Below are positions 1-64,000 of a stretch of DNA of 64,000 nt, in pieces (position 1 is the stretch's first letter; every line of letters begins with the position of its first letter). The stretch covers positions 310,001 to 374,000 of the forward strand of contig NZ_CP126625.1 in assembly GCF_030219325.1 (NCBI RefSeq), written 5' to 3'. The translations under genes were made by a program, and so were the position numbers. Below the pieces are notes generated by a model that saw nothing but the letters and a program-made list of their open reading frames with translations, made no database searches and was not told where the DNA came from. Origin of the DNA: Geothrix sp. (GTDB lineage Bacteria > Acidobacteriota > Holophagae > Holophagales > Holophagaceae).

Positions 1-1513
1 TGGCCGTCCGGGTGATGAGGTTCATGCCCGCAGCCTCAAAGATGAAGCCCGTCGGGGTCTGCTCGTTCTTGGCGCGGCGGATGCCGTCGTAGTAGTCGAT
101 GCCGAAGTCGGTCTGGTGGCTGCCGAGAAGGTTCCAGAAGAGGCTGGCCTTCACGTTGTAGGTCTTGTTGCCGCGGTTGTCACCACCATCGGTGCTGTTG
201 AAGATGCCGTTGTTGTAGTAGAGGCCCGTGTCATCCGACTGGATGGGGCTCTGGCCGTTGGCGAGACCACCGGCGCTCAGCATCTGGTTCTTGCGGCCGA
301 AGCGGACTTCCGTGGTGAGGTTGCTGGTCCAGGCGGACCGCAGGGCGATGTTGTAGAAATTCGAGGTGCTCTTCTGGGGCACGAGGGACGCGATTTCACC
401 CGCAGAGTAGTTGCGGTTCGTCTGGTTGGTTTCATTGCGCATGAAGGCGCCAACCAGGGTGTGGTCCTGGTTGATGGACCAGGTCAGCTTGATCTGGCGC
501 CGGATTTCATTGGTGCCGGCCGTGTAACTGGAGCCGTAGCCGGTTCCAGCAACCGTCGGATTGGCGGCGCCGAGGCCGAGCGGGTCGGCAGAGAGGTTGC
601 CGCCGATGGAGCCGATGGCACTGCTCTTGGTCGTGTAGTAGGAGGTGGAGAACCAGAGCTTGTCCTTGAGGATGGGGCCGCTCACCGAGAGGGTCTTGAA
701 CTCGCTGAGGAGATTGTTGATGCTGGCACCCCGGGCCTGCAGGGGCGCGGTGGCGTTCCAGTCGGGATTCTGCAGTTCCCAGCGGAGGGAGCCGGCGAAC
801 TCGTTGGAGCCGGAGCGGGTGATGGAGTTGATGACGCCGCCATCCACGTCGCCGTACTCGGCAGACATGGCGCCCGTGATGATCTGGGTCTCTTCGATGG
901 AGTCATCGATCACGGCCAGGCCGCGGTTGTTGTAGGCGTTGTCAGCGATGTTCTGGCCATCCAGCAGGTACAGGTTGCCGGAGGTCATGGCGCCGCGGAT
1001 CTGGACACGACCACCCACGCCGGCGGTGACGCCGGGGGTGAGGAGGGCGACGCCTTCCATGTTGCGGGCGTTGGGCAGGAGATCGACGCTGTCGGCGCGG
1101 TAGTTGCTGGCGGTCTTGACATCGGTCTTGTCGACGGCGGGAGCAGCCGCGATCACTTCAACCACGGCGCCGCCCACCTTCGTGAGGGTGACCTTGGGGC
1201 TGAAGGTCTGGTCGATGCCGAGGGATTCAGTGACCTTGCGGGTTTCGAGGCCATCCTTGGTGTACTGGATGGTGTAGAAGCCAGGAGGCAGCAGGCGGGC
1301 GATGAACTTGCCCGTGGCGTCCGTGGTGTAGGTGCGCACACCCTGGAGGGCGGGGGAGGTGAGGCGGACGACGACGCCCGCGATGGGGGCGCCAGCGGCG
1401 TCCACGACGGTGCCGGTGATGTTCGCGGTCTGCGTGCCCTGTGAATACAGAGCTGCCCCGCCCAGGGCGATGAGGGCCGTGATGCGGCCCAGGCGGTTGT
1501 TCAAGAGATGCAT
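1..1513 (-). CDS. TonB-dependent receptor, Oar-like, N-terminal part (runs off the window)
   Basis: Outer-membrane receptor, partial: about 504 residues are visible and the frame is still open at the window edge. It starts with a signal peptide (LGRITALIALGGAALYSQG). A carboxypeptidase-regulatory-like domain follows at about residues 28-110 (NITGTVVDAAGAPIAGVVV). Then comes a plug region with 'VQIRGAMTSGNLYLLDGQ' and 'AEYGDVDGGVINSITRSGSN', as in Oar/CarboxypepD_reg TonB receptors, and the first barrel strands. Start ATG at 1513 is preceded by GGAGG at good spacing. Such receptors import large or scarce substrates with TonB energy; the substrate cannot be read from the sequence. Two palindromes about 185-230 bp upstream suggest control by a FadR-type regulator. 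Confidence 0.9.
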   Translation of the reverse strand, partial: MHLLNNRLGRITALIALGGAALYSQGTQTANITGTVVDAAGAPIAGVVVRLTSPALQGVRTYTTDATGKFIARLLPPGFYTIQYTKDGLETRKVTESLGIDQTFSPKVTLTKVGGAVVEVIAAAPAVDKTDVKTASNYRADSVDLLPNARNMEGVALLTPGVTAGVGGRVQIRGAMTSGNLYLLDGQNIADNAYNNRGLAVIDDSIEETQIITGAMSAEYGDVDGGVINSITRSGSNEFAGSLRWELQNPDWNATAPLQARGASINNLLSEFKTLSVSGPILKDKLWFSTSYYTTKSSAIGSIGGNLSADPLGLGAANPTVAGTGYGSSYTAGTNEIRRQIKLTWSINQDHTLVGAFMRNETNQTNRNYSAGEIASLVPQKSTSNFYNIALRSAWTSNLTTEVRFGRKNQMLSAGGLANGQSPIQSDDTGLYYNNGIFNSTDGGDNRGNKTYNVKASLFWNLLGSHQTDFGIDYYDGIRRAKNEQTPTGFIFEAAGMNLITRTA

Positions 1514-1697
1514 AGCATCCTCCAGAAAGTCGGGACTTGTGGTTGGGGGGGTCCCGAGGGGAAAAAACGAATCCTCAATCCGGGGGTGGCACAGGACCAC
1601 CGCCGCAGGAAGGGTGTGGCTACTGATGTCGGGATTGAAGACGGTGAAAAAGATCTAGGAGACAGGAGAGTAACTTTACCAGAACCCACAAGGGAAT

Positions 1698-1741
1698 CTG
1701 GTCAGACCAGAAGTTTTCCGGGAACCATCTGGTCAGACCAG
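1698..1741. promoter_or_regulatory. Two GntR/FadR-type operator palindromes
   Basis: The 13-bp palindrome CTGGTCAGACCAG occurs twice, at 1698-1710 and 1729-1741. The copies are identical and 31 bp apart, about three helical turns. TGGTCNGACCA is the classic recognition pattern of the FadR subfamily of GntR regulators. The pair lies between the divergent ends of the TonB receptor gene (starting at 1513, reading left) and the 3' end of the nucleoside phosphorylase gene, so it most likely controls the receptor. No FadR-type regulator gene is in the window. Confidence 0.6.
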
Positions 1742-1769
1742 GCACTCGCCACCCTTGCCCGGGTCAACA

Positions 1770-3074
1770 TCAACACCCGATGGTGGCCATCAACCAGGGT
1801 GTCTGCTTTGGCGGGGTCATTGTTAACTCAAGGGTCATTAAGTATAATTCCGGCACGACCACCTGGTCGGCTTTCGCCAGGACCTGGAAGAGCAGGTCGC
1901 CCTTGGCCACCTTCTGCCCCACCCGGGCGAGGACCCGGATGCCCACTCCGAGATCCAGCACGTCGGTCCGGTCGCGGCGGCCGGCCCCGAGGTCCATGGC
2001 CAGGATGCCGAGAGCCCGGCCATCGATGGCGGCGAGGTAACCATCCTGCGACGCCCGCACCTCCACCACCTGGCCCGGTTGGGGCAGGCGGCTGAAGTCG
2101 TCAAGGGCCTTGGCATCGCCACCGTTGAGGGCCACGAAACGCCGGAGGGTCTCCAGGGCGGAGCCGTTCTGGATGCTGGTCTGGACCAGGGCCTGGGCCT
2201 CGGCCAGCGTCTTCGCCACGCCGCCCATGATCAGCATCTCGGCGGCCAGGCGGAAGCTCATCTCGGCCAGTTCGGAGTCGCCGTGCTCGCCACGGAGGAT
2301 CTCCACGGACTCCATGACCTCCAGGGCGTTGCCGATGGCCCAACCCAGGGGCGCGTCCATGCGGGTGATGAGGGCCCGGATCTGCATGCCGTGGGCCGTG
2401 CCGACATCGACCATGCTCTGGGCCAGGGTGGTGGCGTCCTCCAGGGTCTTCATGAAGGCCGTGGGGCCGCACTTCACGTCCAGCACCAGGGCATCGGCGC
2501 CGCCGGCCAGTTTCTTGGACATGATGCTGGCGGTGATGAGGGGGATGCTCTCCACGGTGGCGGTGACGTCGCGCAGGGCGTAGAGCTTCTTGTCGGCGGG
2601 GGCGATGTTGGCGGTCTGGGCGGAGTTGGCGAAGCGGGTCTCGGCGAGGCTGCGGATGAATTCGGCCTCGCTCAGCTCGACCTTCAGGCCGGGGATGGCA
2701 GCGAACTTGTCCACGGTGCCGCCGGTGTGCCCCAGGCCGCGTCCGCTGAACATGGGGCAGGGCACGCCGCAGGCGGCCACGATGGGGCCCAGGATGAGGG
2801 TGGTCTTGTCGCCCACGCCGCCGGTGCTGTGCTTGTCCACCTTCAGGCCGGGCACCGGGGACAGGTCGAGCCGCTTGCCGGAATCGCGCATGGCCAACGT
2901 GAGGGCCAGGGTCTCATCGGTGCTCATGCCCCGCCAGCAGATGGCCATGAGCAGGGAGGCGCTCTGCTCATCCGGGATGCTGCCGTCCGCGGCCCCCTTC
3001 ACCCAGAAGGCGATCTGCTCGGCGGACAGGGCCCCGCCCAGCTTCTTGGTGTAGATCAGGTCGTACATCCGCAT
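1770..3074 (-). CDS. Pyrimidine-nucleoside / thymidine phosphorylase
   Basis: Cytosolic phosphorolysis of pyrimidine nucleosides to free base plus (deoxy)ribose-1-phosphate, in nucleoside salvage. 434 residues from ATG 3074 (MRMYDLIYTKK), preceded by GAGGAG. Seen: phosphate-binding KHSTGGVGDKTTL near the N-terminus, and SGRGLGHTGGTVDKF, which matches the thymidine/pyrimidine phosphorylase signature. Also seen are DVTATVESIPLITASIMSKK and the C-terminal biotinyl-like fold (GVGIRVLARVGQKVAKGD). The last ~25 residues do not look like family members and may be a diverged tail. Could be deoA or pdp; the sequence does not decide. An in-frame longer reading to 3140 has no support. Confidence 0.92.
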   Translation of the reverse strand: MRMYDLIYTKKLGGALSAEQIAFWVKGAADGSIPDEQSASLLMAICWRGMSTDETLALTLAMRDSGKRLDLSPVPGLKVDKHSTGGVGDKTTLILGPIVAACGVPCPMFSGRGLGHTGGTVDKFAAIPGLKVELSEAEFIRSLAETRFANSAQTANIAPADKKLYALRDVTATVESIPLITASIMSKKLAGGADALVLDVKCGPTAFMKTLEDATTLAQSMVDVGTAHGMQIRALITRMDAPLGWAIGNALEVMESVEILRGEHGDSELAEMSFRLAAEMLIMGGVAKTLAEAQALVQTSIQNGSALETLRRFVALNGGDAKALDDFSRLPQPGQVVEVRASQDGYLAAIDGRALGILAMDLGAGRRDRTDVLDLGVGIRVLARVGQKVAKGDLLFQVLAKADQVVVPELYLMTLELTMTPPKQTPWLMATIGC

Positions 3075-3102
3075 GGGATGACTCCTCTCAGTCTGAGTGC
3101 CC

Positions 3103-3783
3103 TCAGATGCTCTGGACCAGGTTCTCCATGGCGGAGGCATCGCCGCGGCCCTTGAAGCGGGCCTTGTACTCGGCCAGATCCTTCAGGGCCTGGGCGCGGT
3201 CCCCGGCGAGGCGGTCTGCATCCAGCTGGCTGGTCCAGAAGGCTTCGGCCCAGGCTTCACCGGGCGTGGCCTGGGCGCGGAGGGGATCCAGCTGCGCCCG
3301 GGCATCCTGGATCCGGCCCAGGGCGATGGCGCGCTGGGCGAGGCGGAGCTGGCCCCAGGCATCCGAGGGTTTGGCCGAGGCCTGCCCCTTGCCGTCGAGG
3401 GTCAGGCGCCAGGTGTCCAGCAGACCGGCCGTGGCCGCCTTCCTGGAGGAGGGCGCGGCGTTCACCAGGGCTTCGAGACGGCCGAGGCGCTCGCGCATCC
3501 GCTTTTCCACCTCGGCTGCGGGCAGGGGCACCATGCCGTCGCCCTCGACTTCCATCTGAAGGGCGGAGAGGGCGGCCTCGTGCTTCTCGGTGACCGAGCT
3601 CCGCCAGGCATTCCAGGCCCCGTAGATGACGCCCAGGGCCACCAGGGAGACGACGCCGATGAGGATGGGCTTCAGCAATCCCCCATCTTCCTCCTGCCCC
3701 TGGGCCACCTTGGACTGGAAATGCGCCAGGCTCTGCGCGGGCTTCTGGACCTGGATTTCTCGACTGCTGCTGGGGCGGGCCAT
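3103..3783 (-). CDS. YfgM/TPR-like single-pass membrane protein
   Basis: 226 residues from ATG 3783 (MARPSSSREIQ), with AGAGG upstream. A soluble basic N-terminus of about 40 residues is followed by one membrane helix (PILIGVVSLVALGVIYGAW). Behind it lies a periplasmic or extracytoplasmic helical region rich in Ala/Leu/Arg (LRLAQRAIALGRIQDARAQL...ALKDLAEYKARF) that reads as degenerate TPR repeats. This is the layout of YfgM/'tetratricopeptide repeat-like' proteins that partner envelope foldases; that role is inference. It lies 28 bp upstream of the nucleoside phosphorylase on the same strand, so the two may be co-transcribed. Confidence 0.65.
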   Translation of the reverse strand: MARPSSSREIQVQKPAQSLAHFQSKVAQGQEEDGGLLKPILIGVVSLVALGVIYGAWNAWRSSVTEKHEAALSALQMEVEGDGMVPLPAAEVEKRMRERLGRLEALVNAAPSSRKAATAGLLDTWRLTLDGKGQASAKPSDAWGQLRLAQRAIALGRIQDARAQLDPLRAQATPGEAWAEAFWTSQLDADRLAGDRAQALKDLAEYKARFKGRGDASAMENLVQSI

Positions 3784-3888
3784 GACGAACCTCTTCGATG
3801 AACCATCACTCGGACCCTTGAGGATGCACCAATCCCTGCCTTTCCGGCACTTGAAAATGCGTCCCCGCCTGCTAGGATATTCGTTCGT

Positions 3889-3964
3889 GCCTGGGTAGCT
3901 CAGTTGGTAGAGCAATGGATTGAAAATCCATGTGTCGGCGGTTCGATTCCGTCTCCAGGCACCA
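3889..3964 (+). tRNA. tRNA-Phe (anticodon GAA)
   Basis: 76 nt with encoded CCA. Acceptor GCCTGGG pairs with TCCAGGC (last pair G-U), and the discriminator is A3961. T8-A9 is followed by the D arm GCTCAGTTGGTAGAGC. The anticodon arm is ATGGA-TTGAAAA-TCCAT, giving anticodon GAA. The T arm has TTCGATT. All arms fold canonically. Confidence 0.97.
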
Positions 3965-3996
3965 AAGCTACCGGGCCCCCGTTTGGGGGCCTTTGG
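3962..3996 (+). terminator. Hairpin terminator behind tRNA-Phe
   Basis: Inverted repeat GGCCCCC-GTTT-GGGGGCC at about 3974-3991, extended by CCAAAG (3962-3967) pairing with CTTTGG (3991-3996). It starts at the CCA end of the tRNA, so it probably ends and helps process the transcript. The T tract is short. Confidence 0.6.
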
Positions 3997-4093
3997 CCAT
4001 GGTGAGCCGGGATCGAAGTCACACCCTGCCTGGGGGCCGATGGCCCGTCCGGGGGGCTGGTTTAAGCTGGTGCTTCATTGCGATGGAGTCCCC

Positions 4094-4687
4094 ATGCCCC
4101 TGCTCTTGCTGGCCGTACCTGCCCTGGTGGGCACTCAGGCCCCCGCACCCGCCCCCAAAGCCGTGGACCGGGTCCAGGACCTTTTCGAGGCGATCCCGGA
4201 GGCCTTCATCGACGGGAAGCGCGGCGCGATGCCCGGCCTGGTGGCGAAGGCGAAGGCGGGCTGGGAGCAGGCGCGGCCGGAGCTCCTGAAGGCCCTGGGG
4301 GAGGCTGAGGCCGCCGCCATCGACCGGCAGGTCGGGGCCATGGTCAAGATGTCGCCCCGCGAGCAGGCGGTGGGCGCCCTGGGCGTCTCCACGGCCCTGA
4401 GCCGGCTCCAGGGCAAGTCCCGCCAGCAGGACCTGTTGAACGCGGATCGGACGGTGATGCTGGCCTGGTGCCTGGTGGATTCGGGCCAGTTCAATCCCCT
4501 GCCTGGCGTGGCCGAGGCCTTCCGGCCCGTCATCGATGGGGACAACGGGCATCACGGGCTGGCGGTCATGGCCGTGCGGGATGCGCTGAAGCGGCTCCAG
4601 GAGAGCCAGCAGAAGAACCAGGCGGCCGGGGCGAAGAAGGCCCTCAAGGACCTCCTGAAGCTGGTGGACGTGTTCGAGAAACCCTGA
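4094..4687 (+). CDS. Small secreted protein, unrecognised
   Basis: 197 residues from ATG 4094. A short hydrophobic N-terminus (MPLLLLAVPALVGTQAPAPAPK) looks like a signal peptide, and a Pro/Ala linker leads into a helical Ala/Lys-rich body (AMPGLVAKAKAGWEQARPELLKAL...KKALKDLLKLVDVFEKP). There is no enzyme motif I recognise. It is the last host gene before the 25-kb insertion. Its intrinsic terminator (AAGGCCCCC arm from 4707) was split by that insertion and is no longer a complete hairpin. Confidence 0.6.
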   Translation: MPLLLLAVPALVGTQAPAPAPKAVDRVQDLFEAIPEAFIDGKRGAMPGLVAKAKAGWEQARPELLKALGEAEAAAIDRQVGAMVKMSPREQAVGALGVSTALSRLQGKSRQQDLLNADRTVMLAWCLVDSGQFNPLPGVAEAFRPVIDGDNGHHGLAVMAVRDALKRLQESQQKNQAAGAKKALKDLLKLVDVFEKP

Positions 4688-4711
4688 CCTGGCGAAGGGA
4701 CACGAGAAGGC

Positions 4712-4723
4712 CCCCTCGCGGGG
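4712..4723. repeat. Target-site duplication, left copy
   Basis: CCCCTCGCGGGG directly abuts the left terminal inverted repeat of the island. The same 12 bp in the same orientation abut the right terminal repeat at 29850-29861. A 12-bp duplication fits the 10-13 bp target duplications known for IS4-family transposition. Confidence 0.8.
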
Positions 4724-4743
4724 TAATGCCGTTCACTTAAGGA
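4724..4743 (+). repeat. Left terminal inverted repeat of the island
   Basis: TAATGCCGTTCACTTAAGGA; 19 of 20 bases match the reverse complement of 29830-29849. The pattern TAATGCCG-TCAGTTAAGG is, from memory, that of IS4-group ends. The two ends diverge immediately after 20 bp. Confidence 0.82.
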
Positions 4744-4745
4744 GA

Positions 4746-4771
4746 ACAGGGGCGCAACCGCCCCTGTTTTT
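4746..4771 (+). terminator. Intrinsic terminator inside the left island end
   Basis: Perfect 9-bp stem ACAGGGGCG / CGCCCCTGT with loop CAAC, followed by TTTTTA on the plus strand. It would stop host transcription entering the island from the left and so protect the transposase gene from antisense reading. Its right edge overlaps the transposase stop codon. Confidence 0.75.
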
Positions 4772-6242
4772 ATTTCTTTCGAGTCGTCTTTGAACCCCGA
4801 TTTTGATTCGATTCTTTTGAATCGATGTATGAGTAGCGGACGTCGTACTTGCTTGGTCTCGACTTAATCACCCGGGGAAAGCGTCGACCTTTACGTTCGG
4901 GGAGCAGTTCCTTGGAGAGTTGGACACGACGGTGGTAGATGAGCCCGCAGAGAATCTCAGTCGTCCCGGGGGCCGCAGCCTCAATAACCAGCTCGTCCTG
5001 CAGTAACTCTAGCGCCTTCTTGAAGCTCAACCTTTTCGGAGATACTCCCCTTAAGGCGGCTGACTCCACCATCAACAGCCGTAATAGGTTGTAGCCGATA
5101 AAGGCGCCCCAAACCTCTTGCCTGATCCCCTCTGGAGTGAGAGACCGTAGGGTCAAAGAGTTCAGAAACAGCCGAACCTTGACCTCAAGATAGCTAGTTT
5201 CGACCTCCCACCGCTGGGTATAAAGCGAGCAAATCTCCTGTGAGGGGTATTTGCACTCGTCCAGAAGCGAGGTGAGCAATACGCGTGGATTGCCATCCAA
5301 GTCGTAGGTTCTGATAGCCCGCGCTATCCATTTTTTGGGGAGGTCGGGTGATTTAAGTCTGGCCTCCCTAGATACCGTCATTTCGACCAGGGCATCCTTT
5401 TCTGTTCCAGAAATGACCACGTGTCGACTATCTATCCGGGCTGGTATGAGGAAGTGTCTCGATTCCCCCACAGTTGATAATCCGAGAAGGATGGACGCAG
5501 AGATGAAACCCTTATCGAATATGGTGAGTGAATTTCCAGGGATCCTCGGGATCAGGTCTGCAACGTAGCGCATTTCGTTGATGTTGTAGCGACCAAAGGC
5601 TGCATCCACCAAAATCCTTGTGGGGAGTGACGTTAGTGTCACAGCCCTGAGTTGTGGATTGGATGAGCGTTTGCCACTCGCAAATGATTGGGCCCCAAAT
5701 TCCTCTAGCATCTCGGGCGTGTCAGGAGTCTTCAAGGTGGTCCCGTCCACAACCCAGAGAGTCAGTCCTTTCCAATCTTGGTCGGGGGATTGATTAGCCG
5801 CCCAAGATCTCGCCGATTGTCTGAACAACTCTCGAAATGGGTCGACCCCAACCCTTTGTCGAGCCTGGGCAATCGCGCTCTTGGAGACGAAGCGATTTTT
5901 GCCGCCAGGGAGGGCTAAATCGAGAGCCTCGACAACTCCAGAGATTGACCTCGACCGAAATATTGAGACACAAATGACGATCCATACCACGATGTCAGCT
6001 GGCAATCGGCGCCGGCGTATGGTGGTTTTGCATGTTTCGCCCAGGGCTTGCAGGATCCACTCCATCGGTAGATAGACCCCTAGGCGCCTCAGAACGCTCA
6101 AAGTTCTTTGATGGAGTAGGCTTGGCCCCAAAAGGGGCTTATCATTGGCACAGAACCTCCCTACCAGGTTCTGGTGGCGTCCCTCGAAAGAAGCACCGAA
6201 ACCTGGGGTTCGAGCAAAGGCGGTGGGCAATTCAATGCCCAC
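4770..6242 (-). CDS. IS4-family DDE transposase
   Basis: Cut-and-paste transposase of 490 codons from a GTG. Family members start nearer 'LLHQRTLSVLRRLG', so the first ~40 residues may not be translated; no good ribosome site marks either choice. The N-terminal IS4 domain shows RRRRLPADIVVWIVI. Catalytic residues appear intact: first Asp in WVVDGTTLKTPDTPE, second in TIFDKGF, and the YREK signature as Y-x2-R-x3-E-x6-K (YTQRWEVETSYLEVK). The C-terminal RRFPRVIKSRPSKYD resembles the end of E. coli IS4. A normal IS4 element would have its other end just upstream of this gene. None is seen there; the only matching partner is at 29830-29849. Confidence 0.88.
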   Translation of the reverse strand: MGIELPTAFARTPGFGASFEGRHQNLVGRFCANDKPLLGPSLLHQRTLSVLRRLGVYLPMEWILQALGETCKTTIRRRRLPADIVVWIVICVSIFRSRSISGVVEALDLALPGGKNRFVSKSAIAQARQRVGVDPFRELFRQSARSWAANQSPDQDWKGLTLWVVDGTTLKTPDTPEMLEEFGAQSFASGKRSSNPQLRAVTLTSLPTRILVDAAFGRYNINEMRYVADLIPRIPGNSLTIFDKGFISASILLGLSTVGESRHFLIPARIDSRHVVISGTEKDALVEMTVSREARLKSPDLPKKWIARAIRTYDLDGNPRVLLTSLLDECKYPSQEICSLYTQRWEVETSYLEVKVRLFLNSLTLRSLTPEGIRQEVWGAFIGYNLLRLLMVESAALRGVSPKRLSFKKALELLQDELVIEAAAPGTTEILCGLIYHRRVQLSKELLPERKGRRFPRVIKSRPSKYDVRYSYIDSKESNQNRGSKTTRKK

Positions 6243-6442
6243 CGTTGTGTTATTGGCTCAAGACTTTCTATATGGTCGGTAGTCCGTGATTTTCAGGGGG
6301 GGACCCCTGCCCATATTTCACGGCCCACAAAACCAGCCTGCCGGCAAATGGCTGAGTAACTCGCCAGACCTTGCCTGGTCCCTGGAAGAGGGCTATCCTG
6401 AGCAATGGAGTTCATGCCGTGAATTCCTTATCCTCTGTAGTG

Positions 6443-6472
6443 TTCAAGGACGGGTGCCAGCCCGTCCTTGAA
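6443..6472 (-). terminator. Hairpin at the end of the Ner-like gene
   Basis: Perfect 12-bp inverted repeat TTCAAGGACGGG / CCCGTCCTTGAA with a 6-nt loop, placed 4 bp past the stop of the minus-strand Ner-like gene. It has no long T tract, so efficiency is uncertain. The rest of 6243-6442, upstream of the transposase, holds nothing I recognise. Confidence 0.5.
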
Positions 6473-6476
6473 TTGT

Positions 6477-6728
6477 TTAGGGTGGATTGCCGGTTCTCCA
6501 CTGTGGAGGGCAGCGTGCTGGCCACAAGGTGGTCCAGCTGGTCTTGAGGATTGACTCCACTCGCTCTCTAAGTCGATGCGAGCTTCCAGTCCTAAGCCCA
6601 TAGGACACCCCGCTCGGGGACATACTGAGGTCTTCTGCGAGCCGACGCAGAGACCAACCCTTGGCGCTAAGAGCCAAAGCAATGTCTTCAGGTGACCACT
6701 GGGGGTGTACAGGCATGTGCAGATCCAT
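6477..6728 (-). CDS. Ner/Nlp-like small DNA-binding protein
   Basis: 83 residues from ATG 6728; a second ATG lies at 6716. The core 'HPQWSPEDIALALSAKGWSLRRLAEDLSMSPSGVSYGLR' followed by 'RVESILKTSWTTLWPARC' matches the plan of phage Mu Ner and bacterial Nlp regulators. That plan is a lambda-repressor-like helix-turn-helix that ends with the 'LG...EIWPSRY' element. In Mu-like phages Ner represses early transcription. Here it stands alone, divergent from a decayed transposase, so its target is unknown. Confidence 0.6.
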   Translation of the reverse strand: MDLHMPVHPQWSPEDIALALSAKGWSLRRLAEDLSMSPSGVSYGLRTGSSHRLRERVESILKTSWTTLWPARCPPQWRTGNPP

Positions 6729-6844
6729 CGAGAATTGATCGGTGGTGCGCCGATCACAACAGTTTGGAAAGCGGGAAGGCGTCTGAATAGGGCCGATATT
6801 ACCTGCTATCGAGAGAGGCAATAGGAAGCGAGTAGACTCAAGTC

Positions 6845-7554
6845 ATGCCTAAAATCACGAAGCATCGAATGGCAATTACACCCCCTCGACCAGTTCAAAG
6901 AGTGGATGATGTCTTCCAATTGATTCTATGGTTTTGGGCTAATACATTCCCTATCAGCTACATATCTGAAAAAACCGGATTATCGACCCGTACGGTAGCT
7001 GGCTATCTACGGCATCTCAGGATCCAAATCGAAGAGTCCGCACCACCATACACAGGGGTGTTGGATGGTGTTGTACACGTCGAGGCGTGGAACTATAAGC
7101 CTAGATTGAAGTTACCGCCTCCGAATCGGTCCTCTTTACCTAAAAAACGCCCATTGCTCCTAGGGATGATGAGCGCTGAAGGGAGCCTTCGCCTATTCGT
7201 AATCTCGAGTAGAAGTAATACGGAAATCCATCCCTTAGTCAAGGCGCATGTTGCTAGAGGAACTTCGCTTATTATTAACCACTCGAATGTTTATCGGGGT
7301 CTGCGAACGGATGGATTCCCAGACCAAGTGCAGAAGAGTACCGAGGAGCTCAAGTGGGATTTGGAGGCTGGAGGGGGGGGCTCAACCTTTATTACTTCTG
7401 GGATTACATAAATTTGGTAATGAAAACTGCTCGGGGAGTCCGAACCGACAACTTTCTTCCACGTGTTCGTGAGGCCGAGCTTCGATGGGCTTTTCGGGAA
7501 TTACCTGCGGTATATCTCTATAAACATGCACTTGCCTTGATGAATCGTAAATAA
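6845..7554 (+). pseudogene. IS1595/ISXO2-like transposase remnant, frameshifted
   Basis: The first frame (6845-7380) encodes an N-terminal helix-turn-helix (ISYISEKTGLSTRTVAGYLRHL). It then has the IS1595-type layout 'GVLDGVVHVEAW...LLLGMMSAEGSLRLFVISSRSNTEIHPLVKAHVARGTSLIINHSNVYRGL'. The sequence continues in another frame from a G8 run at 7373-7380 ('LYYFWDYINLVMKTARGVRTDNFLPRVREAELRWAFRE') to a stop at 7554. The usual catalytic positions (VEVDE, TDG) read HVEAW and INHSN, so activity is lost even without the frameshift. GC is unusually low. A sequencing error in the G run could explain the frameshift but not the missing acidic residues. Confidence 0.55.
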
Positions 7555-7558
7555 TTTC

Positions 7559-7576
7559 GTTTTCAAATTTGAAAAC
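7559..7576. repeat. 18-bp perfect AT-rich palindrome
   Basis: GTTTTCAAATTTGAAAAC is exactly self-complementary and lies 4 bp past the end of the transposase remnant. It could be an operator or a remnant of an element end. Between it and 7721 I see no gene. Confidence 0.45.
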
Positions 7577-7721
7577 AATCGATTTTTAATAATTCTAATC
7601 ATCTATGTTCAAGAGTGTACTGATCGCCATGCCTCATGACAGGGGAAAACCAAACTTGTAGAAGACTTAAAACGAATATCTGGTGAGGGCAGCTGGGTTG
7701 GAAGTCAGGCCGAGCAATTCC

Positions 7722-8111
7722 TCACTCATGCACCTGCCGACTGTCGGCCTTGGAGCCAAGCAACCCCTCCAGGTACAGTCTTGTTCGGACCAACCCGACG
7801 ACCCCTGAGGCCATCCGAACAATGGGTGGTGATCCGCCAAACAGAGGATGGTCGTTGTCTCGCCATATCCAAGATTCTGCTTCATCAGACGGAAGGAGGC
7901 TGTGCAAGCACTCATGGATCACAAGAACGCTCGTGACCCTTTCAAGCCGGTCCATGCCTAGCCGGGCAGCTCCGGTAGCTCTCCAAGCTCTCAAGGTGGT
8001 CTTCGTCCGAATGTTCAGGAGTGCTCTCTGTTGCTCGGTCGTCAGACCCCATGCATCCGCAATCTCGAAAAACCCTCGGAGTTCGGACCTAGAGGACAAT
8101 TTCTCAACCAT
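7722..8111 (-). CDS. Xre/MbcA/ParS-type antitoxin (DUF2384)
   Basis: 129 residues from ATG 8111 with a strong GGGGAGGAG upstream. N-terminal helix-turn-helix region 'FFEIADAWGLTTEQQRALLNIRTKTTLRAWR' is followed by the toxin-binding domain 'LGMDRLERVTSVLVIHECLHSLLP' and 'HPLFGGSPPIVRMASGVVGLVRTRLYLEGL'. These are the hallmarks of antitoxins of RES-type (and similar) toxin-antitoxin pairs. The toxin gene normally follows directly; here nothing downstream to 7555 looks like a RES protein, so the antitoxin appears orphaned. Confidence 0.72.
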   Translation of the reverse strand: MVEKLSSRSELRGFFEIADAWGLTTEQQRALLNIRTKTTLRAWRATGAARLGMDRLERVTSVLVIHECLHSLLPSDEAESWIWRDNDHPLFGGSPPIVRMASGVVGLVRTRLYLEGLLGSKADSRQVHE

Positions 8112-8311
8112 GGCTCCTCCCCACCCCAGTGATGCCCGATACATCCATAGGCCAAATCGGGACGGGAGCTTGCGGGTCCGACGGCACGAAGGCGCTCCTG
8201 GCACCTCTGCGGATGAATGGTTGGCTTGAGCCGATCTGGGGGTTCCTCCATCCGGGGTGGATCCGCATCCTCGTGGATCTGTTCACCCGGGGGTGGAGGG
8301 GCCTTCGGGAA

Positions 8312-9253
8312 TCATTCCTCCGCACGCCCTTCCTCCAATTTGGTGAAGGGGATAGGTCGCTTGGTCGGCTTCCTCTCAGATCGAAGGTGTTTGGCCAGAT
8401 CGGATTGGAGCCCTCGTACAACATAATCCTGAAGGAGGGCATCTGCCTTCATCTCTCGGATTTCCGCCATCTCGTGCAGACCGGCAACCTGATGTGGAGG
8501 CAACTCGTACAGCACCTCCTCTCGGAGGGCACCCTCGGTTGGTTTCAACGCCACCTGCAGACGTTCCAGGCGTTCCAACCGCCGGTTGGGTTCAATTCCG
8601 TGAACCTTGATGGACTTGGGGCAGAGGTCCAGAACAATGGGTTGATGCGTAGTTCGATACTCCTCATCGCAACTGCACGCGTTCACATAGGTGGTGACCT
8701 TGGATCGAGCTACCCCGTACGAGTCATGGATGTGCCCGAACACATGAACCCGAGGCCGAACGGCGGCGAGTCTGATCTTCAGTTCTTCACAACCGAGGTG
8801 AGGGCCGCCATGTACTTGATCGAGCATCCCTCTTGGAGGTCCATGGGTGATCAAGACCTCCGTGTCCAACGGGATCTTGTTCCAGACCTGACGGAGGGCG
8901 GGTCCATTGCGCGGCAGATTGAACGCCCAGTCACAAAACCAGGGCTGCCAGGGTGAACCCCAGAACTTGACGCCCTCAATCTCAACCCCGGAGTCCTGGA
9001 GGTAGGTGATGCCAGGGTTGGCTCTCAAAAGCTGGGCGGCTCCGTCGGGATCATGCTGAAAGAGCCAATCATGGTTACCCGCCACGAGGATTTTATGCCG
9101 GTGCGGGCGGGTTGAAAACCAAGCTAAAAAGCGGTTCACCTCCAGGCTGGTCCCTTGCCCGGTGGCATCTCCGGCGTGGATGAGAATGTCTCCACGTGGA
9201 ATGTTCAGGGTCTTGTGGGTGTTGTGAGTGTCGGAGATGCACACAAGGCGCAT
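8312..9253 (-). CDS. Calcineurin-like metallophosphoesterase with extra C-terminus
   Basis: 313 residues from ATG 9253 with AAGGAG upstream. The metal-binding motifs are in order: SDTHNTH near residue 8, HAGDATGQG (~27), VAGNHDWLF (~58), THGPPRG (~135) and FGHIHDSYG (~172). This is a small cytosolic phosphoesterase of the rhamnogalacturonan/MPPED-like group; substrate unknown. After ~residue 215 comes a charged helical tail of about 100 residues (RRLERLERLQVALKPTE...RSERKPTKRPIPF) that typical short members lack. It lies in the same orientation as the ParS-type gene but 200 bp away, so coupling is unclear. Confidence 0.82.
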   Translation of the reverse strand: MRLVCISDTHNTHKTLNIPRGDILIHAGDATGQGTSLEVNRFLAWFSTRPHRHKILVAGNHDWLFQHDPDGAAQLLRANPGITYLQDSGVEIEGVKFWGSPWQPWFCDWAFNLPRNGPALRQVWNKIPLDTEVLITHGPPRGMLDQVHGGPHLGCEELKIRLAAVRPRVHVFGHIHDSYGVARSKVTTYVNACSCDEEYRTTHQPIVLDLCPKSIKVHGIEPNRRLERLERLQVALKPTEGALREEVLYELPPHQVAGLHEMAEIREMKADALLQDYVVRGLQSDLAKHLRSERKPTKRPIPFTKLEEGRAEE

Positions 9254-9479
9254 GGAACTCCTTCGTAGGAGGTTGATGATGGTTAACCAGAGGGAGTCCT
9301 AACCCTGCCTAGGCCGCACATGGACGGATCTGTCGCCCGTGAAACCCCAATGCCAGGAGCCGCCACCCTGCCAGCCCGGCTCTGCAGTGCGTGCTTCGGC
9401 TGTAGAGATTCGGCGACATGATTCCACCCAAATGGCCCACTGTTGCTCGCCCTGGTGTTTGATTTGCTTGCCCATCCGA

Positions 9480-9875
9480 TCACTCCAGGTCCTGCCCGGT
9501 TTCCGGGTTACCAGGGCCTCCGTGATGATCCCCCGGGTCACCCAGATCATGACTAATGAGGTAATTCCTGGATTCGTCTGGGGTGATCTTGAGGGCAGCC
9601 TTCCGAGTCATGGCGAAATCACAGAACTCCCTTGAGAATCGGAAGTACCTCGTCTCATTTCCTTCTGGTGCGACCTGAAAACCTGTGGCCAGAACGTACC
9701 ATTCGTAAGGGACCAAGACTGCCACGGGCTCGCGCCTGCGTTTGGCCCTACAGATGCGAATGTGGGCGCCCTTATCGATCTGGTTCAGGCACCGCCAAAG
9801 GTGGCGATCGGCCTTCCTCATGGCAAGAAGGAGGTGAAGAGGATCGTTCTTGCACACGCGTAGATTCCCTCTCAT
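9480..9875 (-). CDS. Possible Phd/YefM-like antitoxin-type protein
   Basis: 131 residues from ATG 9875; a TTG precedes it directly. The stretch 'AHIRICRAKRRREPVAVLVPYEWYVLATG' resembles the strand-turn-strand plus helix of Phd/YefM antitoxins (…grepvAVLVp-eey…). The rest, including a Gly/Pro-rich end, is not recognisable. No toxin partner is seen. The call is weak; it may be a small unrelated protein. The 226 bp between it and the phosphoesterase gene hold no recognised feature. Confidence 0.35.
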   Translation of the reverse strand: MRGNLRVCKNDPLHLLLAMRKADRHLWRCLNQIDKGAHIRICRAKRRREPVAVLVPYEWYVLATGFQVAPEGNETRYFRFSREFCDFAMTRKAALKITPDESRNYLISHDLGDPGDHHGGPGNPETGQDLE

Positions 9876-9948
9876 CAAACGGTCCTGACCAAGTGATTCG
9901 GTCCCTCAATGTAATCTCCTGAAAACCGCTTGCACACTATATTTGCGC

Positions 9949-10025
9949 GTCGAATAGAGAGTCGAATAGCGAGTCGAATAGGGAGTCGAATGAGGCTAAT
10001 TTTTGGGCCAGTTCGTCGAATAGAA
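9949..10025. repeat. 12-bp tandem repeat, four copies plus one outlier
   Basis: Unit GTCGAATAGNGA at 9949-9960, 9961-9972 and 9973-9984, a degenerate fourth at 9985-9996 and a detached copy at 10014-10025 (GTCGAATAGAAA). Too short and regular for CRISPR. It lies ~200 bp upstream of the cassette-like ORF and ~75 bp upstream of the Phd-like gene, so iteron-like protein binding is one possibility. Confidence 0.75.
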
Positions 10026-10222
10026 AGGTAAGTGAATCGCCCGACCGGATGTGATAGCGTCTGCCCACATCGAGACGATCCCGTCTCGGTAAGCCGTGGT
10101 GACGTCATGCACTGTAGAGGCCGCTCTAGATCCGAATTGGATGCGTATGGCCGATACTCAGGAAAGCCTCATAAATGCTGGCTTAGGTTGCACAGCATCG
10201 AGCGAATCAAGAAGGTGGCGTG

Positions 10223-10576
10223 ATGGTCTCAATACTTGAAGAGTTTCAAACCCGTTTCCCGCGCCTCTTCGAGGGGTTTCCGGGTCCAGCGTATTTCGAC
10301 ATTGGGCCTGGTTGGTATGGCCTCGTTGCCGGCCTACTGGAGAAACTGGATGCTATGAACTTCCAAGACCTTCGGGTATTCCAGATCAAACAGAAGTTCG
10401 GCGGACTTAGGTGCAATCTTGAGGGTTCCTGGAACGACGAGGCCTCAGCCTTGATCAGGCACGCTGAGGAGGCGTCCTTCCACATTTGCGAACAATGTGG
10501 GTGGGATGCCACATGCCTCCATGAAGAGACCTTGTGCGCTGCATGCAGAGGCGATCGATATAAGCCCCTCCCCTGA
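10223..10576 (+). CDS. Cassette-borne hypothetical protein with C-terminal zinc motif
   Basis: 117 residues from ATG 10223 (a GTG directly precedes it; AAGGTGG upstream). The layout 'RFPRLFEGF…IGPGWYGLVAGLLEKL…FQIKQKFGGLR…ALIRHAEEASFHICEQCG…CAACRG' belongs to a family I know only as hypothetical proteins of phages and integron cassettes. Its members have a conserved 'Q-x-K-x-KFGgLR' segment and end in two CxxC pairs, likely binding zinc. Function unknown. The stop lies 9 bp before an attC site, exactly as in an integron gene cassette. Confidence 0.65.
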   Translation: MVSILEEFQTRFPRLFEGFPGPAYFDIGPGWYGLVAGLLEKLDAMNFQDLRVFQIKQKFGGLRCNLEGSWNDEASALIRHAEEASFHICEQCGWDATCLHEETLCAACRGDRYKPLP

Positions 10577-10585
10577 AGATCAGCT

Positions 10586-10709
10586 GCCTAACGGATGAAG
10601 CTCAGCAGCAATTCCTGCACCAAGGTGATGAGCGGAGCCGAGACAGCGGAATGATGTGAGAAAGCGGAAAGCAAAGCAGGCGGGATCCGAGTTGAGCCAA
10701 GGGTTAGGC
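10586..10709 (+). other. attC recombination site (integron cassette type)
   Basis: 124 bp with all four boxes. R'' is GCCTAAC (10586-10592), L'' GCTCAGC (10600-10606), L' GTTGAGC (10691-10697) and R' GTTAGGC (10703-10709). R'' and R' are perfect complements fitting RYYYAAC / GTTRRRY, L'/L'' pair with one mismatch, and the L'-R' spacer is 5 bp. The inner arms also pair (CCTGC with GCAGG). No integrase gene is in the window. Confidence 0.68.
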
Positions 10710-10734
10710 CGGTATCTTTGGTGGAAATCACCTG

Positions 10735-11121
10735 TTAGGCCCAAGTGAACTTCCGTTCACTGTCTCTGTAATCGATCTTAATAATCTGTAATATATCTGG
10801 CCATGATTCTTGGAAAGTGTAACCCTCGAGCGTATCAAGCACTCCATCTGTGACAAACAAGTTGAACCCAGCACCAGATTCGAGACCATTCATCTGCACA
10901 ATAACATCTGATATCACAAAGTCCTTTCCTTTGAGTAATGATGGAATTGGGGACTTCATGGAAATCTCTAATTTCGTGAAAAACCCAACCCCAGTAGTTT
11001 TTCTTTCTCGATTAACAATATTATTTATTTGATCCTTTAGTAACCCGAGAAGGGGATCATTCCCCTCTACAATTTTGGCTAGAATCAAATTTTCGAAATC
11101 ATCCCACTCAAATTCATTCAT
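10735..11121 (-). CDS. Putative immunity protein of the RHS toxin
   Basis: 128 residues from ATG 11121, with AGGTGA at ideal spacing that overlaps the toxin stop codon region (toxin ends at 11127). Acidic N-terminus (MNEFEWDDFENLILAKIVEGND); beta-rich body ending 'GAGFNLFVTDGVLDTLEGYTFQESWPDILQIIKIDY'. That ending resembles small immunity-like proteins with the 'LEGyTydEpWP' motif. Position directly behind the toxin's C-terminal domain is the main argument. A/T-rich codon use unlike the rest of the operon suggests that toxin tip and immunity gene were exchanged together. Confidence 0.6.
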   Translation of the reverse strand: MNEFEWDDFENLILAKIVEGNDPLLGLLKDQINNIVNRERKTTGVGFFTKLEISMKSPIPSLLKGKDFVISDVIVQMNGLESGAGFNLFVTDGVLDTLEGYTFQESWPDILQIIKIDYRDSERKFTWA

Positions 11122-11126
11122 CAGAT

Positions 11127-14100
11127 TCACCTATAAAATGCGTTGCCGAATACCGGGTTCCCATTAATTACATTGCCAGTGGCTGTAAATATTTGACCAC
11201 CAACGTTAACCGTAACCTCAAATGGACCATTTCCACGTCCTTGGGCTGCTGCTATTGCTGCGTTTTCAATTGCCTGATAAGCCTGAGTTCTATCGCCACC
11301 AAACTGGCTAAGCAGAGCATCGAAGTTATGTCCTCGACCACCGCTAAAAACATGATCTATTGCATTTTGTAATGCACTACTGGCTCTATTCAGGGCATTT
11401 CTCAAATTGCTTGGAACTGGGCCACCACCATCTTCGAACAACTCAAACAGCAATCTCAAACAAGCGACTCTCGCTGCCAGAGAAGGAAGCCTCAGACAAT
11501 TCATGATTGAAGCATCACAAGACGTGAGGCCTTGAAGCCCTAATGGATCAATGTTGTTCAAAGGATTATTGCCAACATATGAATAAACGTTGGAACCGTC
11601 TGGAAGGCTCTCTGCATCGACTGAAGAGATCAATTTCGTGACAACTCCAGCCCGCAGCATCCCCGTGAGCCCAGGTGTAATAAGGCGCGTTGGATTCATG
11701 ATTGGATCCCGACTAATCCAGCGTCCAGCATTCGGGTCATAGGCGCGGTGGAGCGCAAGATTTAGCCCACTCTGCGCATGCCAGAGGTACCCAGTGAGCC
11801 CAAACAAGCTGTCCTTAACGCCCTGGACCTTCGTCAAGCGTCCATAGGGATCGTAGTCATACCGCGCCCTCACGTTCTGGCTCACGTCTACAAGCTCACG
11901 AATCGAGCCTAGGTGATCCCGGGTGTAGAGAAGGATCGTTCCATCGCTATCCACAAAGCCTTGGCTGTAGAAGCGCTTGGTGACGTTGGCGCCTGTGCTG
12001 TCGCGCTCTTCCGCGATCTCCACGCCATCCCAAAGGTACTTCTTGTCGCTCGTAATCTGGAGCGTCTGAGTGGCGTCTGGGTCTTTCTCAATGATCTCGA
12101 CGCGCCTTCCAAGCCCGTCATAACCAAATTCACTTCTGTGCCCAGTGGCAATGATGGTGACGGTAACGAGACGGTTTTCCGCGTCCCACTCGAAGGTTCG
12201 GACTCCATCACTGATGAGGTTCCCGTTGAGGTCGTAGGCCAGAGTCGCGGAATTGGATCCTCCACTCACCACAACCGTGGCCTCATCCTTCACGTTCACG
12301 TCTGCCACGCTTGTTGCGGTCACGGTATAGGTTCCGAAAGTATTCGGAGCTGTGTAGGCCCCCGTGGATGCATTGATGGTTCCGCCTGATGCTGACCAAG
12401 TCACGGCAGTGTTGGCACTCCCCTCCACTATGGCCGTGAACGTGAATTGCGCCCCCTTGGCCAATGAGGTGGCATTTGGACTGACTGCCACAGTGATCTT
12501 CCCAGTCGACACTTGAACGGTAGCGACCGCCGACTTGGTGGGGTCGGCCATACTTGTTGCGACCAGATGGTAGATACCGGGGCTCCCGGGGGCGGTGTAG
12601 TGTCCACCCTTGTCTACGGAACCACCTCCCGTTTCCTGCACTCCCCAGGCCACCCTCTGATCAGTAAAACCCAACAGAGTCGCTGTGAAGGAATGGGCTG
12701 CTCCCGGGGCCAAGCTAATGGAATCTGGTGAGACCTCGACTTCCTTCGGAATCACAACAGAGGCTGTTGCCGAGAGCCCTGAATTGAGTGGGCCCAGCGC
12801 CTGAATATGGAAGAGGCCCGCAGTAAGTGGAGTGGAATAAACCCCACTAGCATTGATGGTGCCGCCACCAGCTTCCTGCACGCTCCAAGTGACCTGAGGA
12901 GATTGATCTCTTGTGTCCCTGGCGATAAAAAGTTGGTTGTACCCGATTGGTAGAACGGTGACGCTGGGATAGATCGACAGTGCAAGCGGTGTCACGCTGA
13001 GGGTGAAGCTAGATTGCACTGATGTCCCGGCGGGATTGGTCACTGTGAGCTGGAAGTTGGTTGTCTGGTTTGGGGTCGCACTTACCACTTGTCCACTGTC
13101 GACACCGAATATTGTGATACTCGGATTGATCTGAATGGAGCCTGTCCCTCCACTGAAAACCCCCTTATAGGTGGTGCTATCGCCCTGATTGATGGGGTTC
13201 TTGAGGGGTGCGAATGAGCTGATCACGGGGAGAGGAAGGATTGGAATCAACTTTGTGGCAGTGGCCTGCACACCACCCAGGTTCGTAACCGTGCAGGTCA
13301 AGGTGCAGGTACCTACTGGCCCAGGAGTAAATACCACAGCGGGGGTCGTGGTCGAGGAAGTGATGGTTCCTCCTGCAATGGACCATGCGTAGGTGCCACT
13401 CTGGTTAGGCACGGTGCAGTTGGCAGAGATGCCCGTCGTCACGGCTGTGGGGGCCGATATGTTTGGGTCGGGAAGCCCGGCAACTGACACAGTCGCTGTT
13501 TGGGTCTGCACCCTGCCAACCGAATTTGCCACGGAGAGGGTGTAAGTTGTCGTTGAGTTAGGCCGGTCCTGAATCGAAAAACCAGAACTGACATTCCAGT
13601 ACCCACCAAGGCTCGAAGTGAGATTCGCTGACGTGCCGACAAACGCCCCAGTCACGGTGACCAAGCCCATACTTGCAACGGTTGTGGGGGTCGCATTCAG
13701 GGCTGTGATCGAAGGATTCGCAATCACAGTGACTGTCTTGGTGGCCGTGGCCTGAACCCCAGCGGCATTGGTTATCGTGCATCCTAGCGTGATGGTTCCA
13801 GGGGCAGCACCAGTAGCAAATGAAAGGGCGTTGGCTGTGGTACTACCGGAGGCCGTTCCTCCGACAATGGTCCAGAGGTAGGTGCATCCTGCCTGATATG
13901 GCACGGAGGCCGTGTAACTCTGAGATGAGTAGCTGTTGATGTAGCTCAGCGTAATCGTGTCATCCGCCTGAATCGTTGCAATCGGGGCAGGAGGAACAGT
14001 GACTGTAGCTGTGCCTGTGGCGGTGATGCCGGCGTCATTTGTGACGGATACGGTATAGGTTTTTGTCTGGGTTGGGTTAATGGTCTTGGCAACACCAGAG

Positions 14101-16670
14101 GTCACGGCACCAACACCCATGTCGATAACGCCGGTTCCGCCCGTAAAGGAGGGGGTGAGAGTTACGGCGGTACCAGGCGTCACATTGGCCGGGGTAGCAG
14201 TGAACGAGTTGATGGCTGGTGCCGCAACACAGGTAGCCGTGTTCGTGAACGTCGATGGAACGCCAGCCTTGGTTACAACACACTGAAGCGTGACCGTCCC
14301 CACCCCCGTAGCCTTGTAATACATCGAGTAGGCTGTGCCCCCGCTGATGATCGTCCCGCCAGTGACGGTCCACACATACGTGCTGGCTGCGTCGTAGGGC
14401 ACTGACGCCCAGGATCCAGTGTCATTGAGCGTAACGGGTGTCTTGAGGGTGATGCCTCCAGGTGAACTGGGATTCACCGTGATATTGACCTGGCTAGTGG
14501 CGGTGATTCCGGCTGCATTTTTTACTACCAGGTAATAACTGATGCTGCCCTTCGGGGAAGCCGGGTACACCGATCCGGAGGCCACGACGCCGCCCCCAGG
14601 AGTTAAGGTGGCAACCCCACCACTAAATGTGGGAGTCAAATTGATGCTCTGGCCGGAGGTGATCGTCGTGGCACTTGCTGTGAATGAGGTGATCAATGGG
14701 GCAGCAACGATTGTTACAGTCGCGCTTCCCGACCGCACCACGCCAGCAGGGCTGGTAATTTGACAGGTGAGCGTACAGGTTCCGACTGAACCAGCCGTGT
14801 AATACACCGTGTTGCTGGTTCCCCCTGAAGTAATGGTTCCACCTACGATGGACCATAGGTATGAGGAACCGCCCACGTAAGCCACTGAAGCTGACTGCGA
14901 AGTGGCCGTAGTTACTGGTGAGGTGGCCGCCACCGTCGAATTGGGCCCGTAAGGATCCACATTGACGGTGACGTTTGAAGTCACTTTGGTCCCTGCCGAA
15001 TTGGTTACAGACAGGTAGTAGGTGTGGCTCCCAACCGGAGTCACTGTCACTCCTGTGCCTGAACTGACCTGACCAAGACCAGAATCGATGTAGCCAACGC
15101 CATTGGCAAAGGATGGTGTCAGGACACAGGACTGACCGGGGGTCAGATTCAACTTGCTTGAAGTGAACGAGGAAATCGTAGGTGGTAGGACGCCTGTAAG
15201 GGTGATGGACTGAGTTTGAAAAACGCCTACCGGGTTTGTGACCTTGCACGTCAAGGTGTAGGAACCCACCGATGGAATTGTGTAGGAGACTGAACTGCTC
15301 GTGGCCCCGCTGGTGATGGTTCCACCCGGCAAGGTCCAAGCGTAGGTGGTCCCAGCCACAAAGGAGTAGGGCACGGAAGCAGAATTACTAACACCCACCG
15401 TGACTGTGGTGGGACCGGAAATTTGGGCACTTGGGGAGGCAGGCACCGTGACAGTAACAGGCTGTTGGATCTGGGTACCGGCAGCATTGGTGACGCAGAG
15501 GGAATAGGAAGTCGTGGCCAATGGGTTGACTGTGACCGAGAACGGACTGATCACCTTCCCTATCCCCCCGCTGATAACTCCATTGCCATTGGCGAACGTC
15601 CCAATAAGCACAGCCGCCCCACCCGAGGCCACATTAGCTGGGGTCGCCGTGTAGGAGACGATCTGAGGTGCGGCCACCACTGGGATAGTGGCCACGCGGG
15701 TGGAAGGAACCCCGTATTGGTTGGTCACTGTAAGAGTGACTGTGCAACTGCCAATCGCGGATGGAATAACGTAACAGTAGTTGCTGGTAGCCCCTGGATA
15801 GGCCGCTAGGGTTCCGCCAGCGACCGACCAGGCCCAGGTACACCCTGCCTGGATAGGTGAGATGGGAGAAACAGTGTTCTGGATACCTGCCGTCAACGCA
15901 GAGGGAACAGAAATGGATGCATCTGGTGGAACCGCAGTCACGGTTGCTGTCGCCGAAACGGAGGTCCCAGCCACATTGGTTACCGTCAGGGTGTAGGTCT
16001 TAGTGGTGGTTGGATGAACAGAAATCGCCACCCCACTTGTAACTGACCCGACTCCTTGATCTATAACCCCCGTACCACCCGAGAAGGTGGGAGTTAAAGC
16101 CAGGGTAACGCCGGCCGGGTAACTACCCTCACCCGTCAGAGAATTAATGCTGGGCGCAGCTACAAGGTTGACAGTCTGGCTTCCCGTATTGGACCCACCA
16201 GCATTGGTCACGAGGCATTGAAGGGTAAGGGTCGCTCCGGTTCCAGCATGAAAATAGGTGGTGGATGAATTGGAATAACCCTGAGCCAGGGTGCCGCCCG
16301 TGATGGTCCATTGATATGTGTTGCCGGCAACATCCGGTACAGAAGCCGCGAGATACTGGGCGCCGACAGTCGCATTGGCAGGTGCCGATATCGTGGCATC
16401 CGGGGCGGCGAATGCCAAGGACGTGGCGGAGTGGAAGCTTGCTGGCACGGCTCCCAGGGATTGGCTTGGTAAACAAAGCATTCCAAGAACCGCGAGTAGA
16501 GCAAACAGGGGGCGCTCTCCTGAGATGGCTCTACCCGTGAGGTGCGCGGAAACCTGATTCACTGAAATCAGACAGTGGGAGTTCTCTTGACTTGGTGTCT
16601 CAACAGAATGCAGTGAGGTCTTCAGCATGAGGAGCCTTAGGAAGTAGAAGGGGGGGATCGAGAGATTCAT
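11127..16670 (-). CDS. Ig-repeat RHS protein with C-terminal toxin tip
   Basis: 1847 residues from ATG 16670 (a TTG at 16712 gives a less likely longer form). N-terminal hydrophobic stretch 'LFALLAVLGMLCLPSQSLGA' looks like a signal or anchor. Next are seven tandem copies of a two-module Ig-like unit of about 185 residues, marked by 'TY-W-I-GGT' and 'TYTLTVTN-AG', then three BIG2-like modules ('LA-GA--FTA…AVTWS…GGTINAS'). The RHS core follows: 'YDLNGNLISDGVRTFEWDAENRLV', 'RDHLGSIRELVD', 'YDPYGRL', 'NVYSYVGNNPLNNIDPLGL'. The last ~140 residues after 'DPLGL' are a variable tip (HNFDALLSQFGGDRTQAYQ…FGNAFYR), a presumed toxin of unknown activity. Contact-dependent or released antagonism is the usual role. 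Confidence 0.82.
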   Translation of the reverse strand: MNLSIPPFYFLRLLMLKTSLHSVETPSQENSHCLISVNQVSAHLTGRAISGERPLFALLAVLGMLCLPSQSLGAVPASFHSATSLAFAAPDATISAPANATVGAQYLAASVPDVAGNTYQWTITGGTLAQGYSNSSTTYFHAGTGATLTLQCLVTNAGGSNTGSQTVNLVAAPSINSLTGEGSYPAGVTLALTPTFSGGTGVIDQGVGSVTSGVAISVHPTTTKTYTLTVTNVAGTSVSATATVTAVPPDASISVPSALTAGIQNTVSPISPIQAGCTWAWSVAGGTLAAYPGATSNYCYVIPSAIGSCTVTLTVTNQYGVPSTRVATIPVVAAPQIVSYTATPANVASGGAAVLIGTFANGNGVISGGIGKVISPFSVTVNPLATTSYSLCVTNAAGTQIQQPVTVTVPASPSAQISGPTTVTVGVSNSASVPYSFVAGTTYAWTLPGGTITSGATSSSVSYTIPSVGSYTLTCKVTNPVGVFQTQSITLTGVLPPTISSFTSSKLNLTPGQSCVLTPSFANGVGYIDSGLGQVSSGTGVTVTPVGSHTYYLSVTNSAGTKVTSNVTVNVDPYGPNSTVAATSPVTTATSQSASVAYVGGSSYLWSIVGGTITSGGTSNTVYYTAGSVGTCTLTCQITSPAGVVRSGSATVTIVAAPLITSFTASATTITSGQSINLTPTFSGGVATLTPGGGVVASGSVYPASPKGSISYYLVVKNAAGITATSQVNITVNPSSPGGITLKTPVTLNDTGSWASVPYDAASTYVWTVTGGTIISGGTAYSMYYKATGVGTVTLQCVVTKAGVPSTFTNTATCVAAPAINSFTATPANVTPGTAVTLTPSFTGGTGVIDMGVGAVTSGVAKTINPTQTKTYTVSVTNDAGITATGTATVTVPPAPIATIQADDTITLSYINSYSSQSYTASVPYQAGCTYLWTIVGGTASGSTTANALSFATGAAPGTITLGCTITNAAGVQATATKTVTVIANPSITALNATPTTVASMGLVTVTGAFVGTSANLTSSLGGYWNVSSGFSIQDRPNSTTTYTLSVANSVGRVQTQTATVSVAGLPDPNISAPTAVTTGISANCTVPNQSGTYAWSIAGGTITSSTTTPAVVFTPGPVGTCTLTCTVTNLGGVQATATKLIPILPLPVISSFAPLKNPINQGDSTTYKGVFSGGTGSIQINPSITIFGVDSGQVVSATPNQTTNFQLTVTNPAGTSVQSSFTLSVTPLALSIYPSVTVLPIGYNQLFIARDTRDQSPQVTWSVQEAGGGTINASGVYSTPLTAGLFHIQALGPLNSGLSATASVVIPKEVEVSPDSISLAPGAAHSFTATLLGFTDQRVAWGVQETGGGSVDKGGHYTAPGSPGIYHLVATSMADPTKSAVATVQVSTGKITVAVSPNATSLAKGAQFTFTAIVEGSANTAVTWSASGGTINASTGAYTAPNTFGTYTVTATSVADVNVKDEATVVVSGGSNSATLAYDLNGNLISDGVRTFEWDAENRLVTVTIIATGHRSEFGYDGLGRRVEIIEKDPDATQTLQITSDKKYLWDGVEIAEERDSTGANVTKRFYSQGFVDSDGTILLYTRDHLGSIRELVDVSQNVRARYDYDPYGRLTKVQGVKDSLFGLTGYLWHAQSGLNLALHRAYDPNAGRWISRDPIMNPTRLITPGLTGMLRAGVVTKLISSVDAESLPDGSNVYSYVGNNPLNNIDPLGLQGLTSCDASIMNCLRLPSLAARVACLRLLFELFEDGGGPVPSNLRNALNRASSALQNAIDHVFSGGRGHNFDALLSQFGGDRTQAYQAIENAAIAAAQGRGNGPFEVTVNVGGQIFTATGNVINGNPVFGNAFYR

Positions 16671-16680
16671 TGTTCGAGCC

Positions 16681-19600
16681 CTACTTGACTTCGGCGGCAG
16701 AAGCCTTCGCAACCGCCAAACGTTTGGCAGCCTCAGGACTCCTTCGTGGTGGTTTGGTCTTACTCCCCGGCTGTTTGGATTTTCCGCCAGGCTTTGTGAT
16801 CATGGGCGTCGCGCTATAGGTTTCCCCCGTAAGCTGGTTGAGGTTGTTGAAGGTCGAAGCCGTCGTCGCACCGTTGATTTGCGATGTCGTGCGATTCCCA
16901 GCCTCGTCATAGCCATATCCGTACGCAATCAGGACGGATTGAGTCACCGCGTCGGTCTGAGTGTTCGACAGGATCTGACCCACCGCATCATAGGTGAAGG
17001 TATTCACCTTGGGGTTCTGTGCATCCGCCTGAGTGGTCCAGGTCTGAATCTGGCCGTTGGCATCATAGGAGTAGCTGAATGCTGAGATGTTCGTTCCATT
17101 TGCCTTCTGGTTCTGAATCGATTGAAGTCGCTTGTCTCCGCTCGCGCTGGAATAGCCAAACACTGTGCTTTGACCATTCGGCAGCGCAATGTTTTGAAGA
17201 CGGTTTGTGGGCCCATCAAACGTATAAGTGAAAGTGCCAAGCGGATTGGCTACAGTGCTCATGCGTCCGAGGACATCTAGGGTGCGGGTCTCGTTGATGT
17301 CATTGATTCCCCGAGTGGTGACCCGACCAAGCGCGTCATAGCCATAGGTGATGGTGCTATTGGCCAAGGGGCCGGTGACACTCGCCAATCTACCGGCACC
17401 CAGGGTTGGAGTAGAGGTGATTGGATTGTATACGTAGGTAGTCGTTCCCAATCCACCTGTTGAAGTGGCAAGCCGATTGAAACGACCATCGTATGTGTAG
17501 CTCACATTCGGCGTGGGCTTGCTGGTGTTGGAATAGGTCACTGCAGCCAGGGCGTTGTCCTGGTAGTAACTGTACTTGGTGACCTGAGCCTTGGCGTCGA
17601 TTCGCTGAGCAAGACGACCGATCGCGTCATAGGCGTATTGCAGACTTGTCAGGTCAGGAAAAATTTTTCCGGTCACGCGCCCCTGAATATCCCTCACCCA
17701 TGATGTGATCTTCCCTTGGGGATCAGTCAGACCATCTAGCGTTCCACACCCACACCAGTCGAGACGAGTGATGCGCCCTTGAGGATCCTGCACACTGGTG
17801 AGTTGTCGGCTTGCGTTGTAGGACATCACGGTCCAGCGCCCGAGCCGGTCCTTTGTTTTCCACGCATCCAGCCGATCGAAAAGCGTTTCCTCGGTGGTGC
17901 CGTCTGGGTAGGTAATCGTGGTTCGGCGATCTAAATTATCGTAGTCGTAGGTCAGAGTGTAATTGTCGGGTTGATTCGTGACTGTTTTTACACGCCCCAC
18001 GAGATCATATGTAAAGGTTGTGATCTGTTGACCCGCATTCAGCAGCGGGCCTTTCACGTTCTGAAGGTATCCGTTCAGGTCATAGGTTAGGGTGGTGACC
18101 TCCGATTTCGGATTGGTGATGGTCAGGATCTGGCCGAAACCGTTGTAAGTGAACGTGGTGGTTTGCCCAGCTGCATCGATTGTGGTCAGCGGTTTGTGCT
18201 GAGTGTTGTAGGTGTACTTCGCGAGGAGGTCATCAATCCCGCCAGTGAGGTTGTGAACCTCCAGCAAATCGATGCCATCCGTGGAGTAGACATATGAAGT
18301 CACCCTCCCCAGCGGGTCAGTGACCTGGGTGGGCTTCCCAATGGTGTTGTAGGTGGTGAGGGTCGACTGGGTGCTTAGGTCATCCAGAATCCGCAATACG
18401 GCACTCGGACTAGATATGGTTCCCATCTCCTGGGAGTTTGCCTGACCGGCCTGTAGAAACCAGGTCCTAGACTCTAGTGGTTTCTTTTCCCAAGACGGGA
18501 CCGAATTCAGCCAGCCTCCAGGTGAGTACACCCAATGAGTGATCTTGGCCTTGGTGTAGTCGCCCGGATAAATCTCCATGGCTCTCTTATCCCAGTAATA
18601 GGAATTAAAGAACCAATGCCCTGTATTAACCACTCCGACTGGCGCCACAGGATCTGACAAGGGGAGACTGCTGACCAGGCCGACATATTCACTGCGTTCC
18701 TGATCCCCAGAAGGGTCCGTCGCAAGTATCCAAGTATTGTTCGCCGCACCATTGCCACAAGCGAATGTGCTTGTGCCATAGGGGGTGGTCATGCCGTTGA
18801 TGAAATCGGCAGCCATCGCCGGGTTCTGGGTGGTCGGCCCATAGCTGAACGTCGTGGTTATTCCCAATGCATCCGTGATGGATTCCAAAAGGCCAGACGC
18901 TGTATAGGTCATGCTTGCCGTTCGACCGAAGGGGTCCGTGACTAAGGTGACTTTCTTGGGATCTCCTGCCAACCCGTAGGAAAGGGTTGTCACCTGGCCC
19001 AAGGCATCGGTGACGGTTGTTAGACGGCGCTGGGCATCGTAGCCGTAAGTCACTGTGTTACCCGATGGGTCGATCGATCTTGTCCGGAACAGGGTCCGAG
19101 GCGCCACGATCGCCCCATCGGTCAGATCGTAGATGTCGCTGCTTCCATCCCGGTGAACCACCTTGTAGGAGGAGGCTGAGGTCCGGACCAGCTGATCCTG
19201 ATTGAAGTAGTCCGGGGCATAGGTCTGGGTGAGAGTGTTGTAGCCAACCTGGGCTTTCATGCCCCCGCTGGCTGGGAGTAGCTTCACCGTCTGGCCTACT
19301 GTCGTCGGATCATCGGTGAGAGTAAGAACCCAATCAAACGCCCATTTCGGTCCTAGGTTTGAGTAGGTATAGGTGGCCGGCTGATCGGCGTTCTTACTGT
19401 TGTAGGTGAGAGTAAGGGCGATCTTTTGTCCACGTGGAGGCGTGTAGGAAACTGGAATATCGTTGAGCAAAAGAGCCGAGCTGAGCGTGTTGAGCTGAGC
19501 CACCGGCATTCCGGTGCAGGCTGGTGCGAGATTTTCGGGAACAGGTGCATGAGGGTCCGCGGCGGTTCCACCGCCACAGGAGTCACCAGCCCATATCCGT

Positions 19601-20571
19601 GCCGCTTCAGACTCGGACACCGAGTGCCATCCAACTGGAAGTTGGCCATTGGGAATGAGAGCGTAACCAGAGCTTTCCTGGTTCAGAGTGGCTTCATGAA
19701 TCCACCTCTCCCCTCCGAAGAGTGAGTCCCTCACAAGAAGCATCCCATCGCGCTTTTGAATTACGGCCACAAAGTGGCCGAGGCTCAGGTGCACCATGGC
19801 TGGAGTTGACCATTCCTGCCCAGTCTCTCGATGGGCCATTTGGAGATTCAACTTTCGAGCATTTGCCATTCGCCAGTTCTGCAACAGGGAGGTGCCATCG
19901 GTTTCGATGGGCATTGCCAGAATCGAGCGATCCAACGGCATCCCTGAATGAATTTCTCGCTCAAGCACTGAAAGTGCCATCGGACCGCATTTCAAACCTG
20001 ACCTGGGATCTGCCGCCAACCCGTCCAACACGGTCCGCGCAAAGGCCAGCTGAGTAGACGGCTTGCCGTGAACCGGTCCAGACCAACCATCGACTACTTG
20101 GAGGACGTTCTGAAGATCCTCCCTCCTCCCTAGGTGGCTCAGAAGCTCCGCATAAGATCCGGCAATTCGATTCAGGAGCATCCGTGAACTGGACCTCTGA
20201 TCAGCACGAGCCAAATTCCATGCCTTGACCCAGTACTCGAGACTTCGAGACACCTGCCCTGCCTCTAGGGCCATGTCCGCCAGATTGGCGCACAGCGAGG
20301 CATTCCAACTCGAGTGAGGGTAGGCTCTCAGAAATGGGTCCAACGCTTCAGTACTGGACTTACGTCGGCATTCACCCAGCGCTGCCAAAAGCGCTCTGTT
20401 TTCGACTTCGGAGGGAATCGGTCCAAGGGGCATCAAAGGTTCCCCGAAGACGCTCGCAGCTTGCACTTGTGTAAGGCCAACGGATACCGTTAGGCCCACC
20501 TGGGCTCCCTGTCCCGATAAGGGCGCAATCAACACAAGACCCCAGAATTGGGAAGTCCCTCGGCGCATCAT
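16681..20571 (-). CDS. RHS-repeat protein with N-terminal C39-like peptidase domain, no RHS core
   Basis: 1296 residues from ATG 20571, preceded by GGAGAG; the TTG at 20631 is unlikely. Signal peptide, then a TPR-like helical region (to ~residue 190), then a C39/papain-like domain with C195 (KCGPMAL), H266 (LGHFVAV) and D282 (LVRDSLFGG). From ~residue 380 to near the end run YD/RHS repeats (SYGLAGD…YDLNGYL…YDAIGRL). The protein stops with a basic tail (TKPPRRSPEAAKRL) after 'YDEAGNRTTSQINGATTASTFNNLNQL' and has neither the RHS core nor a toxin tip. Those are encoded by the next gene, 10 bp downstream, whose RHS part begins where this one ends. The pair may act together as a split RHS shell. 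Confidence 0.82.
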   Translation of the reverse strand: MMRRGTSQFWGLVLIAPLSGQGAQVGLTVSVGLTQVQAASVFGEPLMPLGPIPSEVENRALLAALGECRRKSSTEALDPFLRAYPHSSWNASLCANLADMALEAGQVSRSLEYWVKAWNLARADQRSSSRMLLNRIAGSYAELLSHLGRREDLQNVLQVVDGWSGPVHGKPSTQLAFARTVLDGLAADPRSGLKCGPMALSVLEREIHSGMPLDRSILAMPIETDGTSLLQNWRMANARKLNLQMAHRETGQEWSTPAMVHLSLGHFVAVIQKRDGMLLVRDSLFGGERWIHEATLNQESSGYALIPNGQLPVGWHSVSESEAARIWAGDSCGGGTAADPHAPVPENLAPACTGMPVAQLNTLSSALLLNDIPVSYTPPRGQKIALTLTYNSKNADQPATYTYSNLGPKWAFDWVLTLTDDPTTVGQTVKLLPASGGMKAQVGYNTLTQTYAPDYFNQDQLVRTSASSYKVVHRDGSSDIYDLTDGAIVAPRTLFRTRSIDPSGNTVTYGYDAQRRLTTVTDALGQVTTLSYGLAGDPKKVTLVTDPFGRTASMTYTASGLLESITDALGITTTFSYGPTTQNPAMAADFINGMTTPYGTSTFACGNGAANNTWILATDPSGDQERSEYVGLVSSLPLSDPVAPVGVVNTGHWFFNSYYWDKRAMEIYPGDYTKAKITHWVYSPGGWLNSVPSWEKKPLESRTWFLQAGQANSQEMGTISSPSAVLRILDDLSTQSTLTTYNTIGKPTQVTDPLGRVTSYVYSTDGIDLLEVHNLTGGIDDLLAKYTYNTQHKPLTTIDAAGQTTTFTYNGFGQILTITNPKSEVTTLTYDLNGYLQNVKGPLLNAGQQITTFTYDLVGRVKTVTNQPDNYTLTYDYDNLDRRTTITYPDGTTEETLFDRLDAWKTKDRLGRWTVMSYNASRQLTSVQDPQGRITRLDWCGCGTLDGLTDPQGKITSWVRDIQGRVTGKIFPDLTSLQYAYDAIGRLAQRIDAKAQVTKYSYYQDNALAAVTYSNTSKPTPNVSYTYDGRFNRLATSTGGLGTTTYVYNPITSTPTLGAGRLASVTGPLANSTITYGYDALGRVTTRGINDINETRTLDVLGRMSTVANPLGTFTYTFDGPTNRLQNIALPNGQSTVFGYSSASGDKRLQSIQNQKANGTNISAFSYSYDANGQIQTWTTQADAQNPKVNTFTYDAVGQILSNTQTDAVTQSVLIAYGYGYDEAGNRTTSQINGATTASTFNNLNQLTGETYSATPMITKPGGKSKQPGSKTKPPRRSPEAAKRLAVAKASAAEVK

Positions 20572-20725
20572 TTCTCTCCAGGAGTTGTAGGAATACCGCA
20601 AAGAGAAACAGATTAAGTGGTTACCCGTCAAATAAATTTCATGTTACATATTTGATTTTTAATTCCAAGTTGACCTCAATTCCGCTTGGATGGATACCAT
20701 CCTTTAGCCCTCACAAGGATTTGCC

Positions 20726-21838
20726 ATGGTTTCCATAGTTGCCCTGTTTCTCGCCTTCTTACCCATTGCCCAGGGAACTTCAGGCGGGCCGACTGCGCCT
20801 GGAGGGGCTTCGGTCAAAGAACTGGTCTCCGTTCAGAGACGGGTGACCGTCAAGACGCTTGTCGGTCAACCCGGCTGGCCTGGAGCTGTTAACGGACCGA
20901 CCAGTTCCGCCCTGCTTTTTGAGCCCCATGGTGTGGCGGTGGGCAACGACGGTACGGTCTATATCTCAGAGGCTGGCAACCATGCACTCCGCCAATTCAC
21001 ACCAGATGGCATCCTTAGGCCGTTGGCAGGTTCCCTCGGGCGCGAAGGTGGCCAGGATGGGAGTGGGGGAGAGGCTAGATTCTATTTACCAAACAGCCTG
21101 AGCATCGACCACAAGGGCAATCTTTTTGTGGCAGATCTCGCGAATCACGCCGTCCGCAAGATCACGCCCAAAGGCGTGGTCACCACCTTTGCTGGGAAGC
21201 TGAGGGCCCTTGGAGATGCGGATGGCCCGGCGTCAGTGGCTCGGTTCAACCGTCCCCACGGCATCGCGGTTGGGGATGATGGCACGGTTTACGTCACCGA
21301 CGCTGTGAACCACACCATCCGCAAGATCACCCCTGATGGGAGGGTTGTCACGGTCGCAGGAAAGGCACTGCACCCTGGCTCAATGGATGGAGTAGGAACT
21401 GAGGCCCGATTCCTGATGCCGTTCGCCATCGCCGTAGATCGAAATGGGACGATGTTCGTCGCGGATCGTGGAAATGATGCCATCCGGAAAATCACACCAG
21501 ATGGCGTCGTCACGACCTTAGCCGGCAAGCTCGGTGTCCCTGGGACGAAAGATGGGCTTCGTGGTGAAGCACGGTTCTCCAGCCCGCGTGGCATTGACAT
21601 CGACCAGAATGGAAATCTTTATGTCGCAGACTACGATAGCTGTCTGATTCGGATGGTCTCACCAGAAGGGCTTGTCACCACCTTGGCGGGAAAGGGGTAT
21701 GAAGCGGGAAGTGCCGATGGATCTGGTTTGGAAGCACGCTTCAAGGGCCCCCACGGGATTACGGTCGACACCAAGGGGCGTGTTTTCGTCGCGGACTCCG
21801 ACAACCACCTCATCCGAATGTTGATTCTAAACGACTAG
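20726..21838 (+). CDS. Secreted NHL-repeat beta-propeller protein
   Basis: 370 residues from ATG 20726 with AAGGA upstream. Signal peptide MVSIVALFLAFLPIAQG; then six NHL repeats of ~56 residues with the pattern 'P-GIAVD-NGT-YVAD--NH-IRKITPDG-VTTLAGK', i.e. one full six-bladed propeller. Such domains bind proteins or glycans outside the cell; no enzyme residues are evident. It is divergent from the RHS operon across a 154-bp AT-rich gap (20572-20725) that must hold both promoters, including a TTGACC near 20671. It may belong functionally to the RHS locus, but only position suggests that. Confidence 0.8.
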   Translation: MVSIVALFLAFLPIAQGTSGGPTAPGGASVKELVSVQRRVTVKTLVGQPGWPGAVNGPTSSALLFEPHGVAVGNDGTVYISEAGNHALRQFTPDGILRPLAGSLGREGGQDGSGGEARFYLPNSLSIDHKGNLFVADLANHAVRKITPKGVVTTFAGKLRALGDADGPASVARFNRPHGIAVGDDGTVYVTDAVNHTIRKITPDGRVVTVAGKALHPGSMDGVGTEARFLMPFAIAVDRNGTMFVADRGNDAIRKITPDGVVTTLAGKLGVPGTKDGLRGEARFSSPRGIDIDQNGNLYVADYDSCLIRMVSPEGLVTTLAGKGYEAGSADGSGLEARFKGPHGITVDTKGRVFVADSDNHLIRMLILND

Positions 21839-21929
21839 GTTTCTAGCGTTCTCACCGAAATTCGCCCCGAATGGGATAACAGTTCCATTCCTTTGAAGGG
21901 CATTCGATCCAGAAATTAAGCTAAGGACT

Positions 21930-22697
21930 TCACGACTCTGGATGCAATTCGCCCATCGGTAGCACCTTCAGCATCGCCAAGAAAGCATCGATCGCCTGTT
22001 GCAGGAACAACTGATGCGACGGGTACTGTTTGATGGACAGGTAGATGTAGTGGCATGCGATCACTCGCTTCCATTTCGCATTCAGGAGTTGGGCAGGCGG
22101 GTCCAACACCATGGGAACACCCATGCCGCTCGCATAAAGGATGTGGTTCCGGATATTGGCCTCCCTCCGGATGTAATCCAAAATATTCTTCGCCCCAGCT
22201 TCCGTCGCCAAGACAGAAAGACTCGTTGAGAAGGAGCGCAGTTTGTCTCCCGTCGAGGCCAGGAAGTTGAATGGCATATCCGGGACCATCACGTGGTCTC
22301 CGAAAAACGCTTTGTTCCTGATATGTAGGGTTGGAGGCTCCAACCCATCCTTCTTCATGACTAAAGTGAATTCAAACCCATGGTCGCGGATCAGCAAACC
22401 GAAGTCATGGCCGAGGACTGCAAGGAGGGCTGCAACTGCATTCTTGTGGAGGTGGCTGCGTGGCTGGAGTTTGTCTGCGTTGGGATAATTCAACTCCTGG
22501 AGGCAGCACATTAAGCCAGTGGCCGCCTCTTCCTCTGCTGTGATGGCCCTGAATGCCGCCATCGCGTTATCCACTCCCAAGAGCTTTTCGGCTTTCTCCA
22601 GGTGGTGGACCGCTGATTGGAAACAAAACCTGGACTTGCACTTCGGAAGCTTCTTGATCCTCTGTATCACGCCTAATTCGATTTCCTCAAATTCCAT
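21930..22697 (-). CDS. Unrecognised 255-residue protein
   Basis: Starts at ATG 22697 behind AGGAACA. The N-terminal half is helical (FCFQSAVHHLEKAEKLLGVDNAMAAFRAITAEEEAATGLM); 'A-ITAEEEA--GL' recalls HEPN/AbiV-like helical bundles but I cannot confirm it. The middle reads 'KDGLEPPTLHIRNKAFFGDHVMVPD' and the C-terminus 'REANIRNHILYASGMG…HYIYLSIKQYPSHQLFLQQAIDAFLAML'. No signal peptide or membrane helix. It lies convergent with the NHL gene and between it and an attC-like remnant. An accessory or defence role is only suggested by location. Confidence 0.6.
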   Translation of the reverse strand: MEFEEIELGVIQRIKKLPKCKSRFCFQSAVHHLEKAEKLLGVDNAMAAFRAITAEEEAATGLMCCLQELNYPNADKLQPRSHLHKNAVAALLAVLGHDFGLLIRDHGFEFTLVMKKDGLEPPTLHIRNKAFFGDHVMVPDMPFNFLASTGDKLRSFSTSLSVLATEAGAKNILDYIRREANIRNHILYASGMGVPMVLDPPAQLLNAKWKRVIACHYIYLSIKQYPSHQLFLQQAIDAFLAMLKVLPMGELHPES

Positions 22698-22717
22698 GGG
22701 TTGTTCCTGTTGGCCTC

Positions 22718-22828
22718 AGCCAACCGGCCGCGCTTGCACCAGTGTGCCAAGCGGAGCCGAGGAAGCGAGAGGTTGAGAGAGATCGAAAGAATATACAGGC
22801 GCAGTCCGAGTTGAGCCAAGGGGGGGCC
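22718..22828 (+). other. Decayed attC-like element
   Basis: About 100 bp alignable with the attC at 10586-10709. Both share 'TGCACCA', 'GCGGAGCCGAG', 'CAGGCG' and the tail 'TCCGAGTTGAGCCAAGG' (L' plus spacer). The R' position reads GGGGGCC instead of GTTAGGC, and no clear R'' is found (GCCAAC at best). It is probably a mutated copy of the same attC lineage and likely no longer recombines. Confidence 0.5.
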
Positions 22829-23308
22829 TCCCCTTACCCTGTGGCGCCTGGACCACCTAGAACCTGCCATGGGGCAACCATCCAGACCAGGCCAGCCTGC
22901 TCGAGAACCTAGTGGCTCCTGATCTTCCGATCTAGGGGGGCGTCCGGGGGACCCCTGCCCCCTCACTTCGCGCCGCAATTCCCACCAGCGTGCTCTTGCC
23001 CGAGGCGATCTGGATGAATCGACCCAATGAGGTGCTGGCATCGGGCATGAGGGCGGACACCCACACTCTGGAATTTCCACCTTTGTCAGATTACCAGAGC
23101 CCGCGCCATCGGAAAAAGTTCTGATCTGTATTGATTAAATAATGCAGGAAAATCCAATAAATGCCAATTTATTCAGAGCCTTTCTGTGACCTCCGTTAAT
23201 TCACTGTCCCTCTGAGCCAGACGTCCCGGGTCGGCGGCAAGGCAAAAAACAATGGCTACAGGTCCCCTGAGTTTGGAGTAGGATGCCCCTCCCCGCTGTT
23301 GTGAGTTC
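22829..23308. other. 480-bp stretch without a supported gene
   Basis: Contains short frames only. On the minus strand around 22970-23060 a frame reads 'MPDASTSLGRFIQIASGKSTLVGIAARSEG', possibly a scrap of a lost gene. Around 23120-23180 there is an AT-rich patch (TTGATTAAATAATGC) that could hold a promoter for the genes to the right. Confidence 0.4.
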
Positions 23309-23575
23309 GTGGGTTTCGGCTACCCTTCAGCCAATGCTCCAACTCCAGATGCCCTCGGTCATGCAAATTGCATTGCTACCCGTGGAGTCAACATGCCGAC
23401 CCACCCATCTCAGCCTGAAGGTCCTGGTGCCTCGCACCCTTGTGATCCTCCTGTCACATCTGAGTCGTTCATGCACGCCTTTCACTCAGCATCGAGTGGG
23501 GCCAATGACCTGAACAGGGACCTTCAGGAGCAGTTCACTCTCCCTGACTCAGCTGCAAACCTCCGATTCCGATGA
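23309..23575 (+). CDS. Doubtful small ORF in frame with the C39-like gene
   Basis: 88 codons (MGFGYPSANAPTPDALG…LPDSAANLRFR) ending in TGA three bases before the ATG of the next gene and in the same frame. Rich in Pro/Ser/Ala and without a recognised domain. It could be a real leader protein, an N-terminal extension cut off by a point mutation, or nothing. Confidence 0.25.
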   Translation: MGFGYPSANAPTPDALGHANCIATRGVNMPTHPSQPEGPGASHPCDPPVTSESFMHAFHSASSGANDLNRDLQEQFTLPDSAANLRFR

Positions 23576-23578
23576 CGC

Positions 23579-25120
23579 ATGGTTGAGAATGAAATCTCGG
23601 TAATCCAATTCACCCAGGAATCTTTGGTGGATTTGGTCTGTGGGGCGAGCGCCTCCGGTAATAGGCTGGTGCCTCCTCAGGTCAAGTACCTCGCTCGATA
23701 CTGTGAGCGTCTCGGTGTCAAAACCCTCGTTCATGAGCGGCATTACATTGACCGCCATTTTATGGACGAGTACGCCAACTACTACAGTCGGAAGCTTGAA
23801 CCACCCCCGAACTTCGTCCAGCGCGTTCACTTCTTTGCTCATGCATTCAGCGACGCACAGCTTGCCCAGTGGTTGAGAAAGGGCTTCGCTTCCCCTACCG
23901 ATAGGCAGTTGGCTGAGAGGGAGATCCAAGCCCCGCCGGGAGGGACCAATCTCTCAAGCGGGTACTGTGGTTACAGCTCCATCCGCCCAATACAGACAGT
24001 TCCCCTTGGGCGAACAATCATCGTCCGGCTCCCTGATGAGGAAGGGCCTGAACGACAAATTTGGACCACCAACTCACATTCCGTCCATCTTGGCAACCTT
24101 CGGCTCACTGTAGAAGGCTTGGCCTTCCAGCAACAGGATGCCGCTGTAGGGGCCTGTGCAACCGCAGCACTTTGGAGCGCACTTGACCAAGTTGCTCGTC
24201 ATGATGGAATTCGAGCACCCACTCCTGCTGAGATCACCGAAGCCGCCGTTCGAGGAGCCAGATCTGGTGGACGTTCCATGCTGTCGGCCAGTGTCGGACT
24301 CACCTTGCTTCAGCTCTGTGAAGCCACCAGAGGTTTTGGCTTTACCCCGGAGGTTTTAAGTCCTCTCGGACACCCCGAATACTTTTTCTTGGCCCTCCAT
24401 ACATATCTTGCTTCTGGGATCCCAGTTGTGCTTGGGCTAGTCGGCGAGGCAGGACGTCACGCTGTTACCGCCGCAGGCTTTCAGCTCAGCGGAAGCGACA
24501 ACGCAACCTTGTCCTGTAGCATTCCAGTTAGAAGTTCACGGCTCAACAAGATTTACATTCATGATGACCGCGTGGGACCATACGCACGGGCATTCATCAA
24601 GCCCATAGTCTTCCCACCAAAGGATTCGAGGCCTGGTCCCGAAGGCGTTTCGTTGGATCTAGAGTTAGAGGATGGAGTCTCTGAGCAGTGGGTCGTGGAA
24701 TGTGCGGTAGTGCCGGTCTACCCTAAGCTCCGACTCCCAGTCAGTTCCTTGATCTCTATTGCTGAATCGCTCGCCTCAGGGATGGAGCTGGTTGTTGGGA
24801 AGGCGAAAGCCCCTGCGCTTCGCGTAGATCTTCGCTATCAGAGAGCAGGGGAATACCTCAAAACCCTTTCTGGCCGGCTCTCCAACCCCGGTGGCGCCGG
24901 CGAGTTCGTCCGCAAGGTTTCGCTGTCTCGATGGTGTGCAATTGTCAGGTGGTCCGTCATGGATACCCCTGTTGCCGACTTTGTCTTCGACACCACCGAT
25001 GTGCTCAGGAATGCAGATTCCGACGTACCAGCACTCCTAAGATGCATCGTTTCGCTCTCCACTGAGTTTCAGGGTGCGATTGAACAAGCGGGGGCGGGAT
25101 TCAAAGTCCCCACAGTCTGA
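23579..25120 (+). CDS. Papain/C39-like putative cysteine peptidase
   Basis: 513 residues from ATG 23579 without a clear ribosome site. The central region looks like a papain-fold domain: 'AFQQQDAAVGACATAALWSAL' (candidate C193 with upstream Gln), 'LASGIPVVLGLVGEAGRHAVTAAGF' (candidate H294) and 'KIYIHDDRVGPYARA' (D329/D330). This is the order Cys-His-Asp of C39/bacteriocin-processing peptidases. The N-terminal ~180 residues (including 'KYLARYCERLGVKTLVHERHYIDRHFMDEYANYYS') and the C-terminal ~170 are unrecognised. It lies 69 bp before the XRE gene and just upstream of the ubiquitin-like operon. A link as protease or deconjugase is inference. Confidence 0.6.
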   Translation: MVENEISVIQFTQESLVDLVCGASASGNRLVPPQVKYLARYCERLGVKTLVHERHYIDRHFMDEYANYYSRKLEPPPNFVQRVHFFAHAFSDAQLAQWLRKGFASPTDRQLAEREIQAPPGGTNLSSGYCGYSSIRPIQTVPLGRTIIVRLPDEEGPERQIWTTNSHSVHLGNLRLTVEGLAFQQQDAAVGACATAALWSALDQVARHDGIRAPTPAEITEAAVRGARSGGRSMLSASVGLTLLQLCEATRGFGFTPEVLSPLGHPEYFFLALHTYLASGIPVVLGLVGEAGRHAVTAAGFQLSGSDNATLSCSIPVRSSRLNKIYIHDDRVGPYARAFIKPIVFPPKDSRPGPEGVSLDLELEDGVSEQWVVECAVVPVYPKLRLPVSSLISIAESLASGMELVVGKAKAPALRVDLRYQRAGEYLKTLSGRLSNPGGAGEFVRKVSLSRWCAIVRWSVMDTPVADFVFDTTDVLRNADSDVPALLRCIVSLSTEFQGAIEQAGAGFKVPTV

Positions 25121-25139
25121 CCTAGTTTTGAACTACCCC

Positions 25140-25168
25140 TTGCTTTGTTTGCTGTTTTAGCTAACATG
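25140..25168 (+). promoter_or_regulatory. Promoter and operator of the XRE gene
   Basis: Candidate -35 TTGCTT (25140-25145) and -10 TAACAT (25162-25167), spacing 16. The palindrome TTAGCTAA followed by CATG (25157-25168) covers the -10 box. The same arrangement recurs before the Ubl gene at 25562-25590, so this is probably an autoregulatory site of the XRE protein. Confidence 0.55.
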
Positions 25169-25189
25169 TAGAAATTGGATGGATGTTCT

Positions 25190-25537
25190 ATGCGCCACGT
25201 GCCAGAAGGTGTGAAGACTCTTGGTGAAGCCGTGAGACTCCTTCGCGAGCTAGAGGGCCTCACCCTACGTGGGCTTGCTGAAAAAATTGGCGTCTCTGCC
25301 CCGTTCCTTAGCGATCTAGAGCATGGTCGTCGGCAGACCGACAGGTACGAGCAACTTGCCTCCGCATTAAACACTCATATAGATGAACTTAGGGCTTTGG
25401 ACACTCGGGTCTCTGCTGATATGCGGGACTGGCTGGCCGCAAACCCTAAGCTTCTGTATCTATTGAGAGATATGCAAACCTCTGGGCGGCCTGTTCCCTA
25501 TGAGGCATTAAGGCGAACCTTCGACACAGAGGGTTGA
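25190..25537 (+). CDS. XRE-family helix-turn-helix regulator
   Basis: 115 residues from ATG 25190 (MRHVPEGVKTLGEAV), which has GGATG upstream. An in-frame ATG at 25175 would be almost leaderless given the predicted promoter. Residues ~10-65 form a classic Cro/C1 helix-turn-helix (RLLRELEGLTLRGLAEKIGVSAPFLSDLEHGRRQTDRYEQLASAL). The C-terminal ~45 residues (DMRDWLAANPKLLYLLRDMQTSGRPVPYEAL) may mediate dimerisation or sensing. Its gene precedes the ubiquitin-like operon, and both promoters carry TTAGCTAAYATG, so it probably represses that operon and itself. Repression is inferred from operator overlap with the -10 boxes. Confidence 0.82.
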   Translation: MRHVPEGVKTLGEAVRLLRELEGLTLRGLAEKIGVSAPFLSDLEHGRRQTDRYEQLASALNTHIDELRALDTRVSADMRDWLAANPKLLYLLRDMQTSGRPVPYEALRRTFDTEG

Positions 25538-25561
25538 TGGAAGAATTTCCCCTGGGGGGAC

Positions 25562-25590
25562 TTGACTTCTCTGACTTGTTAGCTAATATG
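25562..25590 (+). promoter_or_regulatory. Promoter and operator of the ubiquitin-like operon
   Basis: Candidate -35 TTGACT (25562-25567), -10 TAATAT (25584-25589), spacing 16. The motif TTAGCTAATATG at 25579-25590 overlaps the -10. It matches the motif at 25157-25168 in 11 of 12 bases and in its position relative to the promoter. A leader of about 30 nt would precede the Ubl gene. Confidence 0.6.
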
Positions 25591-25625
25591 GCTTACATGG
25601 CCTACACGGCAAACAGGAGATTCCC

Positions 25626-25880
25626 ATGAGCCACGACCCCAAACCCACCCATGAGGTCATCATCCTGGTGAACGAGAACCCGGTGAAGATGGTCGCCCAC
25701 AAGGCGAATGGTGCCGAAATCAAGGCCGCTGCCATCGCCCAAGGAGTTCAGATTCAGCAGGACTTCCTACTTTCTGAGGAGCTCGGGGCCCAGAGGTCTC
25801 GAGTGGTTGGCGATGTCGACGAAGTACCCCTCCACAAGGACCAGAGGTTCATCGCGGTGGCTCCGGACGATAACTCCTAG
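25626..25880 (+). CDS. Ubiquitin-like protein (single multiubiquitin-type domain)
   Basis: 84 residues from ATG 25626 with AGGAGA upstream. The fold pattern fits the Multiubiquitin family beta-grasp: 'HEVIILVNENPVKMVAHKANGAEIKAAA' (two strands and helix), then 'FLLSEELGAQRSRVVGDVDEVPLHKDQRFIAVAP'. Only one domain is present rather than a tandem. The C-terminus is 'APDDNS' with no Gly-Gly, so either the extra residues are trimmed by the JAB peptidase encoded downstream or conjugation uses another end. First gene of a four-gene operon (Ubl, E2-like, JAB-E1, unknown) with gaps of 11, -22 and 2 bp. Confidence 0.75.
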   Translation: MSHDPKPTHEVIILVNENPVKMVAHKANGAEIKAAAIAQGVQIQQDFLLSEELGAQRSRVVGDVDEVPLHKDQRFIAVAPDDNS

Positions 25881-25891
25881 GGAGCTGTCCC

Positions 25892-26278
25892 ATGACCGAG
25901 CATGTTGCAAAGGCGGTGGAGGAACTCCGGCTCCACTTCGAAGGTCATCAGATGTCGGTGCAAGAGGACGGAGATGGCGGAGCGTGGGTGATCATCGAAG
26001 AGGTTCCCATCGATGGCCTCTATACCTTCGGGCATTCCTGGGTGGGATTCCGCATCACATTTCAATACCCCCACGCAGATGTCTATCCCCATTTCGTCCG
26101 AGGGGACTTGCAACGCCTTGATGGCCGTCCCTTAGGTGAGGGGATTCAAGCTGGCCAGACGTTCCTAGGCCGGCCCGCCCTCCAACTTTCGAGAAGGTCC
26201 AACCGCCTCAACCCCAGGACAGACACCGCCCTCCTCAAACTTCATAAGGTCCTTTTATGGTTCAGGACGCATCCTTAG
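25892..26278 (+). CDS. E2-like protein lacking any cysteine
   Basis: 128 residues from ATG 25892 (GGGAG upstream). It has the UBC-type succession of an N-terminal helix (VAKAVEELRLHF), a beta meander (WVIIEEVPIDGLYTFGHSWVGFRITFQYPHADVYPHFVRGD) and a C-terminal helix (TALLKLHKVLLWFRT), like the prokaryotic 'E2 family E' proteins that accompany multiubiquitin genes. There is not one Cys in the protein, so no thioester can form at this E2. Candidate alternatives are Ser/His residues around 'RRSNRLNPRTD', or the protein is only a scaffold. Its last codons overlap the start of the JAB-E1 gene. Confidence 0.62.
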   Translation: MTEHVAKAVEELRLHFEGHQMSVQEDGDGGAWVIIEEVPIDGLYTFGHSWVGFRITFQYPHADVYPHFVRGDLQRLDGRPLGEGIQAGQTFLGRPALQLSRRSNRLNPRTDTALLKLHKVLLWFRTHP

Positions 26279-27717
26279 ACTACGAGCTAGTACTACCTGG
26301 GGGAATCGCCTCCGATCTCTTCAGCCATCTCTTCCCTGGCGATGGTGACGAGCATGGGGCGGTACTGGCCGCTGGGATTTCTCGTACTGGGAATCGAGTA
26401 CGCCTTCTTGGGCGGAACCTTTTCCTCGCGAAGGATGGCTTGGAGTATGTTCCCGGCCAGCGCGGGTATAGGATGCTCACCCCTTCCTTTGTGCGAGACC
26501 GAGCGCTCTTTTGCCGGGATGAGGGGTTCGCCTACCTAGCGATCCACAACCACGCAGGCCTAGACTCCGTGGAGTTTTCAGGGGATGACCTTAGGTCTCA
26601 TGAGCGAGGCTACCCTGCCCTCAGGGACATCACCCGGGGTCAAATAGTTGGTGGCCTCGTCTTCGCGCAGAACGCAGTTGCCGGGGACCTCTGGTTTAAG
26701 AATGGGAGGAAGCCCCTCGCAGGAGCTCGAGTGCTGGGCTCTACATTTCGCTACCTCACCTCAGACCCCATCGCTGGAGGCAGGGGCCTCGACATCAAAT
26801 ATGATCGGCAGGCGAGGCTCTTCGGGGAGCGGGGGCAGGGGATTCTTCGTAAGCAACGAGTTGGGATCATTGGCCTTGGTGGAATCGGTTCTCTCGTTTG
26901 CGAGCTTCTCTCGCGCCTTGGAGTTGGATCTTTGGTGTTAGTTGATCCGGATCGGATTGAACCATCCAACCTTTCAAGGGTTGTAGGGAGTTCCGCCTGG
27001 GACACCCGTGAAGTTTTTCAGCAGTCTGGTTTGCCGAAGTGGATCAAGAATATGCCATTTTCCCGTCCACGACTGAAGGTGGATATTGCTTCTCGAGTCG
27101 CTCGCCAAGCAAATTCTTCAATCGAAGTTCAACGAATTCCTGAGTCTGTCGTGGACGGCGATACAGCAGAGGCCCTCACCAGTTGTGATTTTATTTTTCT
27201 TGCAGCTGATAGCCATCAGGCTCGGCATGTCTTCAACGCTCTGGTTCACCAATACCTAATCCCTGGTGTCCAACTTGGGGCAAAGGTTGAGGTAGAGGCT
27301 GCTACCGGAAAGGTCGGACGCGTATTCAGCGTTGTTCGCCCTTCAAACCCCGGGTCAGCTTGTCTCTGGTGCAATGGACTCATCTCGCCGGCCAAGCTCC
27401 AGGATGAAGCTCTCTCAGCCACGGAGCGAATTGCCCAAAGGTACGTGGATGAACCCGATATCCCATCGCCAAGTGTAATCACCCTCAACGCCGTAGCTGC
27501 GGCCCGTGGGGTCGACGACTACCTATTTAGAACCGTAGGCCTCCGGCTTGGGGGGCTAGAACATGACTTCCTCTACTTCGAGCCCAGGTTAGGATCCATT
27601 CGGTTCGACGCACCTCGCACCGACGCAGAGTGCACGGAATGCGGGGCTTCATCGGGCAGCAGGTTTGCCGCTGGTGACGGTGCAAGGCTGCCTGTACGTC
27701 CTTTTAGGAGGAGGTAA
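26257..27717 (+). CDS. JAB deubiquitinase - E1 (ThiF) fusion protein
   Basis: 486 residues from ATG 26257. Residues ~1-170 are a JAB/JAMM metalloprotease with E32, H97-x-H99, S108 and D111 all present. Residues ~180-430 are an E1/ThiF adenylation domain: KYDRQARLFG, the nucleotide loop GLGGIG (206-211), D230 in LVLVDPDRIEPSNLSR, and 'IPSPSVITLNAVAA'. CxxC pairs at C369/C372 and C459/C462 probably hold zinc. The only other cysteines are C86, C215 and C310, none in the crossover region where E1 enzymes carry the catalytic Cys. So it should process and adenylate the Ubl, while thioester chemistry is doubtful. Confidence 0.85.
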   Translation: MVQDASLDYELVLPGGIASDLFSHLFPGDGDEHGAVLAAGISRTGNRVRLLGRNLFLAKDGLEYVPGQRGYRMLTPSFVRDRALFCRDEGFAYLAIHNHAGLDSVEFSGDDLRSHERGYPALRDITRGQIVGGLVFAQNAVAGDLWFKNGRKPLAGARVLGSTFRYLTSDPIAGGRGLDIKYDRQARLFGERGQGILRKQRVGIIGLGGIGSLVCELLSRLGVGSLVLVDPDRIEPSNLSRVVGSSAWDTREVFQQSGLPKWIKNMPFSRPRLKVDIASRVARQANSSIEVQRIPESVVDGDTAEALTSCDFIFLAADSHQARHVFNALVHQYLIPGVQLGAKVEVEAATGKVGRVFSVVRPSNPGSACLWCNGLISPAKLQDEALSATERIAQRYVDEPDIPSPSVITLNAVAAARGVDDYLFRTVGLRLGGLEHDFLYFEPRLGSIRFDAPRTDAECTECGASSGSRFAAGDGARLPVRPFRRR

Positions 27718-27719
27718 GC

Positions 27720-28391
27720 ATGGGCGGAACTGCCTCTCTCCCTCATGGCGTCAATAGGCTCGACCTTGAAGAGGCAGTTCTGATCATTTGTGAGGATAAG
27801 TTGGTCCTCCATCCCAAGGATGGGGACCAACACTGGACACTACATTTCGGCCCGATTTCAAAAATCCTAGACATCCACCGTACGCGGAGGGCTGCTGGCG
27901 GTGCGGTGGAATACGAAACCCTGTTCGAGATCAGCCATGAACGCCTAGGTTCTCTCTTAGGCGAGATTTCAGCCGAATTGATGAGCGCGTTTCGATCACT
28001 CCTTCACCCTCTCCAAATCGATTGGATGGTTCGCCATCATGTCAGTGCTGAACCCGCGTTCTTTCCACCAGAGTCTGAGTTTGAAGAATTGACGAGGGTG
28101 CGGAAGAAGCGGCTCTATATCGATGCGACGAAACTCCAGGATCGAATTGGGCATCTTGCCTACCTGGAAGACCTCTTGGACCTCCCTGACGGTCGCGCCT
28201 TTTCGATCATCTGCCATAGAAACCCACTCACGCCGAAGGACTTCGGTGTCGGATTCAAAGTTACAGACCCTCTGGGTAGACCCCAGTTGCTGTGGTGCTC
28301 CTATCGCCGCGGGGAGAGACAGTTGAAAGCATTGGTTGGAAAGCTCATGCCTAGATTCATGGCAGCAATGGAGATTACCCCGTCAGAATAA
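27720..28391 (+). CDS. Fourth gene of the ubiquitin-like operon, unrecognised
   Basis: 223 residues from ATG 27720. GGAGGAGGT ends inside the stop of the JAB-E1 gene, so translation is coupled. The N-terminal ~60 residues look like a small beta domain (VLIICEDKLVLHPKDGDQHWTLHFGPISKILDI). The middle is helical (LGEISAELMSAFRSLLHPLQIDWM) and the end is basic (DPLGRPQLLWCSYRRGERQLKALVGKLMPR). C-rich zinc motifs are absent. Tight coupling says it belongs to the conjugation pathway, as an adaptor, target-recognition factor or effector; I cannot tell which. Confidence 0.7.
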   Translation: MGGTASLPHGVNRLDLEEAVLIICEDKLVLHPKDGDQHWTLHFGPISKILDIHRTRRAAGGAVEYETLFEISHERLGSLLGEISAELMSAFRSLLHPLQIDWMVRHHVSAEPAFFPPESEFEELTRVRKKRLYIDATKLQDRIGHLAYLEDLLDLPDGRAFSIICHRNPLTPKDFGVGFKVTDPLGRPQLLWCSYRRGERQLKALVGKLMPRFMAAMEITPSE

Positions 28392-28614
28392 TTGGGGTGT
28401 GAATCCAACTAACTGGAAGCAAATCTCTCAAGGAGTCAATGCAGCTTGTTTGGACCCAATTGAATACCGCTCCCCAGCAAACCCAAGGTACATGCGAGAA
28501 CGACTCTTGAGCCCGAAAGAACGGAGTAGGAATACACCAGGTGAGCACACCTCCGAGTCAGCGGTGGAGCGGTAGTTCCCCGATGGCGACGCTCGCGCTC
28601 GACCCCTGGCTACC

Positions 28615-29427
28615 ATGAGTTCAACACCGACTCCGGATCTCCTTTCTCCCTGCCGGTTCTGCGGTAGCACCAGCGCACCCAAGGCCGATGCACACATTTT
28701 CCCGAAAGCGATTTTTCTAAAGGCGAAAGCGGCGCAGGGTAACGAGGATTTTCTGTGGGCCATCGATCGGGATGGATCCAAGCCGCCAAGAAGGGTCCGG
28801 ATCGGAGAATACGACTCCAACATCCTCTGCCAGGAATGCGAGCGCAGCCACCAGGACATCGACACCCGCGGTGTTCGCGCGCTTTTCCAGACCCCTTACA
28901 AATCGGTCCGGGTGCATGCGAAAAAACAGCTCATCTTGAAATATTCGGATCGAGCGAATGCTCGTGATATCCGGACATTTCTATATTTCACTCTGCTCAA
29001 GGCGGCCTGGTCTCAGCGCGACACATTCTCGAACGTGGACCTGGAGCCGGGGGTTGAAGCGCATTTCCGGAGAACCATCCAAGAAGGAATCGAACCGGAT
29101 GACCTTCATGTGCCAATCTTCCTGACTGAACACGGACAGGCCACCCCGGGCTTCATCTCCACACCCATGATTTACCACGGCCTCATCACCGTATTCCCGA
29201 GCGGCACCTACACCATCTACCAGCTGAATGTAGGCGAACGCTGCGCTTGGGTACAGGCCGGGAAGGGGGCCAAGGGCTTTGGTCAACAATCGGCACATCT
29301 GGCGCTTCGCGATGGTCAAAGGGTCCATATTCTCCGAAGTTCCCGAGCGGACGCGGCGAATGAAGAGTGGATCGCCCAACTGGTTGCCGATCGGATGAGC
29401 AGTGGTGGGGGAAGGTGGACCCCCTAG
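28615..29427 (+). CDS. HNH/treble-clef-like zinc protein, possible nuclease
   Basis: 270 residues from ATG 28615. The N-terminus has 'CRFCGSTSAPKADAHIFPKAIFLKA' and ~45 residues later 'ILCQECERSHQDID', i.e. CxxC…H…CxxC with a following His, the pattern of HNH/treble-clef proteins. The rest (DIRTFLYFTLLKAAWSQRD…IYQLNVGERCAWV) is unrecognised. It lies 223 bp after the ubiquitin-like operon on the same strand; that gap (28392-28614) shows no clear promoter or hairpin. It may be an effector nuclease of the locus or an independent defence gene. Confidence 0.55.
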   Translation: MSSTPTPDLLSPCRFCGSTSAPKADAHIFPKAIFLKAKAAQGNEDFLWAIDRDGSKPPRRVRIGEYDSNILCQECERSHQDIDTRGVRALFQTPYKSVRVHAKKQLILKYSDRANARDIRTFLYFTLLKAAWSQRDTFSNVDLEPGVEAHFRRTIQEGIEPDDLHVPIFLTEHGQATPGFISTPMIYHGLITVFPSGTYTIYQLNVGERCAWVQAGKGAKGFGQQSAHLALRDGQRVHILRSSRADAANEEWIAQLVADRMSSGGGRWTP

Positions 29428-29732
29428 AGCCCGTGGTACCAGGTAGCGGGACGATCAGACACCATCGTTTTTATACTATTTACATTGAACTTGTAACACT
29501 TCTACACGACCGGACAGCTTTTGCTTCCAACCTTGCACGATCGGACAAAATATGGTTCCAGCACCGGGTCTGTTTGGTCGATTTTGATCCTCAAAAGGGG
29601 GTGAAATCGGATCTATGCGGACAGATTATGCTTCCTGAACAGGACATCTTTTCGTTCACTACACACGGCCTTGCGGTAACGCGGAAACATGAAGTCTGGT
29701 TTCAGCCATGGGACCCAGCTTCTCCTTTGGGG
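29428..29732. other. Right-end segment of the island without a supported gene
   Basis: A plus-strand frame runs through 29367-29756 (…RSDKIWFQHRVCLVDFDPQKGVKSDL…) but overlaps the HNH gene, has no ribosome site and no recognisable domain. Probably remnant sequence. Confidence 0.4.
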
Positions 29733-29774
29733 ATGACGAACAAGGCCCCGTGGTGACGGGGCCTTGTTCGTCAT
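29733..29774. terminator. 19-bp perfect inverted repeat near the right island end
   Basis: The arms (29733-29751 and 29756-29774) are perfectly complementary around the 4-nt loop GGTG, with core AACAAGGCCCCGT / ACGGGGCCTTGTT. The core looks like a bidirectional terminator in sequence style, although no T tract follows on either strand. The arms are unusually long and exact. Confidence 0.55.
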
Positions 29775-29829
29775 GAGAGGTCAAAACTCCAGGTTGTGAG
29801 TGATAACAGCCACACCCTCTTGATTTGAG

Positions 29830-29849
29830 TCCTTAACTGAACGGCATTA
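29830..29849 (-). repeat. Right terminal inverted repeat of the island
   Basis: TCCTTAACTGAACGGCATTA, the reverse complement of the left end with one mismatch. No transposase gene is next to this end. The 55 bp between it and the long palindrome hold nothing recognised. Confidence 0.82.
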
Positions 29850-29861
29850 CCCCTCGCGGGG
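29850..29861. repeat. Target-site duplication, right copy
   Basis: CCCCTCGCGGGG, identical to 4712-4723 and directly abutting the right terminal repeat. The following GCCTT completes the right arm of the original host terminator. Confidence 0.8.
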
Positions 29862-29890
29862 GCCTTCCTGTTCAGGGTCGTACTGGAGAC

Positions 29891-30490
29891 CTACTCGCCC
29901 GCGGGCCGGTAGTCATCGGCCAGGGTCACGGGCACCTTGGCCTTGATCTCGGACAGGATGCTGGCCTGGATATCTGCCATCCGCTTCTGCTTGAGGCTCT
30001 GGGCCACCTGTCCCTTCACGGCCTCGAAGGGGGGGATGCCCTGGGCCTGGCCCGCGGCTTTCAGGCGCTCGACCTGCTCCTGGTAAAAGGCCTTGAGCTG
30101 CTCGTCCGTGGGCTCGGCATTGGTCGTGCGCCGCTTGGCCAGGGCCTGGAAGTAGACGCTGGCCTGCTGCTGCTCCAGCTGGCGTTTGACGCTGGGGTCC
30201 TGGTCCAGCCCGGTCTGCTTGGCATAGGCGCTGATGGCCCGGGAGGTGGCGAGGCGGCTGGCGAGGTTGGCCCGCTCGTCCCGGGCGGCGGGATCGGAGA
30301 GGAAGGCCTGGGCCTCCTTGGGGTCCGTCGAGAGGGTCTTCACCACGTCCTGGAACTCGGCCTCGGTGATCTTCTCGCCGCCTACATTGGCGATCACGCG
30401 GCTCGCGTCAGGCTTGCCGGTCTTGCAGGCCAGGGACAGGAGGAGGGCCGAACCTGCGAGGAGGACGGCGGGGCGGGTCAGCTTGGACAT
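29891..30490 (-). CDS. SurA-N-like lipoprotein
   Basis: 199 residues from ATG 30490 with GGAGAG upstream. Lipoprotein signal MSKLTRPAVLLAGSALLLSLAC with Cys at residue 22. The mature part is helical and typical of the chaperone arm of SurA/PpiD-type proteins (VIANVGGEKITEAEFQDVVKTLS…RANLASRLATSRAISAYAKQTGLDQDPSVKRQLEQQ…DEQLKAFYQEQ). It lacks the parvulin catalytic domain. Likely an envelope-anchored folding helper. It converges on the small secreted protein at 4094-4687 if the island is removed. Confidence 0.75.
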   Translation of the reverse strand: MSKLTRPAVLLAGSALLLSLACKTGKPDASRVIANVGGEKITEAEFQDVVKTLSTDPKEAQAFLSDPAARDERANLASRLATSRAISAYAKQTGLDQDPSVKRQLEQQQASVYFQALAKRRTTNAEPTDEQLKAFYQEQVERLKAAGQAQGIPPFEAVKGQVAQSLKQKRMADIQASILSEIKAKVPVTLADDYRPAGE

Positions 30491-30545
30491 GGAATCTCTC
30501 CGAAAGGCATCAGAAGATCCAGAATGACAGGTCCGGGAGGATCCC

Positions 30546-30839
30546 ATGAGCCGAATTAGCGACCTCGAAGGCCTGGAATTGGCGGTCTACAGCGCCACCT
30601 GGTGCCCGGATTGCCGGCGCCTGGAGGCCTGGCTGGCGGAGCACCAGGTGGCCCATACCAAGGTGGACATCGAGACCGTGCCCGGGGCCGCCGAGAAGCT
30701 CGAGGCCGAGACCGGGAAGCGGGCCATCCCCTTCGTGCTGGTGAACGGGAGGCGCTGGGTCCGGGGCTACCACAAGGAGCTGCCCCAGCGGCTGGACGGA
30801 GATCTGCTGGTCGAGGAGCTGGTAGCGGCCGGAAAGTAA
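30546..30839 (+). CDS. Glutaredoxin-like protein
   Basis: 97 residues from ATG 30546 (GGAGGA upstream). Thioredoxin fold with active site CPDC (YSATWCPDCRRLEAWL) at about residue 20 and cis-Pro loop 'KRAIPFVLVNGRRWVRGYHKEL'. Small cytosolic thiol-disulfide oxidoreductase. Divergent from the SurA-like lipoprotein gene with a 55-bp gap. The last ~17 codons and the bases behind the stop are duplicated 179 bp downstream. Confidence 0.85.
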   Translation: MSRISDLEGLELAVYSATWCPDCRRLEAWLAEHQVAHTKVDIETVPGAAEKLEAETGKRAIPFVLVNGRRWVRGYHKELPQRLDGDLLVEELVAAGK

Positions 30840-30964
30840 CCCGCCCCGGACACGCGCGCGGGTGTGCAATTCGGATCCCGCCCCCCTCCGGCCTGATTCC
30901 CTCCCTGTGGGGCCCCGCTCCGCAGGCTGCCCCGCAGCCTGCTCTGCGACCCACATGGTCGGGA

Positions 30965-31025
30965 CAGCGGCTGGACGGGGATCTGCTGGTCGAGGAGCTG
31001 CTGGCGGCTGGAAAGTAACCCGCCC
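30965..31025 (+). repeat. Duplicated 3' end of the glutaredoxin gene
   Basis: About 60 bp nearly identical to 30786-30846 (CAGCGGCTGGACGG…GGAAAGTAACCCGCCC), including the stop codon, displaced by 179 bp. The intervening ~120 bp is not repeated in the window. It reads as the scar of a tandem duplication followed by deletion. The 31026-31107 stretch leads into mreB. Confidence 0.8.
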
Positions 31026-31107
31026 GAAACCCGGTTGCGCCCCCCGGGCCAGTTGTAGTCGGTCCGGTCTGCGCGTGGCACACTAGGAGGTTCTCCGGGA
31101 GTCCTCT

Positions 31108-32151
31108 GTGGCCAGCATTTTCTCCAGCCAGTTCTGGTCCAATTTGTTCAATTCCGACCTTGCCATCGATCTCGGCACGGCCTCGACCCTGATCCACACC
31201 AAGCAGGCCGGGCGCATCGTCATCTATGAACCTTCCATCGTGGCCGTGAACACCCTCACCCACGAGGTGGAAGCCGTGGGCGACGAGGCCAAGCAGCTGC
31301 TGGGCCGCGCCCCGCAGGGCGTGCGCACCATCCGCCCCATGAAAGACGGCATGATCTTCGAGGTGGACGCCGCCGAGAAGATGCTGGCCGCGTTCATCCT
31401 GAAGGCCCGCCCCAACCGCGGCATCGCCCGCACCCGCATCGTGGTCAGCGTGCCGCCCCGGGCCCACCAGGTGGCGCGCCGGGCGGTGAAGCAGGTCTGC
31501 TACGACGCCAAGGCCGGCGAGGTCTTCCTGGTGGACCAGACCATGGTGGCGGCCATCGGCGCCGGGCTCGCCATCAACGAGAAACGCGGCTGCATGATCG
31601 TGGACATCGGCGGCGGCACCACGGACGTGGCCGTCATCAGCTACAACGGCAAGGTGTTCTCGGATTCCATCCTCATCGCCGGCGACGAGATGGACGAGGC
31701 GGTGATCAAGTACATCCGCGAAAAGTACAACGTGCTGATCTCGGAAGCTTCGGCTGAAGAAGTGAAATGGACGCTGGGCTCCGCCTTCCCCTCCGAGCTG
31801 ACGCGCACCATGGAAGTGAGCGGCCGTGACCAGTTCGAGGGCCTGCCCAAGACGCTCACCCTGAATGACGCCGAGATCCGCGAAGCCCTGGCCGAGCCCA
31901 TCGGCGCCATCATCGACCTGGTGCGCAAGGCCCTGAACGAGACGCCGCCCCAGCTGGCGGCGGACCTCATCGACCGCGGCATCTGCCTGACGGGTGGCGG
32001 CTCGCTCATCCAGGGGCTGGACGAACGCCTCCGCAAGGAGACGCACCTGCCGGTCTTCCGGGCCGAGGATCCCCAGACCGCCGTGGTGCGGGGCACCGCG
32101 CTGCTGCTGGAGAACATCCCGCTCCTGCGCCGCATCCAGATCCTCGACTAG
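31108..32151 (+). CDS. mreB: Rod-shape actin homologue MreB
   Basis: 347 residues from GTG 31108 with GGGAG upstream. Actin-fold ATPase forming filaments under the inner membrane that guide lateral wall synthesis. Motifs: phosphate 1 'DLAIDLGTASTLIHT', connect 1 'VDQTMVAAIGAGL', phosphate 2 'MIVDIGGGTTDVAVIS', adenosine 'GICLTGGGSLIQGLDERL'. Amphipathic N-terminus (ASIFSSQFWSNLF) fits membrane binding. First gene of mreB-mreC-mreD-mrdA-rodA, all closely spaced or overlapping. Confidence 0.97.
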   Translation: MASIFSSQFWSNLFNSDLAIDLGTASTLIHTKQAGRIVIYEPSIVAVNTLTHEVEAVGDEAKQLLGRAPQGVRTIRPMKDGMIFEVDAAEKMLAAFILKARPNRGIARTRIVVSVPPRAHQVARRAVKQVCYDAKAGEVFLVDQTMVAAIGAGLAINEKRGCMIVDIGGGTTDVAVISYNGKVFSDSILIAGDEMDEAVIKYIREKYNVLISEASAEEVKWTLGSAFPSELTRTMEVSGRDQFEGLPKTLTLNDAEIREALAEPIGAIIDLVRKALNETPPQLAADLIDRGICLTGGGSLIQGLDERLRKETHLPVFRAEDPQTAVVRGTALLLENIPLLRRIQILD

Positions 32152-32163
32152 CCGGGAGGACGC

Positions 32164-33054
32164 ATGGTCGTCCGCGCAGCCAAGTGGAGTTGGAGCCGCA
32201 CGGGGTTGCAGCGCCTGGCCCTGGTCCTCCTCTGGCTGGGGCACGGCACCTGGGTGCTGCTGGGGCCGAATCCCGCCCGTCACTGGATGACCTTCATGGA
32301 CGTGCTCTCGCGTCCATCCCAGTCCATCGCCGCCCGGTGGGAGGGCTGGCGGGCCGCCCGCCGGGATTCCGGGCGCAGCCTGGCGGAGCTCCGCGCCGAG
32401 AATGCGCGGCTGGGGGCCGAGCTGACCCAGTTCCGCACCCAGCAGGCCCAGCAGGCCCCGCGGCTGGCCGAGGCTGACGAGGCCGTGCGGATGCTCGGCC
32501 TGAAGCAGCAGATTCCGCTGGAGCTGAAGTCGGCGCGGGTGCTCTTCGCGACGCGCCCGGCCACCTTCGGCGGCCTGATCCTGGACCGGGGCCAGGACCT
32601 GGGATTGGAACCGGACCAGGGCGTCCTGGTGCCGGAGGGCATCGTGGGGCGCCTCTGGTCCGTTGGCGCCACCCAGTCGAAGGTGCTCCCCGCCGACGCC
32701 CCCAATGCCTCGGTGGCCGTGATGCTCATGCGCAGCCGGGCCACCGGCGTCCTCCAGGGACTGGGCTCAGGGCGGGCGCTGATCCGCTACGTGAGCAACC
32801 AGGAGGTCGTGCAGGCGGGCGAGGCGGTCCTCACCAGCGGGCTGGACCGGGTCTTCCCCCGGGGCCTGCTCGTGGGCTATGTGGCCGAAGTGGCCAAGGG
32901 CGATCTCGAGTTGCGGGTGATCGTCCACCTCTCGGCGCCCCTCGACCGGGTGAATGCCGTCCTGGTGCTGCCCCCCCAGCCGCCCCTGGAGGTGCAGCCG
33001 CCCTTCGTGGCGCCGGAGCCGAAGACCCAGCAGCGGAAGCGGGGGGCACCATGA
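32164..33054 (+). CDS. mreC: Rod-shape determining protein MreC
   Basis: 296 residues from ATG 32164 (GGGAGG upstream). One N-terminal membrane helix (LALVLLWLGHGTWVLLG), a coiled coil (~residues 60-110, SLAELRAENARLGAELTQFRTQQ), then the MreC beta-barrel domain with 'ATRPATFGGLILDRGQDLGLEPDQGVLVPEGIVGRL' and 'VLTSGLDRVFPRGLLVGYV'. Periplasmic scaffold linking MreB/MreD to PBP2. Stop overlaps the mreD start. Confidence 0.95.
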   Translation: MVVRAAKWSWSRTGLQRLALVLLWLGHGTWVLLGPNPARHWMTFMDVLSRPSQSIAARWEGWRAARRDSGRSLAELRAENARLGAELTQFRTQQAQQAPRLAEADEAVRMLGLKQQIPLELKSARVLFATRPATFGGLILDRGQDLGLEPDQGVLVPEGIVGRLWSVGATQSKVLPADAPNASVAVMLMRSRATGVLQGLGSGRALIRYVSNQEVVQAGEAVLTSGLDRVFPRGLLVGYVAEVAKGDLELRVIVHLSAPLDRVNAVLVLPPQPPLEVQPPFVAPEPKTQQRKRGAP

Positions 33055-33539
33055 GGCTCGCCGCTCCCACCCTCACCCGCCAGAACCTGCTCTGTGCCGC
33101 CGCGCTGGGCCTCGTCGCCCTCAGCGCGCCGTTCCCGGGCCTCCAGCCCATCTTCCACGCCGCCCTGGTGCTGGCGCTCGCGCCGAGGGCCGGATCTCCG
33201 CTGTTCGGCGCCCTGTGGGCCCTGGCCGCGGGTTGGACCCTGGAGGGCTCCCTGCGCCTCTACCCCCACCTCGGCGGGACGGCCTGGGCGGACCTGACCC
33301 TGGTCCTGCTGGCCGGCTGGATGGCCGGGCGCTGGCCCCTGGAGGGGCTGAAGGGCTGGCTGGCCCGCCTCGCCGCGCTGAGCGTTCTCCACGCCCTCCT
33401 GGCGCATGGGGCCGTGCGCCTTGCCACCACCTCGCACCCCTGGGGCTGGGGGTGGTTCTGGACCCTGCTGACCGTGCCGGTCTGGGGCTGGCTGGCCTGG
33501 CGCCTGCTCCATGCAGGCACCGGGTCCGGGCGACGCTGA
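33051..33539 (+). CDS. mreD: Rod-shape determining protein MreD
   Basis: 162 residues, ATG overlapping the mreC stop (ATGA). Five or so hydrophobic helices in a Leu/Ala/Trp-rich protein, standard MreD length. Sequence is poorly conserved in this family; assignment rests mainly on size, hydrophobicity and position between mreC and mrdA. Confidence 0.85.
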   Translation: MRLAAPTLTRQNLLCAAALGLVALSAPFPGLQPIFHAALVLALAPRAGSPLFGALWALAAGWTLEGSLRLYPHLGGTAWADLTLVLLAGWMAGRWPLEGLKGWLARLAALSVLHALLAHGAVRLATTSHPWGWGWFWTLLTVPVWGWLAWRLLHAGTGSGRR

Positions 33540-33540
33540 G

Positions 33541-35429
33541 ATGGATCCCCGGCAGCGCCCCCTTCTGCGCCGGAGGCTCGGGGCCTTCAAGGTGATGACC
33601 TGGAGCCTGGTGGCCCTGCTGGTCCTCATCTACGCGTGGCTGCAGCTGGTGCGCTACTGGGAGTTCAAGCAGCTGGCTCTGCAGCAGGCGGTGAAGGTGC
33701 GGCCCATTCCGGCGCCTCGCGGCCTGGTGCTGGATCGCAACGGCCAGCGGCTGGTGGACAACCGCCGGGCCCTGCACCTGGTCATCCAGCGGGAGGACCT
33801 GCCCACCCGGCCGGAGGTGGTGGCTTCGCTCGCCGCGGCGCTGCAGGTGGATCCGGCGGCCCTGACCCGGAAGATCCAGAGCTACCGCCTGGCGGGCAAG
33901 GGGCGGCCCCTGGTCCTGAAGGAGAACCTCGATGAGGCGGGCATCGCTATCGCCGAGCGCATCCGGGCCCGCTTCCCCTTCCTGGGCGTGGAGGTGGCGC
34001 CCCGCCGGGTCTACCTCGGCGACGAGCTGGCGGGCCACGTGCTTGGCTACGTGGGGGAGGTCGACGAACCGCTGATGAAGGCCAAGCCCGACCTCTACCG
34101 GCTCGGCGAGACCATCGGCAAGGAGGGCTTCGAGGCCAGCGGCAACGACAAACTGAAGGGCCTGGATGGCCAGAAGCGCATCCTGGTGGACCAGCTGGGC
34201 ACGGAAGTCGCCAACTTCGGCCAGGAGGATGCCACGGCTGGCCGCAGCCTCTACCTGACCCTTGACGCCGGGATGCAGAAGATCGCCCAGGACGCCATGG
34301 GCGAGGAGGCCGGGGCCGTGGTGGTCCTGGATCTGCGGGATGGCGGGGTGCTGGCGATGTACTCCAGCCCCTCGTACGATCCGAACCTCTTCCTGAACCG
34401 GCTCAGCCAGGACATGGTGGACCGCTACCTGGCCAACAACCTCACCAAGCCCATGGTGAACCGGCCCATCCAGGGCATCTACGCGCCCGGCTCCACCTTC
34501 AAGCTGCTGGTGGCCCTGGCGGCCCTGGAGAAGGGCATCGCCACGCCCCAGACGGCCATCTACTGCGCCGGGAAGAAGAACTTCTACGGCCGGGATTTCC
34601 GCTGCGACAAGCCCACGGGCCACGGCAGCCTGGCCATGGTGCAGGCCATCGCCCAGAGCTGCGACGTCTACTTCTATGAGCTGGCCTCCCGCCTGGACAT
34701 CGACGACATCTACGCGACGGCCGAGAAGTACGGGCTCACGGAGCGCACGGGCATCGACCTCCCCCAGGAGAAGCGCACCCGCATCCCCAGCCGGGCCTGG
34801 AAGAAGAAGGCCGCGCCGAAGGATCCCAAGTGGTACGCCGGCGAGACCATCAGCGTGGGCATCGGCCAGGGCGCCGTGGGCGTGACGCCCCTGGGCCTGG
34901 CCCGCTTCTATGCCCTGCTGGCCACCAGGGGCAAGCTGCTCACGCCGCACCTCTTCTACGGCTTCCGGGATGACCAGAGCAACGAGCTGCAGCCCGCGCC
35001 GCCCCCCGCCTTCAAGGACACGCCGCTCGATCCGAAGCACTGGGCCACCCTGGACGAGGGCCTCGCCGAAGTGGTGCAGAGCGGCACGGCCGGCGCCAAC
35101 CCCTTCATCCGCGAGATCGCCAAGCTCGTCCCCTTCTCGGGCAAGACCGGCACCGCTCAGGTGGCCACCTTCGTGGACAAGGCCCACTACGCGCGCCAGG
35201 CCAAGAAGCTCAAGGACCACGCCCTCTTCGCGGGCTACGCGCCCCGCGATCATCCCCAGATCGCCTTCGCCGTGGTGGTGGAGAACGCGGGCTTCGGTTC
35301 CACCGCCGCCGCCCCCGTGGCGGCCAAGCTCGTGAAGTACTGGTGCCTGGACCGGCTCTCCAACCCCCTGCCGGCGCCCCGGGGCCGGATGGTGGATCCC
35401 TTCGCGCCTCAGCCGACGGAGACCCAGGA

Positions 35430-35433
<4 letters not shown>
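33541..35433 (+). CDS. mrdA: Penicillin-binding protein 2 (elongation transpeptidase)
   Basis: 630 residues from ATG 33541, one base after the mreD stop. Short cytosolic N-terminus and one membrane helix (VMTWSLVALLVLIYAWLQL), PBP dimerisation region (RPIPAPRGLVLDRNGQ…), then the transpeptidase domain. Active-site Ser is in GSTFK (YAPGSTFKLL), the second motif is S-C-D (IAQSCDVYFYE) and the third is KTGT (SGKTGTAQV). Crosslinks peptidoglycan in the rod complex with RodA. An upstream in-frame start at 33511 would overlap mreD and is less likely. Confidence 0.95.
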
Positions 35434-38532
<3,099 letters not shown>

Positions 38533-38620
38533 TCCTGGACGAATGGGCCCGGGGGGAAAAAGCCCTGGACGGGGGGGCAGGCCCGTCCGATGATCGGGAA
38601 ACCATCGTCCGGAAACCTCC

Positions 38621-39970
38621 GTGCTGACGCGCCTTGGCAAGTTCGAAATCGTACGGCTGCTGGCCCAGGGAAGCATGGGTGAGGTCTACGTGGGTCGCGA
38701 TCCGATCATCGGCCGGGAGGTGGCCATCAAGGTCATCCACACGGCGGCCGGCATGGGCCCCCAGGCCCGGGAGCGCTTCGCCACCGAGGCCCGCGCCGCC
38801 GGCGTGCTGAACCACCCCAACATCGTGACCGTCCACGAGCTGGGCGAGGAGCAGGGCGTCCTCTACCTGGCCATGGAGTTGGTGAAGGGGGAGGACCTGG
38901 GCACGCTGATCCGGGCCGGCACGCTTTCCCCCAAGGACACCCTCGAGGTGCTGGCCCAGGTCTGTGATGGCCTGGCCATGGCCCACCGCCACCAGATCCT
39001 GCACCGGGACATCAAGCCCTCGAACATCCGGGTCGTGTGGGACGGCAAGAGCCTCCAGGCCAAGGTGCTGGACTTCGGCGTGGCCAAGATCATCAACACG
39101 GACACCACGGACGAGGGCACGGTCTTCGGCACCGTGAACTACATGGCGCCGGAGTACCTGCAGAGCGGCCGTCCCGACTCCCGCAGCGATCTCTTCGCCG
39201 TGGGCGTGATCCTCTACGAGTCCCTGGCCGGCATCCCGCCTTTCGACGGCCCCAGCCCCGGCTCGGTCATCTACCGGCTGCTCCACGAGAACCCCACGCC
39301 GCTGCCGCCCACGGCCTTCCAGGGCATCAGCCGTGATGTGCAGGGCATCCTCCACCACGCCCTGGCCAAGGACCCGGCCAACCGCTTCCAGACCGCGGAG
39401 GACCTGGCGGCGGTCCTGCGCGCGGCCAAGGACACGGCCTGGCGCTGGGAGCAGGAGCGCCCCACGGTGGCCCTCAAGATCAAGGGGCTGATGTCCCCCG
39501 GCCGCGGACCCACGCCTCCCACACCACCGCGGGGCGTGCCGATGGTGCGCCCGACGCCGCATCCCGCCCCGGCGAAACAGGCCAGCACCACGGCTTCCGG
39601 ATCCATGTTCAGCCCCGTGATCGTGTCCCGTCCGGCGGCCCGCGAAGCGCTGGCCCCCCAGGGCACCGGCCCCTACGGCCGCGCCGAGGTCCGCCAGGAC
39701 GTGCTGGAGACCACCAAGCTCCAGCTGCTCCAGGCCCTGGAGATCGATCCGAGGAACGCCAAGGCCCACGCCATGCTGCTGGTCACCCACTACCGCCTGG
39801 GCCGCATGGATGCCGTGATGCAGACCCTGCGCCAGGCCCGGGACCGCGGCATCCCCTCGGCGGAGCTCCGGGCCGTGCCCCGCTGCAACCAGGTGGTGGC
39901 GGAAGAGCTGCAGACCTGCCACCTGCCCCTGGACCTGCATGGCGAATTCATGGAGTACTTCGGACTCTGA
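38621..39970 (+). CDS. Ser/Thr protein kinase with TPR-like C-terminus
   Basis: 449 residues from GTG 38621. Hanks-type kinase domain at ~8-265: glycine loop AQGSMGEVYVG, Lys in VAIKVIH, HRDIKPSNIRV, DFGVAK, YMAPEYL. The linker is Pro-rich. The C-terminal ~90 residues (TTKLQLLQALEIDPRNAKAHAMLLVTHYRLGRMDAVMQTLRQARDRG) read as TPR-like helices. No membrane helix is seen, so cytosolic. Paralogue of the next gene, with the same overall plan; probably a tandem duplication. Confidence 0.92.
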   Translation: MLTRLGKFEIVRLLAQGSMGEVYVGRDPIIGREVAIKVIHTAAGMGPQARERFATEARAAGVLNHPNIVTVHELGEEQGVLYLAMELVKGEDLGTLIRAGTLSPKDTLEVLAQVCDGLAMAHRHQILHRDIKPSNIRVVWDGKSLQAKVLDFGVAKIINTDTTDEGTVFGTVNYMAPEYLQSGRPDSRSDLFAVGVILYESLAGIPPFDGPSPGSVIYRLLHENPTPLPPTAFQGISRDVQGILHHALAKDPANRFQTAEDLAAVLRAAKDTAWRWEQERPTVALKIKGLMSPGRGPTPPTPPRGVPMVRPTPHPAPAKQASTTASGSMFSPVIVSRPAAREALAPQGTGPYGRAEVRQDVLETTKLQLLQALEIDPRNAKAHAMLLVTHYRLGRMDAVMQTLRQARDRGIPSAELRAVPRCNQVVAEELQTCHLPLDLHGEFMEYFGL

Positions 39971-40039
39971 AGCTTTCCCGGGGCTCAACCGAGAAGGAGG
40001 GTCTGGGTTCCATGGTGTTTAGAGTGCCTAGGTGGTGAC

Positions 40040-41593
40040 ATGCTCCAGAAGCTGGGCCGGTTCGAGATCCTGAAGCGCCTAGGGCAGGGCGCCATGGGAG
40101 AGGTCTACCTGGGGCTCGATCCGGCCATCGGCCGAGAGGTTGCCCTCAAGACCATCCACCGCGAGGCGGCCCAGGGTGCCGAGGCGCGGGAGCGCTTCGC
40201 CCGGGAGGCCCGGGCCGCAGGCACGCTGAACCATCCGAACCTGGTGACCATCCACGAATTCGGCGAGGACCAGGGGGTGCTCTACCTGGCCATGGAATTC
40301 GTGCCCGGCGTGGACCTGGAGGCCATGCTGCGCGATCGCGTGCTGGCCCCGGTGGAGGCCCTGGAGGTGCTGGCCCAGGTCTGCGATGGCCTGGGCTACG
40401 CCCACCAGAAGGGCGTGCTGCACCGGGACATCAAGCCCAGCAACATCCGCGTGCGCCGCGAAGGCGACCGCCTGCATGCCAAGGTCATGGATTTCGGCAT
40501 CGCCCGGGTGGCGGGCTCGGACATGACGGGCACCGGCACCCTGCTGGGCACCTTCGGCTACATGGCGCCGGAGTACATCCGCACCGGTGTGCCCGACCCC
40601 CGCAGCGACCTCTTCGCCGTGGGGGTGATCCTCTACGAGGCCCTGGCGGGCCATCGGCCCTTCGAGGGGGACACCACCGCGACCATCCTCTACCGCCTCG
40701 TGAATGAAGAGCCCGCGCCCCTGTCCGCCTCCGACCTGCGCGGTCTCGGGCCTCAGGTGGGTCAGCTGCTGGCCAAGGCCCTGGCCAAGGATCCCGCCCA
40801 GCGCTTCCCGACTGCGGAGGCCATGGCCCGCACCTTGCGCGAGGCAATGGATCCCGCCTGGGCCGGCCTGCCCGGCACCCAACCCACCCGGGCCCTGCCC
40901 AGATCGGCGGTGCCGCCCCTCGCGACCACCCCTCGGCGGACATCACGGAGTCCCTGGCCCTGGATCGCCATCGCGTCCACGGTCGTGGCTGGAGGGGTGG
41001 GCGTCTGGGCCTGGCGGGACTTACCGAAGGCCCCCCGGCTCATCACGCTGCCCGCTCCGACCACCTCGGTGCCTGCCGCCCCGGGGCCCGCGGTTGAAGC
41101 TGGCGCGAAGTCCGATCCGAAGCCGACCCTCAAGCCCGAGGCCAGACCCGACTTGCGGTCCACTCCCAAAGCGTCCACCCACCCCAGCCCGGCTCCGAAG
41201 GCCGCGCCGCGCCTGTCCGAGCAGGAGGCGGCCGACCTGCTCAACGAGGCCGCCAAGGGCATGGTGGACCAACCCCAGGGCAGCCTGGCCCAGTGCGACC
41301 GCGTGCTGCGGGACCACCCCCTGAACCCCCGGGCCTACGCCCTCAAGTGCGTCGCGCTCTATGGGCTGGGGCGCTACCAGGAAATGCCGGGCGTCCTGGA
41401 CGCGGGCAAGGAGCAGGGCGTGAAGCCGGTCCAGCTGCTGGCTTTCGGCTCCTTCCAGGCCATGCTCCGCGAGGAGCGGCGGGAGCATCGCCTCCCGCGG
41501 GAGGTGCGGGAATCCCTGGCGGCCGAGATGCCGCTGGGCTCGTTGCGGCCGGGGCAGGGTGCCTGGCAGCAGCGGAAGGCTCAGAGGGACTGA
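40040..41593 (+). CDS. Ser/Thr protein kinase, membrane-anchored
   Basis: 517 residues from ATG 40040. Kinase domain with GQGAMGEVYLG, VALKTIH, HRDIKPSNIRV, DFGIARV and YMAPEYI. A membrane helix (PWPWIAIASTVVAGGVGVWAW) lies at ~residue 313-333. It is followed by a Pro/Lys/Ala-rich outer linker and a TPR-like C-terminal region (GMVDQPQGSLAQCDRVLRDHPLNPRAYALKCVALYGLGRYQEM). It differs from the upstream paralogue mainly by the membrane segment. Its 3' end overlaps the convergent lipoprotein gene by 13 bp. Confidence 0.92.
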   Translation: MLQKLGRFEILKRLGQGAMGEVYLGLDPAIGREVALKTIHREAAQGAEARERFAREARAAGTLNHPNLVTIHEFGEDQGVLYLAMEFVPGVDLEAMLRDRVLAPVEALEVLAQVCDGLGYAHQKGVLHRDIKPSNIRVRREGDRLHAKVMDFGIARVAGSDMTGTGTLLGTFGYMAPEYIRTGVPDPRSDLFAVGVILYEALAGHRPFEGDTTATILYRLVNEEPAPLSASDLRGLGPQVGQLLAKALAKDPAQRFPTAEAMARTLREAMDPAWAGLPGTQPTRALPRSAVPPLATTPRRTSRSPWPWIAIASTVVAGGVGVWAWRDLPKAPRLITLPAPTTSVPAAPGPAVEAGAKSDPKPTLKPEARPDLRSTPKASTHPSPAPKAAPRLSEQEAADLLNEAAKGMVDQPQGSLAQCDRVLRDHPLNPRAYALKCVALYGLGRYQEMPGVLDAGKEQGVKPVQLLAFGSFQAMLREERREHRLPREVRESLAAEMPLGSLRPGQGAWQQRKAQRD

Positions 41594-41994
41594 ACGGACT
41601 GCAGCAGCCACTCACCCTGGCGTTTGCGCCAGGTCAGGCGGAAGCTGCGCTGCGTGGCGTCCTGGGGCAGCAGTCCGCCGCCGTGGCTGGTGAGGATCAG
41701 GTCCACCGCCTGGATGGCCTCGCTTCCCTGGACGGCGACCTCGTTGCGCACCTCCGTCACGCCGACCTTCCCCTGCCGGAAGGTGCCCATGAGGAAGAAG
41801 CGGGCCGTGGCGCGGTCCATGCCCTCCGGACCACGAAACGCAGGGTCCAGCGGGGCCATGGCGGCAGTGGCGTCCCCGGCTTCCACGGCCACACGGCAGG
41901 CCTCGAAGGCCTTCCGCACCTGGGCCTCGGGGTTGTCGGCCCGGCAGGCCAGGAGGACCGCCAGGACGCAAACCGAGGCAATCCTTTTCCTCAT
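41581..41994 (-). CDS. Small lipoprotein, NTF2-like
   Basis: 137 residues from ATG 41994. Lipobox in MRKRIASVCVLAVLLAC (Cys 17). Mature part 'VRKAFEACRVAVEAGDATAAMAPLDPAFRG…AVDLILTSHGG…FRLTWRKRQGEWLLQSVQSL' has the pattern of SnoaL/NTF2-like accessory lipoproteins, ending in the usual 'W-rkeg-WkI'. Ligand unknown. Confidence 0.7.
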   Translation of the reverse strand: MRKRIASVCVLAVLLACRADNPEAQVRKAFEACRVAVEAGDATAAMAPLDPAFRGPEGMDRATARFFLMGTFRQGKVGVTEVRNEVAVQGSEAIQAVDLILTSHGGGLLPQDATQRSFRLTWRKRQGEWLLQSVQSL

Positions 41995-42037
41995 GGGCCC
42001 ACCCCATCACACTGGACGATCACGGAAGGATAGCGCC

Positions 42038-43192
42038 ATGGACCACAAAGGCCGCTTCGACACGCTCTGCATCCACGCCGGCCAGGCGCCGGACCCCACC
42101 AATGGCGCCATCATGACGCCTGTGTACTTCACCAGCACCTACATCCAGGAGGGGCTGGGCATCAACAAGGGCTTCGACTACGCCCGCGTGCGCAACCCCA
42201 CCCGCGACGCGGTGGAGGCCAACCTCGCGGCCCTGGAAGGCGGTGCCCACGGCATGGCCTTCGGTTCGGGCATGGCGGCGGTGCAGGCCATCTTCGAGCA
42301 GCTTTCCAGCGGCGACCACGTGGTGCTGGGCGACAACGTGTACGGCGGCACCTTCCGCCTGCTGGACAAGGTGATGACCCGGTTCGGCCTCACCTACACC
42401 CAGGTGGACACGGGTGATCTCGCCGCCTTCAAGGCGGCCCTGCGGCCTAACACGAAGCTGGTGATGCTGGAGACGCCCACCAATCCCATGCTGGGGATCA
42501 CCGACATCCCCGGCGTGCGCCAGGTGATGACCCTGATGGGCTGCACCGCCGTGCTGGCGGTGGACAACACCTTCGCCACGCCCTTCAACCAGCGGCCCCT
42601 GGAACTGGGCGCGGACCTGGTCTTCCACTCCACGACGAAGTACCTGAATGGCCACAGCGACTCCATCGGCGGCATCGCCATCACCAACCGCGAAGACATC
42701 GCCGAGGGCCTGCGCTTCCACCAGAAGGCCGCTGGCGGCATCCTCTCGCCCATGGAGTCCTGGCTCATCCTGCGCGGCACCAAGACCCTGCACCTGCGCA
42801 TGGAGCGCCACAATGCCAGCGCCCTCACCATCGCCCGCTGGCTGGAGGGCCGCAAGGACCTGCAGCGTGTCTACTATCCGGGCCTGGAATCCCATCCCCA
42901 GCACGCCCTGGCCAAGCAGCAGATGAAGGGCTTCTCGGGCATCGTGAGCTTCGATACCGGCGATGCCGAGCGCACCCGCCGCATGGCCTCGGCGTTCAAG
43001 GTGTTCTCCCTGGCCGAAAGCCTCGGCGGCGTGGAAAGCCTCGTCTGCCACCCGGCCAGCATGACCCACGGCAGCGTGCCCGAGGCCGACCGCCAGCGCC
43101 TGGGCATCAACGACAACCTGCTGCGCCTGAGCGTGGGCGTGGAGGATGTCCGCGACCTGATCGACGACCTGGACCGGGTGCTGAAGGTCTAG
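42038..43192 (+). CDS. Trans-sulfuration PLP enzyme (cystathionine gamma-synthase/lyase family)
   Basis: 384 residues from ATG 42038 with GGAAGGA upstream. Type I PLP enzyme: 'YARVRNPTRDAVEANLAALEGG', 'FGSGMAAVQAIF', 'DNVYGGTFRLLDKV', 'ETPTNPMLGITDI', PLP Lys in 'HSTTKYLNGHSDSIGG' and C-terminal 'SLGGVESLVCHPASMTH'. Acts in methionine/cysteine interconversion; synthase versus lyase cannot be decided from the sequence. The longer in-frame reading upstream has no support. Convergent overlap of 4 bp with the CYTH gene. Confidence 0.93.
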   Translation: MDHKGRFDTLCIHAGQAPDPTNGAIMTPVYFTSTYIQEGLGINKGFDYARVRNPTRDAVEANLAALEGGAHGMAFGSGMAAVQAIFEQLSSGDHVVLGDNVYGGTFRLLDKVMTRFGLTYTQVDTGDLAAFKAALRPNTKLVMLETPTNPMLGITDIPGVRQVMTLMGCTAVLAVDNTFATPFNQRPLELGADLVFHSTTKYLNGHSDSIGGIAITNREDIAEGLRFHQKAAGGILSPMESWLILRGTKTLHLRMERHNASALTIARWLEGRKDLQRVYYPGLESHPQHALAKQQMKGFSGIVSFDTGDAERTRRMASAFKVFSLAESLGGVESLVCHPASMTHGSVPEADRQRLGINDNLLRLSVGVEDVRDLIDDLDRVLKV

Positions 43193-43713
43193 CCCAGCCC
43201 GTTCGCCGCGAAGAGCTCGGGGTAACTGCGGGTCTCGGCGCGGTCGGGGGCGAGGCCCAGGCTCTCCATGGCCACACGGATGGCCTGGGGATCCCCCTCC
43301 AGTTCCAGGTAGCAGCCGAAGGGCGTCTCATCGAGGCAGGCCTCCAGCTCCGTCCGCTCCCACACGGCGCGCACCTTCTCCATGCGCATCACGGGCGCGT
43401 AGCCGAGGGCCCGGAGGATGGCCTCCAGGGCTTCAGGATTCTCGATGCCGCTTTCCTGCTCGGGGCGGATCTTCAGCATGGCGTCGGGGATCTTCGGCCC
43501 CTTCCAGGTGAGCCGTGACTGGCCCGCATAGGATCGCGTGCGCAGGGCCGATCCCACGGCGCGGAGCGACCCGTCCCGGTCCCAGAGCACGCTGATCTCG
43601 GCCTGGGCGGGGTGGACTTCATGGAAGCCCAGGGCCTCCAGCAGGGGCCGGTAGGGACCCGTGGCCGGGATGCGCAGTTTCAGCTCGGTCTCGATGGCGG
43701 ATTTGTGCTTCAT
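43189..43713 (-). CDS. CYTH-domain protein (class IV adenylate cyclase / ThTPase-like)
   Basis: 174 residues from ATG 43713. N-terminal ExExK signature as 'ETELKLRI', then the triphosphate-tunnel residues spread in charged strands: 'LRTRSYAGQSRLTWKGPK', 'RPEQESGIEN', 'RMEKVRAVWERTELEACLDETPFGCYLELEGDP'. Length and motif order match CYTH phosphohydrolases and CyaB-type cyclases. Substrate (ATP, thiamine triphosphate or polyphosphate) is open. Confidence 0.85.
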   Translation of the reverse strand: MKHKSAIETELKLRIPATGPYRPLLEALGFHEVHPAQAEISVLWDRDGSLRAVGSALRTRSYAGQSRLTWKGPKIPDAMLKIRPEQESGIENPEALEAILRALGYAPVMRMEKVRAVWERTELEACLDETPFGCYLELEGDPQAIRVAMESLGLAPDRAETRSYPELFAANGLG

Positions 43714-43770
43714 CTGGGACCGGCCTCCCGCCGGGGTGGGGCATGATGGTGCAAAGGCACCGGAAACCTT

Positions 43771-45063
43771 GTGATCCCCCAACGGTACATCATCGCCAGC
43801 CTCTTCATCGCCGCCATGCTGCTGCTCTTCGCGGTGGTGCAAGCGCCGCGTCCGGTCAGCGCCGGGGGCGTCACGGCCGTGGAGTCGCCCGCGATCATGA
43901 ACCTGGGGGGCTACGAGGCCCAGTCGGAATTCCGGCTGGCCGATGGCTGGGCACCGCGCTTCCAGGGCACCCAGGATCCGGACCAGCCCGATGCCTGGCC
44001 CTTCGAGGGCGGCTTCGGCACGCCCTGGGAGCCGGCCTCGCCCTATCTGGCGGATCAGGGGCTCGCGCTGAACGGCCCCGGGGGCCGCAGCGAGGTGGTG
44101 CTGTGGCGGGGGCTGGAGTGGCGGCACTACCGCTTCGACGCCCCGCTCTGCTCGGCCCGTCTGGATCCTGCCAAGGGCAGCCGCCTGCTGGTGACCCTGC
44201 AGATGGGTCCGGCCCGCTTCGAGAGCCGCCTGCTGGAAATTCCGGAGGGTCGCGTGCTCTGGTCCGCGCAGTCCGGCCCCTGGAGCCGCTTCAGCTGGGA
44301 TGGCCGGGCCGTACTGGTCGGCCTCTCCGAGCCCGGAGAATCAAAGCTGCTGCTCAGCGCGCTGCCCGTGGATGCGGAACCCGGGGAAGCGACCCTCGCG
44401 GCCTGGGACGAGCCCGGCCTGCCGGCGCCGCCCAAGGGCATTGCCACGAAGACGGAGGCCCTGTCCGAGGATGGCCAGGATCTTCCGGGCCTGCGGGTCG
44501 AGTTGCCGTGGCACACGGGAGACCGCGTGTGGATGCCCCACGGCGATCGCCTCTGGCATGGTGGCGCCTCGGGATGGACGCTTTGGGGGCTGGAGGGCCC
44601 CCGCTGGCGCCGCCTGGCCGCCGGCCCCGGCGTGCTGAATGCCCACCCGCCCCAGCGCATGGCCCTGGTGGAGGCCCTTCCGGGCGAGGACATGGTCCGC
44701 AAGCTCAGCCCCGTGGCCAAGGCCGACTGGACCGCGGTGGCTCCCGACGCGTTGCCCTGGCCGGCCTGGGATGCCGCCTGGGCCTGGCGCGAGAGCGGAG
44801 CCTTCGACGCCTGGGATCAGCGCTGGAACGAGAGCGCCCTGCCGCCCGAGCGGCAGCGGCAGGCCCTGTTCGAGTCCTATCGGGCCGAGTGGCGCTCGGC
44901 CATGGGGCTCAGGGCCTCGGTGAAGGGCTGGCTGCCGCGGGGGCCGGAGATCGCCCTGCGGGAGCCCTTCGGCGTGGCCTGGATCTGGGTGGGGGACCGG
45001 GTCCTGATGGTCCGCCTTGTGGAAGTCGAGCGGGTCCGGATTCTCAAGAAGCTGCTGCGCTGA
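43771..45063 (+). CDS. Secreted or membrane-anchored protein, unrecognised
   Basis: 430 residues from GTG 43771. Hydrophobic N-terminus (YIIASLFIAAMLLLFAVVQA) is a signal peptide or anchor. The rest is rich in Trp, Gly and Pro with beta-type repeats (WSRFSWDGRAVLVGLSEPGESKLLLSAL… GDRLWHGGASGWTLWGLEGPRW), suggesting a propeller-like fold. No catalytic motif recognised. Divergent from the CYTH gene. Confidence 0.7.
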   Translation: MIPQRYIIASLFIAAMLLLFAVVQAPRPVSAGGVTAVESPAIMNLGGYEAQSEFRLADGWAPRFQGTQDPDQPDAWPFEGGFGTPWEPASPYLADQGLALNGPGGRSEVVLWRGLEWRHYRFDAPLCSARLDPAKGSRLLVTLQMGPARFESRLLEIPEGRVLWSAQSGPWSRFSWDGRAVLVGLSEPGESKLLLSALPVDAEPGEATLAAWDEPGLPAPPKGIATKTEALSEDGQDLPGLRVELPWHTGDRVWMPHGDRLWHGGASGWTLWGLEGPRWRRLAAGPGVLNAHPPQRMALVEALPGEDMVRKLSPVAKADWTAVAPDALPWPAWDAAWAWRESGAFDAWDQRWNESALPPERQRQALFESYRAEWRSAMGLRASVKGWLPRGPEIALREPFGVAWIWVGDRVLMVRLVEVERVRILKKLLR

Positions 45064-45148
45064 AGCGAACCATTGTTATCGAAGTGCACATTTCTGGTAG
45101 CGTTGTGCCCAGCCACTCTTTCTTCCTCCCGGCTTCCCGAGGTTTCCG

Positions 45149-46414
45149 ATGCCGCGTCTCCTCCTCGTGGACGACAATCCCAGCATTCACCGGATTGCCG
45201 AATCCCTCCTGGCTCCCACGGATGTGGAGCTCATCTGCGTGGATTCCGCCGCAGAGGCCCTGGATCGCTTGGAGCGGGGCGAGCGCTTCGATGTGGCCCT
45301 GGTGGACACGGCCATGCCCGGCATGGACGGCTGGACCCTGCTGACCCGCCTGCGCGCCCTGGAAGCCACGGCCCAGATGCCCATCGCGCTCATGGCCGGC
45401 GTGCTGGATCCCGTGGATCCCGCCAAGCTGGCGAAGGCTCCCATCCAGGGCTTTCTGAAGAAGCCCATCGAGCTGCGCGAACTGGGTGATCGGGTGAAGG
45501 CCCTGTTGGCCACGCCTGTCGTGGCGACTCCCTCCCCCTTCAGCACCGTGCCCGCGACGCCGGCCCGGGATCTGGTGAGGCGGGCCGAAGAGGCCCTGCC
45601 CGAGCTGCGGCCCGAGCCGGCGGCGGCGCCCAGCGCACCCGAGGTGGCGGACCTGCCCGTGCCCGAACCCGACGACGATCTGCTGGTGCTGACCGCCGAG
45701 GATCTCTGGCCGGAAGAGGCTGAGCCGGTGCTTCCGGAGCCGGACTTTGCCGCCCCGGTTCACTCGGATGTCCATCTGGAGCTGGAGGAGCTGGACCTCG
45801 ACAGCCTCCAGGACCTGACCAGCGAGGCGCTGCCCCCGGTGGTTCCGGCCTTCGAGGACCAGCCCGAACCCGTCCTGCCCGATTTCGACCCGGCGGCGGT
45901 GCTCGCCGACGACGATGCGCTGGTCACCCTCTCCGGTCTTGAAGAGCTGGAGGCCCTGCCGGCTGATTTCCAGATGACCCTCCCGGAACCTGAACCCGTT
46001 CCGGCCGTGGAAATGGTGGAGGACGACGATGCCTTCGCCGGCCTTCCTGATGCGGCCTCCCTCATCGGTGGCATGGGCGTGGCTGCGGCGGCGGGCCTGG
46101 TGGTGCATGAAATCGCGGCGCCGGAGGTTCCCGAGCCTGCCCCGGCGAACCCGGAACCCGCCCTTGTCGCGCCCGTCGAAGCCGAGGGGCCTGCCGCAGG
46201 TGGTCAGGTGCCTGCCGTTCCTGGTCAGGTGGTCCCGGGTTCCGCGGTGCCCGTCTCCTCCGAGCAGGCGCAGGCCCTGGTGCAGGCCCTTCTGGCCGAC
46301 CCGGTGCTGGTGGATGCCCTGGTCAAGGCCGTGGTGGCCCGCATGGGTGATCAGGTGCTTCGGGAGATCGCCTGGGAAGTCATGCCGGATCTGGCGGGAA
46401 GATTGCAACATTAG
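45149..46414 (+). CDS. Response regulator with long acidic Pro-rich tail
   Basis: 421 residues from ATG 45149. Residues 1-~118 form a receiver domain: D9/D10 pair (LLLVDDNPSIHR), phospho-acceptor D53 in 'VALVDTAMPGMDGW', and 'GFLKKPIELREL'. Then ~240 residues of Glu/Asp/Pro/Leu-rich low-complexity sequence. The C-terminal motif is short and conserved-looking: 'EQAQALVQALLADPVLVDALVKAVVARMGDQVLREIAWEVMPDLA'. That end is known from Frz/gliding-type receiver proteins and may be a docking helix. No DNA-binding domain. Confidence 0.85.
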   Translation: MPRLLLVDDNPSIHRIAESLLAPTDVELICVDSAAEALDRLERGERFDVALVDTAMPGMDGWTLLTRLRALEATAQMPIALMAGVLDPVDPAKLAKAPIQGFLKKPIELRELGDRVKALLATPVVATPSPFSTVPATPARDLVRRAEEALPELRPEPAAAPSAPEVADLPVPEPDDDLLVLTAEDLWPEEAEPVLPEPDFAAPVHSDVHLELEELDLDSLQDLTSEALPPVVPAFEDQPEPVLPDFDPAAVLADDDALVTLSGLEELEALPADFQMTLPEPEPVPAVEMVEDDDAFAGLPDAASLIGGMGVAAAAGLVVHEIAAPEVPEPAPANPEPALVAPVEAEGPAAGGQVPAVPGQVVPGSAVPVSSEQAQALVQALLADPVLVDALVKAVVARMGDQVLREIAWEVMPDLAGRLQH

Positions 46415-46468
46415 GCGCATGAAGCGCTCTGTCCCCCTGTTTCCCAGGCTGTCCACCAGGTTCCCCTC

Positions 46469-47113
46469 ATGATCACCGGCTACAACACGGATGTGCGCCA
46501 CGGGAACCGGGTCTTCCATGTGCAGACGGAAGACAAGGGCCTGTCCAACCCCAAGATCGAAACCCTCATCTACGTGGGGGGCGAGATCCTGGACAGCTAC
46601 CGGTCCTCCTACGAGGATCTGATTGTGGCCCCGCCGATTACCGAATCCGTGATCCAGAGCCGCATGGACGAGCAGCACCGCGCGGTCATCCGGGACATCA
46701 AGAACGGGAAGTACGACCTCACGCCTCCGGATCTGCTGGAGCAGCAGGCCTTCAACGACCGTCCCCTGGACCAGGCCATCCTGGAGTTCCTTCAGCAGGA
46801 AGGCGATGTGGACACCCTGGAGCTGGTGCTGGACCAGCCCCTGAAGCCGGCCTTCGGAAGCCTGTTCAAGGTGCAGGTCCGCGCGCGGCTCTGCCAGAGC
46901 CAGAGTCCCGTCTCCGGGGCCGAGGTCGCAGTGAAGCTCGTGTCCAGCCTCAAGAAGGCCACGGGCCTGCTCTCGGGGAAAACCGGCGTCGATGGCTTCT
47001 TCGTGGGCGAGGTCCAGCTGCCCCCGAGCCAGCCGGGCCAGTGCGCCGTGGTGGTGAGCTGCACCAGTGATCAGGGCTTCGATGAGGTGAAGGCCACCGT
47101 CGTCGCCGTCTAG
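46469..47113 (+). CDS. Conserved protein of unknown function, 'FHVQTEDKG' type
   Basis: 214 residues from ATG 46469, 54 bp after the receiver gene. The N-terminus 'GNRVFHVQTEDKGLSNPKIETLIYVGGEILDSYRSSY' is, to my recollection, conserved in Acidobacteriota and Deltaproteobacteria proteins. The C-terminal ~90 residues look like an Ig/transthyretin-like domain (GSLFKVQVRARLCQSQSPVSGAEVAVKLVSS…GVDGFFVGEVQLP). No signal peptide. Likely co-transcribed with the receiver protein. Confidence 0.75.
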   Translation: MITGYNTDVRHGNRVFHVQTEDKGLSNPKIETLIYVGGEILDSYRSSYEDLIVAPPITESVIQSRMDEQHRAVIRDIKNGKYDLTPPDLLEQQAFNDRPLDQAILEFLQQEGDVDTLELVLDQPLKPAFGSLFKVQVRARLCQSQSPVSGAEVAVKLVSSLKKATGLLSGKTGVDGFFVGEVQLPPSQPGQCAVVVSCTSDQGFDEVKATVVAV

Positions 47114-47140
47114 ATTGTCTTGATATAAATTTAGACAATC
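47113..47140. promoter_or_regulatory. Perfect inverted repeat before the CarH-like gene
   Basis: GATTGTCT (47113-47120), a 12-bp AT-rich spacer (TGATATAAATTT) and AGACAATC (47133-47140). It begins right at the end of the previous gene and lies 41 bp before the ATG of the B12-type regulator, in the position of an autoregulatory operator. AT-rich and without GC stem, so not a terminator. Confidence 0.6.
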
Positions 47141-47180
47141 TGTTGAGACGGATTATCATGATTCCGTGGATGGGGGAATC

Positions 47181-48029
47181 ATGGCCAAGGTCGAGCCAGG
47201 GTTGTTGAGCATCGGGGACATCTGTTCGGAGACCGGGCTCTCGGCGGACGTGGTGCGGGTCTGGGAGCGCCGCTACGGATTCCCCGTGCCGGTCCGGCTG
47301 CCCTCGGGCCACCGGCGCTATCGGCAGGAGGACCTGCACCAGCTGAGGCTCATGGCCGAGGCCGTCGCCCAGGGGCATCGCCCCTCCCTGGTGGCCAGGA
47401 CCGGGGAGGCAGCCCTGAAGCGGCTGCTGATCCCCAGGGACAACCCCCGGGTGGAGCGGCTGTTCGAGGCCGTCGCGGCCCTGGACACGGACGGGATGCG
47501 CGGGCTCCTGAAAGAATCGATCGGACAGCTGGGCTGGAAGCCCTTCCTCCAGCAGGTGGTGGCGCCCCTGCTGGACCGGGTGGGCATGGCCTGGGCGGAT
47601 GGGACCATCGACATCCACCACGAGCACCTGGTCACGGAGGTGCTGGAGGACCTGCTGCGGCAGCTGCGCCTGGACTGCCGGATCCTGCCGGGCCTTGGCT
47701 CCGTGCTGCTGTGCACCCTGCCGGGTGAACGGCATCGGCTGGGGCTGCTCATGGCGGCCCTGGCCTACGCCTCCCAGGGCATCCGGACCGAGCTCCTGGG
47801 TGTGGATCTCCCCGTGGCGAGCATCGCCCAGGCTGCCCGGGCGTTGAAGGTGGATCGCGTGGCCGTCAGCCTGTCCATCCAGAGCTCGGGGGAGACGACC
47901 CGGCGCCTGCTCATGGACCTGAAGGACCGGCTGCCCGCAGGGTGCCGCCTGCTCATCGGCGGCCAGGGGGCGGTGCGGACGCGGAAGATCGAGGGCGTCG
48001 AAAGGATGAGCGGCCTGGAGGTGCTCTGA
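47181..48029 (+). CDS. CarH/LitR-like MerR regulator with B12-binding domain
   Basis: 282 residues from ATG 47181 (GGGGGA upstream; the in-frame GTG at 47166 is less likely). N-terminal MerR helix-turn-helix (SIGDICSETGLSADVVRVWERRYGFPVPVRLPSGHRRY), a four-helix cap with W-x9-EH (WADGTIDIHHEH), then a Rossmann domain with the B12 motif E-x-H-x2-G in 'LPGERHRLGLLM'. These are the defining residues of adenosylcobalamin photoreceptors such as CarH. They bind DNA as a tetramer in the dark and release it in light, usually to control carotenoid or photoprotection genes. No such genes are adjacent; the neighbour is a convergent DUF1275 gene. Confidence 0.87.
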   Translation: MAKVEPGLLSIGDICSETGLSADVVRVWERRYGFPVPVRLPSGHRRYRQEDLHQLRLMAEAVAQGHRPSLVARTGEAALKRLLIPRDNPRVERLFEAVAALDTDGMRGLLKESIGQLGWKPFLQQVVAPLLDRVGMAWADGTIDIHHEHLVTEVLEDLLRQLRLDCRILPGLGSVLLCTLPGERHRLGLLMAALAYASQGIRTELLGVDLPVASIAQAARALKVDRVAVSLSIQSSGETTRRLLMDLKDRLPAGCRLLIGGQGAVRTRKIEGVERMSGLEVL

Positions 48030-48035
48030 GCGGCC

Positions 48036-48953
48036 TCAGGCGTCGTGCGAGGCGTCCTGTTCCGCTGGGGCCCACTGTCGCTTCAGGCGATGGAGCAGGA
48101 GCCGCAGCTCCAGCAGCAGGGGGCGGGCCGCGAGGAAGCACAGGAACCCGGCGAGGGGCACCGTCACCTTGAAGCCGACGTGCCGGAACCCGAGGGCGCC
48201 CACCACGCCGCCGCCGAGGAAGGACGCGAGGATCAGCAGCAGCAGGGTCAGCTTCTGGCGGTTGGCGACGATGCGCTCGCGGCCGTGGCGGTTGTGGACG
48301 TTCACGTAGGTGAGTTTGCTCAGCTCGATGCCGATGTCCGTCACGGTGCCCGTCAGGTGCGTGGTGCGCACGGCCGCGCCGGAGATGATGGAGGTCACGG
48401 CGTTGTGCAGGCCCATGATGAAGCAGAGCAGCATGACGGTCATGGGCAGCGTGAACTGGATCTCCTGCTGGAGGCGGTTCCCCATGAATCCGAAGATCAG
48501 CATCAGCACGGCCTCGAGCGCGAGAGTAAGCGCGTAGCGGCTGCGCATGCGGTGCCGCTGCCCGAAGCTGATGAGCGTGGTGCAGACGAAGGCGCCGCCC
48601 AGGAAGCTGAGCATCATGGCCAGGGCCGCGAGTGCAGTGGTGAGGTCGCCGTCCGCCAGCTCGTCGGCCATGGATGAGACGACGCCGGTCATGTGGGACG
48701 TGTAGTGGCTCACCGCCAGGAAGCCGCCGGCGTTCACCGCGCCAGCCACGAAGGCCATGGCCCAGGCCAGCTGGCGGTTGAGGGTTTCGGAGCGCAGCGC
48801 CCCTTCGCGCACCAGCAGCTTCTCCTGGATCGGCAGCGTGGCCAGGGCCGATTCCACCGCCGCCTGGAGCTGCTGGCCGTCGAGGCGGTTCCTGAGCAGC
48901 CGCCGCAGGTAGCGGGCCACGATCAGCTGGATGGTTCGGGGGATGCGGCGCAT
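48036..48953 (-). CDS. YoaK/DUF1275 family membrane protein
   Basis: 305 residues from ATG 48953. Six or so membrane helices with the family marker 'FVAGAVNAGGFLAVSHYTSHMTGVVSSMA' and 'LLCFIMGLHNAVTSIISGAAVRTTHLTGTVTDIGIELS'. It has an N-terminal extension of ~70 residues (IQLIVARYLRRLLRNRLDGQQLQAAVESALATLP) that short members lack. Function of the family is unknown, probably transport. Confidence 0.85.
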   Translation of the reverse strand: MRRIPRTIQLIVARYLRRLLRNRLDGQQLQAAVESALATLPIQEKLLVREGALRSETLNRQLAWAMAFVAGAVNAGGFLAVSHYTSHMTGVVSSMADELADGDLTTALAALAMMLSFLGGAFVCTTLISFGQRHRMRSRYALTLALEAVLMLIFGFMGNRLQQEIQFTLPMTVMLLCFIMGLHNAVTSIISGAAVRTTHLTGTVTDIGIELSKLTYVNVHNRHGRERIVANRQKLTLLLLILASFLGGGVVGALGFRHVGFKVTVPLAGFLCFLAARPLLLELRLLLHRLKRQWAPAEQDASHDA

Positions 48954-49018
48954 CGATGGATCAGTGTACCGGGTCGGGAGTCGCTCCAGCCTCCGGCTCT
49001 AGCTTGTAGACTCATCCC

Positions 49019-50026
49019 ATGCGAAAGATCCTCCTCCTCCACACCGGCGGCACCCTCGGCATGGCCCCCAGCGGGGAGCCCGCCTCCCTGGCACCCGGGA
49101 AGTTCCTGGACCACCTGCTGGAGCAGGTGCCGGAGCTGGGCCAGCTGGCAGAGCTGTCGGTGGAGGTGCCCTTCAACCAGGATTCGGCCTGCATGGAACC
49201 TGCGAACATCCTGGCCCTGGCCCGGCGGGTGCGGTCGGCGGCGGGGAGTTTCGACGGCTTCGTCATCATCCATGGCACCGACACCATGGCCTTCACGGGC
49301 TCGGTGCTGGGCTTCCTGCTGGCGGATCTCGGCAAGCCCGTGGTGCTCACGGGCAGCCAGCGTCCCCTGGCCTTCGTGCGCAGTGATGCCCGCAGCAACC
49401 TCGTCAACGCCGTGGACCTGGCCTGCCGCGCCATCCCCGAAGTGGGCATCTGCTTCGGCACCCACTGGCTGCGGGGCGTGGCCGCCGACAAGCTGAGCGT
49501 GAGCCAGTTCGAGGCCTTCCAGAGCCCCAACCTGCCGCCCTTGGCCGAGATCGGTGCCGAGATCCGCCTGCATCCCGAGGCGGGCAGGTTCCCCCGGCAG
49601 GTGCCCGCCGGGCTGGGCGCCGAGCTGGACCTCACGGTCCGTACGGTCACGCCCCATCCGGGCATGGCCTGGTTCCCCGCGCCCGCCGGGGCCCGGGCCG
49701 TCCTCATCCAGGCCTTTGGCGCCGGCAACCTGCCCATGGACCGTCCTGACCTGCGGGCATTCCTGGAGGACTGCCGCCAGCGCCAGCTGCCCGTGGTGGT
49801 GACCTCGCAGTGCCCCCATGGCGGCGTCGATCTGTCCGCCTACGAGATGGGACGGAAGCTGGAGGACCTGGGCGCCATCTCGGGCGGCCTGCACACCCGC
49901 TGGGCCGCCCTGGCCAAGCTGGGCCTGGTGCTGGGCGCCGGGGGCGGGGTGGCCGACGCCCGGGAGGCGTTCAGGGCCGCCTGGGCGGGCGAGCCCACGC
50001 CGGAAGGGGCTTGGCCGCAAGCCTGA
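49019..50026 (+). CDS. ansA: L-asparaginase, type I (cytosolic)
   Basis: 335 residues, ATG 49019. Hydrolyses asparagine to aspartate and ammonia. First active-site Thr in 'LLHTGGTLGM', second in 'VIIHGTDTMAFTGS', and 'KPVVLTGSQRPLAFVRSDARSNL'. No signal peptide, so the low-affinity cytosolic type. Ends 80 bp before serS with a strong hairpin between. Confidence 0.93.
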   Translation: MRKILLLHTGGTLGMAPSGEPASLAPGKFLDHLLEQVPELGQLAELSVEVPFNQDSACMEPANILALARRVRSAAGSFDGFVIIHGTDTMAFTGSVLGFLLADLGKPVVLTGSQRPLAFVRSDARSNLVNAVDLACRAIPEVGICFGTHWLRGVAADKLSVSQFEAFQSPNLPPLAEIGAEIRLHPEAGRFPRQVPAGLGAELDLTVRTVTPHPGMAWFPAPAGARAVLIQAFGAGNLPMDRPDLRAFLEDCRQRQLPVVVTSQCPHGGVDLSAYEMGRKLEDLGAISGGLHTRWAALAKLGLVLGAGGGVADAREAFRAAWAGEPTPEGAWPQA

Positions 50027-50045
50027 TCCTTCAGCCGAAGGCCAT

Positions 50046-50074
50046 CTCCAAACGCGCCGTGGGCGCGTTTGGAG
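50046..50074. terminator. Hairpin between ansA and serS
   Basis: Perfect 13-bp stem CTCCAAACGCGCC / GGCGCGTTTGGAG with loop GTG. The outer arm is A/T-rich but no T tract follows; it may terminate ansA or act as an attenuator in the serS leader. Confidence 0.5.
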
Positions 50075-50106
50075 CAAGGTAAACTACACATTTCCAGGAC
50101 ACCTCC

Positions 50107-51375
50107 ATGTTGGACGCCAACCTCCTCCGCAACGACCTCGACGCCGTGGCGGCCCGCCTCTCCGAGCGGGGCTACACCCTGGACCGGGCCCGCTATCAGG
50201 AACTGGACCAGCGCCGCCGCGCCGCCCTGCAGGAGGCCGAGGCCCTGAAAGGCGAGCGCAACCGCGTGAGCGAGGAAGTGGGCCGCCTCAAGCGGGCCAA
50301 GGAGAACGCGGACCACCTCATCGCCCAGCAGCGCGAGGTGGGCGACAAGCTGAAGGAACTGGAGGCGGCCGAGCGCGAGATCGAGGCGGCCTTCAAGGAC
50401 TTCCTGGCCGGCATCCCCAATCCGCCCCACGCCAGCGTGCCTCCGGGCCGCGACGAGCACGCCAATGTCGAGGTCAAGCGCTGGGGCCAGGTTCCCAGCA
50501 TCGAGGCACCCAAGGATCACGTGGAGCTGGGCACCTCGCTCGGCATCCTGGATCTGGATCGGGCCGCCAAGATCAGCGGCGCGCGCTTCTCGGTGCTGAA
50601 GGGGCAGGGCGCCAAGCTGGAGCGGGCCCTCATCGCCTTCATGCTCGACCGCCAGACGGCTGCGGGCTACCTCGAGGTCATCCCGCCCTACCTGGTGAAC
50701 GCCGAGAGCATGTACGGCACGGGCCAGCTGCCCAAGTTCGAGCAGGACCTCTTCAAGACCTCGCGCGGGGACGGCGCTCCGCTCTACCTCATCCCCACGG
50801 CGGAAGTCCCCGTCACCAACCTCTACCGCGACGAAATCCTGAACGCGGATTCCCTGCCCCTGCGCCACTGCGCCTTCACGCCCTGCTTCCGCAGCGAGGC
50901 GGGCAGCTACGGCCGGGATACCAAGGGCATCATCCGCCAGCACCAGTTCCACAAGGTGGAGCTGGTCACTTTCGCCGCCGCCGACCAGGCGGAGGCTGAG
51001 CTGGAGAAGCTCACCGCGGATGCAGAGGCCATCCTCGAAGCGCTGGGCCTGCCCTACCGTCGGGTGCTGCTCTGCACGGGCGACATGGGCTTCAGCAGCC
51101 AGAAGACCTACGACCTGGAAGTGTGGCTGCCTTCGCAGAACACCTACCGCGAGATCAGCTCCTGCAGCTGGTTCGGCGACTTCCAGGCGCGGCGTGCCAA
51201 CATCCGCGCCAGGGGCAAGGAGGGCAAGCCCGCCTTCGCCCACACGCTGAACGGCAGCGGCCTGGCCGTGGGCCGCACCTGGGTGGCCATTCTCGAAAAC
51301 TACCAGCAGGCCGACGGCAGCATCGTGGTGCCCGAGGCGCTGCGGCCCTTCATGGGCGCCGAGGTGATCCGCTGA
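50107..51375 (+). CDS. serS: Seryl-tRNA synthetase
   Basis: 422 residues, ATG 50107. N-terminal long antiparallel coiled-coil arm (~residues 30-100), then the class II catalytic core. Motif 2 is 'FRSEAGSYGRDTKGIIRQHQFHKVELV' and motif 3 'NGSGLAVGRTWVAILENYQQADGSIVVPEALRPFMG'; TxE loop as 'IPTAEVPVTNLY'. Charges tRNA-Ser. Confidence 0.97.
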   Translation: MLDANLLRNDLDAVAARLSERGYTLDRARYQELDQRRRAALQEAEALKGERNRVSEEVGRLKRAKENADHLIAQQREVGDKLKELEAAEREIEAAFKDFLAGIPNPPHASVPPGRDEHANVEVKRWGQVPSIEAPKDHVELGTSLGILDLDRAAKISGARFSVLKGQGAKLERALIAFMLDRQTAAGYLEVIPPYLVNAESMYGTGQLPKFEQDLFKTSRGDGAPLYLIPTAEVPVTNLYRDEILNADSLPLRHCAFTPCFRSEAGSYGRDTKGIIRQHQFHKVELVTFAAADQAEAELEKLTADAEAILEALGLPYRRVLLCTGDMGFSSQKTYDLEVWLPSQNTYREISSCSWFGDFQARRANIRARGKEGKPAFAHTLNGSGLAVGRTWVAILENYQQADGSIVVPEALRPFMGAEVIR

Positions 51376-52133
51376 CGGCAGGACCCCTTCTCTGGGCAGA
51401 CGGCCTGGGCTTTCTGCGTGAGGGAGGCTGGGCGCTGAAAGCCGTGTCTTTCACCATCGCCCCGGGCGAAGCCTGGGGCGTCGTCGGCGCGAGCGGTTCC
51501 GGAAAAACCACCCTGCTGAACCTGCTGCTGGGCCTGCTGGAACCGACGGAGGGCCGGATCACCTTCGAAGGTGCGCCCTGGTCGCCCCTGCCTGAGCGGG
51601 AGCGGAGGTTTCGGCGTCCCCGCATCCAGGCAGTCTTCCAGGATGCGCTTGCCAGCCTGCCGCCTCACCGCACGGGCTGGGAGATCCTCCAGGAGCCGCT
51701 GGAGATCTGGAGTCGCGGAACCCCCCGCACCCGGCGGGAGGCCGCCGCCCGCATGGCGGCGAAGGTGAAGTTTCCGGAAGCGGCCCTGGCTCAGCGTCCC
51801 GGCTCCTGGTCCGGCGGATTGGCCCAGCGGCTGGCGCTGGCGCGGGCCCTCATGCTCGAACCCTCCCTGCTGGTCCTGGACGAGCCCTTCTCGGCCCTGG
51901 ACTCGACCCTGGCGAGCCACTTCCTGGCGTTGCTGCTGGCCCTGAAGGCCGAGGGCACCGCGCTGCTCCTGGTGAGCCACGACCTGGAGCCGGTGAGGCT
52001 CCTCTGCGACCAGCTGCTCATGCTGCGGGATGGCGAGGCCCTGTGCCAAGCCCCGGCCGGGACCCTGTCGGCTCCATCGCACCCCCACCTGCTGGAACTC
52101 CTGGAGGCGTCGCCCCGATTGGCGCCCTCCTGA
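51372..52133 (+). CDS. ABC transporter ATP-binding protein
   Basis: ATPase of about 253 residues. Walker A 'GASGSGKTT', Q-loop 'VFQDAL', signature 'WSGGLAQRLALARAL' (LSGGQ variant), Walker B 'LLVLDEPFSALD' and 'LVSHDL', closest in style to the oligopeptide/nickel (DppF/NikE) group. No ATG or GTG lies at the natural start in this frame. The domain begins at 'LLWADGLGFL', and the only plausible initiator is CTG at 51372, overlapping the serS stop (CTGA). No permease gene is nearby. Confidence 0.82.
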   Translation: MTAGPLLWADGLGFLREGGWALKAVSFTIAPGEAWGVVGASGSGKTTLLNLLLGLLEPTEGRITFEGAPWSPLPERERRFRRPRIQAVFQDALASLPPHRTGWEILQEPLEIWSRGTPRTRREAAARMAAKVKFPEAALAQRPGSWSGGLAQRLALARALMLEPSLLVLDEPFSALDSTLASHFLALLLALKAEGTALLLVSHDLEPVRLLCDQLLMLRDGEALCQAPAGTLSAPSHPHLLELLEASPRLAPS

Positions 52134-52149
52134 ACGGCCGTCTGAGCTC

Positions 52150-54054
52150 TCAGTCTTCCATCTGCACCGACACGGCGGCGGTGTTCACGTAGATGCCGCC
52201 GAAGTGGCCCCACAGGCTGCTGAAGCCCGGACGCAGCCGGCCCTGCTGGTCCAGGGACTGCAATTCCGCGGAGAGCAGCTTCTGGGCTTCGGTGGTCTGC
52301 ACGTCCTGGATGAGGCTGCGGCGGGTCTCGAAGGTGAGGGCCGGGGCCGGTTCGCGGGAAGTGACCTTGGCCACCCAGAGCTTGCCGTCCTGGGTCCAGA
52401 GCACGGGGGTGGTCTGGCCGACGGCCGTCTCCAGGAGGGCCTTGCGGATGCCCGGGTGGGTGACGAAGTCGCGCATGCCGCTGAGGGGGGCGGCAGCCTG
52501 GTCGGTGACGGGGCCCACGGCCTGGAGGCCGCCGGTCTTCAGGGCCTGCTGGGCCTTCGCGACGGCCTGCTTGCGGGCCTCTTCCACGCGGAAGGCCGCC
52601 AGGACCTTGGCGCGGATCTCCTTGAACGGGGGTACGGCCTCAGGCAGCTCCTCCTGGACGCGGAAGAGCAGGTGGCGGCCGGGGAAGGCCTGGGGTTTCG
52701 ACACGTCGCCCACCTTCATGCGGAAGACCTCGGCGGCGATCTGGGACAGCTCGGGGAGGCCCTCGACCTGGGCGGAGGGCTCGTTGCTGAAGGGCTGGCT
52801 CAGCTGGGCGGGGCTGCCCAGGCTCTTGGCGGCGGCGGCGAGGTCGCCCCCGTTCGCCCGCTTGCGGATCTGCTCGAGGCGTTCCTGGGCCCGGGAGTTG
52901 AAGCGGCTGCCGGAGATCTCGCGGGCCAGCTCGGCCTTCACGTCCTCGAACTTCTTCTCGCGGCGCCCCTCCAGCTTGATGAGGTGGATGCCGAACTGGG
53001 TGCGCACGGGCTGGCTGATCTCACCCGGCTTCAAGGCCGCGGCGGCCTCGGAGAAGGGCTTGACCATCTTGGAGGCAGTGAACCAGCCCAGGTCGCCGCC
53101 GTTGCCCTTGGCGCTGGGATCCTCGCTCTGCTCTTCGGCCGTCTTGGCGAAGTCCAGGCCCTTGACGAGGCGCTGGCGCAGCAGCTGGGCCTTGGTGGTG
53201 GCCTCCTGCATCTGGGTATCGCCCTCGGCCTTGAACAGGATGTGGCGGGCCTTGAACTCGGTGGTATCGCCCTTGCGAGCCTCGAAGGCGGCCTTCAGGG
53301 CGGCCTCATCCACGTCCAGGTCCTTGCCCAGGGCGGCGCGGTCCACGGCCACGAACTGGATCACGCGACGGGGGGGCTGGAGGAAGCGTTCGCCGCCGGC
53401 CTTGTAGAAACCTTCGAGGGTGGCATCCCCGGGATCGGCGATGGCGCTGGCATCCACGGGCACCGCGACCTGCTGGAAGGCGACCTTTTCGTTGCGCAGG
53501 CGATGCTCCTGGGCGATCCAGGCCTCGTCCACGGGCACCTGCAGGGCGGACTGCTGGACCAGCTTGGTGCGCAGCAGCTCGGAGCGGATGGCCCGCTCCT
53601 GCAAGGCGGGATTGAACCCGGTCTCCTGGAAGATCTGCTTCAGTTCGGCCGTGGGCTTCAAGCCGCCCTTGGTATCCAGCAGCATGGGGTACTGGCGCAG
53701 GAAGGCCCGGAGCCGGGCGCCCACCTCCTCGTCGGTCACCACCACGTGGTGCCGCTCGGCCAGCTCCTCCATGAGCTTCTGGTTCATGAGGTCGCGGAGG
53801 GCCTGGGACTGGACGAAGGGCTTCAAGGCCTCGGGGCTGGCCTGCTTCCCGTAGCGCTGGTAGAGCTCCTGCATGTGGTCGCTCAGCTCCTGCATGGTGA
53901 CTTCGTGGCCGTAGACCCGGGCCACGACCGTGTCGCGGGAGATCGCGCCCCCCGTGGGAGCCAGGTACGCGACCAGACCCAGGAGGACGACGATCATGAC
54001 CGCGGCCATGGGCGTGCGGTTGGATTTGAAGACCTGGCGGAAAGAACGAAGCAT
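52150..54054 (-). CDS. PpiD/SurA-like peptidyl-prolyl isomerase, membrane-anchored
   Basis: 634 residues from ATG 54054 (GGAG upstream). An N-terminal membrane helix (TPMAAVMIVVLLGLVAYLAP) is followed by a SurA_N-type chaperone region. A parvulin domain lies at ~240-345 ('FKARHILFKAEGDTQMQEA…DLGWFTASKMVKPFSEAAAALKPGEISQPVRTQFGIHLIKLEG'), then a second helical/PPIase-like part. This is the PpiD architecture: a periplasmic folding helper near the Sec exit. Divergent from def-fmt. Confidence 0.9.
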   Translation of the reverse strand: MLRSFRQVFKSNRTPMAAVMIVVLLGLVAYLAPTGGAISRDTVVARVYGHEVTMQELSDHMQELYQRYGKQASPEALKPFVQSQALRDLMNQKLMEELAERHHVVVTDEEVGARLRAFLRQYPMLLDTKGGLKPTAELKQIFQETGFNPALQERAIRSELLRTKLVQQSALQVPVDEAWIAQEHRLRNEKVAFQQVAVPVDASAIADPGDATLEGFYKAGGERFLQPPRRVIQFVAVDRAALGKDLDVDEAALKAAFEARKGDTTEFKARHILFKAEGDTQMQEATTKAQLLRQRLVKGLDFAKTAEEQSEDPSAKGNGGDLGWFTASKMVKPFSEAAAALKPGEISQPVRTQFGIHLIKLEGRREKKFEDVKAELAREISGSRFNSRAQERLEQIRKRANGGDLAAAAKSLGSPAQLSQPFSNEPSAQVEGLPELSQIAAEVFRMKVGDVSKPQAFPGRHLLFRVQEELPEAVPPFKEIRAKVLAAFRVEEARKQAVAKAQQALKTGGLQAVGPVTDQAAAPLSGMRDFVTHPGIRKALLETAVGQTTPVLWTQDGKLWVAKVTSREPAPALTFETRRSLIQDVQTTEAQKLLSAELQSLDQQGRLRPGFSSLWGHFGGIYVNTAAVSVQMED

Positions 54055-54128
54055 GCGTGGCTCCAGACGGACCCCCCAGATTAACAAGGGAACGGCCATC
54101 GATTACACTGGAATGCTGGAGAGGTTGA

Positions 54129-54632
54129 ATGGCCGTCTTGCCCGTGCTCACCTGGGGGGATCCCCGCCTCAAGAAGAACAGCGAGGATGTCGGGGACTGG
54201 ACGCCCGAGCTGGAACAGCTCGTGGCGGACATGTTCGAGACCGCCCTCGACGAAGAGGGGGTCGGCCTCGCGGCGCCCCAGATCGGCCGGAACATCAACC
54301 TGGCCGTGATCGACTGCTCCTGCGGGGAGGATCCGGCCCAGCGGCTCGTCCTCATCAACCCGGAGATCACGCGGGAGGAGGGCTCCCAGGTGGGCCCGGA
54401 GGGCTGCCTTTCCATCCCCGGCATCCGCGAGGTGCTGGAGCGCCCCCAGAAGGTGACCATCCGCAACCGGGCCCAGGACGGCAGCTGGCACGAGCTGACC
54501 GGGGAGGATCTCATGGCCCGGGCCTTCTGCCACGAGATCGACCACCTGCGGGGCCGGCTCTTCGTGGAGTACTTCGGGCCCGTGAAGCGGCAGTTCCTCC
54601 AGAAGAAATACCTGAAGCAGGCCCGGGGATGA
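54129..54632 (+). CDS. def: Peptide deformylase
   Basis: 167 residues, ATG 54129. The three metal/active-site motifs are intact: GVGLAAPQIG, EGCLSIPG and HEIDHLRG. Removes the formyl group from new proteins. Stop overlaps the fmt start (ATGA), a standard def-fmt pair. Confidence 0.97.
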   Translation: MAVLPVLTWGDPRLKKNSEDVGDWTPELEQLVADMFETALDEEGVGLAAPQIGRNINLAVIDCSCGEDPAQRLVLINPEITREEGSQVGPEGCLSIPGIREVLERPQKVTIRNRAQDGSWHELTGEDLMARAFCHEIDHLRGRLFVEYFGPVKRQFLQKKYLKQARG

Positions 54633-55549
54633 CCCGGATCGCCTTCCTCGGCACCCCCCGCGCGGCTGTCCCGGCGTTGCGGGCGCTGGCCGGGGAGGGG
54701 GTCGAGGCGGTCTTCTGCAATCCCGACCGGCCCGCAGGCCGGGGCCGCCACCTGGAGGCACCGCCGGTGAAGGCCGCGGCCCTGGAACTGGGGCTGGCCA
54801 TCCATCAGCCCCTGAGCTGGAAGGCGCCCGAGACCCGCGAGCTCTGGGAAAGCCTGAAGATCGACCTGGCCCTGGTGGTCGCCTATGGCCACCTCCTGCC
54901 CAGGTGGATGCTGGATTCCTGCCCTGGCGGGGTCTGGAACCTGCATTTCTCCCTGCTGCCCCGTTGGCGTGGCGCGGCGCCCGTGAACCATGCCCTGCTG
55001 GCCGGGGACGAGGAAATCGGCGTCAGCCTCATGCGCCTCACGCCAGGCATGGACGAGGGCCCGGTGCTGGCCCAGAGCCACCGCGCCATCAATCAGGAGG
55101 ATACCGCCGAGGGCCTGCTGACCGAGCTGGCCCTGGACGCGGCGGACCTGCTCCTCGACGAGCTGCCCAAGCTGCTCTGCGGCTGCGCCCAGCCGGTGGA
55201 GCAGGAGCACGGGCGGGCCACCTATGCCCCGAAGCTCAGCAAGGTGATGGGCCGCCTGGACTGGCGCCGATCCGCGGCGGACCTGCACCGGCAGGTGCGG
55301 GCCCTGTGGCCCTGGCCGGGCTCCGAGCTTGAACTGGAAGGCCAGATCCTCAAGGTCTGCGGCGTGGGCGCCCTGCGTCCCTGCTACCGCGATCCGGGTC
55401 AGCTGGTCTGGGGCAAGGAGGGCGCCTGGCTCACCACCTCGGATGGCGCCCTGGAGCTCACCCAGCTCCAGCGCCCCGGCAAACCCGTCCAGCCCGCGCT
55501 GCAGGCCCTGCAGCCCTGGGGAGCGAGTGGAAGCCGAGTCGTCGGATGA
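54629..55549 (+). CDS. fmt: Methionyl-tRNA formyltransferase
   Basis: 306 residues from ATG 54629. N-terminal Rossmann domain 'IAFLGTPRAAVPALRAL', catalytic region 'NLHFSLLPRWRGAAPVNHALLAGDEEIGVSLMRLTPGMDEGPVLAQ', and the C-terminal OB-like domain. Formylates initiator Met-tRNA; functional partner of the upstream deformylase. Confidence 0.95.
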   Translation: MTRIAFLGTPRAAVPALRALAGEGVEAVFCNPDRPAGRGRHLEAPPVKAAALELGLAIHQPLSWKAPETRELWESLKIDLALVVAYGHLLPRWMLDSCPGGVWNLHFSLLPRWRGAAPVNHALLAGDEEIGVSLMRLTPGMDEGPVLAQSHRAINQEDTAEGLLTELALDAADLLLDELPKLLCGCAQPVEQEHGRATYAPKLSKVMGRLDWRRSAADLHRQVRALWPWPGSELELEGQILKVCGVGALRPCYRDPGQLVWGKEGAWLTTSDGALELTQLQRPGKPVQPALQALQPWGASGSRVVG

Positions 55550-55594
55550 CCGGAAAACGCTGACAGGATATCCCGTCCCAGCTTTTTCGAACCG

Positions 55595-58426
55595 CTAGGC
55601 GAGTCTCGCCGCCACGTCCCGGTAGTCGGGGTCCATCTCGTAGACGGCCTTGAACTCCTCGGCGGCCATGCTGGTGTGGCCCTGCTGGAGGTAGATCTCG
55701 GCCAGGTCATAGCGGAGGCCGATGCTGTCCTCGGGCGGGAAGCCGGGGGCGAGGATGCCCTGGCGCAGCCACTCCACGGCGGCCGGGAGGTCGCCCCGGG
55801 CCTGCTCGCAGATGCTGAGCATGGAGCAGCACTCCAGGGTGCGCTCGGGGTCGCCCATGGCGATCTTGAACTCCTCGATGGCGGGATCGATGAGCATCAT
55901 CTCCTTGTAGGCGATGCCCAGGTTGTAGTGGGTGTCGTAGTCGTCGCCCTTGACCTGCTTCTCCACGCCCTCGCGGAAGGCGCTGAACAGCTCGTCCACG
56001 CTCTGGATCTTCTCCACCACGTGGGTGGCGTCGTGCATCTCCTCGCCTTCGCCACTGTCCATGAGGGCGGTGCCCAGCACGTCGGTGAGGTCGAAGAAGG
56101 AGTTGGCGAAGTCGCTCTCGTCGAGGGCGCTGGCCTTGGGGACATGGCCCAGCTTCTGCAATGCGGCTTCCGCACGGCTGAGCCGGGACTGCAGATCGGG
56201 GTGTCCGGGGAACTGCTGGAGGGCGGCCTCGATCTCGATCTTCGCTTCCTCGGGGCTGCCGTAGTCCAGCTGGAAGTCGATGTCGCCCAGCAGGCTCTCG
56301 ATGTCCTCGGCCACCGGCTCGGGAACCGTGGGTGCGATCGGGGCAGGTTCCGGCGCGGGAACCGTGACCGGCCGCGTGGCTTCGACCTCGGGCAGATCGG
56401 GCAGGGCGGAGAGGGCGTCGATGACCTCCTGCCCCAGCTGCCGGGTGGGCATGGGCGGCAGAGGTGCGGTGGGCGCGGAGGTGGAGGCGGCGATCTCGGG
56501 CGCGAAGTCCGTAAGCGTGGTGTCCATCCAGCTCAAGTCGGAAGGCTCGAGGGCGGCATGCTCCTGGCTTGGCGGGACCGGAGCCGGCGGCAGGGCCGGA
56601 GGCGCGAAGGGATCCGGAGGCAGGGCGTCGAGATCGGGAAGGAGGGGGAGTGCCTCTTCCAGGCCATCGCCCAGGGCGATGGGTTGGGCCGCCCGGGGGG
56701 GGGCAGGACGCTGGGGCGGCACTTCGAAGCCGGGAAGGTCGAGGCCGATCAGCATGTCCAGGTCATCCGCCGGCGGCGGCGCGATGGGCTGGGTCGGGGC
56801 GGAGGGGGTCGGGATCGGCGCCGGGGCGGGCAGGCCGATGGCCGCGCGGGAGGCGGGTGGGGGCAGCACGCCCGGTTCGGGCAGGCCCATGGCGCGGCGG
56901 TGGATGCGCGTGGAACCCGGGAATAGCTGCTCCGCCAAGTCCAGCAGATGCGCGGCCTCCCGTTTGCGGTCCAGCTGGACCAGGGCCTGGGCGCTCTGCA
57001 CGTACTGCATCTGCACCTGGGTGAGGCGCCCCGTGGTCCGGTGCACCGCCACGATGGCCTCGATGATCGTGAGGTCGGCGGGGTCCAGCTCCAGGGCCTT
57101 CTTGTAGGTCTCGATGGCCCGTTCGGGACTGCCGCCGCGCAACATGGCCTCGGCTTCGCGCGAGAACTGCTCGATGCGCAGACGCTTGACCGGATCCACC
57201 TCGGTCTCGCCGCCGTGGCGGGTGATCTCCTGGGGAGACCGGGCTTCGAAGCCCGCCGGGAGCCCGATGGGGGCGAAGGTGGCGGGGGCCGGGGCGGCGG
57301 CGCCGGGAACCACGCCCATGCCCTGCAGCTGCCCCGCGAGGTGGCTGATGAGCGCCTGGTCGTTGTTCTGGTAGGCCATGCCGTAGGCGCTCTGGAGCGC
57401 CTGCACCTGGTCGGCCCGGTTGCCGCTCTGGTGGGCGATCTCGGCAAGCAGGACCCAGCCCTCGATGCCGATGTTCCCCTGGAGGGCGTTGCGCAGGCTG
57501 CGGCCGATGACGTCGCCGGAGCCGCGACGGGCGAGCTCCCGGGCGATGGGCGCGAACAGCCGCAGGCCCTCTTCCGCACGATCCCCGTTGACCAGGTTGC
57601 GCAGGGCCTTCTCGCAGAGGGGCAGGGACTTCTCGGGCAGCTGGGCCACCTCCGCCAGGGCTTCGAGGGCGCGGTCCGGGTGGCCGCTGCGCAGCTCGAT
57701 CTCGGCCAGGGCCTCCAGCAGCTCGGTGTTGCGGGGGTTGTTGGTGAGCCCTTCGCGCAGGTGCTGCGCGGCGGTGGTGTAGTCGCCCTGGATGACGCCG
57801 AGGCGGCTCTGCGTCAGGTAGACCTGGGGCGTGGAGATCATCGCCTTGGCGCGTTCGAGGATCTGGTTGGCCTCGCCGTGCATCTGCTCCATGGCCAGGG
57901 ACTCGGCCACCTCGAGGTAGATGCCCGCGGCGCGGTCCTTCATGCCCTCCTTGTTGTAGAGGTCCGCCAGCTTGACCTTCATCTTCAGGTTCTTGGGGTC
58001 CAGGTCGACGACCTTGTTGAACTCCTCCAGGGCCCGCTTGATGAGGCCCTTCTTCTGGAAGTGCTCGGCCACCTGGAGGTGGACCTTCACGGCGTCGCTG
58101 GTCTTGTTCATCTGGCGGTAGAGGTCCGCCAGGCGCTGGGCCGCGTCGATGTCCTCGGGGGCGTTGCGCACCACCTTCTGGAAGATGGCCGCGGCGCGCG
58201 CATGGAAGCCGTCCCGCTCATAGGCCCCGCCCAGGCGCTTGTGGATCTCCACGCCCTCCTTCACCCGACCGATCTGGACGCAGAGGTCGCCGATCTGGTT
58301 CAGGGTGTTGTAGTCCTTTGGATTGTCGTCGACGAGCTTCTGGAACTCATCGATGGCCCGTTCCACCTTGCCCGCCGTCAAGAGCTTGTCGGCTTCCTTC
58401 TTGACTTTGATGCGATCAATGGCCAT
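55595..58426 (-). CDS. 943-residue TPR protein
   Basis: Starts at ATG 58426 (MAIDRIKVKKEADKLLTAGKVERAIDEFQKLVDDNPKDYNTLNQIGDL). The N-terminal ~350 residues are tandem TPRs. A Pro/Ala/Leu-rich low-complexity section covers ~530-690, and the C-terminal ~200 residues again carry TPRs ('THYNLGIAYKEMMLIDPAIEEFKIAMGDPERTLECCSMLSICEQARGDLPAAVEWLRQG'). No signal peptide or membrane helix, so probably a cytosolic scaffold. Related long TPR proteins occur with pili or gliding machinery, but no such genes adjoin. Confidence 0.85.
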   Translation of the reverse strand: MAIDRIKVKKEADKLLTAGKVERAIDEFQKLVDDNPKDYNTLNQIGDLCVQIGRVKEGVEIHKRLGGAYERDGFHARAAAIFQKVVRNAPEDIDAAQRLADLYRQMNKTSDAVKVHLQVAEHFQKKGLIKRALEEFNKVVDLDPKNLKMKVKLADLYNKEGMKDRAAGIYLEVAESLAMEQMHGEANQILERAKAMISTPQVYLTQSRLGVIQGDYTTAAQHLREGLTNNPRNTELLEALAEIELRSGHPDRALEALAEVAQLPEKSLPLCEKALRNLVNGDRAEEGLRLFAPIARELARRGSGDVIGRSLRNALQGNIGIEGWVLLAEIAHQSGNRADQVQALQSAYGMAYQNNDQALISHLAGQLQGMGVVPGAAAPAPATFAPIGLPAGFEARSPQEITRHGGETEVDPVKRLRIEQFSREAEAMLRGGSPERAIETYKKALELDPADLTIIEAIVAVHRTTGRLTQVQMQYVQSAQALVQLDRKREAAHLLDLAEQLFPGSTRIHRRAMGLPEPGVLPPPASRAAIGLPAPAPIPTPSAPTQPIAPPPADDLDMLIGLDLPGFEVPPQRPAPPRAAQPIALGDGLEEALPLLPDLDALPPDPFAPPALPPAPVPPSQEHAALEPSDLSWMDTTLTDFAPEIAASTSAPTAPLPPMPTRQLGQEVIDALSALPDLPEVEATRPVTVPAPEPAPIAPTVPEPVAEDIESLLGDIDFQLDYGSPEEAKIEIEAALQQFPGHPDLQSRLSRAEAALQKLGHVPKASALDESDFANSFFDLTDVLGTALMDSGEGEEMHDATHVVEKIQSVDELFSAFREGVEKQVKGDDYDTHYNLGIAYKEMMLIDPAIEEFKIAMGDPERTLECCSMLSICEQARGDLPAAVEWLRQGILAPGFPPEDSIGLRYDLAEIYLQQGHTSMAAEEFKAVYEMDPDYRDVAARLA

Positions 58427-58478
58427 TCAGCTGCCTCGGCGGGGTTCGGAAAGTGTAGGCGGTGGAAGCCGCCCTGAA

Positions 58479-58895
58479 CTAGCGAAAATGTCCGCCCGTA
58501 AAGCTGTGGGGGAGCAGATTTTCCAGCCGGTGGAGCTGGCGGGCGTGGCGGTTGGCCAGGAGCACCGGCAGCTCGCCCGCGAACTCGATCAGTGCTTGTC
58601 GGCAGGCTCCGCAGGGCGGCGTGAGTTCCGCCACATCGGTCACCACCACGGCAGCCACCAGGCCACCGGGCTGCAGCCCCGCGGCCACGGCTGCGCTCAG
58701 GGCGCCGCGCTCGGCGCAGAGGCACACGGGATAGGCGGCGTTCTCCACATTGCAACCGCCGAACACGGCCCCCGTGGTCGTCAGCAGGGCCGCACCCACC
58801 TGGAACCGGGAATAGGGGGCATGGGCATGGTCCCGGGCCTTCCAGGCCGCCTCCAGCAAAGGGGTCCAGGCCGGGGACTGCGGATCGTCGAACAC
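58479..58895 (-). CDS. cdd: Cytidine deaminase
   Basis: 138 residues from GTG 58895. Zinc ligands and proton donor in 'CLCAERGALSAA' (CAE) and 'PPCGACRQALIEF' (PCxxC), plus 'YSRFQVGAALLTTTGAVFGGCNVENAAYP'. Tetrameric type. Pyrimidine salvage, linking with the nucleoside phosphorylase at 1770-3074. Confidence 0.94.
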   Translation of the reverse strand: MFDDPQSPAWTPLLEAAWKARDHAHAPYSRFQVGAALLTTTGAVFGGCNVENAAYPVCLCAERGALSAAVAAGLQPGGLVAAVVVTDVAELTPPCGACRQALIEFAGELPVLLANRHARQLHRLENLLPHSFTGGHFR

Positions 58896-58913
58896 CAGCG
58901 CCTCCTCGAAGGT

Positions 58914-59855
58914 TCAGCTTAGCGGAGCCAGGCTGGTTCCGCCTTCCCCGGTTCCCGCGGCCTGGGCCAGGGCGAGGGCCCGCCAGCAGGGCGTGTGGCC
59001 GTGGACCTCCCGGATCCCCTCGGGACCCTGCACCTCCAGGCTGATGTCCCGCTTCTGGAGCCGGGCCTGCAGGATCGCCCCGGACAGGCGCTCCAGTTCC
59101 CGCTCGAAGGGACGTCCAGGGCCCCAGGCGGTGAGATCGACCCGCAGATGCAGGCCCATGGGGCGCTCCTCCTCGAAAGTGCGCACCCAGGGTTGGCTGC
59201 GCTGGGCGGTGCGCTTCCAGTGGACCCGGCCCGGCGAGTCGCCCAGCCGCAGGGGCCGGGCCCCTTCGGGACTGCTGGTGCCCTCCTGGGCCAGGGTGCG
59301 GTGCCCTTCGCCTCGCCAGCTGGCGGGCTGGGCGGGTGGCGTGCGGGGATGGGGCAGTACCAGGGCCTGGTGGTCCAGCTCGATGAACCGGGATTTCTCC
59401 AGCAGGCCGAAGGGGAAGCGGGTCCGGAATTCGAGGGCCCGCAGCCGGGTCCAGCCCCGGTGGGCCACCCGGGCCTGGAGGACCACCGTCGTCTCCCCCT
59501 CCCGGCTGGCGATGCCCAGAAACCCGGGTTCCACGGCGCCGTCGTCCAGCACCAGATGCAGTTCGAGCCCCCGGAGGCGGCCGTGTCCCTCGTCCTGGAG
59601 GCGCAGCCGGAGGCCGCCCCGCACCCGGGCGAAGAGGTTGCCTTCCTCCAGGCCCGTCAGCCGGAGGCCCTGCAGGGCCCGGCGGCTGAGGACGCCCGAA
59701 ACCAGGAAGAGTCCCAGCATGAGAGAGAACACCAGGTAGAGCAGGTTGTTGCCGGTGTTGACGGAGAACGCGCCCACCGCCAGCAGGGCCAGCAGGTACT
59801 GCAGACCGAGCCCCGTGAGGGACAGGCGCAGGTGGCGGTCGTTCCAGAGACGCAT
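58914..59855 (-). CDS. DUF58 membrane-linked protein
   Basis: 313 residues from ATG 59855. Two N-terminal membrane helices (LGLQYLLALLAVGAFSVNTGNNLLYLVFSLMLGLFLVSGVL), a beta-rich region, and the DUF58 signature 'GARPLRLGDSPGRVHWKRTAQRSQPWVRTFEEE'. DUF58 proteins usually accompany MoxR ATPases and von Willebrand-type proteins; none is seen here. Ends 18 bp before cdd on the same strand. Confidence 0.88.
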   Translation of the reverse strand: MRLWNDRHLRLSLTGLGLQYLLALLAVGAFSVNTGNNLLYLVFSLMLGLFLVSGVLSRRALQGLRLTGLEEGNLFARVRGGLRLRLQDEGHGRLRGLELHLVLDDGAVEPGFLGIASREGETTVVLQARVAHRGWTRLRALEFRTRFPFGLLEKSRFIELDHQALVLPHPRTPPAQPASWRGEGHRTLAQEGTSSPEGARPLRLGDSPGRVHWKRTAQRSQPWVRTFEEERPMGLHLRVDLTAWGPGRPFERELERLSGAILQARLQKRDISLEVQGPEGIREVHGHTPCWRALALAQAAGTGEGGTSLAPLS

Positions 59856-59936
59856 GGGTTACAGGGTACAGGCTTCAGGCCTCAGGTCTCGGCCTTCAGG
59901 GGCAGCTGATAGCATGGTGCTTCTCCCAAGGTCCCC

Positions 59937-61511
59937 ATGTTCGAGCGCCTCTTCCGCACCAAGTCCCTGGAGCAGCTGCGTGCCAGCGCGGACGAGCCCG
60001 AACACCAGCTCAAGAAGAACCTGGGGGCCTTCGACCTGACCATGTTCGGCATCGGCGCCATCATCGGCGCCGGCATCTTCTCCAGCATCGGCACCGCCGC
60101 GGCGGGGAACATGGCGGACGGGCGCCTGCCCGCCGGACCAGGTCTGGTGCTGAGCATCCTCATCGTGGCCCTCATCTGCGGCTTCACGGCCCTGGCCTAC
60201 GCCGAGCTGGCCTCCATGATCCCCGTGTCGGGCAGCGCCTACACCTATGCCTACGCGACGCTGGGCGAGCTCATGGCCTGGATCATCGGCTGGGACCTGC
60301 TGCTGGAATACGCCATCTCCAACGTGGCCGTGGCCATCTCCTGGGGCGACTACGCCCGCAGCTTCTTCTCCACGGTCTTCCACGTGAACATCCCGGGCTG
60401 GCTGGGCATGGACCCGCGCTCGGCCCTGAAGCTGGTGGAGGGTGTGCCCGCCATGGACCTTTCCGCCAAGCTGCACGCCCTGGCCCAGGCCAAGGCAGGC
60501 CTGGCCAACGGCGCCGCCACCTTCCTCAACTGGGACGTGGTGAAGGCTGCGCCCACGATTGCCGGGATGCCCATCACCATCAACTTCCTGGCGGTGGTGA
60601 TCACGGCCCTCATCACCTGGCTCTGCTACATCGGCATCAAGGAGAGCGCCCGGGTGAACAGCGTCATGGTGGTCATCAAGGTGATGATCCTGCTGGCGGT
60701 GGTGGGCCTCGGCATCAAGTTCATCGACACGGGCAACTGGCATCCCTTCGTGCCCCACGGATGGAAGGGCATCCAGGCGGGCGCAGCCATCATCTTCTTC
60801 GCCTTCATCGGCTTCGATGCGGTGAGCACCACGGCGGAGGAATGCCGCAATCCCGGCAGGGACCTGCCCCGGGGCATCCTCGGGTCGCTGGTCATCTGCA
60901 CCTTCATCTACGCGGCCGTGGCCCTGGTGGTGACGGGCATGCTGCACTACACGAAGCTCGGCGGCATCGCCGACCCCCTGGCCTACATCTTCACCCAGCA
61001 CCACATGGGCGGCATCGCCGCCGTCATCAGCTTCGGAGCCGTCATCGCCACCACCGCAGCATTGCTCGTGTATCAGGTGGGCCAGCCCCGCATCTTCATG
61101 AGCATGAGCCGCGACGGTCTGCTGGGCCCCTGGTTCGGCAAAGTGCATCCGAAGTTCAAGACGCCTGGCCACGCCACCGTACTCACGGGCTTCCTCGTGG
61201 CCATCCCGGCGGCCCTGCTGAACATCGACGAGGTGGTGGAGCTGGCCAACATCGGCACGCTGTTCGCCTTCGTCATCGTCTGCGTCGCAGTGCTCCTGCT
61301 CCGCAAGCGCCGTCCCGAGGCCTCCCGCAAATTCACCATGCCCTTCGCCTGGTTCGTGGCGCCAGCAGGCATTGTCGGCTGCTTCTGGATCGCCAAGGGC
61401 CTGCCTGCCCTCACTTGGTATCGCTTCTTCGGCTGGCTGGGCATCGGCCTGGTGATCTACTTCCTCTACGGAGCGCGGAAGAGCCGATTGGGGGCAGCCA
61501 TTCCGAGATAG
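59937..61511 (+). CDS. APC-family amino-acid permease
   Basis: 524 residues, ATG 59937 (AAGG upstream). Twelve or more membrane helices. The first carries the APC substrate loop 'FGIGAIIGAGIFSSIG', then 'SGSAYTYAYATLGELMAWIIGWDLLLEYAI', and helix 6 region 'IIFFAFIGFDAVSTTAEECRNPGRDLPRGI'. This is the cationic amino-acid transporter (CAT/YfnA) subgroup by the long loop after helix 4. Substrate unproven. Confidence 0.92.
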   Translation: MFERLFRTKSLEQLRASADEPEHQLKKNLGAFDLTMFGIGAIIGAGIFSSIGTAAAGNMADGRLPAGPGLVLSILIVALICGFTALAYAELASMIPVSGSAYTYAYATLGELMAWIIGWDLLLEYAISNVAVAISWGDYARSFFSTVFHVNIPGWLGMDPRSALKLVEGVPAMDLSAKLHALAQAKAGLANGAATFLNWDVVKAAPTIAGMPITINFLAVVITALITWLCYIGIKESARVNSVMVVIKVMILLAVVGLGIKFIDTGNWHPFVPHGWKGIQAGAAIIFFAFIGFDAVSTTAEECRNPGRDLPRGILGSLVICTFIYAAVALVVTGMLHYTKLGGIADPLAYIFTQHHMGGIAAVISFGAVIATTAALLVYQVGQPRIFMSMSRDGLLGPWFGKVHPKFKTPGHATVLTGFLVAIPAALLNIDEVVELANIGTLFAFVIVCVAVLLLRKRRPEASRKFTMPFAWFVAPAGIVGCFWIAKGLPALTWYRFFGWLGIGLVIYFLYGARKSRLGAAIPR

Positions 61512-61518
61512 AGCGAAA

Positions 61519-62292
61519 ATGACTCAACCTTCGAACATCCCGGTTCTCTTGTCACAGAACACCTACCTGGCCATCCAGAAGGTCTGGGCACGGTACCAAG
61601 TCCGAATGAAGCGCCTGGTTATCTTTGGAGCGACCGCTGCCCTGGCCACCTTCATCTTCGGGAAATCGCTACCCAAGGATCGAAACCTCTTCGCCGTTCT
61701 GGCCATCGGGGTCGCCCTCCCCCCCGCAGCGTGGATCGCCTATGCCAGTCGACGGGACTGCAAGAGAGAGGGTGCCCTTTGCCCTGCCTGTGGCGCCACT
61801 TTGCTCCAACGGGTGGAATGGAACGCGTTTCCAGGAGGCATGCGCGGGACCTGCGGCAAATGCAAGTCGGTTCTGGAATGGACCGACGCCCAGCGTCCCC
61901 TGGCAGAGCACCTCCATGCTGCCCCAGGTTCAAATCGCAAAGCTGCATGGGCTCGGCGAATCGCCTGGGCCTGCGTGCTCCCACCCATGACGCTCCTTTA
62001 CTGGTTGGCCCAACATGCCAACAAATGGGGTCCGCGATACTTTCCCTCGGTTCCATGGAATCACCCACTTTGGGGATTCCTGCTTGGGGGGTGCTTCTTC
62101 GGCCTCATTGTGTTGGCCTTCTTGCCCTTCGATTTGATCGCGATCTGGTTGGGTCGCCGTTGGGGCGTAGTATGTGCCTCCTGCAAGACCCCCTTGGTCG
62201 GCAATTCGGCCCAGCCTTGGCACCAATTCGAAGACCATGCTGAAACCGTCTGCAGCACCTGCGGTCGGGGAATCAAATGCGACCTCGCGTAA
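61519..62292 (+). CDS. Membrane protein with two zinc-ribbon pairs
   Basis: 257 residues, ATG 61519, only 7 bp after the permease. Membrane helices around residues 32-75 and 148-210. CxxC pairs at 'CPACGATLLQ…CGKCKSVLEW' and 'CASCKTPLVG…CSTCGRGIKC' form two zinc ribbons on the same side. No family name known to me. GC is somewhat lower than its neighbours. Confidence 0.65.
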   Translation: MTQPSNIPVLLSQNTYLAIQKVWARYQVRMKRLVIFGATAALATFIFGKSLPKDRNLFAVLAIGVALPPAAWIAYASRRDCKREGALCPACGATLLQRVEWNAFPGGMRGTCGKCKSVLEWTDAQRPLAEHLHAAPGSNRKAAWARRIAWACVLPPMTLLYWLAQHANKWGPRYFPSVPWNHPLWGFLLGGCFFGLIVLAFLPFDLIAIWLGRRWGVVCASCKTPLVGNSAQPWHQFEDHAETVCSTCGRGIKCDLA

Positions 62293-62302
62293 GATGGTTG
62301 CC

Positions 62303-62953
62303 ATGTTCACCGGCCTGATCAGACATCTCGGCACCCTGGAATCCCGCTCCTCACGCCCCGGCGGGGCGCGGCTGCGCATCGCGGCCCCGGCAGACCTGCT
62401 GGCCCGCGCGGAGTTGGGGGCCAGCATCGCCGTGAACGGCGCCTGCCTCACCAGCGCGGCCGTGGATGGCCGTGCCTGGGAGGCGGAGCTCAGTGAGGAG
62501 ACCCTCGCCAAGACCACCCTGGGCCGCCTGGCGCTGGGTGCGACGCTGCACCTGGAACCGGCCCTGCGCGTGGGCGATCCCCTGGACGGCCACCTGGTGT
62601 CGGGCCACGTGGACGGCATTGGACAGCTGGTGGCGCGGCCCCATGGCGAGCGCGGCCTGGACGAGGGCATCTGGCGCTTCAGCCTGCCCGCGGCCCAGGC
62701 GCCCATGACCGCGCCCAAGGGCTCCATCGCCGTGGATGGCATCTCGCTGACGGTGGTGGACTGCGGCAATGACTGGTTCACCGTGGCCCTCATCCCCGAG
62801 ACCGTGAAGCGCACCGCCCTGAGCGGCATGCGCCCGGGCGATGCCGTCAACCTCGAAGCCGACCCCATCGGCCGCTTCGTGGCCCGGGCCCTGGCCTTGC
62901 GGGGCAGCGACGAGAAGCTGGCGAAGTTCGCGCAGGGGGGATGGGGCGCCTGA
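62303..62953 (+). CDS. ribE: Riboflavin synthase, alpha subunit
   Basis: 216 residues from ATG 62303; nearly all family members begin MFTG, so this is preferred to the ATG at 62294. Two lumazine-binding repeats: 'MFTGLIRHLGTLE…SIAVNGACLTSAAV…GHLVSGHVDGIGQLV' and 'GSIAVDGISLTVVDCGNDWFTVALIPETVKRTAL…GDAVNLEADPIGRFVARAL'. Final step of riboflavin synthesis. No other rib gene is nearby. Confidence 0.93.
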   Translation: MFTGLIRHLGTLESRSSRPGGARLRIAAPADLLARAELGASIAVNGACLTSAAVDGRAWEAELSEETLAKTTLGRLALGATLHLEPALRVGDPLDGHLVSGHVDGIGQLVARPHGERGLDEGIWRFSLPAAQAPMTAPKGSIAVDGISLTVVDCGNDWFTVALIPETVKRTALSGMRPGDAVNLEADPIGRFVARALALRGSDEKLAKFAQGGWGA

Positions 62954-63065
62954 TCCGCGGACGCAGTTCCAGAAAGGGAACACAGCTTCCGCCGGGATTT
63001 TGACGGAGGCGATCCCAGGGGTTACATTGACCCCGCACATTCCCCTCAGCCGCCCCGAGGCACCC

Positions 63066-63485
63066 GTGCGCTCTCGAGCCCTCCTCCTCGCCCTTCCCAT
63101 CGGTCTGGCCCTTGGGGTCGGTTGCGTCGATCCCGGCGTGGTGCAGGAGAAGGCGCGCGCCTTCGAGGCCGGGTTGCTGGAACCCATCCAGGATGGGCGG
63201 ACCACCCGCCAGGAGGTCCTGCTCCGGCTCGGCACTCCTTCCGCGGCCTTCGAGGGTGGCCGGATCCTCACCTACGACTTCGTGGTGGATCTGTCCGGCG
63301 AATGGCGCCGGGTGGGCACCAGCGTCTTGAGCGACTGGTCCTATGCCCTTCCCCGCACCACCACCCTGGTGCTGGTGTTCGGCCCGGAGGACCGTCTGGT
63401 CCGGCACAGCCTGGTGAAGGACCTGCGCAAGGTCGAGCAGCCTCCCCGGGAAGCGGCATCCACGCCGCAGGGCCAGGCTCCCTAG
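63066..63485 (+). CDS. BamE/SmpA-like lipoprotein, copy 1
   Basis: 139 residues from GTG 63066. Lipobox 'LPIGLALGVGC', then 'DGRTTRQEVLLRLGTPSAAFEGGRILTYDF…TTLVLVFGPEDRLVRHSLV', the helix-strand pattern of the SmpA/OmlA/BamE fold ('tt-eeV---lG-P'). First of three adjacent lipoprotein genes, the second clearly its paralogue. Confidence 0.75.
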   Translation: MRSRALLLALPIGLALGVGCVDPGVVQEKARAFEAGLLEPIQDGRTTRQEVLLRLGTPSAAFEGGRILTYDFVVDLSGEWRRVGTSVLSDWSYALPRTTTLVLVFGPEDRLVRHSLVKDLRKVEQPPREAASTPQGQAP

Positions 63486-63494
63486 GAGTCCGCA

Positions 63495-63905
63495 TTGGAT
63501 CACCCGCCACCCTTCCACTCTCCGAGACCGGAGAAGTCCCCGCCCCTCCGTCGGCGCGGCCTGCTCCTGAGTCTGGTGCTCCTGGCGGGTTGCACGCCGC
63601 CGCTGCTGAGGCAGGCGCAGCCCGCCGAGCTTCGGGCGGAGTGGCTGGCCTTCCTGGTGGATGGGAGGACCACTCGGGAGGAGGTGCTCCTCAGGCTCGG
63701 AACGCCCAGCGCCCACCTCGAGGGGGAGCGGATCCTCACCTACGCCTTCTCCAGACGGGCCTCTGGCGCGCGGACCCGGGAGGGACGGAGCCTGGACCGG
63801 GAACAGAAGGTGCCCGTCTTCCGGGCCCACGGCATGGAGAACCTGGTGCTGGTCTTCGCGGCCGACGGCAGCCTGATCCGCCACAGCCTGGTGGTGTCCG
63901 AATGA
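63495..63905 (+). CDS. BamE/SmpA-like lipoprotein, copy 2
   Basis: 136 residues from TTG 63495, which has GGAG upstream. Lipobox 'LLLSLVLLAGC' and 'DGRTTREEVLLRLGTPSAHLEGERILTYAF…ENLVLVFAADGSLIRHSLVVSE', about half identical to the preceding gene. Stop overlaps the next start (ATGA). Confidence 0.75.
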   Translation: MDHPPPFHSPRPEKSPPLRRRGLLLSLVLLAGCTPPLLRQAQPAELRAEWLAFLVDGRTTREEVLLRLGTPSAHLEGERILTYAFSRRASGARTREGRSLDREQKVPVFRAHGMENLVLVFAADGSLIRHSLVVSE

Positions 63906-64000
63906 GGCGCCCCGGCGCCCCGCTCATGGGCATCCTGGCCCTATCGCTCTCGCTCGGCTGCGTGATCTGGCCTTTCCCGACGGGGAGCCTGCTCGCCGGG
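63902..64000 (+). CDS. Third lipoprotein, N-terminus only
   Basis: Starts at ATG 63902 overlapping the previous stop and runs off the window. MRRPGAPLMGILALSLSLGC is a lipoprotein signal with Cys at residue 20. Probably a further member of the same cluster. Confidence 0.65.
   Translation, partial: MRRPGAPLMGILALSLSLGCVIWPFPTGSLLAG

What the first reader, a model, noticed from the sequence alone, without database searches (positions are those of the whole stretch)
11127..20571. RHS toxin apparently split into two overlapping-function genes
The upstream protein ends at 'YDEAGNRTTSQINGATTASTFNNLNQL' and the downstream RHS part starts 'YDLNGNLISDGVRTFEWDAENRLV'. In ordinary RHS proteins these two blocks directly follow each other. 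Between them in the second protein lie a signal-like segment, 14 Ig-like and 3 BIG2-like modules. So one ancestral polypeptide seems divided, with an adhesin-like stalk placed on the half that has the core and toxin. The first half keeps a C39-like domain. Possibly the halves reassemble outside the cell.
Basis: partly seen in the sequence, partly recalled or inferred. Interest (0 to 1): 0.68.

Follow-up and report, generated by a model that had tools for sequence, protein, structure and literature searches.

The report
Two-gene RHS toxin with adhesin stalk
In a small group of bacteria related to Geothrix, a toxin-carrying protein shell that other bacteria make as one chain is encoded by two genes, a barrel and a lid, and the lid protein carries both the toxin and a very long adhesin-like arm; the two probably click together, much as two parts of insect-killing Tc toxins do.

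Summary
Gene A (window 16681-20571, minus strand; TPR-like, C39-like, RHS barrel) stops after 'NNLNQL'. Gene B (11127-16670) has a signal-like segment, 7+7 Ig-like and 3 BIG2-like modules, the RHS 'lid' (autoprotease core) and a toxin-like tip. The split recurs in 7 of 77 family genomes, each with a stalk gene starting just after A; the stalk-borne lid is seen in 6 of the 7. Unsplit homologues exist: 25 one-chain proteins from other lineages hold the two blocks 12 residues or fewer apart, or about 75-83 apart around a small Ig-like domain, at this seam. The split A genes form one clade (support 100/100). Separate models of A and of B's lid cover neighbouring parts of the same solved cocoons (Tse15: 333-1140 and 1143-1395). 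Most likely A and B build one cocoon in trans; it works like TcB+TcC but is cut about 450 residues later, with an adhesin stalk leaving at the seam. No complex was modelled, the end of the lid is modelled poorly, and shell-less lid-toxin genes exist, so assembly remains inferred. New variant of a known kind.

The parts
16681..20571 (-). gene A: barrel protein (signal-like N-terminus, TPR-like, C39-like, RHS barrel, basic tail); ORF open from 20631
20107..20394 (-). TPR-like region of A
   Evidence: conserved in split and fused homologues; no Pfam hit in A itself, the like region of L049 hits TPR_2 below cut-off; limits by eye
19654..19995 (-). C39-like peptidase domain of A (CGP, GHF and D motifs)
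   Evidence: PF03412 E 5.1e-5 over cut-off; C in 12 of 13 and H in 13 of 13 aligned proteins
16831..19512 (-). RHS barrel of A
   Evidence: RHS_repeat 3.8e-50; model pLDDT 84.8, matches Rhs cocoons Z up to 26.6
16684..16830 (-). basic, proline-rich tail of A after NNLNQL
   Evidence: K/R-rich tail in 6 of 7 split A proteins, absent in G051
11127..16670 (-). gene B: stalk + lid + toxin-like tip; ORF open upstream, first ATG 16670
16473..16508 (-). hydrophobic signal-like segment of B
   Evidence: hydropathy scan; a hydrophobic stretch (12-residue mean 1.8 or more) near the start in 7 of 7 B genes
12990..16406 (-). 14 Ig-like modules (7 PKD-type alternating with 7 of a second type)
   Evidence: motif count; PKD hits
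12237..12986 (-). 3 BIG2-like modules next to the lid
   Evidence: motif count; the last one modelled, matches Big_2 structures Z 12.7
11535..12236 (-). RHS lid / autoprotease core, ending PLNNIDPLGL
   Evidence: TIGR03696; model matches cocoon ends Z up to 20.4; PxxxxDPxGL
11130..11534 (-). toxin-like C-terminal tip, family unknown
   Evidence: position after DPLGL; no family or relative found
10735..11130 (-). 131-aa ORF overlapping B's end by 4 nt, candidate immunity gene
   Evidence: position only; no family

Best explanation
A two-chain RHS toxin. In an ancestor of these Holophagaceae a one-chain TPR-C39-RHS toxin was cut at the seam between barrel and lid (supported by homologues and tree). 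The lid-toxin half got its own export signal and an expandable adhesin array (seen as sequence; export inferred). A folds as the barrel; the lid of B docks on its open end and completes the cocoon in trans with the toxin inside, where the lid's aspartyl autoprotease frees it (inferred from Rhs and Tc precedents). The Ig/BIG2 or LamG stalk leaves the cocoon at the seam and holds or aims it at a surface (inferred). Swapping the B gene changes toxin and stalk at once without touching A (inferred). The small overlapping gene is probably the immunity gene.
For: Split A in 7 of 77 family genomes, stalk gene right behind A in 7 of 7, first ATG 5-95 nt downstream; stalk-borne lid in 6 of 7. 25 fused homologues, blocks adjacent or with a small Ig-like domain at the seam. 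One split group, 100/100, one change. Profiles of barrel and lid hit neighbouring parts of 7q97, 288-1107 and 1069-1289. Models: Tse15 333-1140 / 1143-1395; 4o9x 58-1949 / 1951-2191; 6h6g 23-1915 / 1917-2157. Autoprotease motif kept in this B. Expected contact ends are conserved like the rest: barrel last 60 residues 0.51 against 0.49, lid first 60 0.74 against 0.75. Stalk-borne lids are unusually conserved: 0.75 against 0.50 for the barrel in 10 pairs; fused 0.44 and 0.44 in 78 pairs.
Against: No complex was predicted: the tool takes one chain. The last part of the lid with the cleavage motif is modelled with pLDDT 39-54. RHS repeats are interchangeable, so the register of profile and model matches is unsure; in several cages the two matches leave 13-57 residues uncovered, in teneurins they overlap by 29-41. 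Lid-toxin genes without shell exist: L049 in G053, L048 in G056 where no A was found, an orphan lid cassette in G054. Barrel and lid divergence correlate only moderately (r 0.54, 10 non-independent pairs). The basic tail is missing in G051. No signal-peptide program was at hand. Tip and 131-aa protein have no recognised family.
Confidence: 0.64

Rival explanations
1. B works alone: a long surface stalk presents a short lid plus toxin, as in contact-dependent toxins, and A is an independent shell with another job.
For: Shell-less lid-toxin genes exist: L049 (signal-like, TPR-like, lid, SLT tip), L048 (cut by a contig end) and an orphan lid in G054. Most of the lid models well by itself (ten-residue means 87-97 for model residues 101-260).
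Against: A stalk gene sits directly behind A in 7 of 7 genomes, and A keeps the barrel-end sequence. The lid of solved cocoons is a part of a larger cage.
Confidence: 0.18
2. A and B are joined after all by frameshifting or stop read-through into one giant chain.
For: In G034 B's frame is A's frame and is open right after A's TGA stop; in G000, G051 and G052 B's frame overlaps A's end.
Against: The relative frame differs between genomes; in G053, G018 and G054 the B frame opens only after A's stop; stop codons are TAG (3), TGA (3) and TAA (1); B has its own hydrophobic N-terminal segment in all 7.
Confidence: 0.04
3. Decay: the toxin gene broke in two and is on its way out.
For: Orphan lid pieces with broken frames lie downstream in G051.
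Against: Seven diverged genomes keep A open and the stalk gene open as far as contigs reach; barrels of five of them share only 0.46-0.55 identity, so the state is old and kept.
Confidence: 0.04
4. A and B are parts of an adhesion assembly in which the cocoon stays empty, teneurin-like.
For: Bacterial teneurin-like proteins carry adhesion modules (PMC13018210, passages); the lid matches teneurins too.
Against: Autoprotease motif and differing tips point to released cargo; no teneurin domain hit in A or B of the window.
Confidence: 0.1

Closest known systems
Tc (ABC) toxin BC cocoon: TcB + TcC
   Same: Two genes make one RHS cocoon; the second holds lid, autoprotease and variable toxin; an orphan TcC can use a shared TcB (YenC3/YenB; PMC11067744, outline and passages).
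   Different: The Tc cut lies about 450 residues earlier: the part of YenC2 that matches this lid is 451-690. Here B has its own signal-like segment and a stalk of about 1400 (G000) to 2660 (G051) residues before the lid; A has TPR-like and C39 parts and no detected propeller.
One-chain TPR-C39-RHS proteins of Acidobacteriota, Verrucomicrobiota and others (found in this study)
   Same: Same domain order and direct sequence homology over TPR-like, C39, barrel and lid.
   Different: Unsplit; nothing or one small Ig-like domain (Glucodextran_B-like) at the seam.
T6SS Rhs effectors (RhsA 7q97, Tse15 8uy4)
   Same: Barrel plus lid that spirals inward, with PxxxxDPxGL autocleavage (PMC8765631, passages).
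   Different: One chain; RhsA carries a PAAR domain, no PAAR or VgrG hit here.
Bacterial teneurin-like proteins
   Same: RHS cocoons with predicted signal sequences and added adhesion modules such as BIG (PMC13018210, passages).
   Different: One chain, adhesion modules at its N-terminus, FN-plug and NHL domains; none hit in A or B.

Membership tests
RHS polymorphic toxin | YD/RHS repeats | tested here: met
   A 3.8e-50, B 5.5e-7 for PF05593
RHS polymorphic toxin | RHS-associated core with PxxxxDPxGL | tested here: met
   TIGR03696 56.5 bits over 32.5; PLNNIDPLGL; G051 and G034 have variants of the motif without the exact pattern
RHS polymorphic toxin | variable C-terminal tip after the core | tested here: met
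   tips differ between genomes by inspection; one weak PLA2-like hit below cut-off, one SLT tip in the mini gene L049
RHS polymorphic toxin | cognate immunity gene | tested here: inconclusive
   131-aa ORF overlaps by 4 nt, no family found
Tc toxin BC subunits | two chains form one cocoon | tested here: inconclusive
   models cover neighbouring parts of solved cocoons; no complex predicted
Tc toxin BC subunits | SpvB region and beta-propeller in the first subunit | tested here: inconclusive
   no Pfam hit at E 0.1; the barrel start resembles the SpvB N-terminal domain, Z 12.9 over 193 residues
Tc toxin BC subunits | cut at the TcB/TcC position | tested here: not met
   the lid matches YenC2 451-690, so the cut here is about 450 residues later
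Tc toxin BC subunits | TcA pore partner encoded in the genome | not tested
   not searched
T6SS Rhs effector | PAAR or VgrG part | tested here: not met
   no such Pfam or NCBIfam hit in A or B at E 0.1
bacterial teneurin-like protein | NHL and FN-plug domains in the same chain | tested here: not met
   no NHL/TEN hit in A or B at E 0.1; a separate NHL gene lies at 20726-21838 on the other strand
one-chain TPR-C39-RHS proteins | TPR-like, C39, barrel and lid in one chain | tested here: not met
   all four parts present but in two genes

The most novel reading that the evidence does not exclude
A toxin exported as two inert halves that arms itself outside the cytoplasm: barrel A and stalked lid-toxin B meet after export, the lid closes the cocoon in trans, and the stalk, which differs between species (PKD/Ig, BIG2, LamG), picks the target surface. 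One A could then be loaded by several B-type or mini lid-toxin genes.
Probability: 0.4. Interest if true: 0.75.

Novelty: new variant of a known kind. Interest (0 to 1): 0.57.

Why it matters
RHS cocoons raise an old question: how does a toxin get inside a closed shell, and when is the shell sealed? A natural system in which lid and barrel are separate chains, beside unsplit relatives with the same order, makes closing testable by simple mixing. It would be a cut different from that of Tc toxins, with an aiming arm added at the seam. The literature searches made here (I saw listings, plus passages of four papers) brought up no description of it; the library lacks most subscription papers and preprints.

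Tried and rejected
Assembly or sequencing artefact: rejected, one-contig genome and six further genomes. Frameshift/read-through fusion: rejected as the general case, no shared frame relation. The two other RHS genes of the genome (L009, L010) are whole and start differently; they were read but not aligned to A or B. Recent gene conversion of lids as the cause of their high identity: not excluded; four-fold sites agree in 0.43 of cases in lids against 0.31 in barrels of the split group (fused 0.29 and 0.36), so both are near saturation with a slight excess in lids. Toxin identity: no family in Pfam or NCBIfam, no relative in 296 other sampled genomes of the phylum at E 1e-4 or in plasmids. Origin of the stalk: its Ig/BIG2 end matches 66 of 77 family genomes, those with the split included, so capture from local adhesins is possible but was not traced; another stalk domain, from G018, occurs in six of the seven B genes (not in G000) and in two further genomes. 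Barrel-lid co-divergence was too weak to use.

Corrected on re-checking: the lid of G054 (L047) was first taken as that of its B; one search shows an orphan cassette with no stalk upstream, so G054's own B lid is unseen. Searches used it; one search repeats the figures without it, on 5 of the 7 split genomes (G052's lid is cut over two contigs) and 13 of the 25 fused. With it the lid/barrel means were 0.70 and 0.49. The main odds were lowered a little for this (0.66 to 0.64; boldest reading 0.42 to 0.40; rivals B alone and empty cocoon each up by 0.01).

Rows dropped: of 79 loci, 28 hold the TPR/C39 part (score over 150): 21 fused, 5 split, 2 broken (L099, L117). The other 51 are other RHS types or cut before the TPR and were not counted. 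Four fused proteins (three of G125, one of G311; scores 253-394) were added, giving 25. L087 and L090 run into a contig end and were assigned from the residues after the seam.
Full report
What is there. The window is part of a one-contig genome of 3.73 Mb. Its genus is Geothrix by kinship: G034, rated 'same genus', holds a contig of 38710 bases, the length of a record titled Geothrix sp. that gave the top locus. Two long ORFs on the minus strand follow each other. A (1316 aa from the ORF start, 1296 from the ATG at 20571) ends after the RHS block YDEAGNR...NNLNQL plus a 49-residue basic, proline-rich tail; B (1861 aa from TTG, 1847 from the ATG at 16670) has a hydrophobic segment, 7 + 7 Ig-like and 3 BIG2-like modules, the RHS core and a 135-residue tip. 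B's ATG lies 10 nt after A's stop. A 131-aa ORF overlaps B's end by 4 nt.

Families. A: RHS_repeat 3.8e-50; the piece 19486-20100 alone gives Peptidase_C39 at 5.1e-5, above the cut-off. The TPR-like part of A hits nothing; the name comes from the like region of L049, which hits TPR_2 below its cut-off. B: RHS_repeat, three PKD stretches and no Big_2, Rhs_assc_core TIGR03696 56.5 bits over 32.5. The tip and the 131-aa protein match no family (an acetyl-CoA hydrolase hit at 0.026, below cut-off, is taken as chance).

The split is conserved. A was sought in 77 genomes of the family: 7 have it. In every one the ORF stops 9-58 residues after the NNLNQL-type block, and a second ORF with a hydrophobic N-terminal stretch follows, first ATG 5 to 95 nt behind A's stop, 7 of 7. 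G051, a one-contig genome, shows the whole: A 1262 aa, then B in a 3061-aa frame with six LamG stretches, Ig/BIG2 modules, lid and another tip. G052 and G053 break in B, but the end of the A contig and the end of the lid contig share exactly 101 and 141 bases. In G018 and G034 the contig with A ends in the stalk, and another contig starts in a stalk and runs into the lid; their ends show no exact overlap. In G054 the contig with A ends in the stalk; the only lid found there is an orphan cassette. So the stalk-borne lid is seen in 6 of 7. A lid match occurs in 9 of 77 genomes: these 7, plus G056 (TPR-like part and lid, cut by a contig end) and G062 (54 residues with a stop). Six of seven A proteins carry a basic tail (8-11 K/R in 39-58 residues); G051 has 9 residues and none.

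The unsplit form exists. Of 396 genomes of the phylum 16 hold the lid: 7 of the window's family and 9 of five other families. There it sits in one chain or in orphan ORFs. G136, G279, G229, G311 and three G125 genes are single ORFs of 1521-1801 aa that align with A over TPR-like part, C39 and barrel and run on into the lid (the 1521-aa one is cut by a contig end). Between the blocks lie 7-12 residues, or 75 with a small domain. That domain hits Glucodextran_B, an Ig-like fold, above cut-off in one of four tested (L091, 2.7e-10), just below in two (L074, L087), and only He_PIG at 0.098 in the fourth (L070) (that Glucodextran_B is Ig-like is recalled). A scan of named species genomes gave 79 loci; 28 have the TPR/C39 part: 21 fused, 5 split, 2 broken in MAGs. 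The five split ones are G034, G052, G018, G054 and G053 again. Together 25 fused (13 without insert, 12 with the small domain) against 7 split. In a tree of 33 barrels the seven split ones form one side of a branch with 100/100 support and one change, while the small domain needs 4 changes and its absence 5. So the seam took or lost an insert several times, and was opened once as far as seen.

Where the cut lies. Profiles of barrel and lid hit neighbouring parts of one solved cocoon, RhsA 7q97: 288-1107 and 1069-1289 of the chain; the last barrel stretch there is profile position 496-760, so the repeat register is loose. The barrel model (896 residues, pLDDT 84.8, pTM 0.74) and the model of the last BIG2, lid and tip (462 residues, pLDDT 75.9, pTM 0.53; ten-residue means 87-97 for most of BIG2 and for model residues 101-260, 39-54 for 271-330 with the cleavage motif, 45-75 for the tip) were compared with the PDB separately. 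Tse15 8uy4: A 333-1140 (Z 20.8, rmsd 3.4, 733 aligned), lid 1143-1395 (Z 17.1, rmsd 2.7, 196 aligned). TcdB2-TccC3 4o9x: 58-1949 and 1951-2191; 6h6g: 23-1915 and 1917-2157, but A's rmsd there is 16.5 and 17.8, so the ends count and not the shape. RhsA 302-1098 and 1128-1420; 8qja 35-815 and 840-1076; 8qjb 360-1161 and 1197-1420; 8cp6 48-866 and 921-1168; RhsP 8h8b 151-870 and 928-1134: gaps of 24-57 residues. Teneurin-2 6fb3 and bacterial 9ifo overlap by 29 and 41. In RhsA the conserved C-terminal region spirals into the cocoon, seals one end and is the aspartyl autoprotease, with catalytic D1324 and D1346 (PMC8765631, passages). The lid of B keeps PLNNIDPLGL and an upstream RDP. So the gene boundary is, within the limits of these matches, the boundary between barrel and lid.

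How it most likely works. By analogy with TcB+TcC, where two chains form the cocoon and an orphan TcC binds the shared TcB (PMC11067744, passages), A and B should form one cocoon. The stalk must leave at the seam, where many fused relatives hold a small domain. Shown: anatomy, conservation, unsplit relatives, one split group, complementary coverage. Inferred: export of both, docking, trapping of the tip, autocleavage, aiming by the stalk, immunity. Contact ends are not decaying (barrel last 60 residues 0.51 against 0.49 for the rest, lid first 60 0.74 against 0.75; 10 pairs of five genomes). Stalk-borne lids are more alike than barrels (0.75 against 0.50; 9 of 10 pairs with a ratio of 1.3 or more), which 78 fused pairs do not show (0.44 and 0.44; 7 of 78). 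This may be a standard joint between exchangeable parts, or some exchange of lids; the two sets also differ in taxonomic breadth, so it is a hint.

Against. No complex could be folded. G053 has, besides A and B, a 524-aa gene with signal-like start, TPR-like part, lid and an SLT tip (L049), G056 a cut one of like kind with no A found in a 300-contig MAG, and G054 an orphan lid. These may borrow A's shell, as orphan TcC does, or need none. Three genomes (G034, G051, G018) carry a further A-like gene upstream that matches A only to about query residue 730-902; no role is proposed.

Compared with the known. It is an RHS polymorphic toxin by repeats, core motif and differing tips. It works like TcB/TcC but is not a Tc toxin by the tests made: the cut is about 450 residues later; propeller and SpvB were inconclusive, TcA was not sought. 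It is not a T6SS Rhs effector (no PAAR hit) and not teneurin-like (no NHL/FN-plug hit in the chains). Zhang et al. describe C39-type peptidases among polymorphic toxin domains (PMC3482391, passages). Searches for papers with Geothrix and Rhs, or Holophaga and RHS repeat, gave 0 papers, and the broader ones listed no two-gene stalked RHS toxin (listings only).

Verdict. A real, conserved and readable new variant: an RHS cocoon divided at the barrel-lid seam, with an adhesin stalk on the lid; joint assembly is likely, not shown.

Noticed in passing
L049:5571-7142 (G053:C3); L048:6528-7408 (G056:C84): Mini genes: signal-like start (L049) and TPR-like part as in A, then directly the RHS lid and a tip (SLT lysozyme-like in L049), with no barrel; L048 is cut by a contig end.
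   Followed up: partly
L047:1943-3091 (G054:C151): An orphan lid-toxin cassette with no stalk upstream, behind small ORFs on a 3.2-kb contig.
   Followed up: partly
L024:4105-6585 (G051); L029:4765-7422 (G034); L026:5624-8629 (G018): An extra A-like gene upstream of A that covers the N-terminal part and the first part of the RHS region only.
   Followed up: no
L029 near 423-425 (G034): A and B share the reading frame and only A's TGA stop separates the frames; a read-through product is conceivable in this genome alone.
   Followed up: partly
window lid 11535-12236: The lid of this window has about 30 extra residues between RDPI and NVYSYV, before the cleavage motif, not seen in the lids aligned that reach this point.
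   Followed up: no
seam of fused TPR-C39-RHS proteins, e.g. L070, L074, L091: A small Glucodextran_B/Ig-like domain at the barrel-lid seam was gained or lost several times in the tree (4 changes).
   Followed up: partly
stalk-borne lids against barrels: Lid identity 0.75 against barrel 0.50 in split pairs, equal (0.44) in fused pairs; cause unknown.
   Followed up: partly
L009:5448-11171 and L010:4797-10466: Two other whole RHS genes of about 1900 aa in the same genome, alike in body and different in tip by eye; the L009 tip looks like a peptidoglycan peptidase (recalled resemblance, not searched).
   Followed up: no
window 20726-21838 (+): A divergent gene of NHL repeats with teneurin-NHL similarity starts about 155 bases from A's first ATG.
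   Followed up: no
L114, L115: The one-chain TPR-C39-RHS architecture also occurs in contigs labelled Betaproteobacteria and Pseudomonas citronellolis, so it crosses phyla.
   Followed up: no
L050:9550-12007 (G051): Broken orphan lid-toxin pieces about 9 kb downstream of the lid of B.
   Followed up: no
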